From Lentzea sp. NEAU-D7 (lineage in GTDB: Bacteria > Actinomycetota > Actinomycetes > Mycobacteriales > Pseudonocardiaceae): a DNA stretch of 64,000 nt. The position numbers were made by a program, and so were the translations under genes. Positions 1 to 64,000 of this stretch are shown here, one piece after another (position 1 is the stretch's first letter; every line of letters starts with the position of its first letter). The stretch covers positions 134,796 through 198,795 of the forward strand of contig NZ_JAPJDL010000003.1 in NCBI RefSeq assembly GCF_026242055.1, written 5' to 3'. The notes under the pieces were generated by a model. That model was not told the DNA's origin. It did no database searches and saw only the letters and a list, made by a program, of their open reading frames with translations.

Positions 1-73
1 GGCGGCTTTGGTGGGTGTGCGGGGGCCCCCGGCGCCTGTTGGTGGCCCGCGGTCGACGCCGGACTCAGGTAAC

Positions 74-916
74 TCAGTACTCGGACTCGTACAGGCCCTG
101 CAGCTCGGTCAGCAGGGCCGACGAGTCGGGCAGCGGCTTGCCGTCCAGCACGGTCACCCGCGTGATCTTGCGGACGCTGGACGCGAGGAACACGCCCTCG
201 GCGTCGTAGAGCTCGCCGGCCTGGATCGGCTCCACGAGCACGGTCCAGCCGGCGCGCTCGGCGGCGCGGAACAGCGCGTACTGCGTGGTGCCGGGCAGGA
301 TGCCGAGCTTCGACGGCGGCGTGACCAGGGTCTTGCCGCGCACCATGATCAGCGTCGAGGTCGGGCCCTCGAGCACCGAGCCGTCGGACGTCGTGAAGAC
401 GACCTCGGCGGCGCCGCGGCGCTCGGCCTCGCGCAGCGCGGCCATGTTGATCGCGTAGGACAGCGACTTCGCGCCCAGCAGCAGCCACGGCGCGCGGTCG
501 GCGAGGTCCGCGTCGATGCCGCGGTCCAACGTCACCGCCGACAGGCCCTCGACGCGCTGCTTGAGCACCTTCGCGCCGATCTCCATGCCGAGCGCGAACC
601 CCGTGGGCGTGCCGTCGCCGCCCTCGACGCCGCGGGTGCAGACGAGCTTGAGGGCGAACTCGGTGCCGCCTGTCCAGTTGCCGATGACGAGCTCGACCGC
701 GCGCTCGAACTCCGCACGCGGAGGAGGCAGCATGTCGAGCATGGCCGCGGACCGGTCGAGCCGGTCGAGGTGGGGCGTGAGTTCGCGGGGCTTCCCGTCG
801 ACCACGAGGATCGTTTCGAACACGCCATCACCGCGCATGAGCCCGAGGTCGTCGACGCGGATCTGCGGCGAGTCGGGGTCAGCGAGGGTTCCGTCGAGCA
901 GTGCCAGCACGCGCAT
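74..916 (-). CDS. pabC: Aminodeoxychorismate lyase / class IV aminotransferase (PabC-like)
   Basis: This 280-residue protein has the fold-type IV PLP enzyme layout. An N-terminal DGVFET-type strand comes first, a lysine follows in GAKSLSYAINM near residue 149 (the Schiff-base Lys position), and the C-terminal part carries VFTTSDGSVLEGPTSTL and LASSVRKITRV. Family members release pyruvate from 4-amino-4-deoxychorismate to give p-aminobenzoate for folate, or transaminate branched-chain amino acids. The length is normal for PabC. It is divergent from the Fur-family gene, with only 27 bp between the starts, so the promoters must overlap. Placement next to the folate-dependent YgfZ gene mildly favours PabC, but a branched-chain or D-amino acid aminotransferase cannot be excluded from sequence alone. 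Confidence 0.8.
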   Translation of the reverse strand: MRVLALLDGTLADPDSPQIRVDDLGLMRGDGVFETILVVDGKPRELTPHLDRLDRSAAMLDMLPPPRAEFERAVELVIGNWTGGTEFALKLVCTRGVEGGDGTPTGFALGMEIGAKVLKQRVEGLSAVTLDRGIDADLADRAPWLLLGAKSLSYAINMAALREAERRGAAEVVFTTSDGSVLEGPTSTLIMVRGKTLVTPPSKLGILPGTTQYALFRAAERAGWTVLVEPIQAGELYDAEGVFLASSVRKITRVTVLDGKPLPDSSALLTELQGLYESEY

Positions 917-943
917 GCGCCGAGACTACTAGCGGCAACTAAC

Positions 944-1387
944 ATGGCTGACGTGGAGACCGCAAGAGGCCTGCGCAAAACGCTGCACGACCGCGGTATG
1001 AGGATGACGCCGCAGCGTCAGCTCGTGCTGGACGCGGTCAGGTCGCTGGAACACGCGACACCCGAGCAGATCTGTCAGCGCGTCCAGGAGACGGCGCCGA
1101 CGGTCAACATCACCACCATCTACCGCACGCTCGACCTCCTCGACCGGCTCGGACTGGTTCGGCACACGCACCTTGGCCACGGTGCGCCGAGCTACTCGGT
1201 CGAGGACCACCAGCACGTGCACCTCGTGTGCCACGTGTGCGGTTCGATCCAGGAAATCCCGTGTGAGCTTCTCGACCCGTTGGTCGGAACATTGCGGGAG
1301 CGCGACGGGTTCGAACTTGATGCAAGCCATCTCGCGCTGTCCGGCACTTGCCGCGACTGCTTGAAGCAGGAGCAGGAGATCGAGTGA
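944..1387 (+). CDS. Fur-family metalloregulator
   Basis: This 147-residue regulator has an N-terminal winged helix (GMRMTPQRQLVLDAV, then the recognition-helix region TTIYRTLDLLDRLGLV). Its C-terminal dimerisation/metal domain contains a HQHVH cluster, a CHVC pair and a second CRDC pair, which is the expected structural zinc ligand set. I chose ATG 944 because the Fur-type N-terminus begins here; the frame is open further upstream, but that stretch is antisense to pabC. The stop overlaps the start of ygfZ by 4 bp. The His-x-His-x-His cluster and the ygfZ neighbour recall the nickel-responsive Nur type of Streptomyces, but Fur or Zur specificity cannot be assigned here. Confidence 0.9.
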   Translation: MADVETARGLRKTLHDRGMRMTPQRQLVLDAVRSLEHATPEQICQRVQETAPTVNITTIYRTLDLLDRLGLVRHTHLGHGAPSYSVEDHQHVHLVCHVCGSIQEIPCELLDPLVGTLRERDGFELDASHLALSGTCRDCLKQEQEIE

Positions 1388-2445
1388 CCCTCCCCGGAGC
1401 CGTCCCGCCGCCCGACGATTCCACGGATCCCGGTGTCGCCTGGCACTACGGCGACCCGTTCGCCGAACAGCGCTCCGCCGCCCGTTCGGTGGTCGTGGTC
1501 GACCGCTCGAACCGCGGTGTCATCGCGATCCCGGGCGAGGACAGGCTCAAGTGGCTGCACCAGCTCACGAGCCAGCACTTCGAGCAGCTCGGCGAGGGCG
1601 CGGCGACCGAGGCGCTGATCCTCGACGCCCAGGGCCGCCTGGAGCACCACATGGTCGTCGCGAACGTCGGCGGCACGGTGTTCCTCGACGTCGAGAAGGT
1701 CGACGACCTGCTGGCGTACCTGAAGAAGATGGTCTTCTGGTCCAAGGTGGAGCCGCGGGACGCCACCGCGGAGTTCGCCCTGCTGACGATCACCGGCCCG
1801 GAGACCCCGGCGCTGCTGGAGAAGCTCGGCATCCCGATGCCGTCGAACGTCGACGCGCTCGGTGAGGGTTTCGTGCGCAGGGCCTCGTGGCCGGGCCGGG
1901 ACGCGGTCGACCTGCTGGTCCCGCGCGCCGAGCTCGCCGGCTGGTGGCAGCGGATCACCGACGCGGGCGCCCGTCCGGCGGGCAGCTACGCGTTCGAGGC
2001 GCTGCGGGTCGAGTCGCTGCGCGCCCGGCAGGGCATCGACACCGACGAACGCACGATCCCGCACGAGGTCGGCCTGATCGACCCGGCCGTGCACCTGAAC
2101 AAGGGGTGCTACCGGGGCCAGGAGACCGTCGCGAAGGTCCACAACGTGGGACGCCCGCCCAGGCGGATGCTCCTACTCCACCTGGATGGTTCTGCCGACG
2201 CCCAGCCGGAGACCGGTGACCCGGTGACCCTGGACGGGCGCGTGGTCGGCCGCGTCGGCACCGTGGCCCTGCACCACGAACTCGGCGCGATCGCGTTGGC
2301 TCTGGTCAAGCGGTCTGTACCGGTCGAGGCGGAACTCATCGCGGGCGCTCCCGAACGCGAGGTTCCCGCACGGATCGACCCCGACTCGGTGCCGCCGGAC
2401 ACCCCGGGTCTCGGCCGGGAAGCCGTGCGCAACCTGAGGGGATGA
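1384..2445 (+). CDS. ygfZ: Folate-binding protein YgfZ (GcvT-like)
   Basis: This 353-residue protein belongs to the GcvT/COG0354 family, which supports assembly or repair of certain iron-sulfur enzymes in a tetrahydrofolate-dependent way. The diagnostic KGCYRGQE motif is at residues 240-247 and is followed by the HNVGRPPRRM stretch typical of the family. The N-terminal half has the VDRSNRGVIAI and LKWLHQLTSQ strands. The start chosen is GTG 1384, inside the Fur stop (GTGA overlap), with an AGGAG sequence about 10 bases upstream. That indicates translational coupling with the regulator. Location is cytoplasmic. Confidence 0.92.
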   Translation: MTLPGAVPPPDDSTDPGVAWHYGDPFAEQRSAARSVVVVDRSNRGVIAIPGEDRLKWLHQLTSQHFEQLGEGAATEALILDAQGRLEHHMVVANVGGTVFLDVEKVDDLLAYLKKMVFWSKVEPRDATAEFALLTITGPETPALLEKLGIPMPSNVDALGEGFVRRASWPGRDAVDLLVPRAELAGWWQRITDAGARPAGSYAFEALRVESLRARQGIDTDERTIPHEVGLIDPAVHLNKGCYRGQETVAKVHNVGRPPRRMLLLHLDGSADAQPETGDPVTLDGRVVGRVGTVALHHELGAIALALVKRSVPVEAELIAGAPEREVPARIDPDSVPPDTPGLGREAVRNLRG

Positions 2446-2473
2446 GCCCGGCGGACCGCTACAGTCCCGGTAC

Positions 2474-3298
2474 ATGTCACTGGGCACGCTGATCACTGTC
2501 GCTCCCACCGGAGCGGAGCACTCGAAAGCCGACGTCCCGCAGCTTCCGGTGACCCTGGAAGAGCTGGTCGCGACGGCGCAGAGCTGCGAGCAGGTCGGCG
2601 CGGCGATGATCCACGTCCACATCCGTGGCGAGGACGCGAAGCCGTCGCTGGACCTGGGTCTGCTGAAGGCCACCGTCGAGGCGTTGCGGTCCGAGACCGG
2701 CCTCGTCGTGCAGCTCTCGACGGGCGGGTCGGTGCACGACCCCGAGTCGGACCGGCTGCGCGTGCTCGAGGCGATGCCGGACTCGGCGTCCTGCACGATG
2801 GGCACCGTCAACTTCGGTGACGACGTGTTCATGAACCGCTGGGAGTTCATCGTCTCCCTGCACAAGGGCATGCAGGAGCGCTCGATCGTCCCGGAGTACG
2901 AGATCTTCGACATCGGGCAGCTCGCGTCGCTGAAGCGCCTGCTCGACCAGCACGGCCTTCCCGCGGGCGGGCACGTGCACGTCGACTTCGTGATGGGCGT
3001 GCCCGGCGGGATGCCCGGCGACGCGGCGACGCTCGTCGCGGCGGTCAACGCTCTGCCGGACGGAGCAACGTTCTCCGCCACCGGTATCGGCCGGACGACC
3101 CTCCCCGTGATGTTCACCGCTTTGGGTGCGGGTGGCCACCTCCGAGTGGGTATGGAAGACACCATCAGCTACTCGCGGGGGGTGCCGGTGCGGGACAACG
3201 CACAGCTCGTGGCACGTGCCGCAGGTCTCTCCAAGATCGCCCAGCGGCCCGCTCTGACCCCGGACGAGGCGCGAAAGCTGCTGGGCGTGCACATTTGA
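2474..3298 (+). CDS. Beta-keto acid cleavage enzyme family protein (BKACE, DUF849)
   Basis: This 274-residue TIM-barrel protein matches the BKACE/DUF849 family: ITVAPTGAEHSK at the start, the metal-binding IHVHIR segment near residue 48, VQLSTGGSVHD, and a late GMEDTISYSRG loop. Family members condense a beta-keto acid with acetyl-CoA, forming acetoacetate and a new CoA ester, with Zn2+ held by the HxH pair and another His/Glu. The physiological substrate cannot be told from sequence, since the family includes Kce and carnitine-derived substrates. It lies 28 bp after ygfZ on the same strand and is probably co-transcribed. It is somewhat shorter than the usual 290-310 residues. Confidence 0.85.
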   Translation: MSLGTLITVAPTGAEHSKADVPQLPVTLEELVATAQSCEQVGAAMIHVHIRGEDAKPSLDLGLLKATVEALRSETGLVVQLSTGGSVHDPESDRLRVLEAMPDSASCTMGTVNFGDDVFMNRWEFIVSLHKGMQERSIVPEYEIFDIGQLASLKRLLDQHGLPAGGHVHVDFVMGVPGGMPGDAATLVAAVNALPDGATFSATGIGRTTLPVMFTALGAGGHLRVGMEDTISYSRGVPVRDNAQLVARAAGLSKIAQRPALTPDEARKLLGVHI

Positions 3299-3319
3299 GA
3301 CAAGTTTGGTGCATGGGAT

Positions 3320-3928
3320 GTGTTGGCGGGTGAGGAGGATCTACCGCAGGATGGACACGTGATCGAGGTGCGTCCTGGCGGGCGCCGCCGAATCGACAGG
3401 GTGCTCGCCCCCGACTACACGGAGGGCGTCGAGCAGCGCCCGCTCGTCGAGGTGCGCGAACTCCGCGACGAGGCTGCGCAGGAAGAGACAGATCTGTCCT
3501 ACCTGCGGCGGTTGTTGCACGCGCGGATCGACATCGTGCGCGCGGAGCAGGAGCGCCGCAGCTCGGGTGGCTCGGCCGTGGTCGAGCAGCTGGCCACAAT
3601 CCTCTCCACGAACGCCGTGGGTCCCGCGACCGGTCTCGGCCGGTACCAGACCCATGAGCCGTCACGCGCTGATGCGCATCAACGGCACGTCGAGGCGCTC
3701 ATCTCCGACGTGGACCTCTCCGACGTGAGCTCGCTGACCGACGATCGCCTCGGCGACGTGCTGGAGACGCTCATCTCGGAAGAGGCGTCCGTGTCAGTGC
3801 GGCGGCGTGAGGTGCAGGTGGTCGTGGACAAGCTCAACGCCGAGATCGCTTCGCGCTACCAGCGCGGAAGTGCCTCGGTGGACGAGCTGCTGGCTGCGGA
3901 GCGCGGACACCACCGTCCCAAGAGGTAA
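3320..3928 (+). CDS. rsiG: RsiG-type c-di-GMP-binding anti-sigma factor (WhiG regulator)
   Basis: This helical protein of about 202 residues carries two copies of the E(x3)S(x2)R(x3)Q(x3)D c-di-GMP signature described for RsiG, the partner of the sporulation sigma factor WhiG. The second copy is perfect (E155, S159, R162, Q166, D170). The first has His in place of Gln (E56, S60, R63, H67, D71). In Streptomyces, RsiG loaded with c-di-GMP sequesters WhiG and blocks sporulation. The start is uncertain: GTG 3320 gives the longest form, and a GTG at 3359 is possible downstream of the purine-rich GAGGAGGA. No whiG is in the window, which matches the usual unlinked arrangement. Confidence 0.85.
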   Translation: MLAGEEDLPQDGHVIEVRPGGRRRIDRVLAPDYTEGVEQRPLVEVRELRDEAAQEETDLSYLRRLLHARIDIVRAEQERRSSGGSAVVEQLATILSTNAVGPATGLGRYQTHEPSRADAHQRHVEALISDVDLSDVSSLTDDRLGDVLETLISEEASVSVRRREVQVVVDKLNAEIASRYQRGSASVDELLAAERGHHRPKR

Positions 3929-3971
3929 GACGAGCTTTCCACTTCCTGAGCAGCGGACCTAGCGTGCCCCC

Positions 3972-5153
3972 ATGGGGTATCGCTGGGTCGTGCTGTCCGT
4001 CGGAGCCTTGGCGCAGGGCACGAACGCAGCCGTCTTCCTCGGCCTGCCCGCGATCAGCCCGCAGCTCCAGCAGCACTTCTCCCTCACATTGCCCCAGGTC
4101 GGGCTACTTCTCGGTGCGGTCAACCTCGGCACGATGATCGCCCTCGTGCCGTGGGGAGTCGTCGCGGACCGACGCGGCGAACGGCTCGTGATGACCATCG
4201 GCGGCGTGGGTGCCGCAGCCTGCCTCCTCGCCGTGGCGCTGGGCAACGCCTGGATCGCCGGTCTCGCGTTGCTCGGCGCCGGACTGTTCGGGGCCAGCAT
4301 CAACGCGGCCAGCGGCCGTGCGGTGATGTCGTGGTTCAGCCGGGAGTCGCGCGGCCTCGCCATGGGCGTCCGGCAGACGGCGACGCCGCTCGGTGCGGCC
4401 CTCACCGCGGCCGTCCTGCCCGGCATCGCGATCTCGGCCGGGATTCCCGCGGCGTTCGTCGTGCTCGCCGGCGTGACGGCGTTCGTGGCGCTGGCGGTGG
4501 CCCTGCTGGTCCGGGAACCGCCCGGCGCGCTCCGGGCGAGCACGGACCACGGGCTGGTGCTCAAGGACCCCCGGTTGCTGCGGCTGTCGCTCGCCAGCGG
4601 GCTGCTGGTGGTGCCCCAGTTCACCGCCACGGCCCTGCTGGTGCCCCTCCTGCACGGACACCGCGGCATGAGCGTCACGGCGGCAGCGGCCGTCTTCGCC
4701 GTGGCGCAGCTGCTCGGCGGGGCCGGGCGGCTGGCGGTCGGCGTGTGGTCGGACCGCGCGGGCAGCCGGATCGGGCCGTTGAAGATCGTCTCCGTGCTCA
4801 CCGCGAGTGGGTTCGTACTGGTAGCGGTGCTGGACCAGGCGCCGCTGCCGTTGCTGATCGCGGTGCTCGTGCCCACCTCGCTGTGCGCGCTGTGCTGGAA
4901 CGGGCTGGCGGTCACCGAGGCCGGTGAGCTCGCGCCGGAGGGCCGCAGCGCCACCGCGATCGCCATGCAGAACTCGGCGAACTACCTGAGCGCGGCGCTG
5001 ACCCCGTTCGTCGCGAGCTTCGTCGCGGTGCACGTGGCGTGGCCCGCGGCGATGGTGCTGGCGGCGGTGGCCGCCGTGTCCGCGCGGGTCCTGCTTCAGC
5101 CGTGGCGTTCCCTGCGGGCCAGCTCGCCCCAGAACTCGCGCAGCGTCTCGTAG
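3972..5153 (+). CDS. MFS transporter
   Basis: This 393-residue polytopic protein is predicted to have about 12 transmembrane helices. The loop 2-3 signature WGVVADRRGERLVMT fits the major facilitator motif A (GxxxDRxGRR), and a related VWSDRAGSRIG is repeated in the second half, consistent with the usual 6+6 duplication. It has no substrate-diagnostic motif that I recognise, and nothing next to it suggests a pathway, so drug efflux or small-metabolite transport are both open. The last 58 bp overlap the convergent conserved hypothetical gene. No cleavable signal peptide is visible, and helix 1 starts at the N-terminus. Confidence 0.85.
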   Translation: MGYRWVVLSVGALAQGTNAAVFLGLPAISPQLQQHFSLTLPQVGLLLGAVNLGTMIALVPWGVVADRRGERLVMTIGGVGAAACLLAVALGNAWIAGLALLGAGLFGASINAASGRAVMSWFSRESRGLAMGVRQTATPLGAALTAAVLPGIAISAGIPAAFVVLAGVTAFVALAVALLVREPPGALRASTDHGLVLKDPRLLRLSLASGLLVVPQFTATALLVPLLHGHRGMSVTAAAAVFAVAQLLGGAGRLAVGVWSDRAGSRIGPLKIVSVLTASGFVLVAVLDQAPLPLLIAVLVPTSLCALCWNGLAVTEAGELAPEGRSATAIAMQNSANYLSAALTPFVASFVAVHVAWPAAMVLAAVAAVSARVLLQPWRSLRASSPQNSRSVS

Positions 5154-5956
5154 CGCAGCGCGACCTCCTCGGCGTCGTCCGCTTCGAGGGCGTCGACGAT
5201 GGCGTTCACGTCGGCCGCCGAGGTGTCCTCCAGGAGGTCTTTGTCCCCGAGCAGCTGCACCAGGCCGCCGTAGTCGAGCTCGACGGCCGAGTGCGGGTGG
5301 AAGTGTTCGAGCCAGCGGCCCGTGTCGGCGAGGACCTTGGCCGGCCCGTCGTCGCCCAGCGAGCGCTTCACGACCTTGAGCGCTCGCGCGATCCGCCGCC
5401 TGGCGTCGGCCATGGCCACGCGCCACGACACCTGGCGCTCCGGGTCGTCCTGGGCGCTGGCGAGCACCACGCGGCGCTGGGCGGGGTCGACGAGGGCGAA
5501 CCACGGCAGCGGGATCGTCCAGGTCGTGGAGATCACGTGGACCGCGCCCGCGGAGAGTTCGGCCATCACGGCGGACGCGCGCGCCCGGACCGTCTCCGAG
5601 GAGAGGGCGAGGGCCTCGTCCTGCAGGATCCGCGGCGCGGAGGCCAGGAAGCCCACCAGAGCGGCGGCGGATCGGGCCCTGAGATCGAGCGGGCAGACGA
5701 GGGGGCCCGGACCGACACGGGCGGCTTCGGAGGTCGGAACCTCGGCCGGACTGATCGTCATCACGTCGAACGACTCGCCCGGGAGGAGCTTTTGTCCCAA
5801 CTGTGATCGCAACCACAGCTCTCGTTCCCGGTCTCCTGCCTCCGACCGGGGGACAGGGCCCGCTTCCAGGGCTTTTTCGACTTTGAAAGCTAGCTTTGCG
5901 TCCAACACCGATAACGGTTCGTACACCCGTAGGTAGGCGACGAACGGTCTTGGCAC
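5096..5956 (-). CDS. Conserved actinobacterial hypothetical protein
   Basis: This 286-residue soluble protein starts MPRPFVAYLRVYEPL and is rich in Ala, Arg and acidic residues. It resembles a family found widely in actinomycetes beside DUF3073 and purine genes, but no catalytic motif is visible and I do not assign a function. There is a long helical middle section (RRRIARALKVVKRSLGDD), and the C-terminal segment of about 50 residues is acidic (EADDAEEVALRYETLREF). The GTG start at 5956 gives a YLRVYEPL N-terminus that reads well. Its 3' end overlaps the MFS gene by 58 bp on the opposite strand, and the upstream region is shared with divergent DUF3073. Confidence 0.7.
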   Translation of the reverse strand: MPRPFVAYLRVYEPLSVLDAKLAFKVEKALEAGPVPRSEAGDRERELWLRSQLGQKLLPGESFDVMTISPAEVPTSEAARVGPGPLVCPLDLRARSAAALVGFLASAPRILQDEALALSSETVRARASAVMAELSAGAVHVISTTWTIPLPWFALVDPAQRRVVLASAQDDPERQVSWRVAMADARRRIARALKVVKRSLGDDGPAKVLADTGRWLEHFHPHSAVELDYGGLVQLLGDKDLLEDTSAADVNAIVDALEADDAEEVALRYETLREFWGELARRERHG

Positions 5957-6129
5957 GTGTGCATCCTTCCACGCGAGGGCGGCCGCGAGATTTGGCGGTA
6001 CGTGTCACGCCTACCGCGTCGCGAGGAACCCCATCGGCACGGTACGGTAGTTACCAGGAATCAGTTGTCGAGACGAGTGGGGCCGCCGTTCCCCCGGCCG
6101 CCCCCGTCCCTGTGCGAGGGGGTCGAGCC

Positions 6130-6318
6130 ATGGGGCGCGGCCGAGCTAAGGCCAAGCAGACGAAGGTCGCCAGGGAGCTCAAATACAGCTCTCATGAGAC
6201 CGACTTCGCTGCGTTGCAGCGCGAGCTGTCGACTGATGAAAGGTCGCCGAACGGGAGTAGTGGTGGCGACGAGCCACACGACGACCCGTACGACGACTAC
6301 GACGATTACCGTCGCTGA
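6130..6318 (+). CDS. DUF3073 family small protein
   Basis: This 62-residue protein starts MGRGRAKAKQTKVAREL and contains YSSHETDFAALQREL, the hallmark of DUF3073. The basic N-terminus and the highly acidic, Tyr/Asp-rich C-terminus (DDPYDDYDDY) are typical of the family. It is nearly universal in actinobacteria and has no known biochemical role. ATG 6130 is chosen because the conserved GRGRAKAKQ begins here. It is usually found near the purF-purM genes; in this window those genes are more than 23 kb away, which suggests that the intervening block was inserted. Confidence 0.92.
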   Translation: MGRGRAKAKQTKVARELKYSSHETDFAALQRELSTDERSPNGSSGGDEPHDDPYDDYDDYRR

Positions 6319-6330
6319 ATTCAGCCTTCG

Positions 6331-6380
6331 GAGTTCAAGGGTTGGGCGTCCGGTCACCCCGGTGCCCAGCCCTTGAACTC
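6331..6380. terminator. Bidirectional terminator hairpin
   Basis: A 17-bp stem (6331-6347 with 6364-6380) with a single G-T pair encloses a 16-base loop, between the convergent DUF3073 and old-yellow-enzyme genes. It is followed by a T-rich CTCTTTC stretch on the plus strand. Confidence 0.8.
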
Positions 6381-6391
6381 TGAGGGCTCTT

Positions 6392-7387
6392 TCAGAACGC
6401 CCTGGCGTACTGCTTCGGCGCCCTGACCTCCACACCCAGCTGCTGTGCCGCGTGCAGCGGCCAGTACGGGTCGCGGAGCAGTTCGCGCGCGAGCAGGACC
6501 AGGTCGGCGGAGCCGTCCGTCAAGATCTGTTCGGCCTGAGTCGCCTCGGTGATCAGGCCGACCGCACCCGTGGGCACGTCTGCCTTGCGCCGTACGGCTT
6601 CGGCCAGCGGCACCTGGTAGCCGGGCCCGATCGGGATGTCCGCCTGCGCGGTGTTGCCACCGCTGGACACGTCGATCAGGTCCGCACCCGCGGCCTTGAG
6701 CGCCTGTGCCAGCACAACGCTGTCGTCGGCAGTCCAGCCGTTGTCGACCCAGTCGGTGCCGCTGATCCTCACGATCACGGGCACCTCCGGGCCGACCGCT
6801 GCCCGCACGGCGGCGGTGACCTCGACGGGCAGGGCGATGCGTTCCTCGATGCTGCCCTCGTTCGTGAGCGGCGAGTAGAACTCGTGCAGCAGGTAGCCGT
6901 GCGCCGCGTGCACCTCCAGGACCTCGAAGCCCGCCTCGATCGCGCGCAGCGCGCCGTCGACGAACGCCTTGACGATCTGCGTGGTGTTCGTCAGCTTCTC
7001 CGGCTGGTTGCCGCCGGGGAACGGCTCGGTCGTGGGCGCCACCGGCACCCAGTCACCGATCGCCTTGCGCCCGGCGTGCGCGAGCTGGATCGCGGGCACC
7101 GAACCGTGCTCCTTGATGAACCTCGTGATCGGCTTCCAGGCCTCGACCTGCTCGTCGTTCCAGATGCCGGTGTCCTGCGGCGAGATCCGGCCGCGCGGCT
7201 CGACCGCCGTCGCCTCCGCCATGACGAGGCCGGCGCCTCCGACGGCGCGGGAACCCAGGTGGACGAGGTGCCACTCGGTCGGCACGCCGTCCTCCTTCGT
7301 GACCGAGTACTGGCACATCGGGCTGACCGCGATGCGGTTGGGCAGGGTGACCGAGCGCAGGGTCAACGGGGAGAACAACAGGCTCAC
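6392..7387 (-). CDS. NADH:flavin oxidoreductase, old yellow enzyme (YqjM/XenA class)
   Basis: This 331-residue FMN-dependent ene-reductase reduces activated C=C bonds of enals, enones and nitro compounds. It has the thermophilic-like class features: Cys25 in SPMCQYS (the redox-tuning Cys of YqjM), HAAHGYLLHEF carrying the substrate-binding His pair, and the C-terminal LLARELLRDPYWPLHAA arginine-finger region. The protein is a little short because the segment after AIGDWVP is compact. It is monocistronic, closed by the hairpin at 6331-6380. The region just upstream of its start has an inverted repeat that could be an operator. Confidence 0.93.
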   Translation of the reverse strand: MSLLFSPLTLRSVTLPNRIAVSPMCQYSVTKEDGVPTEWHLVHLGSRAVGGAGLVMAEATAVEPRGRISPQDTGIWNDEQVEAWKPITRFIKEHGSVPAIQLAHAGRKAIGDWVPVAPTTEPFPGGNQPEKLTNTTQIVKAFVDGALRAIEAGFEVLEVHAAHGYLLHEFYSPLTNEGSIEERIALPVEVTAAVRAAVGPEVPVIVRISGTDWVDNGWTADDSVVLAQALKAAGADLIDVSSGGNTAQADIPIGPGYQVPLAEAVRRKADVPTGAVGLITEATQAEQILTDGSADLVLLARELLRDPYWPLHAAQQLGVEVRAPKQYARAF

Positions 7388-7401
7388 GACAAAAGCTCCC
7401 T

Positions 7402-7429
7402 CGAACGTTCGTTGGGCTACGAACCGTTC
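7402..7429. promoter_or_regulatory. Inverted-repeat candidate operator upstream of the ene-reductase
   Basis: Position 7402-7411 is a perfect 10-bp palindrome (CGAACGTTCG). Its right half recurs as CGAACCGTTC at 7420-7429, making a larger dyad 15 bp upstream of the ene-reductase start. A TetR- or MarR-like repressor site is plausible for an electrophile-responsive ene-reductase, but no regulator gene is adjacent. Confidence 0.4.
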
Positions 7430-7471
7430 AAGGGTCGGGCGTCGGCGTGTTGTTCCCCGTTGTGAGACATC

Positions 7472-8263
7472 TCAGTCACTGAACAGCGACGCGGAGACAC
7501 GTGCCGGGGTGAAGTCCGGAGGCCAGAGCGTCCCGCGGTTGACCCGAGCCCCGGTCAGGACCGCCTGGTGCAGGTTGACGGCGCGCATGTCGGTGCCGCG
7601 CAGGTCCGCGTCCGTGAGGTCGGCGGCCCGGAGGTCGGCGCCTTCGAGGCAGGCGACCCGCAGCGACGCCTGGCGCAGGGACGCTCCCCGCAGGTCGGCG
7701 CCGCGGAGGTCCGTGGCGTCGAGGACGCAGTCGTTCAGGCAGGTTCCGAACAGCCGCGCGCCGGCGAGGTTGGACCGGCGGACCACCGCGCCCGTCAGGT
7801 CCTGTTTGCCCAGGTCGGCACCGCGCAGGTCGACGTAGGACAGGTCGATCGCCGCGCCGGGCCGCCGGATGAGGATCGCCAGAGCCGTCTCGACGTCGGC
7901 CCCTCGGTTCTCGGCGGCGGGGTCCGCGCCGGTCCAGGGAGAGCGCTCGCGCAGGAAGTCCCCGATGGTCTCGTCGACGAGCCGCCTGCTGCTCGCCGAG
8001 TCCTTCGCGATCTGGTCCAGCGCGTGGAGCCCGCCGAGCCTGACCTCGGCCTCGTCGCTGCCGAGGTGCTCGACGGCGCGGCGGTACCGCTCGACGATCT
8101 GGCCGTCCCTGGCCTGTCGCCAGGCCAGCGCACCACCGGCCGCGACCAGCACCCCGCCGAACAGCAGCAACGACGTCGATCGCGGACCGTTCTGCGGCAC
8201 CAGCAGCGCGACACCGAGCACGAACAGGGTGACCGCCCCGAGCCTGAACATCCGCTTCCCCAC
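7472..8263 (-). CDS. Membrane-anchored pentapeptide-repeat protein
   Basis: This 263-residue protein has two N-terminal hydrophobic helices (residues about 5-22 and 30-48). A helical module follows (RYRRAVEHLGSDEAEVRLGGLHALDQIA). The C-terminal half (about 140-250) is built of A(D/N)LRGA-type pentapeptides that should fold as a right-handed quadrilateral beta-helix facing the cytoplasm. The helical module reappears in the two proteins at 52547-54461, so these are paralogues of an actinomycete family of unknown function. The gene follows iolD by 51 bp on the same strand, but has no obvious link to inositol. Confidence 0.85.
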   Translation of the reverse strand: MGKRMFRLGAVTLFVLGVALLVPQNGPRSTSLLLFGGVLVAAGGALAWRQARDGQIVERYRRAVEHLGSDEAEVRLGGLHALDQIAKDSASSRRLVDETIGDFLRERSPWTGADPAAENRGADVETALAILIRRPGAAIDLSYVDLRGADLGKQDLTGAVVRRSNLAGARLFGTCLNDCVLDATDLRGADLRGASLRQASLRVACLEGADLRAADLTDADLRGTDMRAVNLHQAVLTGARVNRGTLWPPDFTPARVSASLFSD

Positions 8264-8314
8264 GGTGGGTCATCCTCGTGATGGCCACCGTCCGGCGGTA
8301 TCCGCTGTTGGAGT

Positions 8315-10168
8315 TCAGCTCAGATAGCGGACCTGCCTGGCCTTGCCCTCCAGCACTTCCTCGCGCGCCGCCGCGATCTCCTGCCGGTGCGACACCTCGG
8401 GCACACCGACCTCCCACCAGGCTCCGGCCTCGGTCCACGACGAAGGGTGCGTGCGGATCACGACGACGGCAGGGCGTTTCTCGGTGACCACGGCCTCGCG
8501 GGCCTTGCGGTAAGCGCCTTCCAGGTCGGCCAGCGAGTCGGCGGGGAAGACCGCGCAGCCCATCGCCGCGGCGTGGGCGGCGAAGTCCGTGCGCGGGGGT
8601 TCGGCGTGGCCTGTCGCGCAGTCGGCGTAGAGGTTGTTGAAGCCCGCGCCGCCCTGGCCCGTCTGCAGGCGGTGGATCACCGCGTACCCGTCGTTGTCGC
8701 AGACGACGGCCACGAAGCCGTGGCCCGCGAAGGCGGCGGAGAAGAGCTCGGAGTTCAGCATCAGGTACGAGCCGTCGCCGAGCAGGGTCGTGACGACGCC
8801 CTGGGTGTGGGCGATCGCGGCGCCCCAGGCACCGGCCAGTTCGTAACCCATGCAGGAGAAGCCGTACTCGACGTCCATCGTGGACTCGCCGGTGGCCCGC
8901 CAGCCGCCGATCAGCTCGCCGGGCAGGCCGCCGGACGCCGTCATGACGTAGTCGGTGGGCCCGCTGACGTCGTTGACCACGCCCACCACCTGCGCGTACG
9001 TCGGCAGGCCACCGCCGGGGGCGCGCAGCGAGGTGATGTGGGCGTCCCACTTCGTGCGTTCCGCCAGTGCCCGCGCCGCCCAGGAGGCCGGGGCCTGCCA
9101 GGACGCCAGCAGGTCGGTCAGTTCGCGCAGGCCCTCGTCGGCGTCGGCCACGAGGGCGAACGAGCCGTGCTTCACGGCGTCGAAGCGGGCCGCGTTCAGG
9201 GAGAGCAGGTGCGCGTCCGGGGAGAAGACCGTCCAGGACGCGGTGGTGAAGTCCTGCAGGCGGGTGCCCACGGCGATGACCAGGTCCGCCTCGCCGGCCA
9301 GGACGTTCGCCGAGGTCGAGCCGGTGATGCCCAGCGGGCCCGCGTGCAGCGGGTGGTCGTGCGGGACCAGCGTCCGGCCCGCCGTCGTCTCGACGACCGG
9401 GATGGCGTGCTGCTCGGCGAAGCGGAGGGCGCGGCCCGCGGCGCCCGAGTAGCGGACGCCGCCGCCCAGGACCAGCAGCGGGCGGGAGGCGTTGCGGATC
9501 GCCGAGGCGGCCTCGGCCAGGGCGAGCAGGTCCGGGCGCTGGCGCAGCGGGCGGTGGACCACGGGGGCGAACAGGGCCTCCGGGAAGTCGTACGACTCCG
9601 CCTGGACGTCCTGGGGCAGGGCCAGCGTCACCGGGCCGCAGTCGGCCGGGTCGGTCAGGACCCTGGCCACCTGCGGCAACGTCGAGAGCAGCTGTTCGGG
9701 GCGGGTGATGCGGTCGAAGTAGCGGCTGACCGCGCGGAACGCGTCGTTCACCGTCGCGGTCGGGTCGTGGAAGTGCTCCACCTGCTGGAGAACGGGGTCC
9801 GGGGCGCGGCCGGTGAAGGTGTCGCCCGGCAGGAGCAGCAGCGGCAGGCGGTTGGCGTGGGCCACGCCGGCCGCGGTGACCATGTTCAGCGCGCCGGGAC
9901 CGATGGACGACGTGGCGACGCCCACCTGGCGGCGGTGGGTGGCCTTGCCGATGCCGACGGCGGCCAGGGCCATGCCCTGCTCGTTGTGGCCCCGCCACAC
10001 CGGTAGCCGGTCGCGGACCTCCTCCAGGGCGTTGCCCAGGCCGAGGACGTTGCCGTGGCCGAAGATCGCGAACACTCCGGGGAACAGCGGCGCGACGGTT
10101 CCGTCGAAGAGCTCGGTGCGCTGGGCCAGCATCCAGCGGACCAGCGCCTGCGCGGTCGTGAGCTTCAC
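8315..10168 (-). CDS. iolD: 3D-(3,5/4)-trihydroxycyclohexane-1,2-dione hydrolase (IolD)
   Basis: This 617-residue thiamine-diphosphate enzyme opens the inositol-derived ring, giving 5-deoxy-glucuronate. The acetolactate-synthase-like layout is complete: an N-terminal PYR domain (GHNEQGMALAAVGIGKATHRRQ), a central domain (LVLGGGVRYSGAAGRAL), and a C-terminal PP domain with the GDGSYLMLNSEL diphosphate/Mg motif. The GTG start at 10168 overlaps the iolB stop (GTGA). It is the last gene of the inositol operon. Its length matches the family. Confidence 0.95.
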   Translation of the reverse strand: MKLTTAQALVRWMLAQRTELFDGTVAPLFPGVFAIFGHGNVLGLGNALEEVRDRLPVWRGHNEQGMALAAVGIGKATHRRQVGVATSSIGPGALNMVTAAGVAHANRLPLLLLPGDTFTGRAPDPVLQQVEHFHDPTATVNDAFRAVSRYFDRITRPEQLLSTLPQVARVLTDPADCGPVTLALPQDVQAESYDFPEALFAPVVHRPLRQRPDLLALAEAASAIRNASRPLLVLGGGVRYSGAAGRALRFAEQHAIPVVETTAGRTLVPHDHPLHAGPLGITGSTSANVLAGEADLVIAVGTRLQDFTTASWTVFSPDAHLLSLNAARFDAVKHGSFALVADADEGLRELTDLLASWQAPASWAARALAERTKWDAHITSLRAPGGGLPTYAQVVGVVNDVSGPTDYVMTASGGLPGELIGGWRATGESTMDVEYGFSCMGYELAGAWGAAIAHTQGVVTTLLGDGSYLMLNSELFSAAFAGHGFVAVVCDNDGYAVIHRLQTGQGGAGFNNLYADCATGHAEPPRTDFAAHAAAMGCAVFPADSLADLEGAYRKAREAVVTEKRPAVVVIRTHPSSWTEAGAWWEVGVPEVSHRQEIAAAREEVLEGKARQVRYLS

Positions 10169-11052
10169 TTGGCCCGCCCCTCTGCGGTCGTGACCGGGCA
10201 GCGGGGGTCGAGTTCCTGCGTCGCCCAGCTGTCCCGGATCCAGGTGTGGGCCGGGTCGTCGCAGAACGCCATCGAGCGCTCGGAACCCGGACCGGCCAGG
10301 ACGTTCAGGTAGTACATGGGATAGCCCGGCGCCGCGACGCACGGACCGTGGTAGCCGCGCGGGATCAGGAAGACGTCGCCGTCCCGCACGGTCACGTCCT
10401 CGTCGATCGTGCCGTCGTCGGTGTACGTGCGGTGGAAGCCGAAACCCGTGCGGGACGGGGTGATCTGGTCCCGGTCCGCGATGCGGAAGTAGTAGATCTC
10501 CTCGTTGTTCACCTCGCACGGCTCGGACTCGTCGTGCTTGTGCGGCGGGTACGAGGACCAGTTGCCGTCCGGGGTGATCAGCTCGCAGGCGTTGAGCTTG
10601 TCCGCGTGGTCCCACACGCCCGGGACGCCGAAGTTGGTGACCTGGCGGGTCGCGTTGCCGGAGCCGCGCACCTCGACGGGAACGCCGTCGGCCGGACCGT
10701 ACCTGGGCGTGAGTCGGTTCTCGCAGCGCGCCATCGGAAGTGCGATCTCGCAACCGTCCTCAGAGGACAGCTTGACCGACGCATCGCGCGGCACGTAGGC
10801 GAAGTCCGTGACGCGGGTGAACACCGACTCGCGGCCCTGCAGCTCGTACCGCTCGTCGTCGACCTCGACGGTCAGCGATCCGGAGAGGGGCAGCACGAAC
10901 GCCTCGAACTCGCCGGTCTCGATCGTGCGCACCCAGCCGGCCTCGATCCGCAGCACGCGCAGACCGGTGTACGTCCAGCTCGCGTCCTCCGGCGTCAGGT
11001 GGATGACGTCGGTGGCGGTCGACAGAGTCCCGTGTGGACGGTGCAAGGTCAT
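10165..11052 (-). CDS. iolB: 5-deoxy-glucuronate isomerase (IolB)
   Basis: This 295-residue cupin-family isomerase converts 5-deoxy-glucuronate to 5-dehydro-2-deoxygluconate. Metal-ligand motifs are visible in SSYPPHKHDESEPCEVNNEEIYYF, with the later histidine in PRGYHGPC. The duplicated beta-sandwich typical of IolB is evident, with a degenerate N-terminal cupin (GEFEAFVLPLSGSLTVEV). ATG 11052 overlaps the stop of the upstream aldolase (ATGA), and the gene overlaps iolD by 4 bp, so the three are translationally coupled. Confidence 0.96.
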   Translation of the reverse strand: MTLHRPHGTLSTATDVIHLTPEDASWTYTGLRVLRIEAGWVRTIETGEFEAFVLPLSGSLTVEVDDERYELQGRESVFTRVTDFAYVPRDASVKLSSEDGCEIALPMARCENRLTPRYGPADGVPVEVRGSGNATRQVTNFGVPGVWDHADKLNACELITPDGNWSSYPPHKHDESEPCEVNNEEIYYFRIADRDQITPSRTGFGFHRTYTDDGTIDEDVTVRDGDVFLIPRGYHGPCVAAPGYPMYYLNVLAGPGSERSMAFCDDPAHTWIRDSWATQELDPRCPVTTAEGRAK

Positions 11053-11954
11053 TCCGTGACCCCCTTCGCGGTGCGCAGGATCTCGGCGGCCGCGGCGACG
11101 GCGGCGGCGACGTCGCCGTCCGGCGGGTAGAGCAGCGCGCGGCCGACGACCAGGCCGCGCACGGTCGGGTGGCCCAGCGACCGGCCCCACGACGCGAGGT
11201 CGTCCTGCGGGTTCGCGGACGGCACGCCACCGAGCACCAGCGCCGGCAACGCGGTCGTGTCCAGCACGATCTCCGGTTCCTCCGGCGCGGGCAGCTTCAG
11301 CCACGTGTACGCGGAGGTCGAACCCAGTCCGGCGGCGACGGCCGACGCACGGGAGAGTGCCGCGGAATCCTTCTGCAGCACCAGCTTGTCGTTGTGGTCA
11401 CGCTTGTACGGCAACGGCTCGACCATCGCCATCAGGCCGTGCTCGGCGAGTTCCGTGACGGCTCGCGCGCAGCCCTCCAGCGTCGGGATCGTGCCGGGGT
11501 CCGAGTCGACCAGGCGCAGCAGCATCTTGCCGCCGTCGAGCCCGAAGGTCGCGATGGACGACGCGTCGTACGCGGTGAACCTGTCGTCGATCTCCCAGTC
11601 CGCACCGGCCAGGCCGCCGCGGTTCATCGAGCCGATGACCACGCGCTCGTCCAGGCCGTCCAGCAGCAGCAGGTCCTCGATCACGTCCGGCGTGCCCAGC
11701 ACACCGTCGACGTCGGGGTTCGCCAGCGCCGTCAGCAGACGGGCCAGCAGCGAGCGCCGGTCGGCCATCGCCATCGGGTCGCCGCCGACGCCGAGCGCAC
11801 CGCGCGCCGGGTGGTCCGCCGCGACCAGGAACAGCGTGGACTTGCCGTTCAGCAACGAGTTGCGCCGCTTGCGCGACTGGTAGGCCCGTCTGATCGAGCC
11901 GGGGTCCTCAGCCCGCCGCCACAACAGTTCGCGCCACTGGCCGTCGGTGATCAC
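11049..11954 (-). CDS. Inositol-locus class I aldolase-like protein (Cgl0158 family)
   Basis: This 301-residue (beta/alpha)8 barrel resembles the Cgl0158 protein of the Corynebacterium inositol cluster and more distantly the DeoC/LacD aldolases. Visible features include LFLVAADHPARGAL near the N-terminus, VIGSMNRGGLAGADWEIDDRFTAYDA, a lysine in GGKMLLRLV, MAMVEPLPY and the late VVGRALLYPPDG. It stands where iolJ (6-phospho-5-dehydro-2-deoxygluconate aldolase) would be expected, so it probably cleaves that sugar acid to dihydroxyacetone phosphate and malonic semialdehyde. That activity is inferred from position. The GTG start overlaps the iolC stop. Confidence 0.8.
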   Translation of the reverse strand: MITDGQWRELLWRRAEDPGSIRRAYQSRKRRNSLLNGKSTLFLVAADHPARGALGVGGDPMAMADRRSLLARLLTALANPDVDGVLGTPDVIEDLLLLDGLDERVVIGSMNRGGLAGADWEIDDRFTAYDASSIATFGLDGGKMLLRLVDSDPGTIPTLEGCARAVTELAEHGLMAMVEPLPYKRDHNDKLVLQKDSAALSRASAVAAGLGSTSAYTWLKLPAPEEPEIVLDTTALPALVLGGVPSANPQDDLASWGRSLGHPTVRGLVVGRALLYPPDGDVAAAVAAAAEILRTAKGVTE

Positions 11955-12883
11955 AGCAGTTCCTCTATCTCTTCCTGGTCGGGCATCGCGTCGGCGCAGG
12001 CCAGCCGTGAAGCGACGATCGCACCGGCCGCGTTGGCGTAGCGGGCGATCTTCACCGGGTCCCAGCCGGACAGCAGGCCGTGCACCAGGGACCCGCCGAA
12101 CGCGTCACCGGCGCCGAGCCCGCAGACCACCTCGACCGGGTTCGGCTCGACGGTCCACCGGCCCTCGGGCGTGGCGACGAGAACGCCCTCGGCGCCCTTC
12201 TTGACCAGCGCCAGGGAGATTCCGCGCGCCAGCAGCCGGTCGGCGGCCTCGTCGGGATCGGAGGTGCCGACCGCGATCTCGCACTCGGTCCGGTTGCCCA
12301 CGGCGACCGTCACGTGGTCGAGCATCCAGCTGATCTCGGCGCGCGCCGTCTCGACGTCCGGCCAGAACATCGGCCGGTGGTCCAGGTCCAGCACGGTGTG
12401 GCCGTGGCGGGCGCGGCTGGCGAGCATCATCCGTTGCGAGGTGCGAGCGGGCTCGGCGGAGACACCCGTGCCCGTCACCCACAGCAGCGGGACGTCGCGC
12501 ACGAGCGACCACGGCACGTCGTCCTCACCGATCGTGAGATCCGGTGCGATCGGCGACCGGTAGAACAGCAGCGGCGGGTCCGCGGGCGGGTTCAGCTCGC
12601 AGAAGACCACCGGGGTCTGCAGGTCGGGCGAGGTGCCGACGTACTTCGACGACACCCCGAAGCCTTCCAGCGCCTCGCGGACGTAGGTGCCGAAGCCGTC
12701 CGGTCCGACCTTCGTCAGCACGCCGGCGCGGCGGCCGAGCCGCGCGGCGGCGACCGCGACGTTGGTCGCGGTCCCGCCGAGCGACTTGGCGAAGGTGCTG
12801 ACCTGGGCCAGCGGCACCCCGGACTGCTCCGGGTAGAGGTCGACGCCGACCCGGCCGACGGTCAGCACTTCCAGCGACGTCAC
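11951..12883 (-). CDS. iolC: 5-dehydro-2-deoxygluconokinase (IolC)
   Basis: This 310-residue PfkB/ribokinase-family sugar kinase phosphorylates 5-dehydro-2-deoxygluconate. The family signatures are clear: [20 protein letters not shown] in the N-terminal half, and near the C-terminus [22 protein letters not shown], where GAGD holds the catalytic Asp. [10 protein letters not shown] forms the ATP-site strand. Its start overlaps the ATPase stop by 4 bp and its stop overlaps the aldolase start, as in the rest of this tightly packed operon. Confidence 0.94.
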
Positions 12884-13650
12884 GCCTCGACACCCCGCAG
12901 CTCGTGCTCCAGCGCTTCCAGCTCGGCGCCACCGGCCATCTGCCGGGTCAGCTCGCCGATGTCGATCTCGGACTTCTCGTAGCTGCCCAGCGCGCGGCCG
13001 CGCTTGAGCAGCAGGAACCGGTTTCCGACCGGGTAGGCGTGGTGCGGGTTGTGGGTGATCAGCACGACGCCGAGGCCGCGATCACGCGCCTGGGCCACGT
13101 ACTTCAGCACCACTCCTGCCTGCTTCACGCCCAGCGCGGCCGTCGGCTCGTCCAGGATCAGCACCTTGGCGCCGAAGTGCACGGCGCGCGCGATGGCGAC
13201 GCACTGCCGTTCGCCACCGGACAGCGTGCCGACCGGCTGCTCGACGTCCCGGAGGTCGATGCCCATGTCGGACAACGCCTTCTTGGTGACCTCCTTGCCC
13301 TTCCTGCGGTCCAGGAAGCCGAACTTCGTCGTTGGTTCCGAGCCCAGGAAGAAGTTGCGCCACACCGACATCAGCGGCACCACGGCGAGGTCCTGGTACA
13401 CGGTCGCGATGCCGTGGTCCAGGGCCTCGCGGGGCGACGAGAACTTGATCTCCTCGCCCTCGACCTTGAACGAGCCCTGGTCGTGCTGGTGGACACCGGC
13501 CAGGATCTTGATCAGGGTCGACTTCCCGGCGCCGTTGTCGCCGAGCACGCAGGTGACCTCACCCGCGTTGACCACGGTGGACACCTCGCTCAGCGCGATG
13601 ACGCTGCCGTAGGTCTTGCCGATGTTCTCGGTCTCGATGAGGGACGTCAT
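12880..13650 (-). CDS. Sugar ABC transporter ATPase (single nucleotide-binding domain)
   Basis: This 256-residue ATPase has Walker [10 protein letters not shown], a Q-loop in [16 protein letters not shown], the signature GTLSGGERQ, Walker [12 protein letters not shown] and the H-loop in [10 protein letters not shown]. It powers the permease encoded just upstream. CUT2-family ATPases (RbsA, XylG) normally have two fused nucleotide-binding domains of about 500 residues. This one has a single domain, as in FrcA-type systems, and must dimerise. ATG 13650 overlaps the permease stop. Confidence 0.95.
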
Positions 13651-14696
13651 CGCCGGACCCTTTCCGCTCGGCGGCGCAGCATGTTGTTCACCAGCACGGC
13701 GGCCAGCAGCATCACGCCGAGGAACAGCTGGAACCAGTCGCTGTTCCAGCCGGCGTAGACGATGCCCTGCCGGGCCATGCCGAAGATCAGCGCGCCGATC
13801 GCCGCGCCCACCGCGGAACCGAAGCCACCGGTGAGCAGGCAGCCGCCGATCACCGCCGCGATGATGTACTGGAACTCGAGGCCGATGCCCTGGTTCGCCT
13901 GCACGCTCGCGTACCGCAGGATGTTGATCGAGCCCACGAGCCACGCGGCGAACGCCGTCGTCATGAACAGCAGGATCTTCGACCGCACGACCGGCACACC
14001 GACCGCGCGCGAGCTCTGCGCGGCACCACCGATCGCGAAGATCCAGTTGCCGAACCTGGTGCGCATCAGCAGGGTCGACGCGACGACGGTGAACAGGACC
14101 CACCAGATGATCGACACGTAGAAGCTCGTGCCGCCGATCTGGAATGTCGAGGCGAACAGGAACCCCGCCGACTCGTACCCGGCGGCCTCGCGCATGCCGG
14201 ACACCTGCACGCTGCCCGTCACCAGGCGCGTGATGCCGAGGTTGAGGCCCTGCAACGCGAGGAAGCTGCCCAGCGTCACGATGAAGCTCGGCAGGCCCGT
14301 GCGCATCACGAGCCAGCCGTTCAGCGCGCCCACCGCCAGTGCGAAGACGAGCGACACGAGCAGCGCCAGCCAGACGTTGAGTCCCAGCTGGGTGGCGAGG
14401 AGAGCCGTGACCAGCGCGGTGGACGCGGTCATGACACCGGCGGACAGGTCGAACTCGCCACCGATCATGAGCATCGCCACCGCGACCGCCATGATGCCGA
14501 GCATGGAGGCGTCGTCCAGCCAGGTGGCGGCACCACCCACGCTCAGGAACTGCTCGGTGACCACGGAGAAGAACAGGAACACCAGCAGTGCGCCGAGCAT
14601 GGCGCCGATCTCCGGGCGTTTGATCAGCTGATCCATCGCCCTGGGCTTGCCCAGCCGTTCGTCGGCAGCCGGTGGAGCTGTGGCCGTCACGGTCAT
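13647..14696 (-). CDS. Sugar (inositol) ABC transporter permease, RbsC-like
   Basis: This 349-residue CUT2-type permease has 8-10 predicted membrane helices. Family motifs are present: [17 protein letters not shown] near residue 75 and [23 protein letters not shown] near residue 290 (the EAA-like cytoplasmic loop region). It forms the channel together with the single-domain ATPase downstream and the lipoprotein binding protein upstream. Position inside the iol operon strongly suggests myo-inositol as substrate. No IolT-type MFS transporter is present nearby. Confidence 0.93.
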
Positions 14697-14711
14697 CTCC
14701 CCGCCTCCTCC

Positions 14712-15698
14712 TTACCTCTTGCCGTTCTTGGCGTACTCCGCGACCTTGTCCACGTTGGACTTGTCGACGAAGCCGGGACCGGTGAGGACGGGCTTGCCGC
14801 CACCGAGGGTGTTGGCGTTGTCCTTGAACAGCTTCAGCATCACGATCGGCAGGTAGCCCTGCTGGTACTGCTGCTGGTCGACGGCGAAGAGCACCTCGCC
14901 GGACTTGATCGAGCCGACGACGTCGGCGTTCAGGTCGAACGTCGCGACCTGGGCCTTCGAGCTCGCGCCCTTGATCGCGGAGGCGGCGTTCACGGCGACC
15001 TGCGGGTTCAGCGCCAGCACACCGTCGACGGCGGTGTCGGACTGCAGCTTGGCCTTGATGCGGGCCTCGATGTCGGTCGGGTTGGAGATGTCGACCTGCA
15101 GGTTCTCCACCGCGCCGCCGAAGCCGGTGCGGGCACCGTCGCAGCGCTGGTTGAGGCCCGAGTTGCCGGCCTCGTGGATCACGCAGAGGAGCTTGGTCTT
15201 GCCGGCGGCCTTGAGCTTCTTGCCGGCTTCCTCACCGGCGATCGACTCCTCCTGGCCGACGTGCGCCATGGCACCGAACTCCGCGCTCTTCGCGCTGCCG
15301 GAGTTGATCGTGATGACCGGGATGCCGGCCTTCACCGCGTTCTCGATGGACGTCTTGAGCGCGTCCGGGTTCGCCATCGACACCACGATGCCGCCGACCT
15401 TCTGCGACACGGCGTTGTCGATCAGCTTGGCCTGGGCGCCGGGGTCGCCGTCGGAGTTGTAGGTGACGCCGACGCCGAGCTGCTTGCCCGCGTCCTCGGC
15501 GCCCACCTTGACGACGCTCCAGAACGCGTCGCCCGCGGTGCCGTGCGTGATCACGGCTACCTTCAGGTCTCCGGAGGCCTGCGAACTGCTGTTGTTCTGC
15601 GTGTTCTGAGTGTTGGTCCCCGTGGGACCGCTACAGGCGGCCAGCAGAGCAACACCGGCGAGCGCGACGCCCGCACGGATGACCAGACGAGACTTCAT
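14712..15698 (-). CDS. Sugar ABC transporter substrate-binding lipoprotein
   Basis: This 328-residue periplasmic-binding-protein-1 fold lipoprotein is exported by a signal peptide ending in a lipobox (VALLAACSG, Cys22), then tethered through an Asn/Gln/Ser/Thr-rich linker. The mature domain opens with [22 protein letters not shown], typical of RbsB-like proteins, and includes [15 protein letters not shown] and AFNLNADV-like ligand-binding strands. It lies 15 bp upstream of the permease. The operon context points to myo-inositol or a related cyclitol. Confidence 0.94.
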
Positions 15699-15712
15699 CG
15701 TCTCCAGTCCCT

Positions 15713-16573
15713 TCAGAGGATCTTGCTGAGGTGCGCGAGGCTGCGCCCGGTGTCCTTCAGTGGCTTGTCCACTGGACTTCCGTTCTTGAGCTGGGTGTCC
15801 TGCTCGAGAACGAACCAACCGGTGTAGCCCGCCTCTTGGACGAGCTTCACCAGCGCTTCCACGTCCACGTCGCCGTCCCCGAGCGGCACGTAGATGCCCT
15901 GTTCCACGGCATCGGTGTAACTGAGCTCGCCGCTGCGCACCTTCGCCGCGATCTCGCCACGCACGTCCTTGAGGTGCACGTGACCGATCCGGTCCGGGTA
16001 GCGGCGCGCCAGCTCGACCGGGTCCGTGCCACCGATGAGGAGGTGGCCGGTGTCCAGGCAGAGCTGGAGATCGGAGTCCACGAGGAACCGTTCGACCTCC
16101 GCCTCCCGCTCGACGTGGGTGCCCACGTGCGGGTGCAGCACGGTCCTGAGGCCGTGCCGGGCGGCGATCTCGCGGATCTTCGCGCAGGTGCCGACGAGGG
16201 TGTTCCACTCGTCGTCGGTGAGCTTCGGCGTCTCGTCGTAGCCGTCGAGGCCGGTCGCGGCGGCGAGCACGAGGACCTCGGCACCACCGGCCTTCAGGAT
16301 CGCGGCGACGCGGTCCGCCTCGTCCAGAGTGGACTGGACGTCGGTGTGCAGCGTGACCGCGAGGAAGCCGCCGACGAGGCTCAGTTCGTGGCCGCGCAGG
16401 AGCGTCTTCAACGCTTCGGGGTCGGCAGGCAGGTAGTCGGGCGGGCCGAGTTCGGTGGCGGTCAGGCCCAGGGAGTGCATCTCGGCGAGGACTGTGTCCG
16501 ACGGGAGCACGTTGCCCCAGCCCGGCACCTCGCACACGCCCCAGGAGATCGGTGCTCCAGCGATCTTCGCCAT
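15713..16573 (-). CDS. iolE: Inosose dehydratase-like sugar phosphate isomerase/epimerase (IolE)
   Basis: This 286-residue AP-endonuclease-2-type TIM barrel begins with ISWGVCEVPGWG, a characteristic IolE start. Metal ligands are visible in TVLHPHVGTHVE, LCLDTGHLLIGG and IGHVHLKDV, with a final FVLEQD glutamate. IolE dehydrates scyllo-inosose (2-keto-myo-inositol) to trihydroxycyclohexanedione, using Co2+ or Mn2+. It lies 3 bp from iolG upstream and 15 bp from the binding-protein gene downstream. Confidence 0.92.
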   Translation of the reverse strand: MAKIAGAPISWGVCEVPGWGNVLPSDTVLAEMHSLGLTATELGPPDYLPADPEALKTLLRGHELSLVGGFLAVTLHTDVQSTLDEADRVAAILKAGGAEVLVLAAATGLDGYDETPKLTDDEWNTLVGTCAKIREIAARHGLRTVLHPHVGTHVEREAEVERFLVDSDLQLCLDTGHLLIGGTDPVELARRYPDRIGHVHLKDVRGEIAAKVRSGELSYTDAVEQGIYVPLGDGDVDVEALVKLVQEAGYTGWFVLEQDTQLKNGSPVDKPLKDTGRSLAHLSKIL

Positions 16574-16575
16574 GC

Positions 16576-17571
16576 CTAGTTCCCCTCGATCCGCACCGGT
16601 GCGCCACTGCGGCGCGACTGCTCACAGGCTTCGGCCAGGCGGAGGCTGATCAAACTCTCTCGCGCCGGGGACGGGTTCGCGACCTCGCCCTTGATGACCT
16701 GCGTGAACAGGTTCATCTCGTTGACGTACGCGCGGTGGAAGCGCTCCGGGAAGCCGGGGTAGGCGTCCGGTCCGGCGACGTGGCCGCCGGGCTCCAGCGA
16801 GTTCAGCGGGGTGCGCGGGTCGACGCCCGCCACCAGCGAGTCCTTGCTGCCGAGCACCTCGATGCGGTGGTCGTACCCGACCGGGTCGTGCCGTCCGCCG
16901 GCCAGCGTCGCGTGCGCGCCGCCCGCGAACTTCAGCATCACGACGGCGTTGTCCACGTCGTCGGCGTCCGCGAACGCCTGGTGCACCAGGACGGAGCCGC
17001 TCGCGTAGACCTCGACGACCGGCTCCCCGACGAGCCACGGCACGCAGTCGAGGTCGTGGATCAGCAGGTCTCGGAAGATGCCGCCGGAGGCGGGCAGGTA
17101 GGAGAAGTCCGGCGGGTTCGCGTCGTTGCCGACGGCCCTGACCAGGTAGATGTCACCGACCTCGCCCGCGCGGATGCGGCGGTTCAGCTCGTAGATGGCC
17201 GGGTCGAACCGGCGCTGGAAGCCCACGAGCACCTCGACGCCGGACTTCTCGACGTCCGCGATCAGCGCGGCCATCTCGGTGACGTCGCTCGCGATCGGCT
17301 TCTCGCACAACGTGGGGACGCCCTTCGCGATGGCCGCGCGGAGCATCTCGGGGTGCGTGTTCGTCGGGGTGGCGAGCAGCACGCCGTCGACGTTGTCCAG
17401 CAGCGTGCCGAGGTCGTCGACCGCCTTGGTCCCGGCGAGGTCCGCCGACGCCTGCGATGCCCTGCCGGGCACCGGGTCGAAGAGGAGCACCTCGTCGACT
17501 CGATCCAGTGCGGCGAGGTTGGTCGCATGCATGGTGCCGATCCTGCCGACACCCGCTACTCCGATCCGCAT
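16576..17571 (-). CDS. iolG: Inositol 2-dehydrogenase (IolG, Gfo/Idh/MocA family)
   Basis: This 331-residue NAD-dependent oxidoreductase has an N-terminal Rossmann motif (GVAGVGRIGTMHA), the CEKPIA signature with the catalytic Lys, and the FRDLLIHDLDCVPWL segment containing the active-site Asp/His. It oxidises myo-inositol to scyllo-inosose. It is the first gene of the leftward operon, with an RBS-like GGGGAAA about 10 bases before its ATG. Its promoter region contains the two LacI-type palindromes at 17604-17634. Confidence 0.93.
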   Translation of the reverse strand: MRIGVAGVGRIGTMHATNLAALDRVDEVLLFDPVPGRASQASADLAGTKAVDDLGTLLDNVDGVLLATPTNTHPEMLRAAIAKGVPTLCEKPIASDVTEMAALIADVEKSGVEVLVGFQRRFDPAIYELNRRIRAGEVGDIYLVRAVGNDANPPDFSYLPASGGIFRDLLIHDLDCVPWLVGEPVVEVYASGSVLVHQAFADADDVDNAVVMLKFAGGAHATLAGGRHDPVGYDHRIEVLGSKDSLVAGVDPRTPLNSLEPGGHVAGPDAYPGFPERFHRAYVNEMNLFTQVIKGEVANPSPARESLISLRLAEACEQSRRSGAPVRIEGN

Positions 17572-17603
17572 CGCAGGTTTCCCCTGTTCATCGCCGAGAA
17601 GTG

Positions 17604-17634
17604 TTAGAGCGCTCTATTGGTTGGAGCGCTCTAA
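17604..17634. promoter_or_regulatory. Twin LacI-family operators in the iol divergent promoter
   Basis: Two GAGCGCTC palindromes (centres near 17610.5 and 17627.5, 17 bp apart) lie between iolG and lacI. The outer sequence TTAGAGCGCTC and its exact complement GAGCGCTCTAA form an 11-bp dyad around a 9-bp spacer. The central CG dinucleotide is typical of LacI-family sites. They are probably bound by the adjacent regulator to repress both directions. Confidence 0.8.
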
Positions 17635-17705
17635 TGCTGTAGCTTCCGTCACACGGGTGTCAAGGGTGGGTTTCCAGCCCGTGACGTGAGGGGAGGTGGT
17701 TCCAG

Positions 17706-18707
17706 GTGGTCAGGCCGACGATGGAAGACGTCGCTCTGCGGGCGGGCGTGTCCCGCGCACTGGTGTCACTGGTGATGCGCGGTTCACCCAAGGTGAGCGA
17801 GATGCGACGCAGCGCTGTCCTGAAGGCCGCGGAGGAGCTGGGGTACTCCCCGCACGCCATGGCGCGGTCGCTCGCCTCGCGCACGTCGACCGTTCTCGGC
17901 GTGATGGTGTCCGACCTGCACAACGCGTTCTTCGCGGAGGTCGTGGACGGCATCGACGAGGTGGCGCGCGACCAGGGGTTCGACATCATCATCAACACCG
18001 GCGGCCGGTCTCCCGCGCGCGAGCGCCGGGCCCTGGAGTCGCTGCTGTCCTTCCGCCCCGCCGGACTGATCCTGCTGTCGCCCGTCGTGCCGGCGACCGC
18101 GATCGGCAAGGCCGCCGAACAACTCCCGGTCGTGCTCGTCGCCCGGTCGTCGCGTGTGTCCACTGTGGACACGGTGAACGACGACGGCGAGACGGGCGCA
18201 CGACTGGCCGTCGACCACCTCGTTTCGCTGGGGCACAAGCGCATTGCCCACCTGGACGGTGGCGAGGGCACCCAGGCCGGGCCTCGGCGGCGCGGGTACG
18301 TCGCCGCGATGGAGGCACACGGGCTCGTGCCGCAGGTCGTGTCGTCCGAGTACACGGACGCGGCGGGTGCGCGGGCGATTCGCGGGCTTCTCGAAGATGA
18401 CGCTTTGCCCACGGCGATCTTGTCCTGCAACGACTTCAACGCCGTCGGTGCGATCTCCGCTTTGGAGGACGCCGGACTGCGTGTGCCGTCCGACGTTTCC
18501 GTCGTGGGGTACGACAACACCTCGCTGGCCGCGTTGCGGCACGTCTCGTTGACCACGATCGACCAGCCCCGTGCCGAGTTCGGCCGGTTGGCCGCCGACG
18601 CGCTTCTGCAGCGCGTTCGTGAAGAGCGCACCGAACCCGTGCGCCATCTCCTCAATCCCTCTCTCGTAGTCCGCAACACGACAGCTCCCCCAGGAGGACC
18701 GCGTTGA
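17706..18707 (+). CDS. iolR: LacI-family repressor of the inositol locus
   Basis: This 333-residue regulator has an N-terminal LacI helix-turn-helix (MEDVALRAGVSRALVSLVMRG), a hinge helix (PHAMARSLASRT) and a periplasmic-binding-protein-like effector domain ending in VVGYDNTSLAALRHVSLTTIDQP. It is divergent from the iolG operon and overlaps iolA by 4 bp, so it is very likely the local inositol-responsive repressor. The name is by position; it is not related to the DeoR-type IolR of Bacillus. GTG 17706 follows a GGGGAGG sequence, and an ATG at 17721 is the alternative start. Confidence 0.9.
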   Translation: MVRPTMEDVALRAGVSRALVSLVMRGSPKVSEMRRSAVLKAAEELGYSPHAMARSLASRTSTVLGVMVSDLHNAFFAEVVDGIDEVARDQGFDIIINTGGRSPARERRALESLLSFRPAGLILLSPVVPATAIGKAAEQLPVVLVARSSRVSTVDTVNDDGETGARLAVDHLVSLGHKRIAHLDGGEGTQAGPRRRGYVAAMEAHGLVPQVVSSEYTDAAGARAIRGLLEDDALPTAILSCNDFNAVGAISALEDAGLRVPSDVSVVGYDNTSLAALRHVSLTTIDQPRAEFGRLAADALLQRVREERTEPVRHLLNPSLVVRNTTAPPGGPR

Positions 18708-20197
18708 GCACCATCCCCCACTGGATCGACGGCGCCCGCACCACGGGGGTGTCGTCTCGCAAGTCCGACGTCTTCAACCCCGCCACCGGTGAGGTCGCGG
18801 CCCAGGTCGTGCTGGCCGAGCAGGCCGACGTGGACCTCGCGGTCTCGTCCTCGCTGAAGGCGGCGCAGTCCTGGTCGGAGTCGTCGCTGTCGACGCGGTC
18901 GCGGATCCTCTTCGAGTACCGCCACCTGCTGCACACCCACCGCGACGAGCTCGCCGCGATCATCACGTCCGAGCACGGCAAGGTGCTCTCGGACGCGGCC
19001 GGTGAGGTGCAGCGCGGCCTCGAGGTCGTCGAGTTCGCGTGCGGCATCCCGCAGCTGCTGAAGGGCGAGCACTCCGAGCAGGTCTCGCGCGGCGTCGACG
19101 CGTACTCGCTGCGGCAGCCGCTCGGCGTCGTCGCGGGCATCACGCCGTTCAACTTCCCCGTGATGGTGCCGATGTGGATGTTCCCCATCGCCATCGCGAC
19201 CGGCAACACCTTCGTGCTCAAGCCCTCCGAGCGCGACCCGTCGGCGTCCGTCAGGCTGGCCGAGCTGTTCGCGGAGGCCGGGCTGCCCGACGGCGTGCTG
19301 AACGTGCTGCAGGGCGACGCCTTCGCGGTCAACGCGCTGCTGGACCACCCGGACGTCTCCGCCGCGTCGTTCGTCGGCTCCACCCCGATCGCGCGGCACG
19401 TGTACTCGCGCGGCACCGCGGCCGGCAAGCGCGTGCAGGCGCTGGGCGGCGCCAAGAACCACATGGTCGTGCTGCCCGACGCCGACCTCGACGTGGCCGC
19501 CGACGCCGCCGTCTCCGCGGGCTACGGCTCCGCCGGCGAGCGCTGCATGGCCATCTCGGTCGTGGTGGCCGTGGGCGAGACGGGCGACGCGCTCGTCGAG
19601 AAGATCGCCGCACGGACCCGCGACCTGCACCCGTCCGTGCTGCCGGGCACCGATCCCGCCGCCCAGATGGGACCGCTGGTCACCGGCGTGCACCGGGATC
19701 GCGTCCGGTCCTACGTGGACGCGGGTGAGGCGGCCGGCGCGTCACTGGTCGTGGACGGCCGCGGGTACGCGCCTGAGGGGCACTCGGATGGTTTCTGGCT
19801 CGCGCCGACGTTGTTCGACCACGTCACGCGCGACATGACCATCTACACCGACGAGATCTTCGGCCCGGTGCTGACGGTCGTGCGCGCCGACACGTTCGAG
19901 GACGCCCTGGAACTGGTGAACGCCAACCCGTACGGCAACGGCACCGCGATCTACACAGGTGACGGTCTCGCGGCCCGCGAGTACCAGCGGCGCGTGCACG
20001 TCGGCATGGTCGGCATCAACGTGCCGATCCCCGTGCCGATGGCCTACTACTCGTTCGGCGGCTGGAAGGACTCGCTGTTCGGGGACACGCACGTGCACGG
20101 CGCCGAGGGCGTGAAGTTCTACACGCGGGCCAAGGCCGTCACGGCCCGGTGGCCGCAGCAGCACGGCGTGAACCTGGGCTTCCCGACGCACGGCTGA
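18704..20197 (+). CDS. iolA: Methylmalonate-semialdehyde dehydrogenase, CoA-acylating (IolA/MmsA)
   Basis: This 497-residue aldehyde dehydrogenase converts malonic semialdehyde or methylmalonic semialdehyde plus CoA and NAD to acetyl- or propionyl-CoA, the last step of inositol degradation. Features are ITPFNFPVMVPMWMFP (oxyanion/NAD loop), FVGSTPIARHVYSRG, and the catalytic Cys in GSAGERCMAISV. KSEVFNP-like residues open the family domain. The start is TTG 18704, overlapping the lacI stop, with GGAGG 6 bases upstream. The transcript ends at the hairpin 20210-20250. Confidence 0.95.
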   Translation: MSTIPHWIDGARTTGVSSRKSDVFNPATGEVAAQVVLAEQADVDLAVSSSLKAAQSWSESSLSTRSRILFEYRHLLHTHRDELAAIITSEHGKVLSDAAGEVQRGLEVVEFACGIPQLLKGEHSEQVSRGVDAYSLRQPLGVVAGITPFNFPVMVPMWMFPIAIATGNTFVLKPSERDPSASVRLAELFAEAGLPDGVLNVLQGDAFAVNALLDHPDVSAASFVGSTPIARHVYSRGTAAGKRVQALGGAKNHMVVLPDADLDVAADAAVSAGYGSAGERCMAISVVVAVGETGDALVEKIAARTRDLHPSVLPGTDPAAQMGPLVTGVHRDRVRSYVDAGEAAGASLVVDGRGYAPEGHSDGFWLAPTLFDHVTRDMTIYTDEIFGPVLTVVRADTFEDALELVNANPYGNGTAIYTGDGLAAREYQRRVHVGMVGINVPIPVPMAYYSFGGWKDSLFGDTHVHGAEGVKFYTRAKAVTARWPQQHGVNLGFPTHG

Positions 20198-20209
20198 TCC
20201 GTTCGGAGC

Positions 20210-20250
20210 AACGGCCGCCCCGTCCGCCTCAGGCGAACAGGGCGGCCGTT
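20210..20250 (+). terminator. Rho-independent terminator after iolA
   Basis: A perfect 11-bp stem (20210-20220 with 20240-20250) with a 19-base loop is followed by TTTCC, 12 bp after the iolA stop. Confidence 0.85.
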
Positions 20251-20514
20251 TCCATTTGGTACGAACCAATGACGACCCGAACAACTCGCTGATCTGGACA
20301 GATGAACTAAGCGAACGATTGTCCTGCTGAAATCGCCGTCAATTTCGCTGATCTTGGAATACCAGGACGCGGCAGATCGGTTCGACAAAGGTGCTGGACA
20401 CGGAGGTAGGATCCGCGTCAACACAGTCGAACATCGCTTCCTTTCTCGCGAACGCCGCACCGTTCGTTACAGCTCAGGAAAGGAAGAACGCCTTCAGCAG
20501 GAGGACCGAACACG
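20251..20514. other. Intergenic region upstream of the HTH gene
   Basis: With the terminator, the gap from iolA to the next gene is 317 bp. This part is less GC-rich than its surroundings and presumably holds the promoter of the gene at 20515. I see no confident coding region, hairpin or consensus promoter in it. Confidence 0.5.
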
Positions 20515-20877
20515 ATGTCGCCCAGTGAGGACGACAGTCCTTTCGCGACGGCATGCCGCGCCGGCACCCGCAAGCAGTTCATCTGCGCACTGAACCAGCT
20601 GCGCCTGGCGAGAGGGCTCTCGTTCGGCCAGGTCTCGATCAACGCCGGTGAACGCGTGCTGGCCAAGAGCAGCGCGCACGCGATGTGCTCCTACCACCTT
20701 CCCAAGCAGGAAGCCCAGCTCAGGGCTTTTCTCACCGGCTGCGGAGAGCCGGCCGAGGCGCTCGACGGCTGGGTGGAGCAGTGGCGGCGCGTGACGGCCT
20801 CCCGCGCCAACAGGAGGCCGCACCCCGCCGCTCAGCTGGTCCAGAGCTCCGCCGGGGATTTCGCACCACCGGAATGA
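20515..20877 (+). CDS. Small XRE-like helix-turn-helix protein
   Basis: This 120-residue protein has a helix-turn-helix of the kind common in actinomycetes: FICALNQLRLARGLSFGQVSINAG, then a linker, then SSAHAMCSYHLPKQEAQLRAFLTGCGEPAEALDGWVEQW. This follows the usual pattern in which a strong first helix is followed by a recognition helix and a domain ending in a trailing Trp-rich helix. The C-terminus is polar and probably disordered. No sensor domain is present. The target is unknown. The gene is isolated, with about 260 bp upstream and about 380 bp downstream non-coding. Confidence 0.7.
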   Translation: MSPSEDDSPFATACRAGTRKQFICALNQLRLARGLSFGQVSINAGERVLAKSSAHAMCSYHLPKQEAQLRAFLTGCGEPAEALDGWVEQWRRVTASRANRRPHPAAQLVQSSAGDFAPPE

Positions 20878-21253
20878 CGCTCCGGCACGTGCGCGAGCCT
20901 AACTGTCCACCTCGGCTCCGGCCAGACGATTGGACGGTACTGGACGTGGTCATTACGACCAATTGCCGGCAGCGTGGTCAGAGGCCCTGAGGAAGTTGAC
21001 AAAAACTGGCCAGTTGGACTTGTTCGAACTGACTTGGACGCCGTTGCACGACACCGCGAAAACCTGGACGGCGATTCAGTTGGCAATCACCCGTGTGAGT
21101 GACATGCTCGTGGCACAGCCGTTATGTCGCCGAGTCCCGCGGCAACGCCAATTGCCGACCTGGACGCATTCGCGCATCCGGCTGCTCGCTGTTCCCACAT
21201 CAGCTGGTCCACCCGGCGCACGGTGACGCTTTGCGCCTCTTCCAGGAGTTCAG
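20878..21253. other. Non-coding stretch with phased TGGAC repeats
   Basis: These 376 bp are less GC-rich than their surroundings. They carry five direct copies of TGGAC (starting at 20931, 20941, 21015, 21035 and 21065) and a TTGACA hexamer at 20996-21001 that could be a -35 box. An open frame at 20930-21226 has no recognisable family signature. The region probably controls the two overlapping genes that start at 21254. Confidence 0.45.
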
Positions 21254-21520
21254 ATGACCACCACCCCCTACAACGGGGCTCCGCACTCACGCCGACGGCC
21301 TGCCACCTCCGGCGCGAGCACCGTTCTGCTGACGGCGACCGCATTCGTCTTCACGGCGTGGATGCTCGCGCACGACCACTCGCCGATCGTGTCGGTGTCC
21401 ACGACGGCCGCCGTGCTCGCCGTGACGATCACGTTGAGCCGCAGCAGGCCGTTCACCGCGAGGTTCGGACCGCTGCCGCCCGCCGGGCCGGTGGTGGTCT
21501 GGGAGGAAGACCAGCGATGA
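21254..21520 (+). CDS. Small two-helix membrane protein
   Basis: This 88-residue protein has a polar N-terminus of about 20 residues and two hydrophobic stretches (STVLLTATAFVFTAWML and VSTTAAVLAVTITL) joined by a short loop with AHDHSP. It is not recognised as a known family. A purine-rich AGGAGTTCAG precedes the ATG by about 6 bases, and the stop overlaps the next start (ATGA), so it is probably a real gene coupled to the regulator that follows. It could be a membrane partner of that regulator, but that is an inference from position alone. Confidence 0.6.
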   Translation: MTTTPYNGAPHSRRRPATSGASTVLLTATAFVFTAWMLAHDHSPIVSVSTTAAVLAVTITLSRSRPFTARFGPLPPAGPVVVWEEDQR

Positions 21521-22020
21521 CCTGCCCGGACGGGGATCCCCTCGATCGCCTGAACCGGCTCTGGTCCCAGGTGCTGCACGGGCTGTCCAGGCCGGGCAGG
21601 CGCGCGGAGGTGATCGCGGCGTACCACGAGGTGAAAGCGGTTCTCGAGAGCGAGCTCGGCATCGACCCGCGGCCGTTGCTCGCGACGTCGACCGCCGAAC
21701 TGCGGGCGGCGACCGAGGCCGAGTTCGTCGAGCTGTTGCGGACGATCCAGATCCGGTCAGGCCTGACCCTGCCGGAGGTCCACCGCCGGGCGGGCGGGCT
21801 GCTGCCGCGCAGCCAGGTCTACTCGCTGCTCAAACGCGGCAAGCTGCCGACGAAACCCGAGCAGGTGCGGACGTTCGTGACGATCTGCGGGCTGCCGGAG
21901 CCGCAGGTGGCCCGCGTCATGGAGCTGTGGGCGACGTTGCGCGACCAGGTCGAGGTCGCGGTCAGCGGGCCCGAGGACGACAGACCGTTCGCCATCCTGA
22001 TCGTGCGCCGCAGCGCATGA
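21517..22020 (+). CDS. HTH regulator with a BTAD-like N-terminal fragment
   Basis: This 167-residue protein has two parts. Residues about 10-48 (RLNRLWSQVLHGLSRPGRRAEVIAAYHEVK, ending ELGIDPRP) closely resemble the last helical repeat of the bacterial transcriptional activator domain of SARP/AfsR proteins. Residues about 62-125 form an XRE-like helix-turn-helix (TIQIRSGLTLPEVHRRAGGLLPRSQVYSLLKRGKLPTK) followed by a helical tail. The OmpR-like winged helix of a true SARP is missing. It overlaps the small membrane protein gene by 4 bp and is terminated at 22021-22051. Function is unknown beyond DNA binding. Confidence 0.7.
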   Translation: MTCPDGDPLDRLNRLWSQVLHGLSRPGRRAEVIAAYHEVKAVLESELGIDPRPLLATSTAELRAATEAEFVELLRTIQIRSGLTLPEVHRRAGGLLPRSQVYSLLKRGKLPTKPEQVRTFVTICGLPEPQVARVMELWATLRDQVEVAVSGPEDDRPFAILIVRRSA

Positions 22021-22051
22021 GAAAGCCCCCGCCGGGAGAGCGGGGGCTTTC
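22021..22051. terminator. Bidirectional terminator hairpin
   Basis: A perfect 12-bp stem (22021-22032 with 22040-22051), loop CGGGAGA, sits directly after the regulator stop codon and before the convergent tctA stop. It has runs of T on both strands. Confidence 0.9.
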
Positions 22052-22059
22052 TCGTGCGA

Positions 22060-23574
22060 TCAGGCGTCCACCTTCTCGCGTTCCGGTTCCGCCGGTGCCG
22101 CGGGGGGCTTGGGCAGGAACCGCTTGATCAGCGGGAAGAACAGGATCACCACGACGACCACGTAGACGATGATCGCCATCGGGCTGTTGACCAGGCCGGT
22201 CAGCGAGCCGTCGGAGAGCTGCAGCGAGCGGCGCATCTGCTGTTCAGCGGCCGGGCCGAGGATCACGCCGATGATCGCGGGCAGCACCGGCAGGCCGTAC
22301 CGGCGCATGCCGAAGCCCAGCAGGCCGATCACGAACATCAGCAACAGGTCGAAGATGTCCGCGTTGACCGCGTAGGCGCCGACCGAGGCGAAGAACAGGA
22401 TGCCCGCGTAGAGGTACGGCCGCGGGATGCGCAGCAGCTTCGCCCACAGCGGTGCCAGCGGCAGGTTCAGCACCAGCAGCAGCGTCAGGCCGATGAACAG
22501 CGACGCGATCAACGCCCAGACCAGGCCGGCTTCCCGCTGGAACAGCAACGGGCCGGGCTGGATGCCGTACTGCTGGAACGCCGCGAGCATGACGGCCGCG
22601 ACCGCGGTCGTCGGCAGGCCCAGCGTCAGCATCGTGACCAGGGTGCCCGCCGCGGAGGCGGAGGCCGTGGACTCCGGGCCCGCCACGCCTTCGATGGCGC
22701 CCTTGCCGAACTCGTCCTTGTGCTTGGAGAGCCGCTTCTCCGTCACGTACGACAGGAAGGTCGGGATCTCCGCGCCGCCGGCCGGGATCGCGCCGAACGG
22801 GAACCCGATCACCGGGCCGCGCAGCCACGGCTTCCAGGTGCGCTTCAGGTCCGCGCGGGACAGCCACGGGCGGCCGACCGGGATCGGCTCGAACGGCTTG
22901 CGGCGCAGGTGGGCGGCGACCCACAGGGCCTCGCCGACCGCGAACAGGGCCACCGCGACCACGACGATGTCGATGCCGTCGGCGAGGTGCAGCGAGCCGA
23001 ACGTCAGGCGCTGCTGGCCGGTCATCTCGTCGAGTCCGACCAGGCCGAGCGTCAGGCCGATGAGCAGCGACGCGAAGCCGCGGATGCGGGACGCGCCGAG
23101 CACCGAGGTGACGGCGATGAACGCCAGCACCATGACCGCGAACAGGTCGGGCGCGCCGATGTCGACGGCGTGCTTGGCGACGAACGGCGCCAGCAGGACG
23201 ATCAGGATCGTGCCGATGATGCCGCCGGTGAAGTGGCCGATGGCAGCGGCGGCAAGCGCTTGCGCACCCCGTCCCTTGCGGGCCATGGGATTGCCTTCGA
23301 AGGCAGCGACGACCGCGGCGCTCTCACCCGGTGTGTTCAGCAGGATCGACGTGGTCGAGCCGCCGAACATGCCGCCGTAGTAGATGCCCGCGAACATGAT
23401 GAACGCGCCGGTCGGCTCCATGCCGTAGGTGACGGGCAGCAGCAGGGCCACCGCCATGGCCGGGCCGATGCCCGGCAGGACGCCGATCGCCGTGCCCAGG
23501 AGCACGCCGATCGCGGCGAGCAGCAGGTGTGTCGGCGTCAGCGCGGTCGCGAAGCCGTCGAGCAGTTGTTCCAC
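22060..23574 (-). CDS. tctA: Tripartite tricarboxylate transporter large permease TctA
   Basis: This 504-residue membrane protein has about 11-12 predicted helices. It carries the duplicated family signature [20 protein letters not shown] and [19 protein letters not shown], with [21 protein letters not shown] and [17 protein letters not shown], all typical of TctA/DUF112. It forms the transport channel, with TctB as small subunit and TctC as extracytoplasmic solute receptor. Transport is usually proton or sodium coupled, for citrate or related carboxylates. GTG 23574 abuts the tctB stop. Confidence 0.95.
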
Positions 23575-24093
23575 CTAGAACACCTCCATCAACGGGCCAC
23601 CGGGCAGGGGGACGCCGAGCAGGTTGTTGAACACCACGAAGGTGAAGATCGACAGACCGGCCGCGATCAACGGGTCGCGCACCAGGTTGCGGCTGCCCAG
23701 CGCGTAGGCCGCGCCCCAGAACAGGATCGCGCCGGAGATCGGGAACCCGACCACGCCGATCAGCACGGCGTTGGCGAGGAAAGCGCCGCACAGCAACAGG
23801 ACCGTGCGCCAGTCGGCGGGAGCGGACAGGTCGACGTCCTCGCCGGCCTCCGCCTCGCCCTTGCCACCGCGCAGCACGTCGCGGGCCAGCAGCGCGGCGA
23901 CGAGCAGCAGCAGCGAGCCGACCAGGATCGGCACGGCCTTCGGGCCGACCGGGCCGCGCTGGGCGAAGTCGGTGGGGATGCGCAGCGCGTCGGTGAGCAC
24001 CAGCACGCCGAGCACGACCAGCAGGGCGCAGATGCCCAGCTCGGAGTGGTCGCGGAGCCAGCTCCTGCGCTCCGGTTTCGTCACGGTCGTCAT
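23575..24093 (-). CDS. tctB: Tripartite tricarboxylate transporter small subunit TctB
   Basis: This 172-residue protein has four hydrophobic segments. The first follows LRDHSELG, and others include [41 protein letters not shown] and [25 protein letters not shown]. That matches the poorly conserved TctB/DUF1468 family. A charged loop of about 30 residues ([14 protein letters not shown]) separates helices 2 and 3. ATG 24093 overlaps the tctC stop by 4 bp; the open frame extends upstream but only as antisense-like sequence within tctC. Confidence 0.9.
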
Positions 24094-25076
24094 GCCAGCC
24101 CCAAGTCCTTCAGCACCGTTGCCACCCGCTTGTTCTCGTTTTCCAGGAAGGTCCTGAACTCGTCTCCCGGCGCGAAGGCGTCCGTCCAGCCGTTGCGCTG
24201 CAGCGCTTCCTTCCACTGCGGCGTCTTCTGGAGGTTCTGGAACACCTCGACCAGCTTCGCCCTGTCGGTCGGCGAGATGCCGGGAGGAGCGACGATGCCG
24301 CGCCAGTTGGTGAACTCGACGTCCACACCGGACTGCTGCAACGTCGGCGCGTCGATGCCCTCGATGCGGTTCTTGCTCGTCACCGCGAGCACCCGCAACG
24401 TGCCGGCCTGGATCTGGTCGCGGTACTCGCCGACGCCGGAGACGCCGAACGCGACCTTGCCGCCCAGAACGCTGGCCAGCAGCTCGCCACCACCGTCGAA
24501 CGGGATGTAGTTGACGGTCTTGGGCGGCAGGCCCACGGCCTTCGCGATCAGCATCGGCGCCAGGTGGTCGGGGCCGCCGGGAGCCGAACCGCCGCCGACC
24601 GTCACGGTGCCGGGGTTGGCCTTCCAGGCGTCGACGAGTTGTTGCATCGACGTGTACGGCGAGTCCTTCGCGACCACGACGATGTCCGGTTCCTCGATCA
24701 GCTTCGCGATCGGGGTGGTGTCGAGCAGCGAGTTCGGCGACTTGTTCGTGTACACCGCGCCGACGACGCCCAGGCCCATCGACATGATCAGCTTGCCGTT
24801 GCCGCGCTCACCGACCGTGCGGCCGAGTCCGACCGTGCCGCCGGCGCCGGGGAGGTTGAACACCTCGGCGTTGCGCAGCAGGTCAGCGTCTTCCATGGCC
24901 TTCGCCGCCGTGCGCGCCGTGATGTCGTAACCGCCGCCGGGCGCGTTCGGCACCAGCACCCGCAGTGCCCGCACCTGACTGCCTTCGCCGCTGTCCGCAC
25001 CCGGCGTCAGCAGCGGTGGCACGAGCAGGACGGCGAGCAACGCCGCCGCCACCGCCACCCACACCTTCACCGACAC
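24090..25076 (-). CDS. tctC: Tripartite tricarboxylate transporter solute receptor TctC
   Basis: This 328-residue Bug/TctC-family receptor has an N-terminal hydrophobic segment ([19 protein letters not shown]) without a lipobox Cys, so it is a secreted or membrane-anchored receptor. The family fold is clear: [60 protein letters not shown] and [27 protein letters not shown]. These Gly-rich loops hold the carboxylate ligand. GTG 25076 is chosen because a GGCGGGGA ribosome-binding sequence lies just upstream. It is the first gene of tctCBA, divergent from the sensor kinase that probably controls it. Confidence 0.92.
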
Positions 25077-25188
25077 TGTGATCCCCGCCTCTCGTCCGCG
25101 TGGTTGGACATGTTGCTCTGGTGTAAACCTTGATGTCGCTCTTGCGCTTCTAAGGTTTCTTTCGGTCTTTCTGGTCACGGGAGGTCAC

Positions 25189-26727
25189 ATGCGTCGCCGC
25201 CGTTCCCTGGCCAGTCAGCTCCTCGCATGGCAACTCGTAGTCGTCACGCTGCTACTGGGCGCGGTGGGCGCGCTGACCGTCGTCCAGACGGGGAGCAACT
25301 TTCGCTCCAACGAGGAACGCCGGATGCTGTCCGTCGCGGAGACGGTCGCCGCGAACTCGCTGGTCCAGGAGCAGATGGGCAACTGGCGCCTGCTGTCCGC
25401 GCCCGCCGAGACCGCGCGCAGCCTGTCCGGCGCCTCCTACGTGCTGATCCTCGACGAGAAGCGGCTCGTGATCGCGTCACCGGACCCGGCCCAGATCGGG
25501 ACCACATTGGACACCCGCACCACCGCGCTGGAGGGCAGGTCCTGGACGGGAACGGTCGGCGACTCGATCGAGGCGCACGTGCCGGTGTTCGACCCGACGA
25601 GCCGCCAGGTCAACGGCATGGTGATCGCCGGCGCGGAGGACCCCGGCGTCTTCGCCGGTGCGTTGGAGCAGCCCGTCGACGTGCTGCGCTACCTCGCGAT
25701 CGCGCTGATCATCGGTGTCACGGGATCGTTGCTGCTGGCCCGCCGGGTGAAGAACCAGACGCTCGGGCTGGAGCCGCACGAGATCACCGCGCTGGTCGAG
25801 AACCGCGAGGCGTTGCTGCACGGCATCCGCGAGGGCGTCGTCGGTCTCGACGGGCAGCACCGGATCACGCTGGTCAACGACCACGCGAGCGACCTGCTGG
25901 CGTTGCCGGGGGACGCGGTCGGCCGCTCGGTCGAGGAACTGGAGCTGAACGACCGCCTGCGCGACGTGCTGACCGGCCGGGCGACCGGCGTCGACCAGCT
26001 GGTGCTGCGGCAGGGCGTCGTGCTGACGCTGAACCGGATGCCCATCGAGGGCGGCGACGGCGCCGTCGTGACGTTGCGAGATCGCACGGAACTCCTTGCA
26101 CTGCAACACGAACTCGACGCCTCACAGCACGCGACGGACACGCTGCGGGCGCAGGCGCACGAGTTCGCGAACCGGCTGCACACCATCGCCGGGCTGATCG
26201 CGCTCAAGGAGTACGACGAGGTCACCAACTACATTCACCAGATCAGCTCGGCGCAGGACCAGTGGCGGGCCGAGGTCGGTTCGTCGATCGGCGACCCCGC
26301 CGTGGCGGCGCTGCTGATCGCCAAGGCGTCGCTCGCGGCCGAACGCGGGACCGAGCTGCGGATGGACCCGGACAGCGTGCTGGGCAGGGTCGACGAGGCG
26401 CTGTCGGCGGACCTGGTGATGGTGCTGGGAAATCTCGTCGACAACGCGTTGGACGCGCTGAGTTCGCTGAACACGAACGGCGCGGGGAAGTGGATCGAGG
26501 TAGGTGTGACGCAGTTGGACGACGAGGTCCAGGTCGTGGTGCGCGACTCCGGTCCCGGTGTGGCGCCGGAGCTCGCGGAAGAGGTGTTCCGGCACGGGTT
26601 CACGACGAAGGCGGCATCGCACGGCGAACGCGGCATCGGGCTCGCGCTGATCAGGCGGGCCTGCCTGCGGCGCGGCGGTTCGGTGAGCGTCTCGGGTTCG
26701 GTCTTCACGGCAAGGCTGCCCTGGTGA
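25189..26727 (+). CDS. CitA/DcuS-type sensor histidine kinase
   Basis: This 512-residue membrane kinase has a first transmembrane helix at residues 11-35 (LAWQLVVVTLLLGAVGALTVV). An extracytoplasmic PAS-like CitA domain follows (about 36-165), then a second helix (YLAIALIIGVTGSLLLA), a cytoplasmic PAS (ALLHGIREGVVGLDGQHRITLVN), and a short histidine-kinase core. The phosphoacceptor His lies in LRAQAHEFANRLHTIAGL. The ATP-binding motifs are VLGNLVDNALDAL, DSGPGV and GERGIGLALI. It senses di- or tricarboxylates outside the cell. ATG 25189 has GGAGG 6 bases upstream. The stop overlaps the response regulator start. Confidence 0.92.
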   Translation: MRRRRSLASQLLAWQLVVVTLLLGAVGALTVVQTGSNFRSNEERRMLSVAETVAANSLVQEQMGNWRLLSAPAETARSLSGASYVLILDEKRLVIASPDPAQIGTTLDTRTTALEGRSWTGTVGDSIEAHVPVFDPTSRQVNGMVIAGAEDPGVFAGALEQPVDVLRYLAIALIIGVTGSLLLARRVKNQTLGLEPHEITALVENREALLHGIREGVVGLDGQHRITLVNDHASDLLALPGDAVGRSVEELELNDRLRDVLTGRATGVDQLVLRQGVVLTLNRMPIEGGDGAVVTLRDRTELLALQHELDASQHATDTLRAQAHEFANRLHTIAGLIALKEYDEVTNYIHQISSAQDQWRAEVGSSIGDPAVAALLIAKASLAAERGTELRMDPDSVLGRVDEALSADLVMVLGNLVDNALDALSSLNTNGAGKWIEVGVTQLDDEVQVVVRDSGPGVAPELAEEVFRHGFTTKAASHGERGIGLALIRRACLRRGGSVSVSGSVFTARLPW

Positions 26728-27395
26728 TCCGGGTGCTGGTCGTCGACGACGACTTCATGGTGGCCAAGGTGCACAGCGGTTACGTCGCGCGCACCGACGG
26801 GTTCGAGATCGCCGGGGTCGCGCACACCGGCGGAGACGCGCTGCGGCTGGTGCGGGAGCTGAAGCCCGACCTCGTGCTGCTCGACATCTACCTGCCGGAC
26901 ATGAGCGGACTCGAAGTGCTGAAGTCGTTGCGCGCCAACGAGGACGTGGACGTCATCGTGATCACGGCGGCGACGGACGTCGAGACCGTGCGCAGTGCGA
27001 TGCGCGGCGGCGTGCTGCACTACCTGATCAAGCCGTTCGACTACGCGGCCCTGCGCGACCAGCTCGCGCACTTCGCGTCGTTGCGGGAGAAGCTGCACCG
27101 GCTGGACTCGGCCGGGCAGGCGGACGTGGACCAGGTGTTCGGTGCGCGGCCGACCTCGAAACCGTTGCTGCCCAAGGGACTGACGCCGGAGACCGCGCGG
27201 CTCGTGGAGAACGCGCTGCGCGCACGTCCGGAAGGGCTGTCGGCGTCGGAGTGCGCTTCGTCCACCGGCGTCGCGAGGGTCAGCGCGCGCCGGTACCTGG
27301 AGCACTTCGTGTCGACGGGTCGGGCCGAGGTCCGGCTGCGCTACGGCGGAACCGGCCGTCCGGAACGGATCTACGCCCTAGTCCCAGGAGCCTGA
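26724..27395 (+). CDS. CitB/DcuR-type response regulator
   Basis: This 223-residue regulator has an N-terminal receiver domain with the acidic VVDDDFM cluster, the phospho-acceptor Asp in LVLLDIYLPDMSG, TAATDVETVR and the conserved Lys in YLIKPFDYAAL. A linker follows, then a C-terminal helix-turn-helix region (ASECASSTGVARVSARRYLEHF, ending GTGRPERIY) of the CitB/DcuR type. GTG 26724 overlaps the kinase stop. It probably activates the divergent tctCBA operon. Its 3' end overlaps arfB by 18 bp. Confidence 0.93.
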   Translation: MIRVLVVDDDFMVAKVHSGYVARTDGFEIAGVAHTGGDALRLVRELKPDLVLLDIYLPDMSGLEVLKSLRANEDVDVIVITAATDVETVRSAMRGGVLHYLIKPFDYAALRDQLAHFASLREKLHRLDSAGQADVDQVFGARPTSKPLLPKGLTPETARLVENALRARPEGLSASECASSTGVARVSARRYLEHFVSTGRAEVRLRYGGTGRPERIYALVPGA

Positions 27396-27806
27396 ACGAC
27401 CGCGGCCGCGCTTGGTGTCCGCGCGGCGCTTCTTCGAGGCGATGCGGCGTTCCTGCGAACCCTTGGTGGGCTTGGTCGGCCTGCGCACCGGCGGTGGCGG
27501 CGCGGCGGCCGAACGCAGGACCGCCGCGAGGCGTTCACGGGCGGCGGCGCGGTTCTGCAGCTGGGCGCGGTGCTCGGACGCGGCGATCGTGAGCACGCCG
27601 TCGACGAGCCTGCCCGCCAGGCGGTCGAGCATCCTGGCCTTGAGGTGGTCGGGGATCGACGGCGAGGCAGCCAGGTCGAACGAGAGCTCCACACGGCTGT
27701 CCGCCGTGTTCACCCCCTGCCCGCCCGGCCCACCTGACCTGGAAAAACGTTCGCGCAGCTCGGACGCCGGCACCACCAGCGTCCTCGTCACGGTCACGTC
27801 GTTCAT
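27378..27806 (-). CDS. arfB: Alternative ribosome-rescue factor ArfB (YaeJ)
   Basis: This 142-residue peptidyl-tRNA hydrolase releases nascent chains from stalled ribosomes without needing a stop codon. The catalytic GGQ motif is at residues 28-30 in SRSGGPGGQGVNTADSRVEL, and the basic C-terminal tail (KGSQERRIASKKRRADTKRGRGR) is the part that inserts into the empty mRNA channel. The tail is typical of ArfB and excludes a true release factor. It overlaps the response-regulator gene at its 3' end and lies 9 bp before the sigma-factor gene stop, on the same strand. Confidence 0.94.
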   Translation of the reverse strand: MNDVTVTRTLVVPASELRERFSRSGGPGGQGVNTADSRVELSFDLAASPSIPDHLKARMLDRLAGRLVDGVLTIAASEHRAQLQNRAAARERLAAVLRSAAAPPPPVRRPTKPTKGSQERRIASKKRRADTKRGRGRSGSWD

Positions 27807-27815
27807 GCCTCAAGG

Positions 27816-28955
27816 TTAGAAGGTCAGCCCCGGAAGTGTCGCGATCTTTATCAGGGCGTCCCTGCCGAGCACCGGTTCCGGCCGGGCGACCGGCGCGCTG
27901 GTGTCGGGACGGTAGGGGTCGCCGACGAACGCGCCGAACGGGTCGCTTTGGACGAGCACGGTCGTGCCGTCCGGCCGGGTCGCCGAGGCCACCCAGAGCA
28001 CGACACCGTCGCTCTCCCTGCGGTCCAGGTAGGTCAGGACCTTGATGCCGTTCACCTCGTCGATCCGGCAGTCGGTGCTCTGCAGCTGGTCGCAGGACTT
28101 CTCCTGGCCCTCACCGCGGGCGAGGACGATCGTGAGTCCGCCCGAGCCCCTGGCATCGGTCAGCTTCGCCACGGCGTACCGCGTGCCGTCCTTCTCGTAG
28201 AAGGTCAGCGCCCTGACCACACCGACGTCCTCGGCCGTCACGCCTGCCGGGACGACGTTCGCGCCGTTCAGGATCCGGGTCAGTTCGGCGTTGCGGTCGA
28301 GCAACCCACCCGAGTCGGCCTGGGACATCGACGGTGCGGCGGCCTTGTGCGGCGTCGCCAGGTAGCCGACCGCGCCGAACCCTGCCAGCAGCACGAACGA
28401 CAGCGCCGCCGCGATGCCGGTGCGCCGGCGGACGAGCTTGGTCCTGCCCTTGCGGATCACCTCGGAGGTGTAGATCCGCGACACCGGCTCGTTCTCCAGC
28501 AGGTCGCGCAACGCGGCGAGTCCCTTCGCGGCCTGGCTCTTCACCGTGCCCTCCGTCCTGCCGAGGATGCGGGCGGTCTCGGTGACGCTCAGGTCCTCCC
28601 AGTACCGCAGCACGACGACGGCGCGTTGCCCCGGTGGCAACGCGTCGAGCGCCCTGCGCAGGTCGAGGTCGGAGTCCGCGTCCGTGACCGCGCTCTCGGG
28701 CACGGCGTCGACGATGCGTTCGCGCTGGAAGAACCCGCGCCGGGTCTCGTCGATGGCGGTGCGCACCAGCACCTTGCGGGCGTAGGCGTCGACGGTGTCC
28801 TTGCGCACGCGCGACCACGCCACGTACATCTTGATCAGCGCGGTCTGGACGATGTCCTCCGCGCGGTGCCAGTCGCCGCACAGCAGATAAGCCGTGCGGC
28901 GCATGACGAGCGCACGGGCGTCGACGAACTCGCCGAACTCGCGGTCGCGGTCCAA
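27816..28955 (-). CDS. SigE-family ECF sigma factor fused to a membrane/extracytoplasmic domain
   Basis: This 379-residue protein has two parts. Residues 8-155 are a SigE-family ECF sigma factor: region 2 in FVDARALVMRRTAYLLCGDWHRAEDIVQ and region 4 in LPPGQRAVVVLRYWEDLSVTETA followed by LGRTEGTVKSQ. A basic stretch leads to a transmembrane helix at about 179-200 (TGIAAALSFVLLAGFGAVGYL), then an extracytoplasmic domain of about 175 residues that I do not recognise. In many actinomycetes the membrane partner is a separate downstream gene. Here it is fused, so DNA-binding and sensing are in one chain. The TTG start at 28955 is preceded by GAGGAGGGGG. Confidence 0.85.
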   Translation of the reverse strand: MDRDREFGEFVDARALVMRRTAYLLCGDWHRAEDIVQTALIKMYVAWSRVRKDTVDAYARKVLVRTAIDETRRGFFQRERIVDAVPESAVTDADSDLDLRRALDALPPGQRAVVVLRYWEDLSVTETARILGRTEGTVKSQAAKGLAALRDLLENEPVSRIYTSEVIRKGRTKLVRRRTGIAAALSFVLLAGFGAVGYLATPHKAAAPSMSQADSGGLLDRNAELTRILNGANVVPAGVTAEDVGVVRALTFYEKDGTRYAVAKLTDARGSGGLTIVLARGEGQEKSCDQLQSTDCRIDEVNGIKVLTYLDRRESDGVVLWVASATRPDGTTVLVQSDPFGAFVGDPYRPDTSAPVARPEPVLGRDALIKIATLPGLTF

Positions 28956-29146
28956 GTGCCCCCTCCTCGGTCGCCGCTTAGTACGCGACGACCGTGCTGG
29001 AAGGTTGCCTCGACACTCGCGAGCCTGCGGGCTCAGTTGGCCGGCGATCGCGGTTTCCCGCCCATGATGGTCACGGTTTCTCGACCACAGGGGGCTGTTG
29101 TGATCCACCACACGAGCAACGACCTGGAAGGCGGCGTGAGGTTCGG

Positions 29147-29698
29147 ATGAAACTCCTCGTGCTGACCCTCAGCGCCGTGGCCGTTGCGTCCGCGGGCTGC
29201 TCGTCCGGTGAAGTCGAGCCCGGCTGTCCGGCTGTCTCCGATCCGGTGGTCAGCGAGCGGATCGTCACGGTGGTGCGGGATGTCGCCGAACACCGGGCCC
29301 GCGCGATCGTCAACGCGGCGGAAGGATCAGCGCCACTCGTGTTGAGCGACGCCGCTGTCCAGGTCTCGCCTGACGCGGCGAAGACCGCCGAACGCGCCTA
29401 CGACGTGCTGTCCTGGTCCAATGCGGAAGCCGGCTACGTGCGTTACGAGATCAACGGCGTCAAAGTGAACTCGGTGTCCGCCTGTGAGAACACCATGGTC
29501 GCTGAGGTCACCGGAGCGACGCATTTCTACTTGCGATCTGGAAGCAGCACGGGGTCGGCGTTCGGCCCGATGGAGTTCGAGTTCGACACCGCAGGCGGAC
29601 AGTGGACGTTGAAGGGACATCGACTGGTCGGCGTGGTGAAGCAACATCCGATGATCGAGCCCGCGGACTGGAAGTACGAGGAGTTCGACAACCGGTGA
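29147..29698 (+). CDS. Secreted lipoprotein of unknown function
   Basis: This 183-residue protein has a signal peptide MKLLVLTLSAVAVASAG ending at Cys18 (SAGC lipobox). The mature domain contains a further Cys at position 27 and one in VSACENTMV, which may pair. The pattern of strands (ARAIVNAAEG, YVRYEINGVKVNSV, GPMEFEFDTAGGQWTLKGHRLVG) suggests a small beta-rich NTF2-like or similar fold, but no family is recognised. It is divergent from the sigma-factor gene across about 190 bp and could belong to its regulon. It is terminated by the hairpin at 29726-29755. Confidence 0.75.
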   Translation: MKLLVLTLSAVAVASAGCSSGEVEPGCPAVSDPVVSERIVTVVRDVAEHRARAIVNAAEGSAPLVLSDAAVQVSPDAAKTAERAYDVLSWSNAEAGYVRYEINGVKVNSVSACENTMVAEVTGATHFYLRSGSSTGSAFGPMEFEFDTAGGQWTLKGHRLVGVVKQHPMIEPADWKYEEFDNR

Positions 29699-29725
29699 GA
29701 GCGGTCTCGCCCCGCAGCGAGCGGT

Positions 29726-29755
29726 GACGGTGCCAGCGGGATCGCCGGCACCGTC
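29726..29755. terminator. Bidirectional terminator between lipoprotein and purM
   Basis: A 9-bp perfect stem GACGGTGCC/GGCACCGTC (29726-29734 with 29747-29755) with a 12-base loop lies between two convergent genes. Confidence 0.65.
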
Positions 29756-29769
29756 CGCTGGGCCGACGG

Positions 29770-30831
29770 TCAGAAACGCGGGTGGTCGCCGACGAGCGCG
29801 GCGCCGCCCTGCTCGGACTTGGTGATCTCGCCGAGCACCCACGCCGGCACGTGGCGGGCCGTGAGCACGGCCAGCGCGCGGTCGACGTCCTCGGGCGCGA
29901 CGACGGCGACCATGCCGACGCCCATGTTGAACGCCTTCTCCATCTCCTCGCGCTCCACGCGGCCGCGCTGGGCGATGAGCTGGAACACCGGCGCGGGCGT
30001 CCAGGTGCCGCGGTCGAGCGTCGCGTGCAGGCCCTCCGGCAGCACGCGGGCCAGGTTCGCGGCCAGGCCACCACCGGTGACGTGGGAGAACCCGCGGACC
30101 TCGGTCTCGGCGATCAGCGCCAGGCAGTCCTTGGCGTAGATCTTGGTCGGCTCCAGCATCTCCTCGCCGAGGGTCCGGCCGAACTCCTCGACGTGGCCCT
30201 CCAGCGGCATCCGCGCGATCTCCAGCAGCACGTGCCGGGCGAGCGAGTAGCCGTTGGAGTGCAGGCCGGACGAGCCCATCGCGATCACGACGTCACCGTC
30301 GCGGACGCGGTCGGGGCCGAGCAGCTTGGACTGCTCGACCACGCCGACGCCGGTGCCGGAGATGTCGTAGTCGTCGTCGCCCATCAGGCCGGGGTGCTCC
30401 GCGGTCTCGCCGCCGAGCAGCGCGCAGCCGGCCTGGACGCAGCCCTCGGCGATGCCCTTGACCAGCGAGGCGATCCGGTCCGGGACGACCTTGCCGACGG
30501 CGATGTAGTCCTGCACGAACAACGGCTCGGCGCCGCACACGACCAGGTCGTCCACGATCATGGCGACCAGGTCGATGCCGACGGTGTCGTGCTTGTCGAG
30601 CGCCTGCGCGATCGCGATCTTGGTGCCGACGCCGTCCGTGGAAGAGGCGAGAACCGGCTCCTTCCAGCGGTCGAGCTTGAGCTGGAAGAGACCCGCGAAA
30701 CCACCGATGCCACCGAGCACCTCGGGCCGGTGCGCCTTGGCCGCCCACGGCTTGAGCTTCTCCACCGCCTCGTCACCTGCGGCGATACTGACTCCGGCGG
30801 CGGCGTAGGTGGCCTTGGCGCTGTCGGTCAC
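29770..30831 (-). CDS. purM: Phosphoribosylformylglycinamidine cyclo-ligase (PurM)
   Basis: This 353-residue ATP-dependent enzyme forms 5-aminoimidazole ribonucleotide in purine synthesis. Motifs are YAAAGVSIAAGDEAVEKLKPW at the N-terminus, LASSTDGVGTKIAIA, IDLVAMIVDDLVVCGAEPLFVQDYIA, LLGGETAEHPGLM and GFSHVTGGGLAANLARVLP, all diagnostic of the PurM/AIRS family. GTG 30831 has GGAAGAAG just upstream and leaves 46 bp to purF. An ATG at 30909 would extend the protein by 26 residues and overlap purF. Confidence 0.96.
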   Translation of the reverse strand: MTDSAKATYAAAGVSIAAGDEAVEKLKPWAAKAHRPEVLGGIGGFAGLFQLKLDRWKEPVLASSTDGVGTKIAIAQALDKHDTVGIDLVAMIVDDLVVCGAEPLFVQDYIAVGKVVPDRIASLVKGIAEGCVQAGCALLGGETAEHPGLMGDDDYDISGTGVGVVEQSKLLGPDRVRDGDVVIAMGSSGLHSNGYSLARHVLLEIARMPLEGHVEEFGRTLGEEMLEPTKIYAKDCLALIAETEVRGFSHVTGGGLAANLARVLPEGLHATLDRGTWTPAPVFQLIAQRGRVEREEMEKAFNMGVGMVAVVAPEDVDRALAVLTARHVPAWVLGEITKSEQGGAALVGDHPRF

Positions 30832-30877
30832 GTCAACTTCTTCCACTTGGATATCGGGTCGCAGGACGTACCCGGAA

Positions 30878-32383
30878 CTAAGGACGTCGGAGTGCGTCTT
30901 CGGCACCATAGCCGCTCGCCAGAACGGGAGCGGCCGAGCCCGACACGCCCTTGAGACCCTCGAGCAGGTGCTTGCCGATGAGCGCGTCCTGCGGCAGTTC
31001 GATCGGGTACTCGCCGTCGAAGCAGGCCGAGCACAGCCGCGACTTGGGCTGCTCCGTGGCCGCGACGAGCTGCTCCAGCGACACGTACCCGAGCGAGTCG
31101 GCGCCGACCGAACGCCGGATGCCGTCGTCGTCCAGGCCGTTCGCGATGAGCTCCGCCCGCGAGGCGAAGTCGATGCCGTAGAAGCACGGCCACTTGACGG
31201 GCGGCGACGCGATCCGCACGTGCACCTCGAGCGCACCGGCCTCGCGCAGCATGCGGACGAGCGCGCGCTGGGTGTTGCCGCGCACGATCGAGTCGTCCAC
31301 GACGACCAGGCGCTTGCCGCGGATGACGTCGCGCAGCGGGTTCAGCTTCAGCCGGATGCCGAGCTGGCGGATGGTCTGCGACGGCTGGATGAACGTCCGG
31401 CCGACGTAGGCGTTCTTGACCAGGCCCGACCCGTACGGGATGCCGCTGGCCTGCGCGTAGCCGATGGCGGCCGGCGTGCCGGACTCCGGCACCGGGATCA
31501 CCAGGTCGGCCTCGACCGGGTGCTCCTTGGCGAGGCGGCGGCCGATCTCGACGCGCGTCGCGTGGACGCCGCGCCCGGAGATCGTCGTGTCCGGCCGCGC
31601 CAGGTAGACGTACTCGAAGATGCAGCCCTTGGGCTCGGGGGTCGCGAAGCGGGTGGACCGCAGCCCGTCGCCGTCGATCGCGATCAGCTCACCGGGCTCG
31701 ACCTCGCGCACGAAGCTCGCGCCGACGATGTCGAGCGCCGCGGTCTCGCTCGCCACGACCCAGCCGCGTTCCAGCCGGCCCAGGACCAGCGGCCGGACAC
31801 CGTGCGGGTCGCGCGCGGCGTAGAGGGTGGACTCGTCGGAGAACGTGAGGCAGTACGCGCCCTTGACCGTCGGCAGCAGCTCCAGAGCGGCCTGCTCGAT
31901 GCCCTTGTCGGCCGCCGCGTGGGCGAGCAGGCCGCAGAGGATGTCCGAGTCGGTGGTGGCGCCGTTGCGCTCGACGATGCCGAGGCCCTTGGCCTTCTCC
32001 AGCAGCTCGGCGGTGTTCACCAGGTTGCCGTTGTGGCCGAGGCTCAGCCCGGAACCGGCGGCGGTGGTGCGGAAGGTGGGCTGCGCGTTCTCCCAGGTCG
32101 TGGACCCGGTGGTGGAGTAGCGGCAGTGGCCGACGGCCACGTGGCCCTTGAGGCTCTGCAGGACCTGCTCGTCGAACACCTGGCTCACGAGTCCGAGGTC
32201 CTTGAAGACGACGACCTGCGACCCGTCCCCGACCGAGATGCCCGCGGCCTCCTGGCCGCGGTGCTGCAGGGCGTAGAGCCCGTAGTAGGTCATCTTGGAG
32301 ACGTCTTCACCCGGAGCCCAGACGCCGAAGACGCCACACTCCTCACGGGGTTCCTGTTCGGACTGGGAATGGTCGTCGACCAC
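30878..32383 (-). CDS. purF: Amidophosphoribosyltransferase (PurF)
   Basis: This 501-residue enzyme catalyses the committed step of purine synthesis, making phosphoribosylamine from PRPP and glutamine. After a short propeptide the catalytic Cys follows in REECGVFGVWA. The glutaminase domain has LQHRGQEAAGI and GHCRYSTTGS. The C-terminal phosphoribosyltransferase domain has VVDDSIVRGNTQ (PRPP loop). Cysteines in the C-terminal part (WPCFYGIDF, RLCSACFDGEY) fit the iron-sulfur-containing form. It is followed by purM, as in most actinomycetes. Confidence 0.97.
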   Translation of the reverse strand: MVDDHSQSEQEPREECGVFGVWAPGEDVSKMTYYGLYALQHRGQEAAGISVGDGSQVVVFKDLGLVSQVFDEQVLQSLKGHVAVGHCRYSTTGSTTWENAQPTFRTTAAGSGLSLGHNGNLVNTAELLEKAKGLGIVERNGATTDSDILCGLLAHAAADKGIEQAALELLPTVKGAYCLTFSDESTLYAARDPHGVRPLVLGRLERGWVVASETAALDIVGASFVREVEPGELIAIDGDGLRSTRFATPEPKGCIFEYVYLARPDTTISGRGVHATRVEIGRRLAKEHPVEADLVIPVPESGTPAAIGYAQASGIPYGSGLVKNAYVGRTFIQPSQTIRQLGIRLKLNPLRDVIRGKRLVVVDDSIVRGNTQRALVRMLREAGALEVHVRIASPPVKWPCFYGIDFASRAELIANGLDDDGIRRSVGADSLGYVSLEQLVAATEQPKSRLCSACFDGEYPIELPQDALIGKHLLEGLKGVSGSAAPVLASGYGAEDALRRP

Positions 32384-32480
32384 CGAATTGGCTCCCTCAC
32401 GATGGGGCTGGCTTCAACCCGAGTGTAAGTGGAGCAGGGGGCCAACTACCCCCTCCGGACCCCTGGTGAGGTGATGAAAC

Positions 32481-32843
32481 TCATGCCATCCGGCACTTCG
32501 AGAGCTGCAGCGGGTTCCCGTTGAGGTAGTCGAAGCCCTCGGACTGTTCCTGCCCCTGGCAGATGATCTCGTCGCCCACGGCCACCTCGTCGCGCACCTT
32601 CGACTCGTCGGTGAAGTCGTCCGGCTCCACGAAGGCACCTTCGAACGACCTCGGCCGGGGTGCGCCGGCGGGCAGGTCGCCCACGACGTCGAGGTAGACG
32701 CGGGTGGCGCAGATGACGTCGCTGTAGCCGTCGTAGCAGGTGTTGATGCTGGTGACCTCGAAGCGGATCTCGCCTTCCCAGCGGCCGAGCCCGCAGCCGG
32801 TCAGCACCAGACAGGCCGCGAGCGCCGAGATGATCTTGCGCAT
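32481..32843 (-). CDS. Small lipoprotein (paralogue of the preceding gene)
   Basis: This 120-residue lipoprotein has a signal MRKIISALAACLVLTGC and Cys17 as the lipid anchor. The mature sequence begins GLGRWEGEIRFEVTSINTCYDG, which matches the FEGDVRFKVT of the upstream gene, so the two are diverged duplicates. Both have a V(A/G)VGDE(I/V)(I/V)C segment and a C-terminal Cys (KCRMA), suggesting a disulfide-bonded beta domain. The ATG overlaps the previous stop by 1 bp (TGATG). Function is unknown. Confidence 0.75.
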   Translation of the reverse strand: MRKIISALAACLVLTGCGLGRWEGEIRFEVTSINTCYDGYSDVICATRVYLDVVGDLPAGAPRPRSFEGAFVEPDDFTDESKVRDEVAVGDEIICQGQEQSEGFDYLNGNPLQLSKCRMA

Positions 32844-33145
32844 CAAGCCTTTTTGCAGTTCGTGGTCTGGGAGCGGGTCGAGATGTGCTTCTCGTTGACC
32901 CGTTCCTGGACGACGTGGCACACCACCTCGTCGCCGACCGCGACGGGTTCCGCGAACTCCCTGGCGAGAACGCGGCCCGAGTACCAGTCACTGACCATGT
33001 CCACCGGCTGCTGCTGTGCCAGAACGAGCTCGTAGCCCTCGGAGTCCGCCTTGGTGACCTTGAACCTGACGTCGCCCTCGAAACGCTTGTCACCACAGGC
33101 GGTCAGCGCGAGGCAGCTCAGCAAGACGGCGGCGAGCTTGCGCAT
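32843..33145 (-). CDS. Small lipoprotein (paralogue of the following gene)
   Basis: This 100-residue lipoprotein has a signal MRKLAAVLLSCLALTAC with lipobox LTAC. The mature part (GDKRFEGDVRFKVT, then PVAVGDEVVCHVV and a C-terminal NCKKA) parallels the adjacent 120-residue protein. Overlaps of 1 bp on each side (TGATG) couple it to the MDMPI-fold gene upstream and the paralogue downstream. Probably both are surface proteins made together. No family is recognised. Confidence 0.75.
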   Translation of the reverse strand: MRKLAAVLLSCLALTACGDKRFEGDVRFKVTKADSEGYELVLAQQQPVDMVSDWYSGRVLAREFAEPVAVGDEVVCHVVQERVNEKHISTRSQTTNCKKA

Positions 33146-33900
33146 CAGTGCCCCCGTCCGACCTGCAGGACGTCCAGCACGCGCTGATCGCCGGTCATCT
33201 CCTTGAAGTTCATCCTGTTCCAGAGCCAGAAGTAGACGACCTCGGCCTCACCGGTCACCTGCGCGTCGCCCTCTTCACCGGGGGCCGCGGCACGGAGTTC
33301 GGGCACCTCGCCCGCTGTCAGGGAGATCAGCCACGACTCCGGCACGTCGGTGGGACGCACCGACGCGGTGCCGGTCACGGTGCTCGGCACGTCGCCGTCG
33401 AGGTTGGCCGCGACGATCGTGCTCAGCACCTCGTCGATGCCGTCGGCGCAGAGGTCGGCGTCCGTCGCCACGACCTGGCGGACGACCGTCTGCGCGTCGA
33501 ACCGGCGCAGCACCGTCTCGTGCGCGATCCGGCGGTGCCACACCCAGGCCAGATCGGGCGCGGCCGGTGAGAACGTCCACACCGGGCGGTTTCCCGGCAC
33601 GGCCGTGAGGATCTCCGCGGCCGCGGTCAGCTGCAGGTCGAGGTACTGCAGCGGCGCCAGCCCGGCAGGCGGGGGCGACGGCCGCATCGCGGTGCGGCTG
33701 CCGGTGCGCAGGTACGCGGTGGAGGTCTCCAGGAAGCGCGCGAGGTGGATCACGAGGTCCTGCACGGTCCAGCCAGGACGTGTCGGCACCTCGGCGGCCG
33801 GGTCCGCGTCCGCCACCGCCTTGCGGAACAACTCCGCCTGTTCGATGAACACAGCGGTCCACCGCTGGGCCGTCCACCCTGTCTGCACCATGAACGACAT
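33145..33900 (-). CDS. Maleylpyruvate isomerase-fold (MDMPI) protein
   Basis: This 251-residue protein has the N-terminal mycothiol-dependent maleylpyruvate isomerase domain (about 1-140): RPGWTVQDLVIHLARFLE carries the conserved His, and WVWHRRIAHETVLRRFDAQ the second. These are the metal-ligand positions of the DinB-like fold. The C-terminal domain (about 160-250) has the beta strands DVPSTVTGTASVRPT and VTGEAEVVYFWLWNR. Mycothiol is the main low-molecular-weight thiol of actinomycetes, so a thiol-transfer role is plausible, but the substrate is unknown. It is the first gene of a coupled three-gene operon with two lipoproteins. Confidence 0.85.
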   Translation of the reverse strand: MSFMVQTGWTAQRWTAVFIEQAELFRKAVADADPAAEVPTRPGWTVQDLVIHLARFLETSTAYLRTGSRTAMRPSPPPAGLAPLQYLDLQLTAAAEILTAVPGNRPVWTFSPAAPDLAWVWHRRIAHETVLRRFDAQTVVRQVVATDADLCADGIDEVLSTIVAANLDGDVPSTVTGTASVRPTDVPESWLISLTAGEVPELRAAAPGEEGDAQVTGEAEVVYFWLWNRMNFKEMTGDQRVLDVLQVGRGH

Positions 33901-33985
33901 CGTGCCCGAAACGCTCCACTGACGAGAGTGGAACCGGCCATCATGTATCTGCGTCGCAGTGATCGGTGACCAACAGGGGGTGGCG

Positions 33986-34309
33986 ATGTTCGGCGTTGAG
34001 CCAGAGCTGCTGCGCACCGCGTCCAAGGAGTTCGGCAACGGCTCCGACGCGGTGCGCGAGGCAGCGGAGATGATCTCGATGCTCCAGCTCGACGCGAGTG
34101 CGTTCGGGGAGGTCGACGCCGCCGCGGAGTTCGCGGACGCGCTGTCGAAGTTCGTCGGCACGCACTCCCAGGACCTGCAGCGCGGTTCCTCCTGGTTCAC
34201 CGACGCGGCAGAGGGTCTCGTGTCGAACGCCGAGGCCTACCAGCGCATCGACGAGGACCACGCGGCAGCGCTGAAGAAGCTCTTCTCGGGACTGGGGGGC
34301 GGTCAGTGA
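33986..34309 (+). CDS. EspC-like ESX (type VII) secretion substrate
   Basis: This 107-residue all-helical protein matches the EspC/DUF2580 family: MFGVEPELLRTASKEFGNGS, a long second helix, and near the C-terminus AYQRIDEDHAAALKKLF. It contains a YxxxD type VII export signal (YQRID). GTG/ATG choices exist; ATG 33986 follows a good GGGGGTGGCG sequence. It overlaps the hydrolase gene downstream by 4 bp, so the two probably form a substrate pair that folds and exports together. It is divergent from the MDMPI operon. Confidence 0.85.
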   Translation: MFGVEPELLRTASKEFGNGSDAVREAAEMISMLQLDASAFGEVDAAAEFADALSKFVGTHSQDLQRGSSWFTDAAEGLVSNAEAYQRIDEDHAAALKKLFSGLGGGQ

Positions 34310-36276
34310 GCTACACGGATCCCGAGAGCCTGTACGGCAGGCTCGCGTCCGGTGATGTCGGCCGGATCGCTGCGGCCGCGGACCCGATCACCGGTGCGAT
34401 CAGCGCGGTCGGCCGGGCGGGCGAGTTCGTCACGAACGGTGGCAAGACCGCCGTCAGCGACTGGACCGGTGACGCCGCGACGAAGTTCACCGCGCGCGCC
34501 CAGTTGTCCGCCACCGCCGCCAAGGCCGCCGCCGAACGACTCGGCGCGGGCGTCGACATCCTCCAGGCCGCTTCGCGTGCCTACGGCCAGATGCGGGGCG
34601 CGGCGGACCAGGCGATCGGCGTGTGGCGCGGTCGGCCGCCAGGCATGGACGAGGAACAGACCCGTCAGCTCGCCAACCAGGTCAACCAGCACCTGGACAA
34701 GGTGAAGTCGGGTTACGACAACGTTCTGCGCTCCTACGCGAGTGCGCTGACCAGGATCCCGCCCGGCTTCGAGGAGTCGGCGCGCACGGACTCCGGCTGG
34801 AGCCGTGCCGCCCAGCGCGGAGGTGCGGCCGGTGCGCTGCCGCCGGTGCCGCCGCCCGGCTCCGACCCGAAGGCCGTCGCGGACTGGTGGAAGTCGCTCA
34901 GCAAGGACCAGCAGGAAGCGCTCAAGAACACGAAGTACCAGGAGCTCGGCCAGCTCCGCGGCCTTCCCGCCGACGTGCTGGACGAAGCGAACCGCAAGCG
35001 GATCCCGGAGGACGCGGCGCGGTTCAACGCGGAGAAGGACCAGCTCAAGCAGCAGCTGGCCGACCGTGCCCGCGAGCTGGGCGTCGATCCGAACTCGGCA
35101 GAGGGTCAGCGCGCTCTGCGCAACGACGCCCAGGGCTCGCAGCTGATGTCGCAGTACGACGAGGCGGCACGGCGCGCGAAGAACGCGGATGACGCGGTGG
35201 GCGCGCTGGACAAGGCCGGCCAGTTGAGCGCGGAGAGCGGCAAGAAGGCGTACGTGCTCGCGTGGAGCCCTGATGGCGCCGGCGCCAAGGAAGGCGCGAT
35301 CGCCGTCGCGTTCGGCAACCCGGACACCGCGAAGAACGTCGCGGTGTGCGTGCCCGGCACCACGTCCACGCTCAGCAGCTTCGGCCTGGACCAGGCCGCG
35401 AACCTCAGCACGGAGATGGGTCCGGACGGCGCCGCGATCCAGTGGCTCGGCTACGACGCGCCGGAGTTCCTGCCCGGCCAGGTGAACGACCCGGAACAGG
35501 CCCGCGAGGGTGGCGCGATCCTCGCGAAGGACGTCGAGGGCTACCGCACCACCAACCCGAACGCCCACGTCACGGTGATCGGCCACAGCTACGGCAGCAC
35601 GGTCGTCGGCTACTCGGCCATGGACAACGGCCTGAAGGCGGACGACATCGTGTTCGTCGGCTCGCCGGGTGTCGGCGCGTCCAACGTCGACCAGCTGTCG
35701 GCGGGCGCCGGGCACGTCTACGTCGGTGGCACGGAACACGACCCGGTCATCCAGGCGACGAGTGGTGACTGGTTCACCAAGGACGGGTCGTCGACCGGTC
35801 CCTACGACTCCTCGTTCGGTGGCAAGACGTTCGGCACGTCCGGTGAGTCCTGGATCGGCCACGCCCACTCGTCGTACTACGACAAGGGCACCGAGTCGCT
35901 CAGCAACATCGCGAAGATCGCCAACGGTGACGGCGGCAGCGTCACCGAGCAGCGCTGGCAGGACGCTCCGACGCCGCGTGAGGTGCCCGGTTCGGACATC
36001 CCCGGTGTCGGGCCGGTCATCGACTGGGGCGTCAACACCGGCAAGGAGGTCGTCGACATGGGCGAGGACGTCTGGCGCGGTGGCGGTCAGGTCGTGGACG
36101 ACATCTCGAACGGCCGCTGGGGTGACGCGGCCGGGCACGCGGTGGACACCGTGGGCGAGGTCGCGAGCGACGCCGGCGACGTCGTGGTCGACACGATCGG
36201 CAACGCGGTGGAGCTCGGGCGCGACGCCGTCGAGGGTGTCGGCGGCGCGATCAAGACGATCGGGTCGTGGTTCTAG
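34306..36276 (+). CDS. ESX-associated alpha/beta hydrolase (DUF1023 family)
   Basis: This 656-residue protein opens with a WXG100-like helical region (about 1-150; WTGDAATKFTARAQLSATAAKAAAERL). A proline-rich hinge with PPVPPPGSDP follows, then the family hallmark WWKSLSKDQQEALKNTKYQELG and an alpha/beta hydrolase core. The nucleophile elbow is GHSYGS with Ser428. The C-terminal tail of about 130 residues is Gly/Val/Asp-rich and repetitive (GDAAGHAVDTVGEVASDAGDV). It is likely an ESX-exported hydrolase or toxin-like enzyme, possibly acting on a lipid or peptide, carried by the EspC-like partner. The 3' end overlaps the convergent sterol-carrier gene by 4 bp. Confidence 0.88.
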   Translation: MSYTDPESLYGRLASGDVGRIAAAADPITGAISAVGRAGEFVTNGGKTAVSDWTGDAATKFTARAQLSATAAKAAAERLGAGVDILQAASRAYGQMRGAADQAIGVWRGRPPGMDEEQTRQLANQVNQHLDKVKSGYDNVLRSYASALTRIPPGFEESARTDSGWSRAAQRGGAAGALPPVPPPGSDPKAVADWWKSLSKDQQEALKNTKYQELGQLRGLPADVLDEANRKRIPEDAARFNAEKDQLKQQLADRARELGVDPNSAEGQRALRNDAQGSQLMSQYDEAARRAKNADDAVGALDKAGQLSAESGKKAYVLAWSPDGAGAKEGAIAVAFGNPDTAKNVAVCVPGTTSTLSSFGLDQAANLSTEMGPDGAAIQWLGYDAPEFLPGQVNDPEQAREGGAILAKDVEGYRTTNPNAHVTVIGHSYGSTVVGYSAMDNGLKADDIVFVGSPGVGASNVDQLSAGAGHVYVGGTEHDPVIQATSGDWFTKDGSSTGPYDSSFGGKTFGTSGESWIGHAHSSYYDKGTESLSNIAKIANGDGGSVTEQRWQDAPTPREVPGSDIPGVGPVIDWGVNTGKEVVDMGEDVWRGGGQVVDDISNGRWGDAAGHAVDTVGEVASDAGDVVVDTIGNAVELGRDAVEGVGGAIKTIGSWF

Positions 36277-36659
36277 AACCTCACGACCGGCAGCAGGGGT
36301 GAGAGGTCGGCCCGGGTTCCGGAGGCGGTGACCCGGGCTCCGTCCAGCGCGTCGGTCCAGTCGAGCGCGCCGGTGGCCAGTTCGAGCCACGTGCGGGCGT
36401 CCGTCTCCACGACGTTCGGGGGCGTGCCGCGCGTGTGCCTCGGCCCTTCGACGCACTGCACGGCCGCGAACGGGGGAACGCGCACCTCGACGCTGCGGCC
36501 GGGCGCGATCTGTTCGAGCGTGCGCAGGCTCAGGCGGACGGCGGCGGCGAGCACAGAGCGTTCTGGCTGGTCAGCCTCACCGCGCAACCATGGGACCACC
36601 GCCTGCACGGCGGCTCGCATCTCGGCTGGGTCGACGGCTTTGGCTGGCACGCCACCCAC
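36273..36659 (-). CDS. Sterol carrier (SCP2-like) family protein
   Basis: This 128-residue protein fits the actinobacterial sterol-carrier-family group that accompanies purine genes: RSVEVRVPPFAAVQCVEGPRHTRGTPPNVVETDARTWLELATG, then LDGARVTASGTRADLSPLLPVVRF. It is a small lipid-binding fold, and its ligand is unknown. GTG 36659 or 36650 could be the start. Its presence here, between the EspC/hydrolase pair and the EccC-like pair, looks like a remnant of the conserved pur synteny rather than part of the ESX set. Confidence 0.75.
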   Translation of the reverse strand: MGGVPAKAVDPAEMRAAVQAVVPWLRGEADQPERSVLAAAVRLSLRTLEQIAPGRSVEVRVPPFAAVQCVEGPRHTRGTPPNVVETDARTWLELATGALDWTDALDGARVTASGTRADLSPLLPVVRF

Positions 36660-36710
36660 ATTAGCGAAGGGGCAGCGGCGCTCCCGGCGCTGTTGGTATA
36701 CCTCTGAGCT

Positions 36711-38204
36711 GTGATCAGGAACTTCGCCGTCGTCGGTCCCGGGCAGGCGACCAGGGAACGGCTGACGGCGGCTCTGGCGGCGGCACCGGACATCTCGGTC
36801 TACCGGATCGGGCGCGGCGCGGACCCGCTGCCCGTGTCCGCGACCTTCGACCCGGCGGACGAGCCGGGGTGCCGCAGCGTGCTGGACTGGTTCGAGCGCG
36901 GTGCGCCGTCGGGCGCCGTGCTGCTCATGGACGACTGGGAGCTGTGCTCCGGTCTCGACCCGGCGCTGGACAGGACAGTCGAGTGGATCGCCGCCTTCGG
37001 GCCGGCGCGCGGCGTGCAGGTCGTCGTCACAGCCAGGAAGTGGTCGGAGGTGCCCGACCGGCTGCGGCGGCACCTGCACGGCGAAGCTACGGACTTCCTG
37101 GCGCTGCACGGCATCGAACCCGATCTGAGCAACAAGTACCAGCGCCACGACCTGAAGGCCGCCATCGGCTCGAACGCACGCGGCTGGCCCGTCTACCGCG
37201 ACGGCGCCGTCCCCGTCAGCGCGTGCATCGGCCCGGCCGCGGAACGCGAGCAGCAGCTGCTCAGCGCGTTGCTGGGCCTCATGGTCACGCACTCGTCGCA
37301 GGACCTGAACTTCGGCCTCTTCGACATGAAGAACGTCGGCGTGTTCGACGGCCTGGACGCGGCACCGCACGTGGCGTTCACGCTCACCGGAGAAGCCGGC
37401 GACGAGATGCTCGAGCGGTTCCACGACGGCCTCGTCGGCGAGCTCGGCCGCCGGCAGCAGCTCCTCCAGTCGGGCGAACGGTTTCCGGCCCTGCTGGTCT
37501 GCGTGGACAGCGCCGAGGTGCTCGTCGAACGGATCCCCGGCTACGAGCGGGTCCTGGAGTCCCTCACCCGCGCCGGGCGCGAGCTCGGCGTCCACCTGCT
37601 CTGCTCCGGCGACGCACCGCCTGCCTTCCTGCGGCCCCCGGTCCCCGCCTGGCCGGCCGCGGAGCCGCCGTACGACCTCGAGGAGTGGGCCGAGGTCCTG
37701 CCGCCGGCACTGGCCGGATCGTGCCCGCCCGCACACGAGATCGCGCTGCCACCGCTGCACGAGTCCTCAGTGGACCTCAAGCTGGAGATGCTGCCGCCAG
37801 GTGCCATCGGCCTGCTGGACAAGCCCTTCGGGCAACGGCGCGACGTGCTGGTCCCCGCGTTCACCGAGGAGCTCCGCCACGGCGCCATCGTCGGCGGGCC
37901 GGGCACCGGCAAGAGCACGACGCTGCGCACCCTCGCCGGCGTGCTCGGTGATCCGGGCCGCTACCAGCTCCTCGACGGCCCCGGCGAGCCCCTCGACCCG
38001 CAACGCCACGTCGTCGTGACCGCCCGCAGCTGGGACCAGGTGCCGCCGTTCATCAGGAACAGCCTGGGCTTCGCCGTCGAGTTCCGCCTGGACGACCCCG
38101 CCACGTCCCTCGTCGACGCCCGCGAGGCCGCCCGCGTGCCGGACCGGCCCGGTTTCGGCCTCTCCGTGCCCGACCGCCTCCACGCGCGGATCGCGCTCCC
38201 GTGA
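36711..38204 (+). CDS. EccC-like miniaturised ATPase, first of two
   Basis: This 497-residue protein reads as three shortened EccC/FtsK segments. Residues 1-125 resemble the end of an EccC domain (GAVLLMDDWELCSG, VQVVVTARKWSEVPDRLRRHL). Residues 160-290 match domain 2, but its Walker A is replaced by IGPAAEREQQ, while FGLFDMKNVGVFDGLDAAPHVA and LLVCVDSAEVL (Asp266) remain. Residues 365-497 match domain 3 (LLDKPFGQRRDVLVPAF) with an intact Walker A, GGPGTGKS at 395-402 (Lys401), but the Walker B region is deleted and the chain jumps to HVVVTARSW. It overlaps the second protein by 4 bp. It is possibly a regulatory or degenerate ESX motor; no transmembrane helix is visible. Confidence 0.75.
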   Translation: MIRNFAVVGPGQATRERLTAALAAAPDISVYRIGRGADPLPVSATFDPADEPGCRSVLDWFERGAPSGAVLLMDDWELCSGLDPALDRTVEWIAAFGPARGVQVVVTARKWSEVPDRLRRHLHGEATDFLALHGIEPDLSNKYQRHDLKAAIGSNARGWPVYRDGAVPVSACIGPAAEREQQLLSALLGLMVTHSSQDLNFGLFDMKNVGVFDGLDAAPHVAFTLTGEAGDEMLERFHDGLVGELGRRQQLLQSGERFPALLVCVDSAEVLVERIPGYERVLESLTRAGRELGVHLLCSGDAPPAFLRPPVPAWPAAEPPYDLEEWAEVLPPALAGSCPPAHEIALPPLHESSVDLKLEMLPPGAIGLLDKPFGQRRDVLVPAFTEELRHGAIVGGPGTGKSTTLRTLAGVLGDPGRYQLLDGPGEPLDPQRHVVVTARSWDQVPPFIRNSLGFAVEFRLDDPATSLVDAREAARVPDRPGFGLSVPDRLHARIALP

Positions 38205-39889
38205 ACCACCTCGCCCTCATCGGGCCGCCCGGCCTCGTCACGCGCCGGATGGCTGCGACGCAGGGGATCTACCGCATCGGGCGGGGTGAGGCGGCCGGTG
38301 TCGCGGTGAGCTTCGAACCCGGCGACGAGCGGCGGCGGCAGAACCTGCTGGCGTGGTTCGAACGGGGTGCCGAGCCCGGCGCTACGTTGCTGGTCGACGA
38401 CTGGAAGTACTGCAGCGCGGAGGATCCCGGGCTGGCCGAGTCGGTGCGGTGGATCGCCGCGGCGGCGTGGAACGTGCGGGTGGTCATCACCGCGAGGTCG
38501 CTCGAAGAGCTGCCGGAGCGGGTGCCGCTGCGCGTCGAGGTGCTGGACTTCCTGGCGCTGCACGGGCTGCGGCGGTTCACCAAGGCGCTCGCGTGGAAGG
38601 GGCGGTGGTGGAAGGTCCCCGCGGGTGTCGACTCGAACGGCGTGCCTGTCGTCGTGGAGCTGACGCACTTCGCCGACGGGAAGTGGCGCACGGGATCACA
38701 TCTGAGCGTCACCTCGCCGGACGCGTTCCGCGGTGTGGTGCTGGGTCTGATGGCCACGCACTCGCCCAAGTTGTTCCAGGCGATGTTCATCGACGCGCAC
38801 GACTCGGACGTGTTCGACGGGCTCGACCAGGCCCCGCACGTCGTGGCTCGTCATCGTCACGCGGCCCGGGATCCGCGGAAGATCGCGGACCTGCTCCTCG
38901 CGGAGTCGGAGCGCCGGCTCGACGTCGTCGGCAACACCTGGACGATCTTCGACCACCGGGCCTTCGACCAGGTGCTGCCGCAGCTCCTGGTGTGCGTCAG
39001 CGGATTCGCTGACATCGGAGAGGCCGCGTTCGCCGCCATCGCGGCGGACGTCGGCAAGTCCGGGATGCAACTCCTGCTCGACGGTCCGAGCGAGTTGGCG
39101 AACCGGCTGGTCGACGACTGCGCGGCGCCCGCGAACCTCGACGAGATGGCGAGGTCGCTGCCGCTGCTGATGCACGAGGACGAACCCGCACCGGACTTCT
39201 TCGCCCTGCACGAGATGCCGAACAGGCACGTGTGGAAACCACGCCCCGTCAGGTTGCAGTACCGGGTTCCGGTCGGGGTGGACGAGTACGGGCAGCCGGT
39301 CGAGATCGACCTGAAGTCCAAGCACCTGCAGGACGGAATGGGGCCGCACGGCGACGTGGTCGCGCCGGAGGGACGACGGGCGGAAGCCGTCCGCGCACTG
39401 GTCCTCGGCCAGATGCTGCGGCACTCACCGGACGAGCTCCAGGTCGTCCTCATCGACTTCCACGGCAACGGCGTGTTCGCGGGCCTGGACGGCGCGCCGC
39501 ACGTGCGGCACGGCATCGTGGACCTGCTGGAGGACCACGAACAGCGTGCCCGGACGTTGGCGCACAACAACTTCCGGAACATCTGGGACTACCGCGCCGC
39601 CGGGCTCGTCCTGCCCGAGCTGCTGGTCTGCGTCGACGGTGTGCACGGGCTCCTGCGGGAACGCCCGGAGTTCAGCGAGGTCCTGCAGACCCTGGCCACG
39701 GCGGGGCGCACCTACGGCCAGCACCTGCTGCTGTCCGACACGACACCGGGCGAGCACTCGTCGTACCGCCTGGAGCTGACCGAACAGGGCTGGACGCGGC
39801 GCATCGGGAGGTCGGTGGAGAGGCTCGTGCTCCCCACCGACCTCAACGACGTGGCGTGGTCCCTGCCGGTGGCGATGGCTAGCTCATGA
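38201..39889 (+). CDS. EccC-like pseudo-ATPase, second of two
   Basis: This 562-residue protein is a paralogue of the preceding one at its N-terminus (YRIGRGEAAGVAVSFEPGDERRRQNLLAWFERGAEPGATLLVDDW, compared in parts). It then has two EccC-like domains. The last (about 360-520) tracks domain 1 closely: YRVPVGVDEYGQPVEIDLK, GMGPHGDVV, VRALVLGQMLRHSPDELQ, LIDFHGNGVFAGLDGAPHV and LLVCVDGVHGLL (Asp479). But the Walker A that should follow GMGPHG is APEGRRAE (388-395), lacking Gly and Lys, and the Walker B Glu is missing (DG, not DE). So it should not hydrolyse ATP by the normal mechanism. The stop overlaps the convergent pectate-lyase-like gene by 6 bp. Confidence 0.75.
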   Translation: MNHLALIGPPGLVTRRMAATQGIYRIGRGEAAGVAVSFEPGDERRRQNLLAWFERGAEPGATLLVDDWKYCSAEDPGLAESVRWIAAAAWNVRVVITARSLEELPERVPLRVEVLDFLALHGLRRFTKALAWKGRWWKVPAGVDSNGVPVVVELTHFADGKWRTGSHLSVTSPDAFRGVVLGLMATHSPKLFQAMFIDAHDSDVFDGLDQAPHVVARHRHAARDPRKIADLLLAESERRLDVVGNTWTIFDHRAFDQVLPQLLVCVSGFADIGEAAFAAIAADVGKSGMQLLLDGPSELANRLVDDCAAPANLDEMARSLPLLMHEDEPAPDFFALHEMPNRHVWKPRPVRLQYRVPVGVDEYGQPVEIDLKSKHLQDGMGPHGDVVAPEGRRAEAVRALVLGQMLRHSPDELQVVLIDFHGNGVFAGLDGAPHVRHGIVDLLEDHEQRARTLAHNNFRNIWDYRAAGLVLPELLVCVDGVHGLLRERPEFSEVLQTLATAGRTYGQHLLLSDTTPGEHSSYRLELTEQGWTRRIGRSVERLVLPTDLNDVAWSLPVAMASS

Positions 39890-41527
39890 GCGGCGCAGCT
39901 TCCGCTGTGCGTCGTAGAGGTTGCGCGGGGTCACGTCGGTCGTGCCGTAGAGCTCCAGGCGGGAGTTCAGCTCGCCGGTGAAGTCCGGCTTGTCGACCTG
40001 GCCGAAGTCGCGGACCTCGGAGATCGCCACGGTGGCGCTGCAGGGCGCGACCTGGTCGATGCGGACGTTGCCGGCGCGCTGGTTGGTGACGGTGACGTTC
40101 CAGTGCGCGAAGCGGGCGCCGTACAACGGTCCCGCGTTCGCGCTGCCACCGTGCGCCCCGACGTTGTTGATGGTGATCTCGGTGCGGACGTTGGCGAACG
40201 GCAGGCCGCGGTGGGTGTCGAAGACGTCGTGGTCCATGCGGCCGCGGGTCCAGACGTTGCCGCACGACAGGCCCTCGACGTTCAGGCCGTGGTTGCCCGC
40301 GCCCGCCTGCGAGGGCTCCGACGGGGCCTCGATCACGAAGCCGTCGGTCAGGTTGTCGTGGGACTGCTCGCGCACCGCGTACGCGTGGTGGTGGCCGCGG
40401 CCGGACACGCGCGTGTTCAGCAGCGAGATCCCCTTGGAGGACACCAGGAGGAAGCCGTTGTCGACGTCCTGGACGTGCACGTCGTCGGCCCAGCAGTCCC
40501 ACGCGCACTGGAACGCGACACCGTTGTACCCCTTGTCCTGCAGGTGTTTCGGGGTCGGCACCTTGAACATCTCGATCTTGATGCCCTCGACGCCCGCGCC
40601 CGTGACGACCGGTGCCATCGTGGTCAGGCGGGCCTTCCACTCCGGACGGATCTCCAGCGGCAGCGGCTGTGCGAGCTTCACCCTGTCGCCGCGCACCCAC
40701 TCCACCCGAACCGGCCACAGGAACGGGAAGTACGACAGGAGCTTGTCCTTGTCGTCCCACCTGTACGTGGCGGTGCCGGGGACGTCGCCGCACATGTGCT
40801 TGGGCAGCGAGTAGTTCGAGTCGTCGAGCCGCAGCAGCACGCGCTGGCCCGCCCGCAGCGAGCGTCCGTTCTCGACGGTCACGACGAACGAACCCCGTGC
40901 CGCGGACCCGGTCACGGCCGTCAGCGTCGAGCCCTGCTCCAGCTCGTTGCCCGTCCAGCCCTCGAACGGCCACCTGCGGGCCTTGATCGCGTCCACCAGC
41001 GGCTGGTAGCGGTCGCGGTGGCAGACCCACACCAGGCCACCGGACCAGCTCCACGCCGAGTTCTCCGAGCCGTAGCGGCTGCGGTTGATGCCGACGATCT
41101 CCTCCAGCGACCTGGTCGCGCAGAAGGTCGTCCTCGCACTGCCCGCGCCGCGCAGCACCACGTTGTCGTAGCCGATGCGGATGATGTCGTCGATCCGGTA
41201 GCGGCCCGGCGGCACGAACACGGTGCCGCCGCCCAGCCTGCCGACGAACTCGACGGCCTTGTTGATGGCGGCGGAGGCGTCGGCCGAACCGTCGCGCCGG
41301 GCGCCGAAGAAGAGGACGTTCGCGAGCACCGGGCGACGGGCGGGCTTCTCGCCCGTGCGGTAGCCGGCGTAGGCGACGTTCGGGATCTGCGGGTGGTTGT
41401 ACGGGTTGGCAGCGAACTCCTGCCACAGCGAGGCGGAGGACTGCGCGGAGGCAGTCCCCGTCAACGCTGGCGTACCGACCAGTGCAGCCCCTGTAGCCAG
41501 CAGGAACAGCCTTCTGTCGATGCTCAT
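39884..41527 (-). CDS. Secreted pectate-lyase/GH28-type beta-helix protein
   Basis: This 547-residue secreted protein has a twin-arginine-like signal (MSIDRRLFLLATGAALVG, ending TASAQ). It begins the mature part with NVLFFGARRDGSADASAAINKAVEFVGRLGGGTVFVPPGRYRIDD, the start of the Pectate_lyase_3 right-handed beta-helix. The middle has VEGIKIEMFKV, VAFQCAWDCWADDVHVQDVDNGFLLV and SLLNTRVSG, all coils of the helix, with HHHAYAVREQ and HDVFDTHRGLPFANV near a possible active site. The substrate polysaccharide is unknown. It is monocistronic and separate from the ESX genes around it. Confidence 0.8.
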   Translation of the reverse strand: MSIDRRLFLLATGAALVGTPALTGTASAQSSASLWQEFAANPYNHPQIPNVAYAGYRTGEKPARRPVLANVLFFGARRDGSADASAAINKAVEFVGRLGGGTVFVPPGRYRIDDIIRIGYDNVVLRGAGSARTTFCATRSLEEIVGINRSRYGSENSAWSWSGGLVWVCHRDRYQPLVDAIKARRWPFEGWTGNELEQGSTLTAVTGSAARGSFVVTVENGRSLRAGQRVLLRLDDSNYSLPKHMCGDVPGTATYRWDDKDKLLSYFPFLWPVRVEWVRGDRVKLAQPLPLEIRPEWKARLTTMAPVVTGAGVEGIKIEMFKVPTPKHLQDKGYNGVAFQCAWDCWADDVHVQDVDNGFLLVSSKGISLLNTRVSGRGHHHAYAVREQSHDNLTDGFVIEAPSEPSQAGAGNHGLNVEGLSCGNVWTRGRMDHDVFDTHRGLPFANVRTEITINNVGAHGGSANAGPLYGARFAHWNVTVTNQRAGNVRIDQVAPCSATVAISEVRDFGQVDKPDFTGELNSRLELYGTTDVTPRNLYDAQRKLRRS

Positions 41528-41583
41528 TTCGCCGTCTCCAAGGGGTCTTGGCCACGGCGGCGGTGGTCAGATCAAACCAGAGA

Positions 41584-42390
41584 TCAGACGCCCGCGGAAC
41601 GGACCGCTTCGGAGATCAGCTCGTCGACCTGGTGCATCATCCGGCGCGCGTCGGTCGGCGTGAACGTGCTCCACGGCGGCTGGCCGTTTGAAGCACGGCG
41701 TTGCTGCAGGTAGCGGCCCTCTTCGGTGTCGAAGAACGCCACCACGCGCTCGGGGCGCCAGCGCTTGCCGTACTTGTCGCGGGCGGCCGCGCCGAAGTTC
41801 CCGGTGTGCACGAGCCCGGTGAACATCTTCACCAGCGCCTTCGCGTCGTCCTCGCGCAGCCCGACGCCGCGGAACGCGGCCTCCATCGACTTCGGCGAGC
41901 CGTCGGTCTGCGCGATCGCCTTCTCGATGTCCGCGCTCGGCAGCGTCACCGAGAGACCCGTCCCGGCGGGGTGTGCGGGCAGCACCGACAGCACCGCCGA
42001 GGCGAGCCCGGAGCCCGCCCACGGCTGGAACGTCAGCCGGTCGTCCCGCAGCGTCGCCAGCGCGCCCTGGTCGCCGTTCGCCACGGCGAGGACGCGCAGG
42101 CTGTGGCCGAGCCAGAGGCGGCCGTCCGCCTCCCGCTCGGGCTTCACGAACATGCGCAGGAGCCCGTCCAGTTCGGACGAGAGCCCGCGCGAGTTGCCGA
42201 GGCGCCGGTGGTCCAACTGCTGGTAGACGCGGTTCTCGAGCTGCACGCGCTCGTCCCGCGTCTTACCGGGCGTGGGAACTTTCAGGATGAGCGGCATGGG
42301 GCCGACGTTCATGCGTTCCCACAGCACGTCGAACTCCTCGGCGGAGAGAGTGATCGGTTCTCTCTCCGCCGCAGCGCCGAACAGGCTCAC
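41584..42390 (-). CDS. espG: ESX secretion-associated chaperone EspG
   Basis: This 268-residue protein matches the EspG family, which binds PE-PPE dimers in the cytosol and keeps them soluble for type VII export. It opens ITLSAEEFDVLWERMNVGPMPLILKV and continues through WLGHSLRVLAVANGDQGALATLRDDRLTFQPW and GTGLSVTLPSADIEKAIAQTDGSPKSMEAAFRGVGL, typical of actinomycete EspG. The C-terminus RRMMHQVDELISEAVRSAGV is helical. Its start overlaps the PPE-like gene stop by 4 bp, making the classic PE/PPE/EspG order. Confidence 0.87.
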   Translation of the reverse strand: MSLFGAAAEREPITLSAEEFDVLWERMNVGPMPLILKVPTPGKTRDERVQLENRVYQQLDHRRLGNSRGLSSELDGLLRMFVKPEREADGRLWLGHSLRVLAVANGDQGALATLRDDRLTFQPWAGSGLASAVLSVLPAHPAGTGLSVTLPSADIEKAIAQTDGSPKSMEAAFRGVGLREDDAKALVKMFTGLVHTGNFGAAARDKYGKRWRPERVVAFFDTEEGRYLQQRRASNGQPPWSTFTPTDARRMMHQVDELISEAVRSAGV

Positions 42391-43676
42391 TCCGACAGGC
42401 CACCGATGACCGGTGGCGCGACCATGCGCTCGTCGCCGAACACGTCGTCGGTCTCGACCAGGTAGTCGGCCGCCTTGTGCTCGATGTCGTCCTCGCCCTC
42501 GCCCCGCTGGCCGTGCGCGCCACCACCGGCACCGACACCGGCCGCACCGGCCTTGCCCGCACCGGCGCCGGCGCCCGTGCCCGCGGCACCGCCGCGCAGC
42601 GCGTCAGGACCGGAACCCAGGCCGGACATGCCACCGGGCATCCCGCCGGGCTTCATCGCGGCCTGCTGGCCGGCCGCGCCGAGCGAGCCGGACATCGGCC
42701 CGAACGCCTTGCCGGCTCCGGAACCGAGCTGACCACCGCGAACGCCGGTGGAACCGCCCTGGCCCTTGGGACCGTTGGGGCCGCCCGTCCCGCCGCCGGT
42801 GCCGCCCTGGCCGGGCCGGGTGAACACCGGGCCACCGGGGACCGGCGTCGGCGTGGGGGTCGGAGTCGGCTGCGGCAGGCTCGTGGGAGGCGGGGTGTAC
42901 GTGGGGGGAGGCGTCGTCGTCGGAGGCTGCGTCCACGACGTGTGCGTCGTGTCGGTGGGCGGCGGCGTCCAGCCGGTCGAGACCTGCTGGTTCGACGTCG
43001 TCGGCGTGCCGGACCACGACGGGGTCGTCGTGCCGTGGCCGGTCGGCCCGTCGAAGCCGGTCGGCGTGAAGCCGACGCGCGTGCTGCCGGTACCCGTGTC
43101 GCCGGGAGGCGGCGTGTCGATCACGACCTGCGGCGGCGTCGGGAACTCGCCGAGCGTCGAGGAGTTCCAGCGGCTGTCCGACTGGTAGTCCTCCATGACC
43201 TTGACGGCCTGGGCGGCGGCGTTGTCCGCCGCGGCTTCCTGCCGCTCGTGGTCCTGCTGCTGGCCGATGACGTGGGCCATGCCGAGCGGACCGGTCAGCG
43301 CGCCACCGGCGTAGTCGAGGAAGCCGGGCTTCTCGGTCGTGACGGGGACGACCTCGGGCATCTTCTTGCGCGCCTCGGCGATGTACTCGCCCTGCAGACG
43401 CGCGGAGCTCTCCATGGTCGTCGCGCCGGTCTCGGCGAAACCGGCCCACTCGGCCAGCGGCGACAGCGCGCCCTGGGCGGCGTCGGCGGCGTCGGACTCC
43501 CAGTCCGCGCCCATCTTGGTCAGACCGGCGTGCAGGTCGGCGTCGATCTGGGCGAGCGTCGCGGCGATCTGCTTCCAGCCCTGTTCGACCGGGATGGAGG
43601 CGGCGACGCCGGGACCTGAGTTGATCATCTTGTACAGCTCGGGGTGGGCGTACCCCTGGAAGCGGTGTTCGGTCAT
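42387..43676 (-). CDS. PPE-like ESX substrate with Pro/Thr-rich tail
   Basis: This 429-residue protein has a helical N-terminal PPE-like domain (1-160): YAHPELYKMINSGPGVAASIPVEQGWKQIAATLAQID, the WxS-containing ADWESDAADAAQ hairpin, and a charged helix. A disordered Pro/Thr/Gly/Ser-rich stretch follows (about 180-300, TPPPTYTPPPTSLPQPTPTPT), then a Gly/Ala-rich region. The C-terminus EDDIEHKAADYLVETDDVFGDE is acidic and conserved in related proteins. It partners the PE-like protein encoded 16 bp upstream and overlaps espG by 4 bp. The long tail may cross or sit in the cell wall. Confidence 0.85.
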   Translation of the reverse strand: MTEHRFQGYAHPELYKMINSGPGVAASIPVEQGWKQIAATLAQIDADLHAGLTKMGADWESDAADAAQGALSPLAEWAGFAETGATTMESSARLQGEYIAEARKKMPEVVPVTTEKPGFLDYAGGALTGPLGMAHVIGQQQDHERQEAAADNAAAQAVKVMEDYQSDSRWNSSTLGEFPTPPQVVIDTPPPGDTGTGSTRVGFTPTGFDGPTGHGTTTPSWSGTPTTSNQQVSTGWTPPPTDTTHTSWTQPPTTTPPPTYTPPPTSLPQPTPTPTPTPVPGGPVFTRPGQGGTGGGTGGPNGPKGQGGSTGVRGGQLGSGAGKAFGPMSGSLGAAGQQAAMKPGGMPGGMSGLGSGPDALRGGAAGTGAGAGAGKAGAAGVGAGGGAHGQRGEGEDDIEHKAADYLVETDDVFGDERMVAPPVIGGLSE

Positions 43677-43692
43677 CGGTCAGTCCCCCCTC

Positions 43693-44067
43693 TCAGTCCT
43701 GGTCTCGGAGGTGCTTGCCCCACATGGCGGCGTTGTCGCCCTCGGTCATGCGGTACTGCTCTTCGATCATCTTCAGCTGGTCGATCACGCCGATGAGCTG
43801 CTTCTTGTAGGAGTCGAGCGCGGCCAGGGCCTTCTCCGACGTCTGCTCGTTGAACGCCTTCGACGTCTCACCGCTGATCGGGTCGGCGGCCCAGGGCCTG
43901 GTGGGCAGGTCGTTGACGGCCTGCGTGATCTTGCTGTCGAACTCGGCCAGGGCCTGTTCGAAAGCCTTCCTCGCCTGTGGAATGGCGGACGGGTCCACCT
44001 TCAGCTTGCGCTGCCCGAACTCCGGGGGCGATGAGACGCCTCCACCTCCACCATCCGCGAGAAACAC
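43693..44067 (-). CDS. PE-like ESX substrate
   Basis: This 124-residue helical protein begins with a short Gly-rich segment, then LKVDPSAIPQARKAFEQALAEFDSKI, a hairpin around RPWAADPISGETSKAFNEQ, and a second helix ending LKMIEEQYRMTEGDN. That last part contains a YxxxE export signal (YRMTE), in the position expected for PE or Esx substrates. A GGAGGGT precedes the GTG 44067 start. Together with the PPE-like protein and EspG this forms the usual three-gene exported complex. Confidence 0.8.
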   Translation of the reverse strand: MFLADGGGGGVSSPPEFGQRKLKVDPSAIPQARKAFEQALAEFDSKITQAVNDLPTRPWAADPISGETSKAFNEQTSEKALAALDSYKKQLIGVIDQLKMIEEQYRMTEGDNAAMWGKHLRDQD

Positions 44068-44190
44068 GGCACACCCTCCTCAGTACGGCCCTCAGGGAAC
44101 GGGCCATGTGTGCATTTGGGACGACTTTAGCTCTGATGCATTACGCGAGTGACCGGTTCCCGGTACAAGACAGGTAGTTCTGCTCAACCG

Positions 44191-44784
44191 TCACCGGGTC
44201 GCCAGAACGGTGGCCGCCGCCGTGGCGAGCGCCTTGGCCTGCGCGCAGGCGGCCTCCGGCGTGTTGCCCTTCTCGCCGAAGACCCCACCCGCGTCCACCA
44301 GCAACAACTGGCCGTCGTGGGCGTCGACGTAGATCTCGCAGACCGGGGCGCCACCCGGCGCCTCCCGCTGCGTCAGGTACGCGGGATACCCGGCGACCTG
44401 GAGGGAGGTGAGCTTCGACTCACCCGTCGTCCGCTTCAGCCTGTCCGCACCGCCGTTGAGAACCGTGTGGATGCTGGAGACGAACTTGACCGAGGCGTAG
44501 GTCTGATTGCACCGCTTGCTCCCCTCCCCGAAATCGGGGAGCGGATTACCCGGTTCGACCTTGCTCAAACCCAACGCCGTCCTCTGTTCGGAGGTGATGA
44601 GCGAGCACGGCTCGACGGCCGTCAGATCGACGGCCTTGGGCCTGTTCACCGGCGTGGTGCCGGTCGAAGTTCCGGTCGTCGGAGCGGAGCCCGTCTGGTC
44701 ACTCGCGGAGGGCTTGCCCGGCTCGGTCGATGAACACCCGGCCAGGACCGCTGCCAGCAAGAACGGGATGGCAAGTCGACGCAT
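44191..44784 (-). CDS. DUF3558 lipoprotein
   Basis: This 197-residue lipoprotein starts MRRLAIPFLLAAVLAGC (lipobox LAGC, Cys17) and continues through a Ser/Thr/Gly linker. The DUF3558 domain follows: DLTAVEPCSLITSEQRTALGLSK, RCNQTYASVKFVSSIHTVLN, PAYLTQREAPGGAPVCEIYVDAHDGQLLLVD and a final AACAQAKALATAAA. Its conserved Cys pairs probably form disulfides. DUF3558 genes are very common next to PE/PPE/EspG modules in Pseudonocardiaceae, and this copy fits that pattern. It is likely an outer-surface partner or substrate of the ESX system. Confidence 0.85.
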   Translation of the reverse strand: MRRLAIPFLLAAVLAGCSSTEPGKPSASDQTGSAPTTGTSTGTTPVNRPKAVDLTAVEPCSLITSEQRTALGLSKVEPGNPLPDFGEGSKRCNQTYASVKFVSSIHTVLNGGADRLKRTTGESKLTSLQVAGYPAYLTQREAPGGAPVCEIYVDAHDGQLLLVDAGGVFGEKGNTPEAACAQAKALATAAATVLATR

Positions 44785-44873
44785 GGCGGCCAACGTATCG
44801 GATCACCGGGCACGCAGGGTGGCGAACGAGGTGTCCCGCGTCACCCGTTAGCCGCATTGCCGGGCACCCCACC

Positions 44874-44892
44874 AAAAGGAAACCTTCTTTAC
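44874..44892 (+). promoter_or_regulatory. AGGAAAC-type promoter/operator element upstream of csxA
   Basis: The stretch AAAAGGAAACCTTCTTTAC lies 43-61 bp before the exo-glucosaminidase ATG. It resembles the AGGAAAC-TTTC dyad found upstream of secreted hydrolase genes in streptomycetes, though the dyad is imperfect here. It could be a regulatory site; the factor is unknown. Confidence 0.4.
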
Positions 44893-44934
44893 GATACCCC
44901 GGAGCGCCGCCGCCCCGACGCGTCGAGGAGCGAC

Positions 44935-47574
44935 ATGCTGCGCAACCGACCACTACCGGCCGCGGTCGTGGCGGCGATGGGTCTGGCCCTGCTCGTGCCA
45001 GGCACCTCAGCCACCGCGGGCCCCGTGCCCGGCACGGGAGCGGCGCTCACCGTGGCCGCCGCCCCCGGACAGACCTCCACCATCCCGGACTGGCGCATGC
45101 AGACCAGCGCCACGGCGACGCAGGCCGGCAGTGTGATCTCCGGGACCGGGTACTCGGACGCCGGATGGCTGACCGTGCCCGCGCGGTCGACGGTGATGGC
45201 CGGCCTGATCGCCAACGGCAGGTACGGGGACGTCGGCTACTCCGAGAACCTGAAGAGGGCCGACCCCGCGGACTTCAAGGTGCCGTGGTGGTACCGCAAG
45301 GTGTTCCAGGCGGACCCGCAGCCGGGTGTCCACACGTTCCTCAAGCTCAACGGCGGCGTGATCTCCCGCGGTGAGGTGTGGCTGAACGGCACGAAGGTCG
45401 CCGGCACGGACACGGTCGTCGGCGCCTACCCGACGTTCGAGTTCAACGTCTCCGGCCTGCTGCGCAAAGGCGACAACGCGCTCGCGATCAAGGCGTCGCC
45501 GTCCGACCCCGCCAAGGACCTGGTGATCCACTTCATCGACTGGGCGCAGCTCCCGCCGGACCGCAACCAGGGCCTGTTCCGCGACGTCGACCTCGCGCAG
45601 AGCGGCGCCGTCTCGTTGCGCGGCCTGCACGTGCTGAGCGACCTGCCGCTGCCGAACCTGGACACCGCCGCGGTCACGGTGAAGGTCGACGCGCGCAACA
45701 ACACCGGCAGCGCGGTCACCACGACGGTCTCCGGCAGCGCCGCGGGCCAGAACTACAGCCAGAACGTGACTCTGGCCGCGAACGAGACCAGGACCGTCAC
45801 GTTCCCGCTCACCGTCACCAACCCCCAGGTCTGGTGGCCGTACCAGATGGGCGCGCAGCCCCTGTACGACGCGACGGCCACCGCGACCGTGAGCGGCGCC
45901 AGGTCGGACGAGCAGAGGACGACGTTCGGCATCCGCGAGGTCACCTCGAAGATGATCAGCGGCAACCTCCAGTACCAGATCAACGGCAGGCCGATCCTGA
46001 TCCGCGGCGGCGGCTGGGCGTCGGACCTCTTCCTGCGGACCGACGTGCGGAAGATCGCCGACGAGATGATGCTGACGAAGTCCATGGGCCTCAACACGAT
46101 CCGCCTCGAGGGCAAGCCAGAGAACGACGAAATCTACGACCTGGCCGACCGCGCGGGCATCCTGCTGATGACCGGCTGGGAGTGCTGCTCGAAGTGGCAG
46201 AACACCGGTGGGTTCACCGCGGAGGACAAGAGGGTCGCCGGCGCGTCCGCCGAGGGCGAGGCCAAGCGGATCCGCAACCACCCCAGCGTGTTCACGTTCC
46301 TGATCGGCTCGGACGAGGCCCCGGTCGCCGACGTCGAGAAGATCTACCTGGACGCCCTGAAGCGCGCCGACTGGCAGACGCCGATCGTCACCGCGGCCGC
46401 GCGCCGCAGCTCTCCGCAGCTCGGTGACTCGGGCATGAAGATGGAGGGTCCGTACTGGTGGGAGCCTCCGGTCTACTGGTACGACAACCAGAAGGGCGGT
46501 AGCGCGGGCTTCGCGTCCGAGATCGGTCCCGGCCTCGCGATCCCGGAGATGGACGAGCTCAGGAAGTTCCTGAGCCCGGCCGAGATCGCCAAGCTGACGG
46601 ACTACAACGCCACGCAGTACCACCTGTCGCCGTCGGGCAACTTCAGCAAGATCGGTTTCTGGGGCACGGCGCTCGACAACCGCTACGGCAAGCCCTCCAG
46701 CGTGGACGACTTCGTCGCCAAGTCGCAGCTGCAGCAGTACGAGACGAACCGCGCGCAGTTCGAGGCGTTCGGCCGCGACTTCTCCGACACCGGCGCGAAC
46801 CAGGCGCAGGGCGTCATCTACTGGATGCAGAACGACCCGTGGCCCAAGCTCTTCTGGCACCTCTACAACTACAACCTGGCGACCGCGGGGTCGTACTTCG
46901 GGGCCAAGAAGGCGAACAAGGCGCTGCACGCGCAGTACTCCTACGACGACAGGTCGCTCGCCGTGGTGAACATGGGCCTGGAAGCCAAGCAGGGCATGAG
47001 CCTCCAGGTGACGGTCTTCAACTCCGACGGCACCCAGAAGGCGAACGAGACACGGCCCGTTCCGGCCAGGGCCAACGGTTCCGTGCGGGTCGGCACCCTG
47101 CCGCAACCCTCGGGCCTGACGCCCGCGTACTTCGTGCGGCTGCTGCTGAAGGACGCCGCGGGCAGGGAGATCGACCGCAACGTCTACTGGCTGTCCACCA
47201 AGGCCGACACGCTGAACTACAACGCCGGCGACTGGTGGTACACCCCGCAGGCCCAGTACACGGACCTGAAGTCGCTGAGCTCGTTGAGGGCGGGCCAGGT
47301 GTCGGTGACCTCCACGACGCCGCCGGGCACCAACGGCAGGCAGTCCACGAGCGTGACGGTGAAGAACACCGGTACCTCCGTGGCGTTCTTCATGCGGACG
47401 TCGCTGCGCAAGGGCCAGGGCGGTGCCGAGGTGCTGCCGGTCGACTGGAGCGACAACTACATCACGCTGTTCCCCGGTGAGAGCCAGACGATCCGGGCCG
47501 AGTACCGGACGTCCGACCTGGGAGGCGCCCAGCCGGTCGTCCAGCTCTCCGGGCACAACGTGAGCAAGCGCTAG
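44935..47574 (+). CDS. csxA: Secreted exo-beta-D-glucosaminidase (GH2, CsxA-like)
   Basis: This 879-residue secreted glycosidase removes glucosamine from the non-reducing end of chitosan oligosaccharides. The signal peptide ends around GTSATAG. The GH2 layout is complete: jelly-roll sugar-binding domain (WWYRKVFQ, FLKLNGGVISRGEVWLNGTKV), immunoglobulin-like domain (about 260-350), TIM barrel from about 370 (GRPILIRGGGWASDLFLR, HPSVFTFLIGSDEAP with the acid/base region), nucleophile Glu in GFASEIGPGLAIP, then two C-terminal beta domains. ATG 44935 follows GAGGAG. It is monocistronic, with a hairpin at 47580-47615. The cell-wall or chitosan-derived substrate fits the local glycosidase set. Confidence 0.92.
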   Translation: MLRNRPLPAAVVAAMGLALLVPGTSATAGPVPGTGAALTVAAAPGQTSTIPDWRMQTSATATQAGSVISGTGYSDAGWLTVPARSTVMAGLIANGRYGDVGYSENLKRADPADFKVPWWYRKVFQADPQPGVHTFLKLNGGVISRGEVWLNGTKVAGTDTVVGAYPTFEFNVSGLLRKGDNALAIKASPSDPAKDLVIHFIDWAQLPPDRNQGLFRDVDLAQSGAVSLRGLHVLSDLPLPNLDTAAVTVKVDARNNTGSAVTTTVSGSAAGQNYSQNVTLAANETRTVTFPLTVTNPQVWWPYQMGAQPLYDATATATVSGARSDEQRTTFGIREVTSKMISGNLQYQINGRPILIRGGGWASDLFLRTDVRKIADEMMLTKSMGLNTIRLEGKPENDEIYDLADRAGILLMTGWECCSKWQNTGGFTAEDKRVAGASAEGEAKRIRNHPSVFTFLIGSDEAPVADVEKIYLDALKRADWQTPIVTAAARRSSPQLGDSGMKMEGPYWWEPPVYWYDNQKGGSAGFASEIGPGLAIPEMDELRKFLSPAEIAKLTDYNATQYHLSPSGNFSKIGFWGTALDNRYGKPSSVDDFVAKSQLQQYETNRAQFEAFGRDFSDTGANQAQGVIYWMQNDPWPKLFWHLYNYNLATAGSYFGAKKANKALHAQYSYDDRSLAVVNMGLEAKQGMSLQVTVFNSDGTQKANETRPVPARANGSVRVGTLPQPSGLTPAYFVRLLLKDAAGREIDRNVYWLSTKADTLNYNAGDWWYTPQAQYTDLKSLSSLRAGQVSVTSTTPPGTNGRQSTSVTVKNTGTSVAFFMRTSLRKGQGGAEVLPVDWSDNYITLFPGESQTIRAEYRTSDLGGAQPVVQLSGHNVSKR

Positions 47575-47579
47575 TGGGT

Positions 47580-47615
47580 GCGGCTCGGAAGGTTGCCGGC
47601 AACGTTCCGAGCCGC
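47580..47615. terminator. Bidirectional terminator hairpin
   Basis: An 11-bp stem GCGGCTCGGAA/TTCCGAGCCGC (47580-47590 with 47605-47615) with a loop that itself holds a short GTTGCCGGCAAC dyad lies between the convergent csxA and GH15 genes. Confidence 0.8.
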
Positions 47616-47619
47616 GCCA

Positions 47620-49416
47620 CTAACTGCCGTAGCGGTTCGCGACGACGGCGGGTCGTTCCACGGGGCGGCCCGCGTCGAGCGACCACGCCAGCCGCACGTA
47701 CTGCGCGTGCGTCCAGGCGAGCGGGGTGGCCGAGCCGGTTCCCCTGCCGTTCCAGACCTGTTCGGGCAGCATGAGGCCGCTGTTGGCGGTCGCGGCGATC
47801 TCGCGCAACCGCTGGGCGGCACCGGCCTTGTCGCCGGCGAGCAGCTCGTACTCACCGCGTTCGCCGCTGAGCAACGGCCACAACCTGCCGTAGGTGCGCG
47901 TCGGCGTCGGCCAGTTGATGCCCCACGGCCTGCCGTCCGCGGTCTCGCCGTAGCCGTCCTGCGTGAAGCGGTGCCAGTAGCCCTGCTCCTTCAGCTGCTG
48001 GTCCACGACTCGCACGGTGTTGCGGATGACCGGGTCGTCGGCGCGCTTCACACCGAGCCGCACCAGTTCCAGGAAGCTCGGGTCGACGACCGCGCGCTGG
48101 TCGATGTCGGTGGGGTTGTTGTCGCCGAGGTTGTACTTCGTGCCCTGGTCCGGCTGTCCGTCCTTCGTCACGCGCAGGTAGTACGGCTTCGGCGCGTGAG
48201 GACCGGTCTTCGTCGCGGTCCAGCCCTCCACCTTTCGCTGCCACTCGTCGGCGGCCTGGAGGTACCTGTCCGCGTTCTCCCCGTTGCGCTGCAGGAGGTC
48301 CGCGAAGCACACCAGCCCGGCGACGACCGATGCGATCGTGGCCGGCGAGTAGCCGTCCTGGTTCTCCCAGCGCTCCTGCTCGCTGAACGGCGAGTTCGGG
48401 TAGCTCAGCAGGTAGTCGGCCGACCGGCGCAATGCGTCCATTGTGGACTTGTCAGTTCGGCTCAGGTGCCACGCGAGCAGGAGGGGTGCCGCTGTCTGGT
48501 CGAGCTGCACCTTGGTCCACACGGGGGTGCCGTCGACGCGCGTGTTCTGCGGGAGGTGGCCGTCCGGCTCCTGCTGTTCGCGCAGCATGAAGTCCAGCGA
48601 CCGCTCGGCGAACCCGCGGTCACCGGCGGCGATCATGGCCGTGGACACGTGGTAGAGGTCGCGTGGCCAGACCAGCGCGTAGGGGCCGAGCTCCGGTGCC
48701 AGCGCCCGGTCGAACCCGAAGGCCCACGGGAAGCTCGGCGACGCGATCGACGCGCCGGGGTGGGTCTTGTCCTCGGTCGCCGCCAGCACCATCACCGACA
48801 TGTCGTAGAGCCGCCGGTCCGCCGACCTCGGGCGCTTCAGCGCGTCGAGGTAGGTGTGCCATCCCCGCGCGTACTCCTTCGCGCTGGCACGGAATCCCCG
48901 GTCCAGCGCGGCCTGGGCCACGCCTTCGCCGAACCCGACCGCGAACGTGCCGCGCGCGTGGCGCACCGGCTCGGTGGGCAGGGTGGTCCTGACCTCGCTG
49001 GAGCCCTTCATCGGCACGTGCTCGACCGAGAGCCGGACCGGGCGCTGGGCCGTGACCGTCACGTCCGCGAGGACGGCCGCGCGCTGCGGATCGGTCACGT
49101 AGGTGATCTCGGCCCGCCAGCCGTCACCGCGCAGGTGCTGCCGGAAGGTCAGCGACCTGTCGTCGGCGGGCTCAGTGTGCGCCCGGCCGGGTTTTCCGTC
49201 GACCAGCAGCCGCGTCTCGCGCGTCGCGGGTGTGCTGAGGTCAGGGAAGAAGATCTCGGACAGGCCCTGGTGGCCGAGGGTGAACCACACCGGGCTGGCC
49301 GCCGATCTGGCCGTGCCGAACGCCTGCTTGTCCGCGGGCAGGGGAACCACTTCGGCCGCACGGGCTACCGGGGCCGACATGATCAGCAGGAGTACGACCA
49401 GGGCCAATGGCTTCAT
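47620..49416 (-). CDS. Secreted GH15 glucoamylase/glucodextranase-type hydrolase
   Basis: This 598-residue secreted enzyme has a signal peptide (MKPLALVVLLLIMSAPVARA). A short N-terminal domain matches the glucodextranase family (PVWFTLGHQGLSEIFFPDLSTP), and the (alpha/alpha)6 barrel runs from about 220. The two catalytic acids are in QERWENQDGYSPAT and GLMLPEQVWNG. GYWHRFTQDGYGE and the Trp-rich INWPTPTRTYGRLWP are barrel landmarks. It releases glucose from alpha-glucans. It lies 20 bp downstream of the GGDEF-EAL gene on the same strand, so it may share its transcript. Confidence 0.9.
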   Translation of the reverse strand: MKPLALVVLLLIMSAPVARAAEVVPLPADKQAFGTARSAASPVWFTLGHQGLSEIFFPDLSTPATRETRLLVDGKPGRAHTEPADDRSLTFRQHLRGDGWRAEITYVTDPQRAAVLADVTVTAQRPVRLSVEHVPMKGSSEVRTTLPTEPVRHARGTFAVGFGEGVAQAALDRGFRASAKEYARGWHTYLDALKRPRSADRRLYDMSVMVLAATEDKTHPGASIASPSFPWAFGFDRALAPELGPYALVWPRDLYHVSTAMIAAGDRGFAERSLDFMLREQQEPDGHLPQNTRVDGTPVWTKVQLDQTAAPLLLAWHLSRTDKSTMDALRRSADYLLSYPNSPFSEQERWENQDGYSPATIASVVAGLVCFADLLQRNGENADRYLQAADEWQRKVEGWTATKTGPHAPKPYYLRVTKDGQPDQGTKYNLGDNNPTDIDQRAVVDPSFLELVRLGVKRADDPVIRNTVRVVDQQLKEQGYWHRFTQDGYGETADGRPWGINWPTPTRTYGRLWPLLSGERGEYELLAGDKAGAAQRLREIAATANSGLMLPEQVWNGRGTGSATPLAWTHAQYVRLAWSLDAGRPVERPAVVANRYGS

Positions 49417-49436
49417 GCCCTGGGGTGTTCCCCGAG

Positions 49437-51602
49437 CTAGAGATCACCACGCAACAGGCTGTCGATGTTCTCCGGCGGACCCGGCCGCGCGAAGAACCAG
49501 CCCTGGCCCGTGTCGCATCCCAGGCGCAGCAACCGGGCGGCCTGAGCAGGCGTCTCCACGCCTTCCGCCGTGACGCCCAACGACAGTGCGTGCGCGAGCT
49601 GCACCAGCGTCGCGACGATCTGCGCGTCGACGGGGTCTTCCTCGTTCTCGGCCCGCAGACCTTCCATGAACGAACCGGCGATCTTCAGCTCGTGCACGGG
49701 CAGATGCTTGAGGTACGCCAGGTTCGAGTAGCCGGTGCCGAAGTCGTCGATCGCGATGCGCACACCCATGTCGCACAACGCCCGCAGCGCCTCCAGCGGC
49801 TCGTCGGCGGTGCCCATGATCGCCGACTCGGTGAGCTCCAGCTGCAGGTGGTGCGGCGGCAGCGCGCACTCGTCCAGGATCTGCTTGACGTCGCGCACCA
49901 GCTCCGGGTCGCGGGACTGCCGCACGGCCAGGTTCACCGACACGAACGGCGCCGCGTCCCCGAACTCCTCCAGCCAGCGCCGCGCCTCCTCGCAGGCCTT
50001 GCGCAGCACCCACCGTCCTAATGGGACGATCAGGCCGGTCTCCTCGGCCAGTTCGATGAACCGGTCCGGCGCGAGCCGCCCGAACTCCGGGTGCTGCCAG
50101 CGCACGAGCGCCTCGACGCCGATGACCTTCGAGTCCTCCAGGCGCACCAGCGGCTGGTACTCGACGTAGAACTCGCCGCGTTCCAACGCGCGCGGCATCG
50201 TCGCGGACAGCGTGAACCGGGCGACCTCGCGGGCGTTGCGCTCCGGGTCGTACAACGCCCATCGCGCCTTGCCGTCGGCCTTGGCCCAGTACAGCGTGAT
50301 GTCCGCGTCGCGCATGAGGTCCGCGGACGTGGTGCCGGACAGCTGCCGTTCGACGATGCCGATCGACGCCGACACGGACAGCTCGTGGCCCGCGATGCGG
50401 ATCGGCGCCTCCAGCTCGGTCAGCACCCGGTCCGCGACGTCCACGATGTCCTGCTCGCCGGACGAGCCCTCGACCAGGATCACGAACTCGTCGCCGCCCA
50501 TGCGCGCGACCAGCTTGCCCTCGCCGGACACCGAGTGGTCGAGCCTGCGGCCGACCTCGACCAGCAGCTGGTCCCCGGTGTCGTGGCCGAGCGAGTCGTT
50601 GATGACCTTGAACCCGTCCAGGTCCAGGTAGCAGAGGCCGGCCCGCACGTGCCTGGCCCGGTTGCTGAAGACGCGCCCGAGGCGTTCGAGGAACAGCGCG
50701 CGGTTCGGCAGCCCGGTCAGCGGGTCGTGCAACGCCTGGTAGCGCAGCCGGTTCTGCAGCAGGTGCCGGTCGGTGACGTCCTCGATCATCGCGACCTGGT
50801 ACTGCGGCTCGCCGTGGTCGTCGCGGACCAGCGACAACGTCAGGTGCGTCCACACCTGCTCGCCGTCCGCGCGGTGAAACCGCTTCTCGGCCCGGTAGTG
50901 GTCGCACTCGCCTGCGATGAGCTGGTCGTAGAGCCGCCACACGCTGCCCGCGTCCTCGGGGTGCATGAGGTCGCGCACGTTGTACTGGCGCATCTCCTCG
51001 ACGCTGAACCCGAGCATGTCCTGCAGGGCCTGGTTGACGTCCAGGATCCGGCCGTCGATGGCGGCGATGCCGATGCCGATCGCGGCCTCGGTGAACATGG
51101 CGCGGAACCGGGCCTCCGAGGCCCGCAGCATCGACTCTGCCTGGTCGCGGGCGTCCAGCACGGCCGCCCTGATGGCCTCCTGCTCGGCGAGCGTGCGCTC
51201 CCGCAGCGCGCGGGCGTACCCGGCGGCCAGCGCGCCCTGCAGGGCGGTCAGGCGGGACGTCAGCCGGGCGTCGCCGGGGAAGCCGAGCTCGACCAGCAGG
51301 TCGTCGCCGAGCAGCTGGACGGTGCGGCCGAGCGTGTCGGTGCCGGTGAAGTGCGCGTCGACCAGACGTGAGCCGATCTCGTGACCGGGTGCCGTGCGGA
51401 ACGGGCTCGCGAACAGCGCCTCGACCAGCAGCTCGGTGAGGTCCTGGAGGTGCTGGGCGACCTCCGCCCTGGTCATCGGCACGTAGCTGGACCCGATCAC
51501 GGCCGTGGCCCAGCTGCGCGCGAACGACTGGGCACCGGCCAGTACGGCCGGGCTCAAAGGAGAGCGATCCTCACGCACCCGCTGGTCAACCCGATCGGTC
51601 AT
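49437..51602 (-). CDS. PAS-GGDEF-EAL c-di-GMP signalling protein
   Basis: This 721-residue cytoplasmic protein has an N-terminal helical domain of about 170 residues (resembling a globin/Hpt-like sensory region, not identified). A PAS domain follows (about 165-290; ARFRAMFTEAAIGIGIAAIDGRILDVNQAL). Then come a GGDEF diguanylate cyclase domain (GGDEF at 369-373) and an EAL phosphodiesterase domain (EAL at 497-499, DDFGTGYSNLAYLKHLP, QGWFFARP). Active-site residues of both appear intact, so it could make or degrade c-di-GMP. No RxxD inhibitory site precedes GGDEF (GEGKLVARM). ATG 51602 is chosen; an ATG at 51635 is possible. It could feed the RsiG system. Confidence 0.92.
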   Translation of the reverse strand: MTDRVDQRVREDRSPLSPAVLAGAQSFARSWATAVIGSSYVPMTRAEVAQHLQDLTELLVEALFASPFRTAPGHEIGSRLVDAHFTGTDTLGRTVQLLGDDLLVELGFPGDARLTSRLTALQGALAAGYARALRERTLAEQEAIRAAVLDARDQAESMLRASEARFRAMFTEAAIGIGIAAIDGRILDVNQALQDMLGFSVEEMRQYNVRDLMHPEDAGSVWRLYDQLIAGECDHYRAEKRFHRADGEQVWTHLTLSLVRDDHGEPQYQVAMIEDVTDRHLLQNRLRYQALHDPLTGLPNRALFLERLGRVFSNRARHVRAGLCYLDLDGFKVINDSLGHDTGDQLLVEVGRRLDHSVSGEGKLVARMGGDEFVILVEGSSGEQDIVDVADRVLTELEAPIRIAGHELSVSASIGIVERQLSGTTSADLMRDADITLYWAKADGKARWALYDPERNAREVARFTLSATMPRALERGEFYVEYQPLVRLEDSKVIGVEALVRWQHPEFGRLAPDRFIELAEETGLIVPLGRWVLRKACEEARRWLEEFGDAAPFVSVNLAVRQSRDPELVRDVKQILDECALPPHHLQLELTESAIMGTADEPLEALRALCDMGVRIAIDDFGTGYSNLAYLKHLPVHELKIAGSFMEGLRAENEEDPVDAQIVATLVQLAHALSLGVTAEGVETPAQAARLLRLGCDTGQGWFFARPGPPENIDSLLRGDL

Positions 51603-51656
51603 CGTCTCGGCCCTAACGCCACGAACGCGCAGCATACGGCCGGTCGCCGTCCGGAG

Positions 51657-52475
51657 TCATCTCCAAGCCTTCCGGCCCAACGCGGCGAACCCGGGAAAGC
51701 CCCTCCCGGACTCCTCCACGTCGGCCGGTGACTCGGGGTGCCAGGCGGGCACCCGGACGACACCGGGATCGACCAGCTCGAACCCGTCGAACAGGCGCCT
51801 GATCTCGGTCGCGTCGCGGAACGTCATCTGCGTGACGTCGCGGTTGTAGATCTTGCGGGCCTGCCGGGAGGCCTCGGTCTCCTCGTCCGCCTCGTAACCG
51901 GCGTGCGAGATCGCGAGGAAGCTGCCGGGCGACAGGTGGTCGCGGTAGCCGCCGACGACGTCCCACGGGTCTTCCTCGTCCGACACGAAGTGCAACAACG
52001 CGATCATCAGCACGGCGACCGGCTCGTCGAAGTCGAGCTGCTTGTCCACCTCGTCCGAGGCGAGCACACCCGCCCAGTCGCGGACGTCGGCGTGCAGCAC
52101 GCTCACGTGGTCGTTGCCGGCCAGCAGCGACCGGCTGTGCGCGACGGCGACCGGGTCGAGGTCGACGTAGACGACCCTGCCCTCGGGATCGGTGGCCTGC
52201 ACGATCTCGTGCACGTTGCCGACGGTCGGGATGCCGGAGCCGAGGTCGAGGAACTGTCGGACGCCGCGGCCCAGCAGGTGGCGGACGACCCTGCGCAGGA
52301 ACGCGCGGTGGTTGAGGACCACCCCGCGCAGCTCGGGCATGGTCTCCAGCGTCTTCTGGGCCACGGCCCTGTCCGCGGCGAAGTTGTGCGCGCCGCCGAG
52401 CCAGTAGTCGTACACCCGCGCGACGCTGGGCCGCTCCAGGTCGATGTCCGCCGGCGCCCAGTTCGGCCGCTCCAC
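51657..52475 (-). CDS. SAM-dependent methyltransferase (DUF574)
   Basis: This 272-residue protein is a DUF574-family methyltransferase. It shows VYDYWLGGAHNFAADRAVAQ at the start, the SAM-binding loop FLDLGSGIPTVGNVHEI, DLDPVAVAHSRSLL (acidic ribose contact) and VLHADVRDW. Its methyl acceptor is unknown. GTG 52475 is preferred over the ATG at 52520 because it has a GGTGGGGTGA upstream and the family N-terminus begins with ERPNWAP; this also leaves a 71-bp divergent promoter with the gene on the plus strand. Confidence 0.88.
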   Translation of the reverse strand: MERPNWAPADIDLERPSVARVYDYWLGGAHNFAADRAVAQKTLETMPELRGVVLNHRAFLRRVVRHLLGRGVRQFLDLGSGIPTVGNVHEIVQATDPEGRVVYVDLDPVAVAHSRSLLAGNDHVSVLHADVRDWAGVLASDEVDKQLDFDEPVAVLMIALLHFVSDEEDPWDVVGGYRDHLSPGSFLAISHAGYEADEETEASRQARKIYNRDVTQMTFRDATEIRRLFDGFELVDPGVVRVPAWHPESPADVEESGRGFPGFAALGRKAWR

Positions 52476-52546
52476 TCGCTCACCCCACCCGCGTTCGAAC
52501 CGTTCGAGCCCATCATGCACCCGGTCCTTGGCAGAATGCCGACCTC

Positions 52547-53413
52547 GTGAGGAAAAGTTTGCTGCTGTCGACCATTCTCGCGTCCATCGGCGTGTTCGTG
52601 CTGGTCGGCGGCGCGTTGCTGCTCGTGGACCCCGGCGCGCCCAAGCACGAGGCGATCAAGACCGGGGGTCTCGCGGGCGGCGCGATCATCGCCCTCTACG
52701 CGTTGTGGCTGAACGACCGGCGCCGCAAGGTCGAGGAGGCGCGCCAGGAGATCGAGAGCCAGCGCATCGACCACGACAGGTCCCGCGTGGCCGACGAACG
52801 GTTCGCGCGCGCCGTCGAGCTGCTGGGCCACGAGACCGCACAGGTGCGGGTGGGCGCCATGCACGCGCTCGCCGGCCTCGCGAAGTCCAGGGCTGAGTAC
52901 GCGCAGACCGTGCTCGACATCCTCTGCGCGTACCTGCGCCAGCCGTACCGCAAGACGAAGAACGACCCCGAGGAGATCGAGCTTGAGGTCCGGCTCACCT
53001 CGCAGCGGCTGATCGAGGACCTGCTGCCGCGCCTGGAGGAGAAGGACCCGCCGATCTACGACCTCAACCTCACCAAGGCCCACCTCGAGTACATGGACCT
53101 GTCGTACCGGCAGGTCGGTGACCTGATCATGCGGGTCGCGCACCTCAACGAGTCCAACGCCTTCCACCACATGGTGGTCCACGGCGACGTCTACCTCACC
53201 GATGCCGAGGTGGCCGGCCGGTTGTACATGCACCACAACGACTTCCGCCGCAAGGCGTGGTTCAGCAGGGTCAAGGTGCGCGGGCTCGCGGTCTTCACGG
53301 AGACGAAGTTCGGCGGGGAGACCAAGTTCGCGGACTCGGAGTGGGCCGACGTGAAGGCGGACGGCTGTGCGTTCGCGGCGGAGGCCGAGCTTCCCGAAGC
53401 GTGGAGGAACTGA
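52547..53413 (+). CDS. Membrane-anchored pentapeptide-type protein A
   Basis: This 288-residue protein has two N-terminal helices (TILASIGVFVLVGGALLLV and AIKTGGLAGGAIIALYALWL). A charged coil follows, then the helical module ERFARAVELLGHETAQVRVGAMHALAGLAK and QTVLDILCAYLRQPYR. The rest is a degenerate pentapeptide-like solenoid (LNLTKAHLEYMDLSYRQV, VAGRLYMHHNDF, LAVFTETKFGGETKF). It is a paralogue of the next gene and of the protein at 7472-8263. The GTG start and the 1-bp gap to the next gene suggest translation as a pair. Function is unknown; such proteins are usually cytoplasmic-face membrane proteins. Confidence 0.8.
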   Translation: MRKSLLLSTILASIGVFVLVGGALLLVDPGAPKHEAIKTGGLAGGAIIALYALWLNDRRRKVEEARQEIESQRIDHDRSRVADERFARAVELLGHETAQVRVGAMHALAGLAKSRAEYAQTVLDILCAYLRQPYRKTKNDPEEIELEVRLTSQRLIEDLLPRLEEKDPPIYDLNLTKAHLEYMDLSYRQVGDLIMRVAHLNESNAFHHMVVHGDVYLTDAEVAGRLYMHHNDFRRKAWFSRVKVRGLAVFTETKFGGETKFADSEWADVKADGCAFAAEAELPEAWRN

Positions 53414-53414
53414 C

Positions 53415-54461
53415 GTGAAGTGGTTTTTCGCGGTTCTGTCCGCGGCCGTGGTGACCGGGGCGACCGCGGTCCTGCTCTGGCTGGTCAAGGCGCCGGCCGT
53501 GGAGATCGTGAAGACCGCCGGCGTCGCGGGCGGTGCCATCGTCGCGCTGTACGCGTTGTGGCTCAACGATCGCAAGCACCTCCTGGAGAGTGAGAAGGTC
53601 GCCGACGAGCGGTTCGCGCGGGCGGTGGAGCTGCTCGGCAACGAGGCCGACCAGGTGCGGGTGGGCGCGATGCACGCGCTGGTGTCGCTCGCCAGGTCGA
53701 CGCCCCGCTACCAGCAGACCGTGCTCGACGTGCTGTGCGCGTACCTGCGGCGGCCCTTCGAGCACCCCGCGCACAAGGCGCGGCCGGAAGACCCGGACCA
53801 GCACTTCGGCGAGGTGCCGACGGAGATCCAGCTGGAGCACCAGGTCCGGCTGACCGCGCAACGGCTGATCAAGGACACCCTGTCGTGGGGGAAGAAGCGC
53901 AGGCACGAGTCCTTCGACCTGGACCTGACCGGCGCTGTCCTGGAGTACTTCTCGCTGGACGGCCGGTACGTCAACCGGTTCGTCGCCCGGCGCGCGCAGT
54001 TCTACGGCATCACGAACCTGCGCAACGTCCACGTCAAGAGCGTGACGCTGTTCTCCGGTGGCAAGTTCCACGGCAGGCTGCAGCTGGAGAACGCCGAGTT
54101 CACGGGCGGGATCTCCTTCCAGGAGACGGCCTTCGCCGGTGTGGTCAACCTGGGCAACGAGAAGATGGGTTTCGCCGAGGTGGGCAGGTTCTTCCACCCG
54201 TCCCCGCAGCCACCCGCCGCTCAGGACGGCGAGATGAAGGTCCTGGAGGGAACCGAGTTCCGCGAGCCCGCGACCGGCTGGCACCTAACCCGCGACGCGG
54301 AGGCGGCCCGACCTGGCCTCCAGAACCATGTCGAGCAGGACGCTCGCGGCGGCGCCGACGGTGTTCGCCGTGACGACGACGGTCTCGGCAACGGGCGCGG
54401 TCCCTCGAAGGCCGACGAAGTGCGCGCGGTCGGTCTTGAGGGTGAAGGACTGCGGGACTAA
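53415..54461 (+). CDS. Membrane-anchored pentapeptide-type protein B
   Basis: This 348-residue paralogue of the preceding protein has the same order: two helices (FFAVLSAAVVTGATAVLLWL, TAGVAGGAIVALYALWL), then RFARAVELLGNEADQVRVGAMHALVSLAR, LDVLCAYLRRPFE and degenerate repeats (LTGAVLEYFSLDG, VTLFSGGKFHGRLQLENAEFTGGISF). The last roughly 55 residues after GWHLT are unlike the family, Gly/Asp-rich, and lie wholly antisense to the LysR gene. They may come from loss of the original stop codon. GTG 53415 lies 1 bp after the upstream stop. Confidence 0.75.
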   Translation: MKWFFAVLSAAVVTGATAVLLWLVKAPAVEIVKTAGVAGGAIVALYALWLNDRKHLLESEKVADERFARAVELLGNEADQVRVGAMHALVSLARSTPRYQQTVLDVLCAYLRRPFEHPAHKARPEDPDQHFGEVPTEIQLEHQVRLTAQRLIKDTLSWGKKRRHESFDLDLTGAVLEYFSLDGRYVNRFVARRAQFYGITNLRNVHVKSVTLFSGGKFHGRLQLENAEFTGGISFQETAFAGVVNLGNEKMGFAEVGRFFHPSPQPPAAQDGEMKVLEGTEFREPATGWHLTRDAEAARPGLQNHVEQDARGGADGVRRDDDGLGNGRGPSKADEVRAVGLEGEGLRD

Positions 54462-55178
54462 CGCGACACCGAGGCCGAAAACGACGAAGTCGAGCAGCGA
54501 GTGCACGTCGTTGACCTCGACGGCGACCCTGCGTTCGACCCCGGCGGCGGCCAGCGCGCGGTCGGCCTCGTCGCGGGTGCCCCAGTCGGCGTTGAAGTCG
54601 ACGAACGGCTGACCGGCCAGCTCTGACAGCTCGATGGACTCCCTTGTAGCGAAGGGACTTCCCGGCGCACACGCGAGCACGAGCGGTTCACTGGCCAGAG
54701 TGGACACGCGCAGGTCGTCGGCGATCTTCGGCTGGCGCGTGACGAACGCGAGGTCGAGCCGGCCCGCGCGCACCTCCTCGACCAGCTCGGCGTTGCCGGA
54801 CTGGCGCATCCTGATCTCGACGCCGGGGTGCAGCTCGTGGAACCGGGCCAGCACCGCGGGCAGGTGCACCACGTGCAGGCACTGCAGGCTGCCGACGGAC
54901 AACGTGCCGCGCAGCAGCCCCTGGACGGCGGCGACCGCGTCCTTGGCGGCGGAGACGCTGCTCAACGCCCTGCGCGCCTCGGGCAGCAGCGCCCGTCCGG
55001 CCTGGGTCAGCTCGACCTGGCGGGTGGTGCGCAGGAACAGCGGCGCGCCCAGCTCGACCTCCAGCGCGCGGATCGACGCCGAGAGACCCGACTGGGCGAT
55101 GTGCAGCCGGTGCGCGGCTCGCGTGAAGTGGCACTCTTCGGCGACCGCGAGGAAGTGTTCGAGCTGTCTGAGTTCCAC
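54285..55178 (-). CDS. LysR-family transcriptional regulator
   Basis: This 297-residue regulator has the N-terminal winged helix MELRQLEHFLAVAEECHFTRAAHRLHIAQSGLSASIRALE and a long linker helix. A two-lobed effector domain follows (LSVGSLQCLHVVHLPAVLARFHELHPGVEI, VFGLGVALVPQS). It is divergent from the aldo/keto reductase, with about 75 bp between them, so it probably controls that gene in response to an unknown small molecule. Its 3' end is overlapped by 177 bp of pentapeptide-type protein B. Confidence 0.93.
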   Translation of the reverse strand: MELRQLEHFLAVAEECHFTRAAHRLHIAQSGLSASIRALEVELGAPLFLRTTRQVELTQAGRALLPEARRALSSVSAAKDAVAAVQGLLRGTLSVGSLQCLHVVHLPAVLARFHELHPGVEIRMRQSGNAELVEEVRAGRLDLAFVTRQPKIADDLRVSTLASEPLVLACAPGSPFATRESIELSELAGQPFVDFNADWGTRDEADRALAAAGVERRVAVEVNDVHSLLDFVVFGLGVALVPQSFTLKTDRAHFVGLRGTAPVAETVVVTANTVGAAASVLLDMVLEARSGRLRVAG

Positions 55179-55256
55179 GATTCATCACCCGCAGTGCTCA
55201 ATGAGATCAGTTCTCCGCGTTGGACAGCTTAATCGCCAGGGTTCAGAGTGGAGTGC

Positions 55257-56096
55257 ATGCAGAAGCGCCGTATCGGAGAAGTGGAAGTCAGCGCCATCGG
55301 CCTGGGCGGCATGCCCGTCTCCGTGCAGGGGAGGCCGGACCGCGCGCAGGCGATCGAGACCATCCACGCCGCACTGGACTCTGGCGTGACGTTCATCGAC
55401 ACCGCCGACGCCTACTCGCTCGACGACACCGACTTCGGGCACAACGAGTCGCTCATCGCCGAAGCGCTGCGCGGCCGTTCCGAAGAGGTGTTCGTGGCGA
55501 CCAAGGGCGGGCACACGCGCGTGCCGGGCGGAGGCTGGGAGCTCGACGGACGGCCCGAGTACCTGCGCAAAGCCGTCGACGGCTCGTTGCGGCGGCTCGG
55601 TGTCGACCAGATCTTCCTCTACCAGTTCCACCGGCCCGACCCGAAGACGCCGATCGCGGAGTCGGTCGGAGCGCTCAAGGAGCTGCTGGACAACGGCAAG
55701 ATCCGCTACGCCGGTGTCTCGAACTTCAACCCGGACGAGATCGTGCTCGCCAACGACATCCTCGGCGGGCGGCTCGCGGCCGTGCAGAACCAGTTCTCGC
55801 CGGTGTTCCGGTCGAGCGAACCCGAACTGGAGCTCTGCGCGAAGCTCGGCATCGCGTTCCTGCCGTGGAGCCCGTTCGGCGGGATCGGCAAGGCGGGCGA
55901 GCTGAGCGGGCCGTTCAAGGAGGTCGGTGACGCCCACGGCGTGAGCGCCCACCAGGTCTGTCTCGCGTGGATGCTCGCGAAGTCCGAAGTGGTAGTCCCC
56001 ATTCCGGGTGCTTCTCGCCCGGCGAGCATCCGGGATTCGGCCTCCGCCACCCACCTGGAGTTGTCCGCCGAGGAGCTGTCCCGCCTGGACGGGTGA
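55257..56096 (+). CDS. Aldo/keto reductase
   Basis: This 279-residue NADPH-dependent TIM-barrel reductase carries the AKR tetrad positions: Asp and Tyr in FIDTADAYSLDD, Lys in FVATKGGHTR, and His in FLYQFHRPD. The C-terminal NADPH-binding region VVVPIPGASRP is also typical. The family reduces aldehydes, ketones or sugars. ATG 55257 is preferred; GTG 55248 is 9 bases upstream. It is the divergent target of the adjacent LysR regulator. Confidence 0.92.
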   Translation: MQKRRIGEVEVSAIGLGGMPVSVQGRPDRAQAIETIHAALDSGVTFIDTADAYSLDDTDFGHNESLIAEALRGRSEEVFVATKGGHTRVPGGGWELDGRPEYLRKAVDGSLRRLGVDQIFLYQFHRPDPKTPIAESVGALKELLDNGKIRYAGVSNFNPDEIVLANDILGGRLAAVQNQFSPVFRSSEPELELCAKLGIAFLPWSPFGGIGKAGELSGPFKEVGDAHGVSAHQVCLAWMLAKSEVVVPIPGASRPASIRDSASATHLELSAEELSRLDG

Positions 56097-56138
56097 CCCC
56101 GGTAGCTAATTGCGACAAATGGTCGCACGATCTAGTCC

Positions 56139-56933
56139 ATGCGGACCTTGATCAGCATCGTGGCGATCGTCGCCGGCATGACGCCGGCACCCGCGTCCGC
56201 GGCGCCCTTGCCCGAGGGCTCCGCGGACCACACCGCGGGTTCCCAGATCCTCAAGCACGAAGGCGCGGGTGACCTTCGTTCGGACTCGGACTCCCCGCCC
56301 ACCGAGGGCAAGGTGCCCGGCATGGACGTGAGCAGCCACCAGGGCGACGTCGACTGGAAGTCCTCTTGGGACAAAGGTGCCCGGTTCGCCTACGTCAAGG
56401 CGACCGAGGGCACCCACTACAAGAACCCGAAGTTCACCCAGCAGTACAACGGGTCCCTGAACATCGGCATGATCCGCGGCGCGTACCACTTCGCGCTGCC
56501 GGACCGCGCCACCGGCGTGCAGCAGGCGAACTTCTTCGTCGACAACGGCGGCGGGTGGTCACCCGACGGCAAGACGCTGCCGCCCGCGCTCGACATGGAG
56601 TACAACCCGTACGGCGAGACCTGCTACAACATGAACCAGACCGCGATGACGGCGTGGGTCAAGCAGTTCAGCGACACGGTCTTCGCGCGCACCAAGCGTT
56701 ATCCGGTGATCTACACGTCCACGAACTGGTGGAACAAGTGCGTCGGCGGCTCGGTGAAGTTCGGCGACAACAACCCGCTGTGGATCGCGCACTACAACTC
56801 GAAGCTCGGCCCGTTGCCGGTCGGGTTCGACTTCCACACGATCTGGCAGTGGCAGGCGGCCGGGCTCTTCCCCGGTGACCAGAACCTGTTCAACGGCAGG
56901 TTCGAGCAGCTGCAGCGCATCGCCGCGAGCTGA
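56139..56933 (+). CDS. Secreted GH25 lysozyme
   Basis: This 264-residue secreted muramidase has a signal peptide (MRTLISIVAIVAGMTPAPASA) and a short pro-like linker. The GH25 barrel starts at VPGMDVSSHQGDVDW, with FAYVKATEGTHYKNPKF, GAYHFALPD and the catalytic acid pair in ALDMEYNPYG (the Asp-x-Glu motif). It cuts the N-acetylmuramic acid linkage of peptidoglycan and fits a growth or predation-type role in actinomycetes. It is closed by the hairpin at 56934-56962. Confidence 0.94.
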   Translation: MRTLISIVAIVAGMTPAPASAAPLPEGSADHTAGSQILKHEGAGDLRSDSDSPPTEGKVPGMDVSSHQGDVDWKSSWDKGARFAYVKATEGTHYKNPKFTQQYNGSLNIGMIRGAYHFALPDRATGVQQANFFVDNGGGWSPDGKTLPPALDMEYNPYGETCYNMNQTAMTAWVKQFSDTVFARTKRYPVIYTSTNWWNKCVGGSVKFGDNNPLWIAHYNSKLGPLPVGFDFHTIWQWQAAGLFPGDQNLFNGRFEQLQRIAAS

Positions 56934-56962
56934 GAAGGGCCCCGTCGGCGACGGGGCCCTTC
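56934..56962. terminator. Bidirectional terminator hairpin
   Basis: A perfect 13-bp stem GAAGGGCCCCGTC/GACGGGGCCCTTC with a 3-base loop lies between the convergent GH25 and purL genes, with T-rich flanks. Confidence 0.92.
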
Positions 56963-56966
56963 GTGC

Positions 56967-59225
56967 TCAGTCGAACAGCGCCGGGAGGGTGCCCTCCCAG
57001 GCTTCGCGCAGCTCGTCCAGCGGGAGCTCGCCGAGGCCCTGGACCTCAAGGGCGTTCGACTCCGGGTCCACCACGCCGATCTTGCGCCACGGCAGCCGGC
57101 GCGCGGTGCACATGTCGGTGAACCGCTGCTCCTCGGTGCGCGGCACGGCGACCAGCACGCGGCCGGCGGACTCGCTGAACAGCGAGGTGAACAGGTCGCC
57201 CTCGGGGAAGACCCGCGCGCCCACCTCGCCGATCAGGCACGTCTCGACCAGCGCCTGCGCCAGGCCGCCCTCGGAGAGGTCGTGCGCGGCGGAGACCATG
57301 CCGTCGCGCGAGCCCGCGACGAGGATCTCGCCCAGCAGCTTCTCCCGCGCCAGGTCGACCTTCGGCGGCCGTCCACCCAGGTGGCCGTGGACGTGGTGCG
57401 CCCACTCCGATCCGCCGAACTCGTCGTGCGTCTCGCCGAGCAGCAGCAGCGTCTCGCCGGCCTCGGCGCCGATCCCCGTGGGGATGCGGCGGCGCACGTC
57501 GTCGATGACGCCCAGCACGCCCACGACCGGCGTCGGCAGGATCGCCGTGGAGCCGGTCTGGTTGTAGAAGCTGACGTTGCCGCCGGTCACCGGGATGCCG
57601 AGCTCGGCGCAGCCGTCCGCGAGGCCCTTCACGGCCTGCTCGAACTGCCACATGACCGCCGGGTCCTCCGGCGAGCCGAAGTTGAGGCAGTTGGTGACGG
57701 CGACCGGGGTGGCACCCGTGGCCGCGACGTTGCGGTAGGCCTCGGCCAGCGCCAGCTTCGCGCCCTCGTACGGGTCGAGCAACGTGTAGCGGCCGTTGCA
57801 GTCCGTGGAGAGCGCCACGCCGCGGCCGGTCTCCTCGTCGATCCGGATCATGCCGCTGTCGCTCGGCTGCGCGAGGACCGTACCGCCGCGGACGTAGCGG
57901 TCGTACTGCTGCGTGACCCACTTCTTGGAGGCCAGGTTGGGGCTGGCCGCCATGGTCTTGACCAACGCGAGCAGCTCGTCCCTGCCCGGCCGCGGAAGGC
58001 TGTCCGGCGTGTTCGCCTGCAGCTCGTCCTGGTCGGCGGGCCGCTGGATCGGCCGGTGGTAGACCGGGCCTTCGTGCGCGACCGTGCGCGGAGGCACGTC
58101 GACGACGACCTCGTCGTGGTAGGTGATGACCAGCCGGTCGCCTTCCGTCACCTCACCGATCTCGGTGGCGATGACGTCCCACTTCGCGCAGACCTCCATG
58201 AACGCCTCGACGTTGGCCGGCTCGACCACCGCGCACATGCGTTCCTGGGACTCGCTGGAGAGGATCTCGGCCGGAGTCATGCCGGTGGCCCGCAACGGCA
58301 CCCGGTCGAGCCGGACGTGCATGCCGCTGTCGCCCGCGGACGCCAGTTCGGACGTCGCGCAGGACAGGCCCGCACCGCCTAGGTCCTGGATGCCCGCGAC
58401 GAGGCCCTTCTCGAAGAGCTCGAGCGAGCACTCGATCAGCACCTTCTCGGTGAACGGGTCGCCGACCTGCACGCTCGGCAGCTTCTTGCGCTTGCCGGCG
58501 GTGTCGTCGAACGTCTCGCTCGCCAGGACGCTCACGCCACCGATGCCGTCGAGGCCGGTGCGGGCGCCGTAGAGGATGACCTTGTTGCCGGTGCCGCTCG
58601 CGTGCGCGAGGTGCAGGTCCTCGACGCGCATCGCACCGACGCACAGGGCGTTGACCAGCGGGTTGCCCTGGTAGGACTCGTCGAACACGACCTCGCCGCC
58701 GATGTTCGGCAGCCCGAGGCAGTTCCCGTAGCCGCCGACACCCGCGACGATGCCGGGCAGGACGCGCTTCGTGTCCTCGGCGTCGGGCCTGCCGAACCGC
58801 AGCGGGTCCATGACCGCGAGCGGCCGCGCGCCCATCGCGAGGATGTCGCGCACGATGCCGCCGACCCCCGTCGCGGCACCCTGGTAGGGCTCGACGTACG
58901 ACGGGTGGTTGTGGCTCTCGACCTTGAACGTGACGGCCCAGCCGTCACCGACGTCGACGACGCCGGCGTTCTCGCCGATGCCCGCAAGCATCTTGCCGCG
59001 CATCTCGTCGGTCGTGGTGTCGCCGAAGTACTTCAGGTGCACCTTGGACGACTTGTAGGAGCAGTGCTCACTCCACATGACCGAGTACATCGCGAGCTCG
59101 GCGTCGGTCGGGCGGCGCTTCAGGATCTCCTTGATGCGCGCGTACTCGTCGTCCTTGAGGCCGAGCTCTTTGTAAGGCTGCTCCTGGTCGGGCGTCGCCT
59201 CGGCGTTCTTGACGGTGTCGATCAT
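56967..59225 (-). CDS. purL: Phosphoribosylformylglycinamidine synthase subunit PurL (small type)
   Basis: This 752-residue synthetase subunit of the three-part FGAM synthase converts FGAR to FGAM using ammonia from PurQ. Motifs are [49 protein letters not shown] (ATP/metal site), [38 protein letters not shown] and the duplicated second half ([43 protein letters not shown]). The length of about 750 fits the bacterial small PurL. ATG 59225 overlaps the purQ stop. Confidence 0.97.
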
Positions 59226-59893
59226 GCCTTCACCACCGTGTCGAGCAGGGACAGGAACATGCCCAGTCCGTCGTCCGTGGGGCCGGTGAGCGCGTCGATG
59301 GCGTGCTCGGGGTGCGGCATCAGCCCGACGACGTTGCCCCTGGCGTTCGTGATGCCCGCGATGTTGTTGCGGCTGCCGTTGGGGTTGTCGCCGACGTACC
59401 GGAAGACGACGCGGCCGTTGTCCTCCAGCTCCTTGAGCGTGTCCTCGTCGGCCTGGTAGCCGCCCTCGCCCGACTTCAACGGCACGAGGATCTCGGCGTT
59501 CCTGTCGTAGCGGGTGGTCCACGCCGTGGTGTTGTTCTCGACCGCGAGCCACTGGTCGCGGCACACGAAGTGCAGCTTGTGGTTGCGGGTGAGCGCACCG
59601 GGCAGCAGATGCGCCTCGGCGAGGATCTGGAAACCGTTGCAGATGCCGAGAACCGGCATCCCCTTGTTCGCGGCCTCGATCACTTCCTGCATGACGGGCG
59701 CGAACCGCGCGATGGCACCGCACCGCAGATAGTCGCCATACGAGAACCCACCGGGCACGACGACCGCGTCAACGCCCTTGAGGTCGTGATCCCCGTGCCA
59801 CAGCGGCACGGCCTCGCCGTCGGCGTACCGGACGGCCCGCTGCGCGTCGACGTCGTCGAGGCTGCCGGGGAAGGTGATGACACCGACCCTCAT
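59222..59893 (-). CDS. purQ: Phosphoribosylformylglycinamidine synthase glutaminase PurQ
   Basis: This 223-residue class I glutaminase has the catalytic Cys in [21 protein letters not shown], with His/Glu in [37 protein letters not shown] is the typical start. It supplies ammonia to PurL in the PurLQS complex. It overlaps purL and purS by 4 bp each (ATGA), so all three are made in step. Confidence 0.97.
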
Positions 59894-60129
59894 GCCTCGA
59901 CCCTGCGCACGGTCCAGTCCTCGATCACGGGGTTGGCGAGGAAGGTCTCGGCGATCTTGGCGAGCGTGGCGTCGTCGACGTCGTCGGCGACCTCCAGCTC
60001 GAAGTGCTTGCCCTGACGGACGGCGGTGACGCCGTCGAAGCCGAGACGGGGCAGCGCGTTCGCCACCGCCTGGCCTTGGGGGTCGAGAATTTCGGGCTTC
60101 GGCATGACGTCGACGACGACTCGGGCCAC
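59890..60129 (-). CDS. purS: Phosphoribosylformylglycinamidine synthase subunit PurS
   Basis: This 79-residue protein is the small structural subunit that bridges PurL and PurQ. It reads [31 protein letters not shown], and ends in [13 protein letters not shown], both diagnostic. The GTG start follows GGGAGCAG. The gene leads the purSQL operon, and its promoter must lie in the 230 bp before 60359. Confidence 0.96.
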
Positions 60130-60358
60130 GACAGACTGCTCCCGGGTTTGAGGGGCTGGCGGTACCTCGAGAGCCTATCTGACCTGTGCGTTCATCCTCC
60201 CGACACGTGTTCGGGGGCACATCGTCACCGGTCCACCTTCGGGTGAACGAGCTTGTCTCAGCGGGGCCGTTTGGTAATCTGGTCTCAGCTTCGGCCCGTA
60301 AGCCGGAGAAGTGAGCACGGTGCCCGTCCGGACGGTCGGCCGCCGTGCTTCGCGCTTT

Positions 60359-60747
60359 CTAGGGCAACCTCGTGTCGATGACATTGCCCATCAACGGTCG
60401 AACGCGTCGCAGCCAGTCGCCGCCAGCGCCGTAGCACCACGCGACGATGTCCGGAATCCACAACAACGGATCGTTCTCGCTGGGCAGGTGCTCGTAGAAC
60501 AAGCCCGTGCCCCACGAGGACTTGCCGAGAGTCGTTCGGATGGTCAGCAGGTCGTGGTCGTCGCGAACCTCCCGGCTGTCGAACACCAACCGCGTGACGC
60601 CGACCTTCAGGACGTCGTCAGTCAGCCGGGCAACGCAGGTCTGCCTTGCACGTTCCTCGCCCTTGCGGCAGCAGGCGACACCAGGGCCACCGCCAGCAGG
60701 TACGTGTCGTTGCGCCGAGACTCGTCGACGAAGGCGTGCACACTCAC
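60359..60747 (-). pseudogene. Decayed DUF3800-like gene, frameshifted and internally deleted
   Basis: Reading the minus strand from about 60747, a first frame gives VHAFVDESRRNDTYLLAVALVSP and then hits a stop. A second frame carries ERARQTCVARLTDDVLKVGVTRLVFDSREV, then FYEHLPSENDPLLWIPDIVAWCYGAGGDWLRRVRPLM. Together these are the start and end of a common actinomycete hypothetical protein (RNase H-like, DUF3800 kind) in which about 40 central residues are missing. The break is a frameshift plus deletion near 60650. No intact copy is in the window. The gene is presumably inactive. Confidence 0.7.
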
Positions 60748-60896
60748 GAAACGTCCATCGGCCAGCCGCGACCAGCAGTTCAGCAACTCCAACTGATCGA
60801 GTCCAAACGATCAGGAATTGGACCTATTCCAACAGGCTATTTCGCCCAAAGCGAGACCACTGGCAGCCGAGCCCGATCGGACGGATGCTGGAGATC
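60748..60896. other. Short spacer upstream of the epimerase gene
   Basis: This 149-bp stretch follows the pseudogene and holds the control region of the epimerase gene. A weak RBS (CTGGAG) ends it. I see no other feature. Confidence 0.4.
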
Positions 60897-61877
60897 ATGA
60901 AGATCCTCGTGCTCGGCGGAACCGTGTTCCTCAGCAAGGCCGTCACGGCGGAGGCCGTCCGCCGTGGCCACGACGTGGTCTGCGCTGCCCGCGGTGCCTC
61001 CGGCGGGGTGCCGGAGGGCGCCACGCTCGTCCCGGTCGACAGGAACAAGCCCGGTGCGTTCGACGCGCTGGCCGGCGAGCAGTTCGACGCGGTGATCGAC
61101 GTGTCGAAGTACTCGGTGAACTGGGTGCGCGACGCGCTGGAGGCGTTCGGGGCGACGACGCCGCACTGGACGTTCGTGTCCAGCATCTCCGTCTACGCGG
61201 ACCACTCGACGGGCAGCGACGAGCTGTTGCCGCCGCTGGAGGACGACCCTTCAGCCGAGTTCACGGCCGAGCGGTACGGCAGCGTCAAGGTCGCCAGCGA
61301 GATCGCCGTCAGGGAGGCCGTCGCCGGTCGCGACTTCATCGTGCGGGCCGGGCTCATCACCGGGCCGGACGACCCGAGCGACAGGTTCGGGTACTGGCCC
61401 GCGCGGATGGCGCAGGGCGGGCGCGTGGTCGTTCCGGACAGCCCTGACCTGGGGTTCCAGCACATCGACGCGCGGGACCTGGCGCAGTGGATCGTGTTCG
61501 CGGCCGAGGAGCGGGTGACGGGCACGTACGACTCGACCGGGCCGGTCATGCCGTTCCAGATGGCCATCGGCGAGATCGCCGGCGCGACCGCTCAGCCGGG
61601 GACGCAGCTCGTACCGGTGTCGGAGAGCGTGCTGAAGGAGCTGGGCATCAACCCGTGGGCCGGGCCTCGGTCACTGCCGCTGTGGCTGCCGCAGGAGTGG
61701 GCCAAGATGGTCGGCCGCGACGTCAGCAACGCGCTGGCCAACGGGCTGCGGGTCAGGCCGCTGGCCGAGACCGCGCTCGACTCGCTGGAGTACGAGCGCG
61801 GCCTCGGGCTGGACCGGCCCCGCAAGGCGGGGCTCACTCAGCAGGAGGAGCAGGAGATCCTCACAGCAGTGAGTTGA
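60897..61877 (+). CDS. NAD-dependent epimerase/dehydratase family protein
   Basis: This 326-residue atypical short-chain dehydrogenase starts MKILVLGGTVFLSKAVTAEAVRRGHDVVCAARG (a Rossmann GGTxFLS variant of the usual GxxGxxG). It continues FVSSISVYADHS and, in the region of the YxxxK site, AERYGSVKVASE. The C-terminal part has QHIDARDLAQWIVFAAEE. It resembles the actinomycete group of NAD-epimerases or reductases of unknown substrate. ATG 60897 is chosen because the fold starts exactly there. The 3' end overlaps the protease gene by 17 bp (convergent). Confidence 0.88.
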   Translation: MKILVLGGTVFLSKAVTAEAVRRGHDVVCAARGASGGVPEGATLVPVDRNKPGAFDALAGEQFDAVIDVSKYSVNWVRDALEAFGATTPHWTFVSSISVYADHSTGSDELLPPLEDDPSAEFTAERYGSVKVASEIAVREAVAGRDFIVRAGLITGPDDPSDRFGYWPARMAQGGRVVVPDSPDLGFQHIDARDLAQWIVFAAEERVTGTYDSTGPVMPFQMAIGEIAGATAQPGTQLVPVSESVLKELGINPWAGPRSLPLWLPQEWAKMVGRDVSNALANGLRVRPLAETALDSLEYERGLGLDRPRKAGLTQQEEQEILTAVS

Positions 61878-62985
61878 TCTGCGCGGCGACGAGGTCGATG
61901 CGCACGCCCTGGTTCGGGCAGCCGCCGAAGTGGTGGAGCCCGATCACCTTGTGCGTGCGCCTCGACAGCACGGGTGAGCCGGACGAGCCGCCTTCGGTGT
62001 CGCACATGTAGCTGATGTCGGACTGCGACGAGCTGCCGTTCACCCGTACCGCGCGCACGACGCAGTAGCCGCCGCCGTTGTTGTTGTCGCGCAACGACAA
62101 CTTCTTCAGCTTCCCGGCCGGGTGGCCGACGATGTACATCTCCTCACCCACGGCCGGAACGCGCGCGTCCAGTTCGAGGTAACCGAACGAGCTGATGGCC
62201 GCGAAGTTGTTCACGGTGAAGAGGGTGTAGTCGAGTGCGGCGCTGTACTTCAGGACCTGCGCCGCCAGCACCTTCGTGACGGTGGCCGAGGTGGTGCCAC
62301 CGCACGTCGGGCACTGGTAGTTGAACCACACCTCGATGCCGCTGGTGCTGGTGAAGCAGTGCTCGTTGGTCAGCATGCGGTTGTTGGGGCCGACCCGCCA
62401 CGCCGTGCACAGCGAGCTGCCGTTGCGCAGCAGCTTCGCCACGGACGCGGTCTTGCCCCACTCGGTCGGGTTGCTGGACTGGTAGCAGACCGCGTCCTTG
62501 TAGTCGTTCGTGCCGCAGATGCTCTGCACGGACGGCTGCGAGGACATCTCGGCCTCGGTGTAGCCGCGCGTGAGCTTGTCGATCCGGACGCGCGACAGCG
62601 GGTTCGTCACCGACACCACGGCCCGGTCGCCCGTGACAGACATGGCCCAGAAGCCCGACGCGTCGACCGTGGCGGTCAGCGAGGCCTTCAGGTCTCTCGT
62701 GTACGTGTACTTCTCGGTGCCGTCGGGGTTCGACACGGTCAGCACGTCACCGGGGAGGATCCGCAGGTCCGTGAAATGCAGCTTCACGTAACCGGACCCC
62801 GGTCGTTCGATCACCGTCGAACGGTTCGCGCCACCCACGCGGACTGAGACCGATTCCTCAGTGCCGATTTCCTGACTCTGCGGCGAAGCCGCCTGAGCAG
62901 GTGTAGAGGTGGTGGTAGCAGGGACGATGGACGTCATCGGCAGGGCAAGCGCCAGTGCCGTGAGGAGTTGCAGGGTTTTCCTCAT
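61861..62985 (-). CDS. Secreted trypsin-like serine protease
   Basis: This 374-residue exported protease has a signal peptide (MRKTLQLLTALALALPMTSIVPA) and an N-terminal beta domain of about 130 residues (SVSVRVGGANRSTVIERPGSGYVKLHF) that looks like a P-domain or pre-peptidase-type domain. The chymotrypsin-fold catalytic unit follows. The triad is visible as His in LTNEHCFTS, Asp in AALDYTLFTV and Ser in EGGSSGSPV. Several Cys pairs (SLCTAWRV, HCF, QCPTCGG, YCVVRA, MCD) suggest a disulfide-stabilised extracellular enzyme. ATG 62985 fits the signal. Confidence 0.92.
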   Translation of the reverse strand: MRKTLQLLTALALALPMTSIVPATTTSTPAQAASPQSQEIGTEESVSVRVGGANRSTVIERPGSGYVKLHFTDLRILPGDVLTVSNPDGTEKYTYTRDLKASLTATVDASGFWAMSVTGDRAVVSVTNPLSRVRIDKLTRGYTEAEMSSQPSVQSICGTNDYKDAVCYQSSNPTEWGKTASVAKLLRNGSSLCTAWRVGPNNRMLTNEHCFTSTSGIEVWFNYQCPTCGGTTSATVTKVLAAQVLKYSAALDYTLFTVNNFAAISSFGYLELDARVPAVGEEMYIVGHPAGKLKKLSLRDNNNGGGYCVVRAVRVNGSSSQSDISYMCDTEGGSSGSPVLSRRTHKVIGLHHFGGCPNQGVRIDLVAAQINSLL

Positions 62986-63051
62986 GCCTTTTGATACTTC
63001 CGACGTCACCTGACCGTGTCAGCCCGCCGAACGTCGGTAATGGAGGAATCT

Positions 63052-63675
63052 GTGCAACTTGTCCATTTCGGTCATGCCTGCGTGCTGCTGGACTCGGGGT
63101 CGACGCGGATCCTGATCGATCCGGGCACGTTCTCCGCCGGCTTCGAGGGGCTGGAGGACCTGGACGCGGTGCTGATCACGCACCAGCACTTCGACCACGT
63201 CGACGTGGAGAAGCTGCCCGCGCTGCTCAAGGCCAACCCTCGGGCGCAGCTCATCGTCGACGAGGGCACGGCGCCCATCGTCGAGGACGCGACCGTCGCC
63301 CGGCCGGGTGACACGTTCAAGGTCGGCGACACGACCGTCCGGGTCGTCGGCGGGCAGCACGCGATGATCCACGAGGAGATCCCGATCGTGCCGAACGCCG
63401 CCTACGTGGTCGGCGACGGCGCGTTCTACCACCCCGGCGACTCGCTGTTCGTGCCGGACGAGGACGTCGACGTGCTCGGCCTGCCCGCGGGCGCGCCCTG
63501 GATGCGCACCGGCGAGGCGGTCGACTTCATGCGTGCCGTGAAGCCGCGTGTCGCCGTGCCGATCCACGAGAAGACGCTCGCGAGCCCGCAGATGGCCCAC
63601 CGGCTCTTCGAGATGCTCAAGCCGGAGGGCACCGAGGTCAGGCCGCTGACGCCAGGCGAGGAGACGGCAGTCTGA
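63052..63675 (+). CDS. MBL-fold metal-dependent hydrolase
   Basis: This 207-residue metallo-beta-lactamase-fold protein has VHFGHACVLLDSGSTRILIDPG at the N-terminus, the metal motif THQHFDHVD (HxHxDH), GGQHAMIHEEIP and FYHPGDSLFVPDEDVDVLGLPAGAPWM. The layout matches UlaG/YtnP-like hydrolases; the substrate is unknown. GTG 63052 has an excellent GGAGGAATCT upstream. The 3' end overlaps the convergent gene by 38 bp. Confidence 0.92.
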   Translation: MQLVHFGHACVLLDSGSTRILIDPGTFSAGFEGLEDLDAVLITHQHFDHVDVEKLPALLKANPRAQLIVDEGTAPIVEDATVARPGDTFKVGDTTVRVVGGQHAMIHEEIPIVPNAAYVVGDGAFYHPGDSLFVPDEDVDVLGLPAGAPWMRTGEAVDFMRAVKPRVAVPIHEKTLASPQMAHRLFEMLKPEGTEVRPLTPGEETAV

Positions 63676-63985
63676 CGTAGGTGGTCGGCGCGGCGTCGTG
63701 GGCGAGAGCGATGTCCACGGCGTCGAGCACGGCCTGCCGCGCACCGGGCCGGTGCAGGTCGCGGGCGTCGACGGTGATCCGGGTCAGCCCGCCGCGGCGC
63801 GCGGACCTGGCGGCCGCGTAGACCAGTGCCAGCGACCGCAGTTCGCCGAAGCTGGTGCGTTCGGTCAGCGCGTGCAGGCGGCCGAGGGTCGCGAGTCCGC
63901 TGCCGACCTCGCGGACGGCATGCGCGTCGGCGCACCGGTTGAACTTGTGCTTGGCCAGCGCGATCAACGTGCCGGGCGACGCCAC
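63638..63985 (-). CDS. Unknown protein, possibly truncated by window edge
   Basis: A 115-residue reading frame starts at GTG 63985, but its frame stays open to the window end, so the true start may be outside. The sequence (ASPGTLIALAKHKFNRCADAHAVREVGSGLATLGRLHALTERTSFGELRSLALVYAAARSARRGG, shown in parts) is helical, Ala/Arg-rich and ends in LPSPRLASAA. I do not recognise it. Codon use and the clean convergent overlap with the MBL gene make it likely to be a real gene. Confidence 0.5.
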   Translation of the reverse strand: MASPGTLIALAKHKFNRCADAHAVREVGSGLATLGRLHALTERTSFGELRSLALVYAAARSARRGGLTRITVDARDLHRPGARQAVLDAVDIALAHDAAPTTYVRLPSPRLASAA

Positions 63986-64000
63986 GCAACGCCGTGGCGC

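What the first reader, a model, noticed from the sequence alone, without database searches (positions are those of the whole stretch)
36711..39889. EccC-like pseudo-motor pair: two coupled, miniaturised type VII ATPases with most Walker A motifs lost
The two overlapping genes follow EccC (ESX motor) closely outside the ATP site: GMGPHG, FAGLDGAPHV, LLVCVD and the domain-3 segment KPFGQRRDVLVPAF. Inside it they are broken. The second protein has APEGRRAE where EccC has its P-loop, and DG in place of the Walker B DE. The first has IGPAAEREQQ in domain 2 and keeps one P-loop (GGPGTGKS) in a domain 3 whose Walker B region is deleted. They share a paralogous N-terminus, are translationally coupled, and have no transmembrane anchor. 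A non-catalytic EccC mimic could cap, gate or assort substrates for a real EccC, or act as an inhibitor. I know of no description of such a pair; this is a candidate new ESX component.
Basis: partly seen in the sequence, partly recalled or inferred. Interest (0 to 1): 0.82.

Follow-up and report, generated by a model that had tools for sequence, protein, structure and literature searches.

The report
Paired inactive relatives of secretion motor
A group of soil bacteria keeps two linked genes copied from the motor of a protein-export machine but stripped of nearly all its engine parts, which suggests that they adjust the real motor rather than drive export themselves.

Summary
The observation largely holds. 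Two overlapping genes (P1 36711-38204, P2 38201-39889) encode proteins built from EccC ATPase modules. By profile P1 = N-terminal half-domain (Walker-B side of D2) + dead D1 + compacted D2; P2 = same N-terminus + two dead D1 copies. No module fits D3 best. They are not decay products: in 24 genomes of the genus (Lentzea) P1 is full-length in 23 and P2 present in 21, at one locus; all 21 pairs overlap by 4 bp; dN/dS is about 0.43. No relative of comparable length was found outside the genus. D1 catalytic motifs are lost in every copy, but P1 keeps the D2 P-loop lysine in 23 of 23, an invariant LLDG where D2 has its Walker B, and an arginine at the D1 R-finger position in 20 of 23. This genome has one EccC above the family cut-off. 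Best reading: an ATP-binding, non-hydrolysing pseudo-EccC pair that modulates the EccC ring, perhaps for neighbouring PPE/EspC substrates. Origin is well supported; function is inferred. In print, S. aureus EssC lacking D3, or with a dead D1, is dominant-negative, so a natural brake is plausible.

The parts
36711..38204 (+). P1: EccC-derived pseudo-ATPase, 497 aa, GTG start, no membrane segment
   Evidence: full-length in 23 of 24 genus genomes
36711..37109 (+). P1 N-terminal half-domain (aa 1-133): Walker-B side of EccC D2, VLL[VM]DDW; most constrained part (dN/dS 0.20)
37110..37640 (+). P1 D1-like domain (aa 134-310), Walker A and B lost, Arg at the R-finger position (R236) in 20 of 23
37797..38201 (+). 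P1 compacted D2-like domain (aa 363-497): P-loop GGPGTGKS here (Lys in 23 of 23), about 100 D2 residues missing, LLDG (23 of 23) aligned with the D2 Walker B strand
38201..38204 (+). 4-bp GTGA overlap between P1 stop and P2 start; a 4-bp overlap in 21 of 21 pairs
38201..39889 (+). P2: EccC-derived pseudo-ATPase, 562 aa: shared N-terminal half-domain (aa 1-124) plus two tandem dead D1-like domains
33959..34309 (+). EspC-like small protein, conserved neighbour
   Evidence: Pfam PF10824 E 8.6e-06; found in 24 of 24 loci
34306..36276 (+). alpha/beta-hydrolase (Abhydrolase_8) with a very weak WXG100-like N-terminus; candidate type VII substrate
   Evidence: (WXG100 E 0.089, below cut-off); 24 of 24
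36273..36659 (-). gene divergent from P1 (sterol-carrier-like by recall; no family search run on it; start codon chosen by eye)
   Evidence: 24 of 24 loci, and at the same place in one other genus
41584..42390 (-). EspG-family chaperone
   Evidence: Pfam PF14011 E 4.2e-67; 24 of 24
42387..43676 (-). PPE-like candidate substrate whose divergence co-varies with P2
   Evidence: Pfam PF00823 E 2.7e-05, 24.7 bits against cut-off 26
43693..44067 (-). small WXG100-like partner
   Evidence: E 0.0029, below cut-off; 24 of 24

Best explanation
P1 and P2 are a coupled pair of pseudo-ATPases derived from EccC modules (D1 and D2) in the ancestor of Lentzea. Shown: the relationship, the module order, the loss of D1 catalytic motifs, the conserved P-loop in P1's D2, no module of D3 type, long-term purifying selection, and co-divergence of P1 with P2. 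Inferred: P1 and P2 form a hetero-oligomer; P1 binds ATP in its D2 without hydrolysing it, as a nucleotide-dependent assembly switch; and the complex docks on the cytosolic D1/D2 rings of this genome's EccC, changing ring assembly or activity, most likely for the PPE/EspG/EspC substrates encoded next door. Direction (brake or accessory activator) is open: a dead D1 in a mixed ring should brake, whereas its retained arginine could complete the active site of a neighbouring EccC D1.
For: Domain profiles: P1 D1 to EccC D1 E 1.5e-23; P2 second D1 to D1 7.5e-39; P1 C-domain to D2 8.2e-22; best D3 value among seven module types 0.00081. EccC 4nh0 is the top Foldseek hit for both models (E 9.3e-20 and 1.3e-13). 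D1 Walker A (GATGSGKS in 24 of 24 genus EccCs) absent in 23 of 23 P1 and 21 of 21 of each P2 copy; DE absent in all of these. P-loop Lys401 invariant in 23 of 23 P1 and LLDG in 23 of 23. Arg at the R-finger position in 20 of 23 P1; position identified because EccC R618 lies 48 residues before the Walker B Asp, as R734 lies before D782 in S. aureus EssC (PMC9436818, passages). Coupling 21 of 21. dN/dS 0.43 for both; 0.20 and 0.29 in P1 N- and C-domains. One EccC over cut-off in this genome. P1-P2 partial distance correlation 0.49, 0 of 2000 permutations as high. P2-PPE 0.42, 0 of 1000; P2 shows no such excess with the nearer EspG. Precedent: EssC without D3 or with dead D1 but intact D2 is dominant-negative, and D2 Walker motifs are needed for complex assembly (PMC9436818 section 6).
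Against: No direct sign of contact with EccC: P1 and P2 distances follow EccC no more than they follow GH (0.36 and 0.46 against 0.51 and 0.54). The pair is not in the ESX core locus. P1's C-domain is compacted and poorly modelled (block pLDDT 29-58 over aa 351-497; aa 1-50 are 45-56), so ATP binding is uncertain. Whole-model TM-scores to EccC are low (0.31 and 0.37 by query). P1's D1 is the least constrained part (dN/dS 0.62). The R-finger column is one of 28 equally retained among 163. Three of 24 genomes lack P2 and one of these keeps only the P1 N-domain, so P2 is not indispensable. The P2-PPE association is one of 45 pairs compared, the permutations ignore phylogeny, and P1 as a whole does not show it (0.06, 286 of 1000). 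P1's C-domain correlates weakly with EspG instead (0.34, 39 of 1000). Several other genus genomes carry further EccC-like frames, so the single-motor argument holds for this genome only.
Confidence: 0.4

Rival explanations
1. A dedicated brake: the pair is a natural counterpart of the dominant-negative EssC mutants, entering or capping EccC rings through D1/D2 contacts and stopping export until released.
For: Dead D1, P-loop-bearing D2 and no D3 resembles the variants that poison the S. aureus translocon (PMC9436818 section 6); matched here.
Against: The published mutants keep the membrane anchor and DUF, which the modules found in P1/P2 do not include; P1's D2 is about 100 residues shorter than EccC's, whereas the dominant-negative variants had intact D2.
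Confidence: 0.2
2. A stand-alone complex that has left type VII secretion and does something else, such as acting as chaperone or regulator for the neighbouring hydrolase or glycosidase-like genes.
For: Fast divergence (mean distance 0.29 and 0.30 against 0.054 for EccC, 20 genomes); location away from the ESX core; no specific co-divergence with EccC.
Against: Same position between EspC/Abhydrolase_8 and EspG/PPE clusters in 24 of 24 genomes, one with the P1 N-domain only; P2 co-varies with PPE.
Confidence: 0.25
3. Slow decay of a duplicated EccC fragment with little or no function.
For: Lost catalytic motifs, high rates, P1 reduced to its N-domain in G019, P2 absent in 3 of 24 genomes, D2-like end of P2 absent in 17 of 21.
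Against: Open frames of 488-565 aa (P1, 23 genomes) and 544-751 aa (P2, 21 genomes), invariant coupling, dN/dS 0.43, invariant P-loop and N-domain residues.
Confidence: 0.08
4. A split but working soluble motor, like the two-gene EccCa/EccCb arrangement of ESX-1.
For: Two adjacent coupled genes with EccC modules.
Against: No complete Walker A plus DE pair in either protein and no D3-type module; the genome already has a complete EccC.
Confidence: 0.03

Closest known systems
EccC (type VII/ESX secretion motor), D1 and D2 modules
   Same: Profile homology of the modules; the C-terminal D2-like part of P1 keeps the EccC P-loop and an LLDG where D2 has VIDG
   Different: No D3-type module and no DUF or anchor found; D1 catalytic motifs lost; D2 compacted by about 100 residues; two D1 copies in P2; extra D2 half-domain at the N-terminus
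EccCb (soluble half of split EccC, ESX-1; architecture recalled)
   Same: Soluble, part of a two-gene arrangement, contains D2
   Different: EccCb is D2-D3; here no D3-type module, and dead D1s are present
EccC DUF domain (degenerate ATPase domain; PMC11154593, passages)
   Same: ATPase fold whose Walker A has turned into an unrelated sequence (published GEREQVL; P1 has GPAAEREQQ)
   Different: DUF is part of EccC itself; P1's domain matches D1 far better (E 1.5e-23) than the DUF stretch of EccC (E 2e-4)
Dominant-negative S. aureus EssC variants (PMC9436818, section 6 and passages)
   Same: Dead D1 or missing D3 with a Walker-motif-bearing D2
   Different: Laboratory mutants with membrane anchor and DUF, not natural genes

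Membership tests
EccC motor | Homologous FtsK/SpoIIIE-type ATPase modules D1, D2 | tested here: met
   structure hits
EccC motor | Curated EccCa/EccCb score cut-off | tested here: not met
   123 bits against 346.55 and 147.8 against 509.15
EccC motor | Active D1 with Walker A GxxGxGK[S/T] and Walker B DE | tested here: not met
   0 of 23 P1, 0 of 21 in each P2 copy; 24 of 24 genus EccCs have both
EccC motor | Substrate-signal-binding D3 | tested here: not met
   seven module types compared with D1, D2, D3; each fits D1 or D2 better, best D3 E 0.00081
EccC motor | Transmembrane anchor | tested here: not met
   hydropathy scan only: P1 1.19; P2 1.76 at a predicted strand of a D1-like domain; EccC 2.2
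EccCb | D2-D3 architecture with P-loops | tested here: not met
   D2-like part with P-loop in P1 (and a variant P-loop in 4 long P2s); no D3-type module
Regulatory pseudo-ATPase (works like) | Conserved fold with lost catalysis and purifying selection | tested here: met
   P1's C-domain fold is not confidently modelled
Regulatory pseudo-ATPase (works like) | Nucleotide binding without hydrolysis | not testable with these tools
   P-loop conserved 23 of 23; needs ATP-binding assay
Regulatory pseudo-ATPase (works like) | Physical interaction with the active motor | not testable with these tools
   no complex prediction was run

The most novel reading that the evidence does not exclude
A genus has evolved a built-in regulator of its ESX motor by copying the motor's own ring modules, losing catalysis and the substrate-pocket domain, and keeping one nucleotide-binding site and possibly the arginine that reaches into a neighbour's active site: a mixed pseudo-motor/motor ring in type VII secretion, tuned to a neighbouring PPE-type substrate.
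Probability: 0.22. Interest if true: 0.8.

Novelty: new variant of a known kind. Interest (0 to 1): 0.55.

Why it matters
How EccC rings are assembled and switched on is an open question: the ESX-3 structure has the ATPase 1 domains about 65 A apart, too far for the R-finger contact (PMC6986878, passages). A natural protein pair made of the same ring modules without catalysis would be a handle on that step, and perhaps a first separate pseudo-motor in type VII secretion. Six answered searches of an open-access library listed no title describing such a pair; I saw listings and starts of abstracts, each listing was limited, and most subscription papers are not held.

Tried and rejected
Decay products: rejected by open frames, invariant coupling and dN/dS. 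Anti-phage or phage origin: PADLOC gave only mad8 at the P-loop region of P1 (E 3.3e-10) and PHROGs only weak FtsK/SpoIIIE-like or ABC matches. Plasmid-borne: no match of the P1 N-domain in 72,556 plasmid records. Co-divergence with EccC: not seen beyond that with GH. Stepwise growth (N-domain only in G019, P1 only in G011 and G017, then P2): attractive, but the flank tree does not place these genomes in that order and has low supports (23-31 on inner nodes), perhaps because flanking alleles recombine; left undecided.

Limits of the counts. One search scored at most 6 candidates per genome, at most 14, so a distant relative could be missed; one search relied on two peptide patterns (79 stretches matched, 21 confirmed). 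The P1 alignment A1 leaves out G019 (23 of 24); A3 holds 25 chosen N-domains of 45. One search leaves out G019 for every gene and keeps the draft G012, whose purF is broken. The 20 genomes are the 24 less G011, G017 and G019 (no P2) and G010 (no GH match); searches also drop G012, whose broken frames distorted (19 kept). One search compared 163 of 248 invariant EccC D1 columns, those present in at least 12 P1 sequences. Profile E-values are for single pairwise comparisons.
Full report
What is there. P1 (36711-38204, +) and P2 (38201-39889, +) are open frames sharing a GTGA overlap. Both hit FtsK_SpoIIIE above Pfam's gathering score (44.4 and 37.8 against 24 bits) and match EccCa/EccCb models far below their cut-offs. 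By sequence the best solved relative of both is the Thermomonospora curvata EccC chain 4nh0_A (E 3.3e-25 and 4.2e-32; species name).

Anatomy. I compared each module as a profile with D1, D2 and D3 of the 24 genus EccCs. P1: the N-domain matches the Walker-B half of D2 (57 columns, E 2.7e-06; D1 0.19, D3 0.073); the middle matches D1 (1.5e-23); the C-terminus matches D2 (8.2e-22). P2: the same N-domain (9.2e-40 to P1's), then two D1-like copies (7.4e-14 and 7.5e-39 to D1; 2.4e-28 to each other). In 4 of 21 genomes P2 is 725-751 aa and ends in a D2-like domain (3.5e-18) whose P-loop lysine is arginine (HGAIVGKPGSGRT, 4 of 4). No module fits D3 best. In a FastTree tree the EccC D1, P1 D1 and the two P2 D1 sets each form their own clade (supports 1.0, 0.997, 0.603, 0.898; midpoint root).

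Active sites. All 24 EccCs of the genus have GATGSGKS and ICIDEF in D1. P1 has sequences such as GPAAEREQQ, or a shortened loop, and DS, DT, DG or SG in place of DE (23 of 23); P2 has neither motif in either copy (21 of 21 each). In contrast, the D2-type P-loop of P1 has G395, P397, G398, G400, K401 and T403 invariant in 23 of 23. About 100 residues of D2 are missing in P1 (the largest gap 79 columns), but the alignment puts YQLLDGP on the D2 Walker B strand FLVIDGW, and QLLDGPGEP is identical in 23 of 23; neither strand has the catalytic Glu. Because it follows the P-loop helix closely, the same stretch might instead be D2's earlier strand FYCIDLGGG; either way D2 keeps a nucleotide-site remnant without a DE. 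P1 also keeps an arginine at the position of EccC R618 in 20 of 23 (Gln in G004, G008 and G016); that residue lies 48 residues before the Walker B Asp, as the R-finger R734 proposed for S. aureus EssC lies before D782 (PMC9436818, passages). It belongs to 28 of 163 comparably retained columns, so this is suggestive only.

Fold. AlphaFold2 on the genus alignments gives P2 a confident model (pLDDT 85.5, pTM 0.81) and P1 a mixed one (67.4, 0.56; residues 351-497 at 29-58). Foldseek ranks EccC 4nh0 first for both; whole-length TM-scores are low (0.31, 0.37) with rmsd about 16 A over several domains, while FtsK motor domains align over about 190-310 columns at 3-6 A.

Distribution. In 24 genomes of the window's genus P2 is in 21, and P1 is full-length in 23 and reduced to a 127-aa N-domain in G019. 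G011 and G017 have P1 alone. Outside it: 0 of 232 other family genomes with P1 at E 1e-20 (17 of 249 hit, all own genus). With the N-domain profile at 1e-3, 24 genus genomes and 33 of 273 others hit; the 39 rows from the others cover only 50-76 of 125 profile positions, 31 of them in open frames of over 1,000 codons, as expected of EccCs. In an order-wide draw of 298 genomes only 3, all own genus, hit at 1e-6. In another family genus (G038) the 20-kb stretch around the same spot holds unrelated genes between the two flanks (by reading: a dehydratase, an aldolase, a GntR-like regulator; labels recalled) and no match to P1, P2, EspG or PPE at 1e-3; G041 and G026 keep only the EspC/Abhydrolase_8 side in the stretch fetched.

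Neighbourhood. EspC-like, Abhydrolase_8 and the divergent small gene on one side, and EspG, PPE, WXG100-like and DUF3558 genes on the other, are found in 24 of 24 loci; the glycosidase-like gene (label recalled) in 23 of 24, missing in G010. The window genome has one EccC above the family cut-off (C31), on another contig; three further places scored weakly and were not examined. Several other genus genomes have additional EccC-like frames.

Selection and co-divergence. Median dN/dS is 0.43 for both genes, against 0.09 for purF and purM, 0.16 for EspG, 0.41 for PPE and 0.49 for DUF3558; within P1 it is 0.20 (N), 0.62 (D1) and 0.29 (D2), within P2 0.39, 0.41 and 0.48. Distances of P1 and P2 correlate after removing EccC, purM and GH (0.49; 0 of 2000 permutations, 19 genomes). 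P2 also correlates with PPE (0.42; 0 of 1000; 0.39-0.47 on leaving out any one genome), more with its tail (0.36-0.37) than its PPE domain (0.22-0.31), and not with EspG, which lies nearer (-0.01 to 0.10). P1 as a whole does not (0.06), though its N-domain does with the tail (0.41), and its C-domain correlates weakly with EspG (0.34, 39 of 1000). This is one of 45 pairs and phylogeny is only partly controlled.

Mechanism. Shown: EccC-derived, coupled, catalytically dead in D1, one conserved P-loop, no D3-type module, maintained. Inferred: hetero-oligomer, ATP binding, docking to EccC. The nearest experimental guide is S. aureus EssC, where variants lacking D3 or with D1 Walker mutations but intact D2 inhibit the wild-type translocon, and D2 Walker motifs are required for complex assembly (PMC9436818 section 6). 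P1 resembles such a variant without the anchor. D2 and D3 of EccC are described as degenerate and regulatory, and the DUF as a nucleotide-free ATPase relic (PMC11154593, passages), so reuse of dead ATPase modules for control is proposed inside EccC; a separate gene pair doing so is what would be new. Substrate sorting through the canonical D3 pocket (PMC6954902, passages) is unlikely without D3.

Verdict. A real, conserved pseudo-ATPase pair, found in one genus; not a member of EccC by definition, but built from it. Function unproven.

Noticed in passing
window 32481-33145 (-): Two small tandem lipoprotein-like genes between purF and an MDMPI-like gene (labels recalled); matches in related loci vary from none to four places, suggesting copy-number turnover.
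   Followed up: no
window 33145-36276; G003, G006, G012 loci: The MDMPI-like gene and the Abhydrolase_8 gene co-diverge strongly (r 0.92 after controls), with a divergent Abhydrolase_8 allele (64% identity) in G003, G006 and G012, as if this block is exchanged between species.
   Followed up: partly
L087 about 8624-9007 (G019): P1 ends after its N-terminal half-domain directly before the glycosidase-like gene: either a deletion or a relic of an ancestral single-domain gene.
   Followed up: partly
window 39884-39889: P2 and the convergent glycosidase-like gene overlap by 6 bp at their ends.
   Followed up: no
L084 (G010): The glycosidase-like gene gives no match and about 4 kb of other sequence lies between P2 and EspG in this genome.
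   Followed up: no
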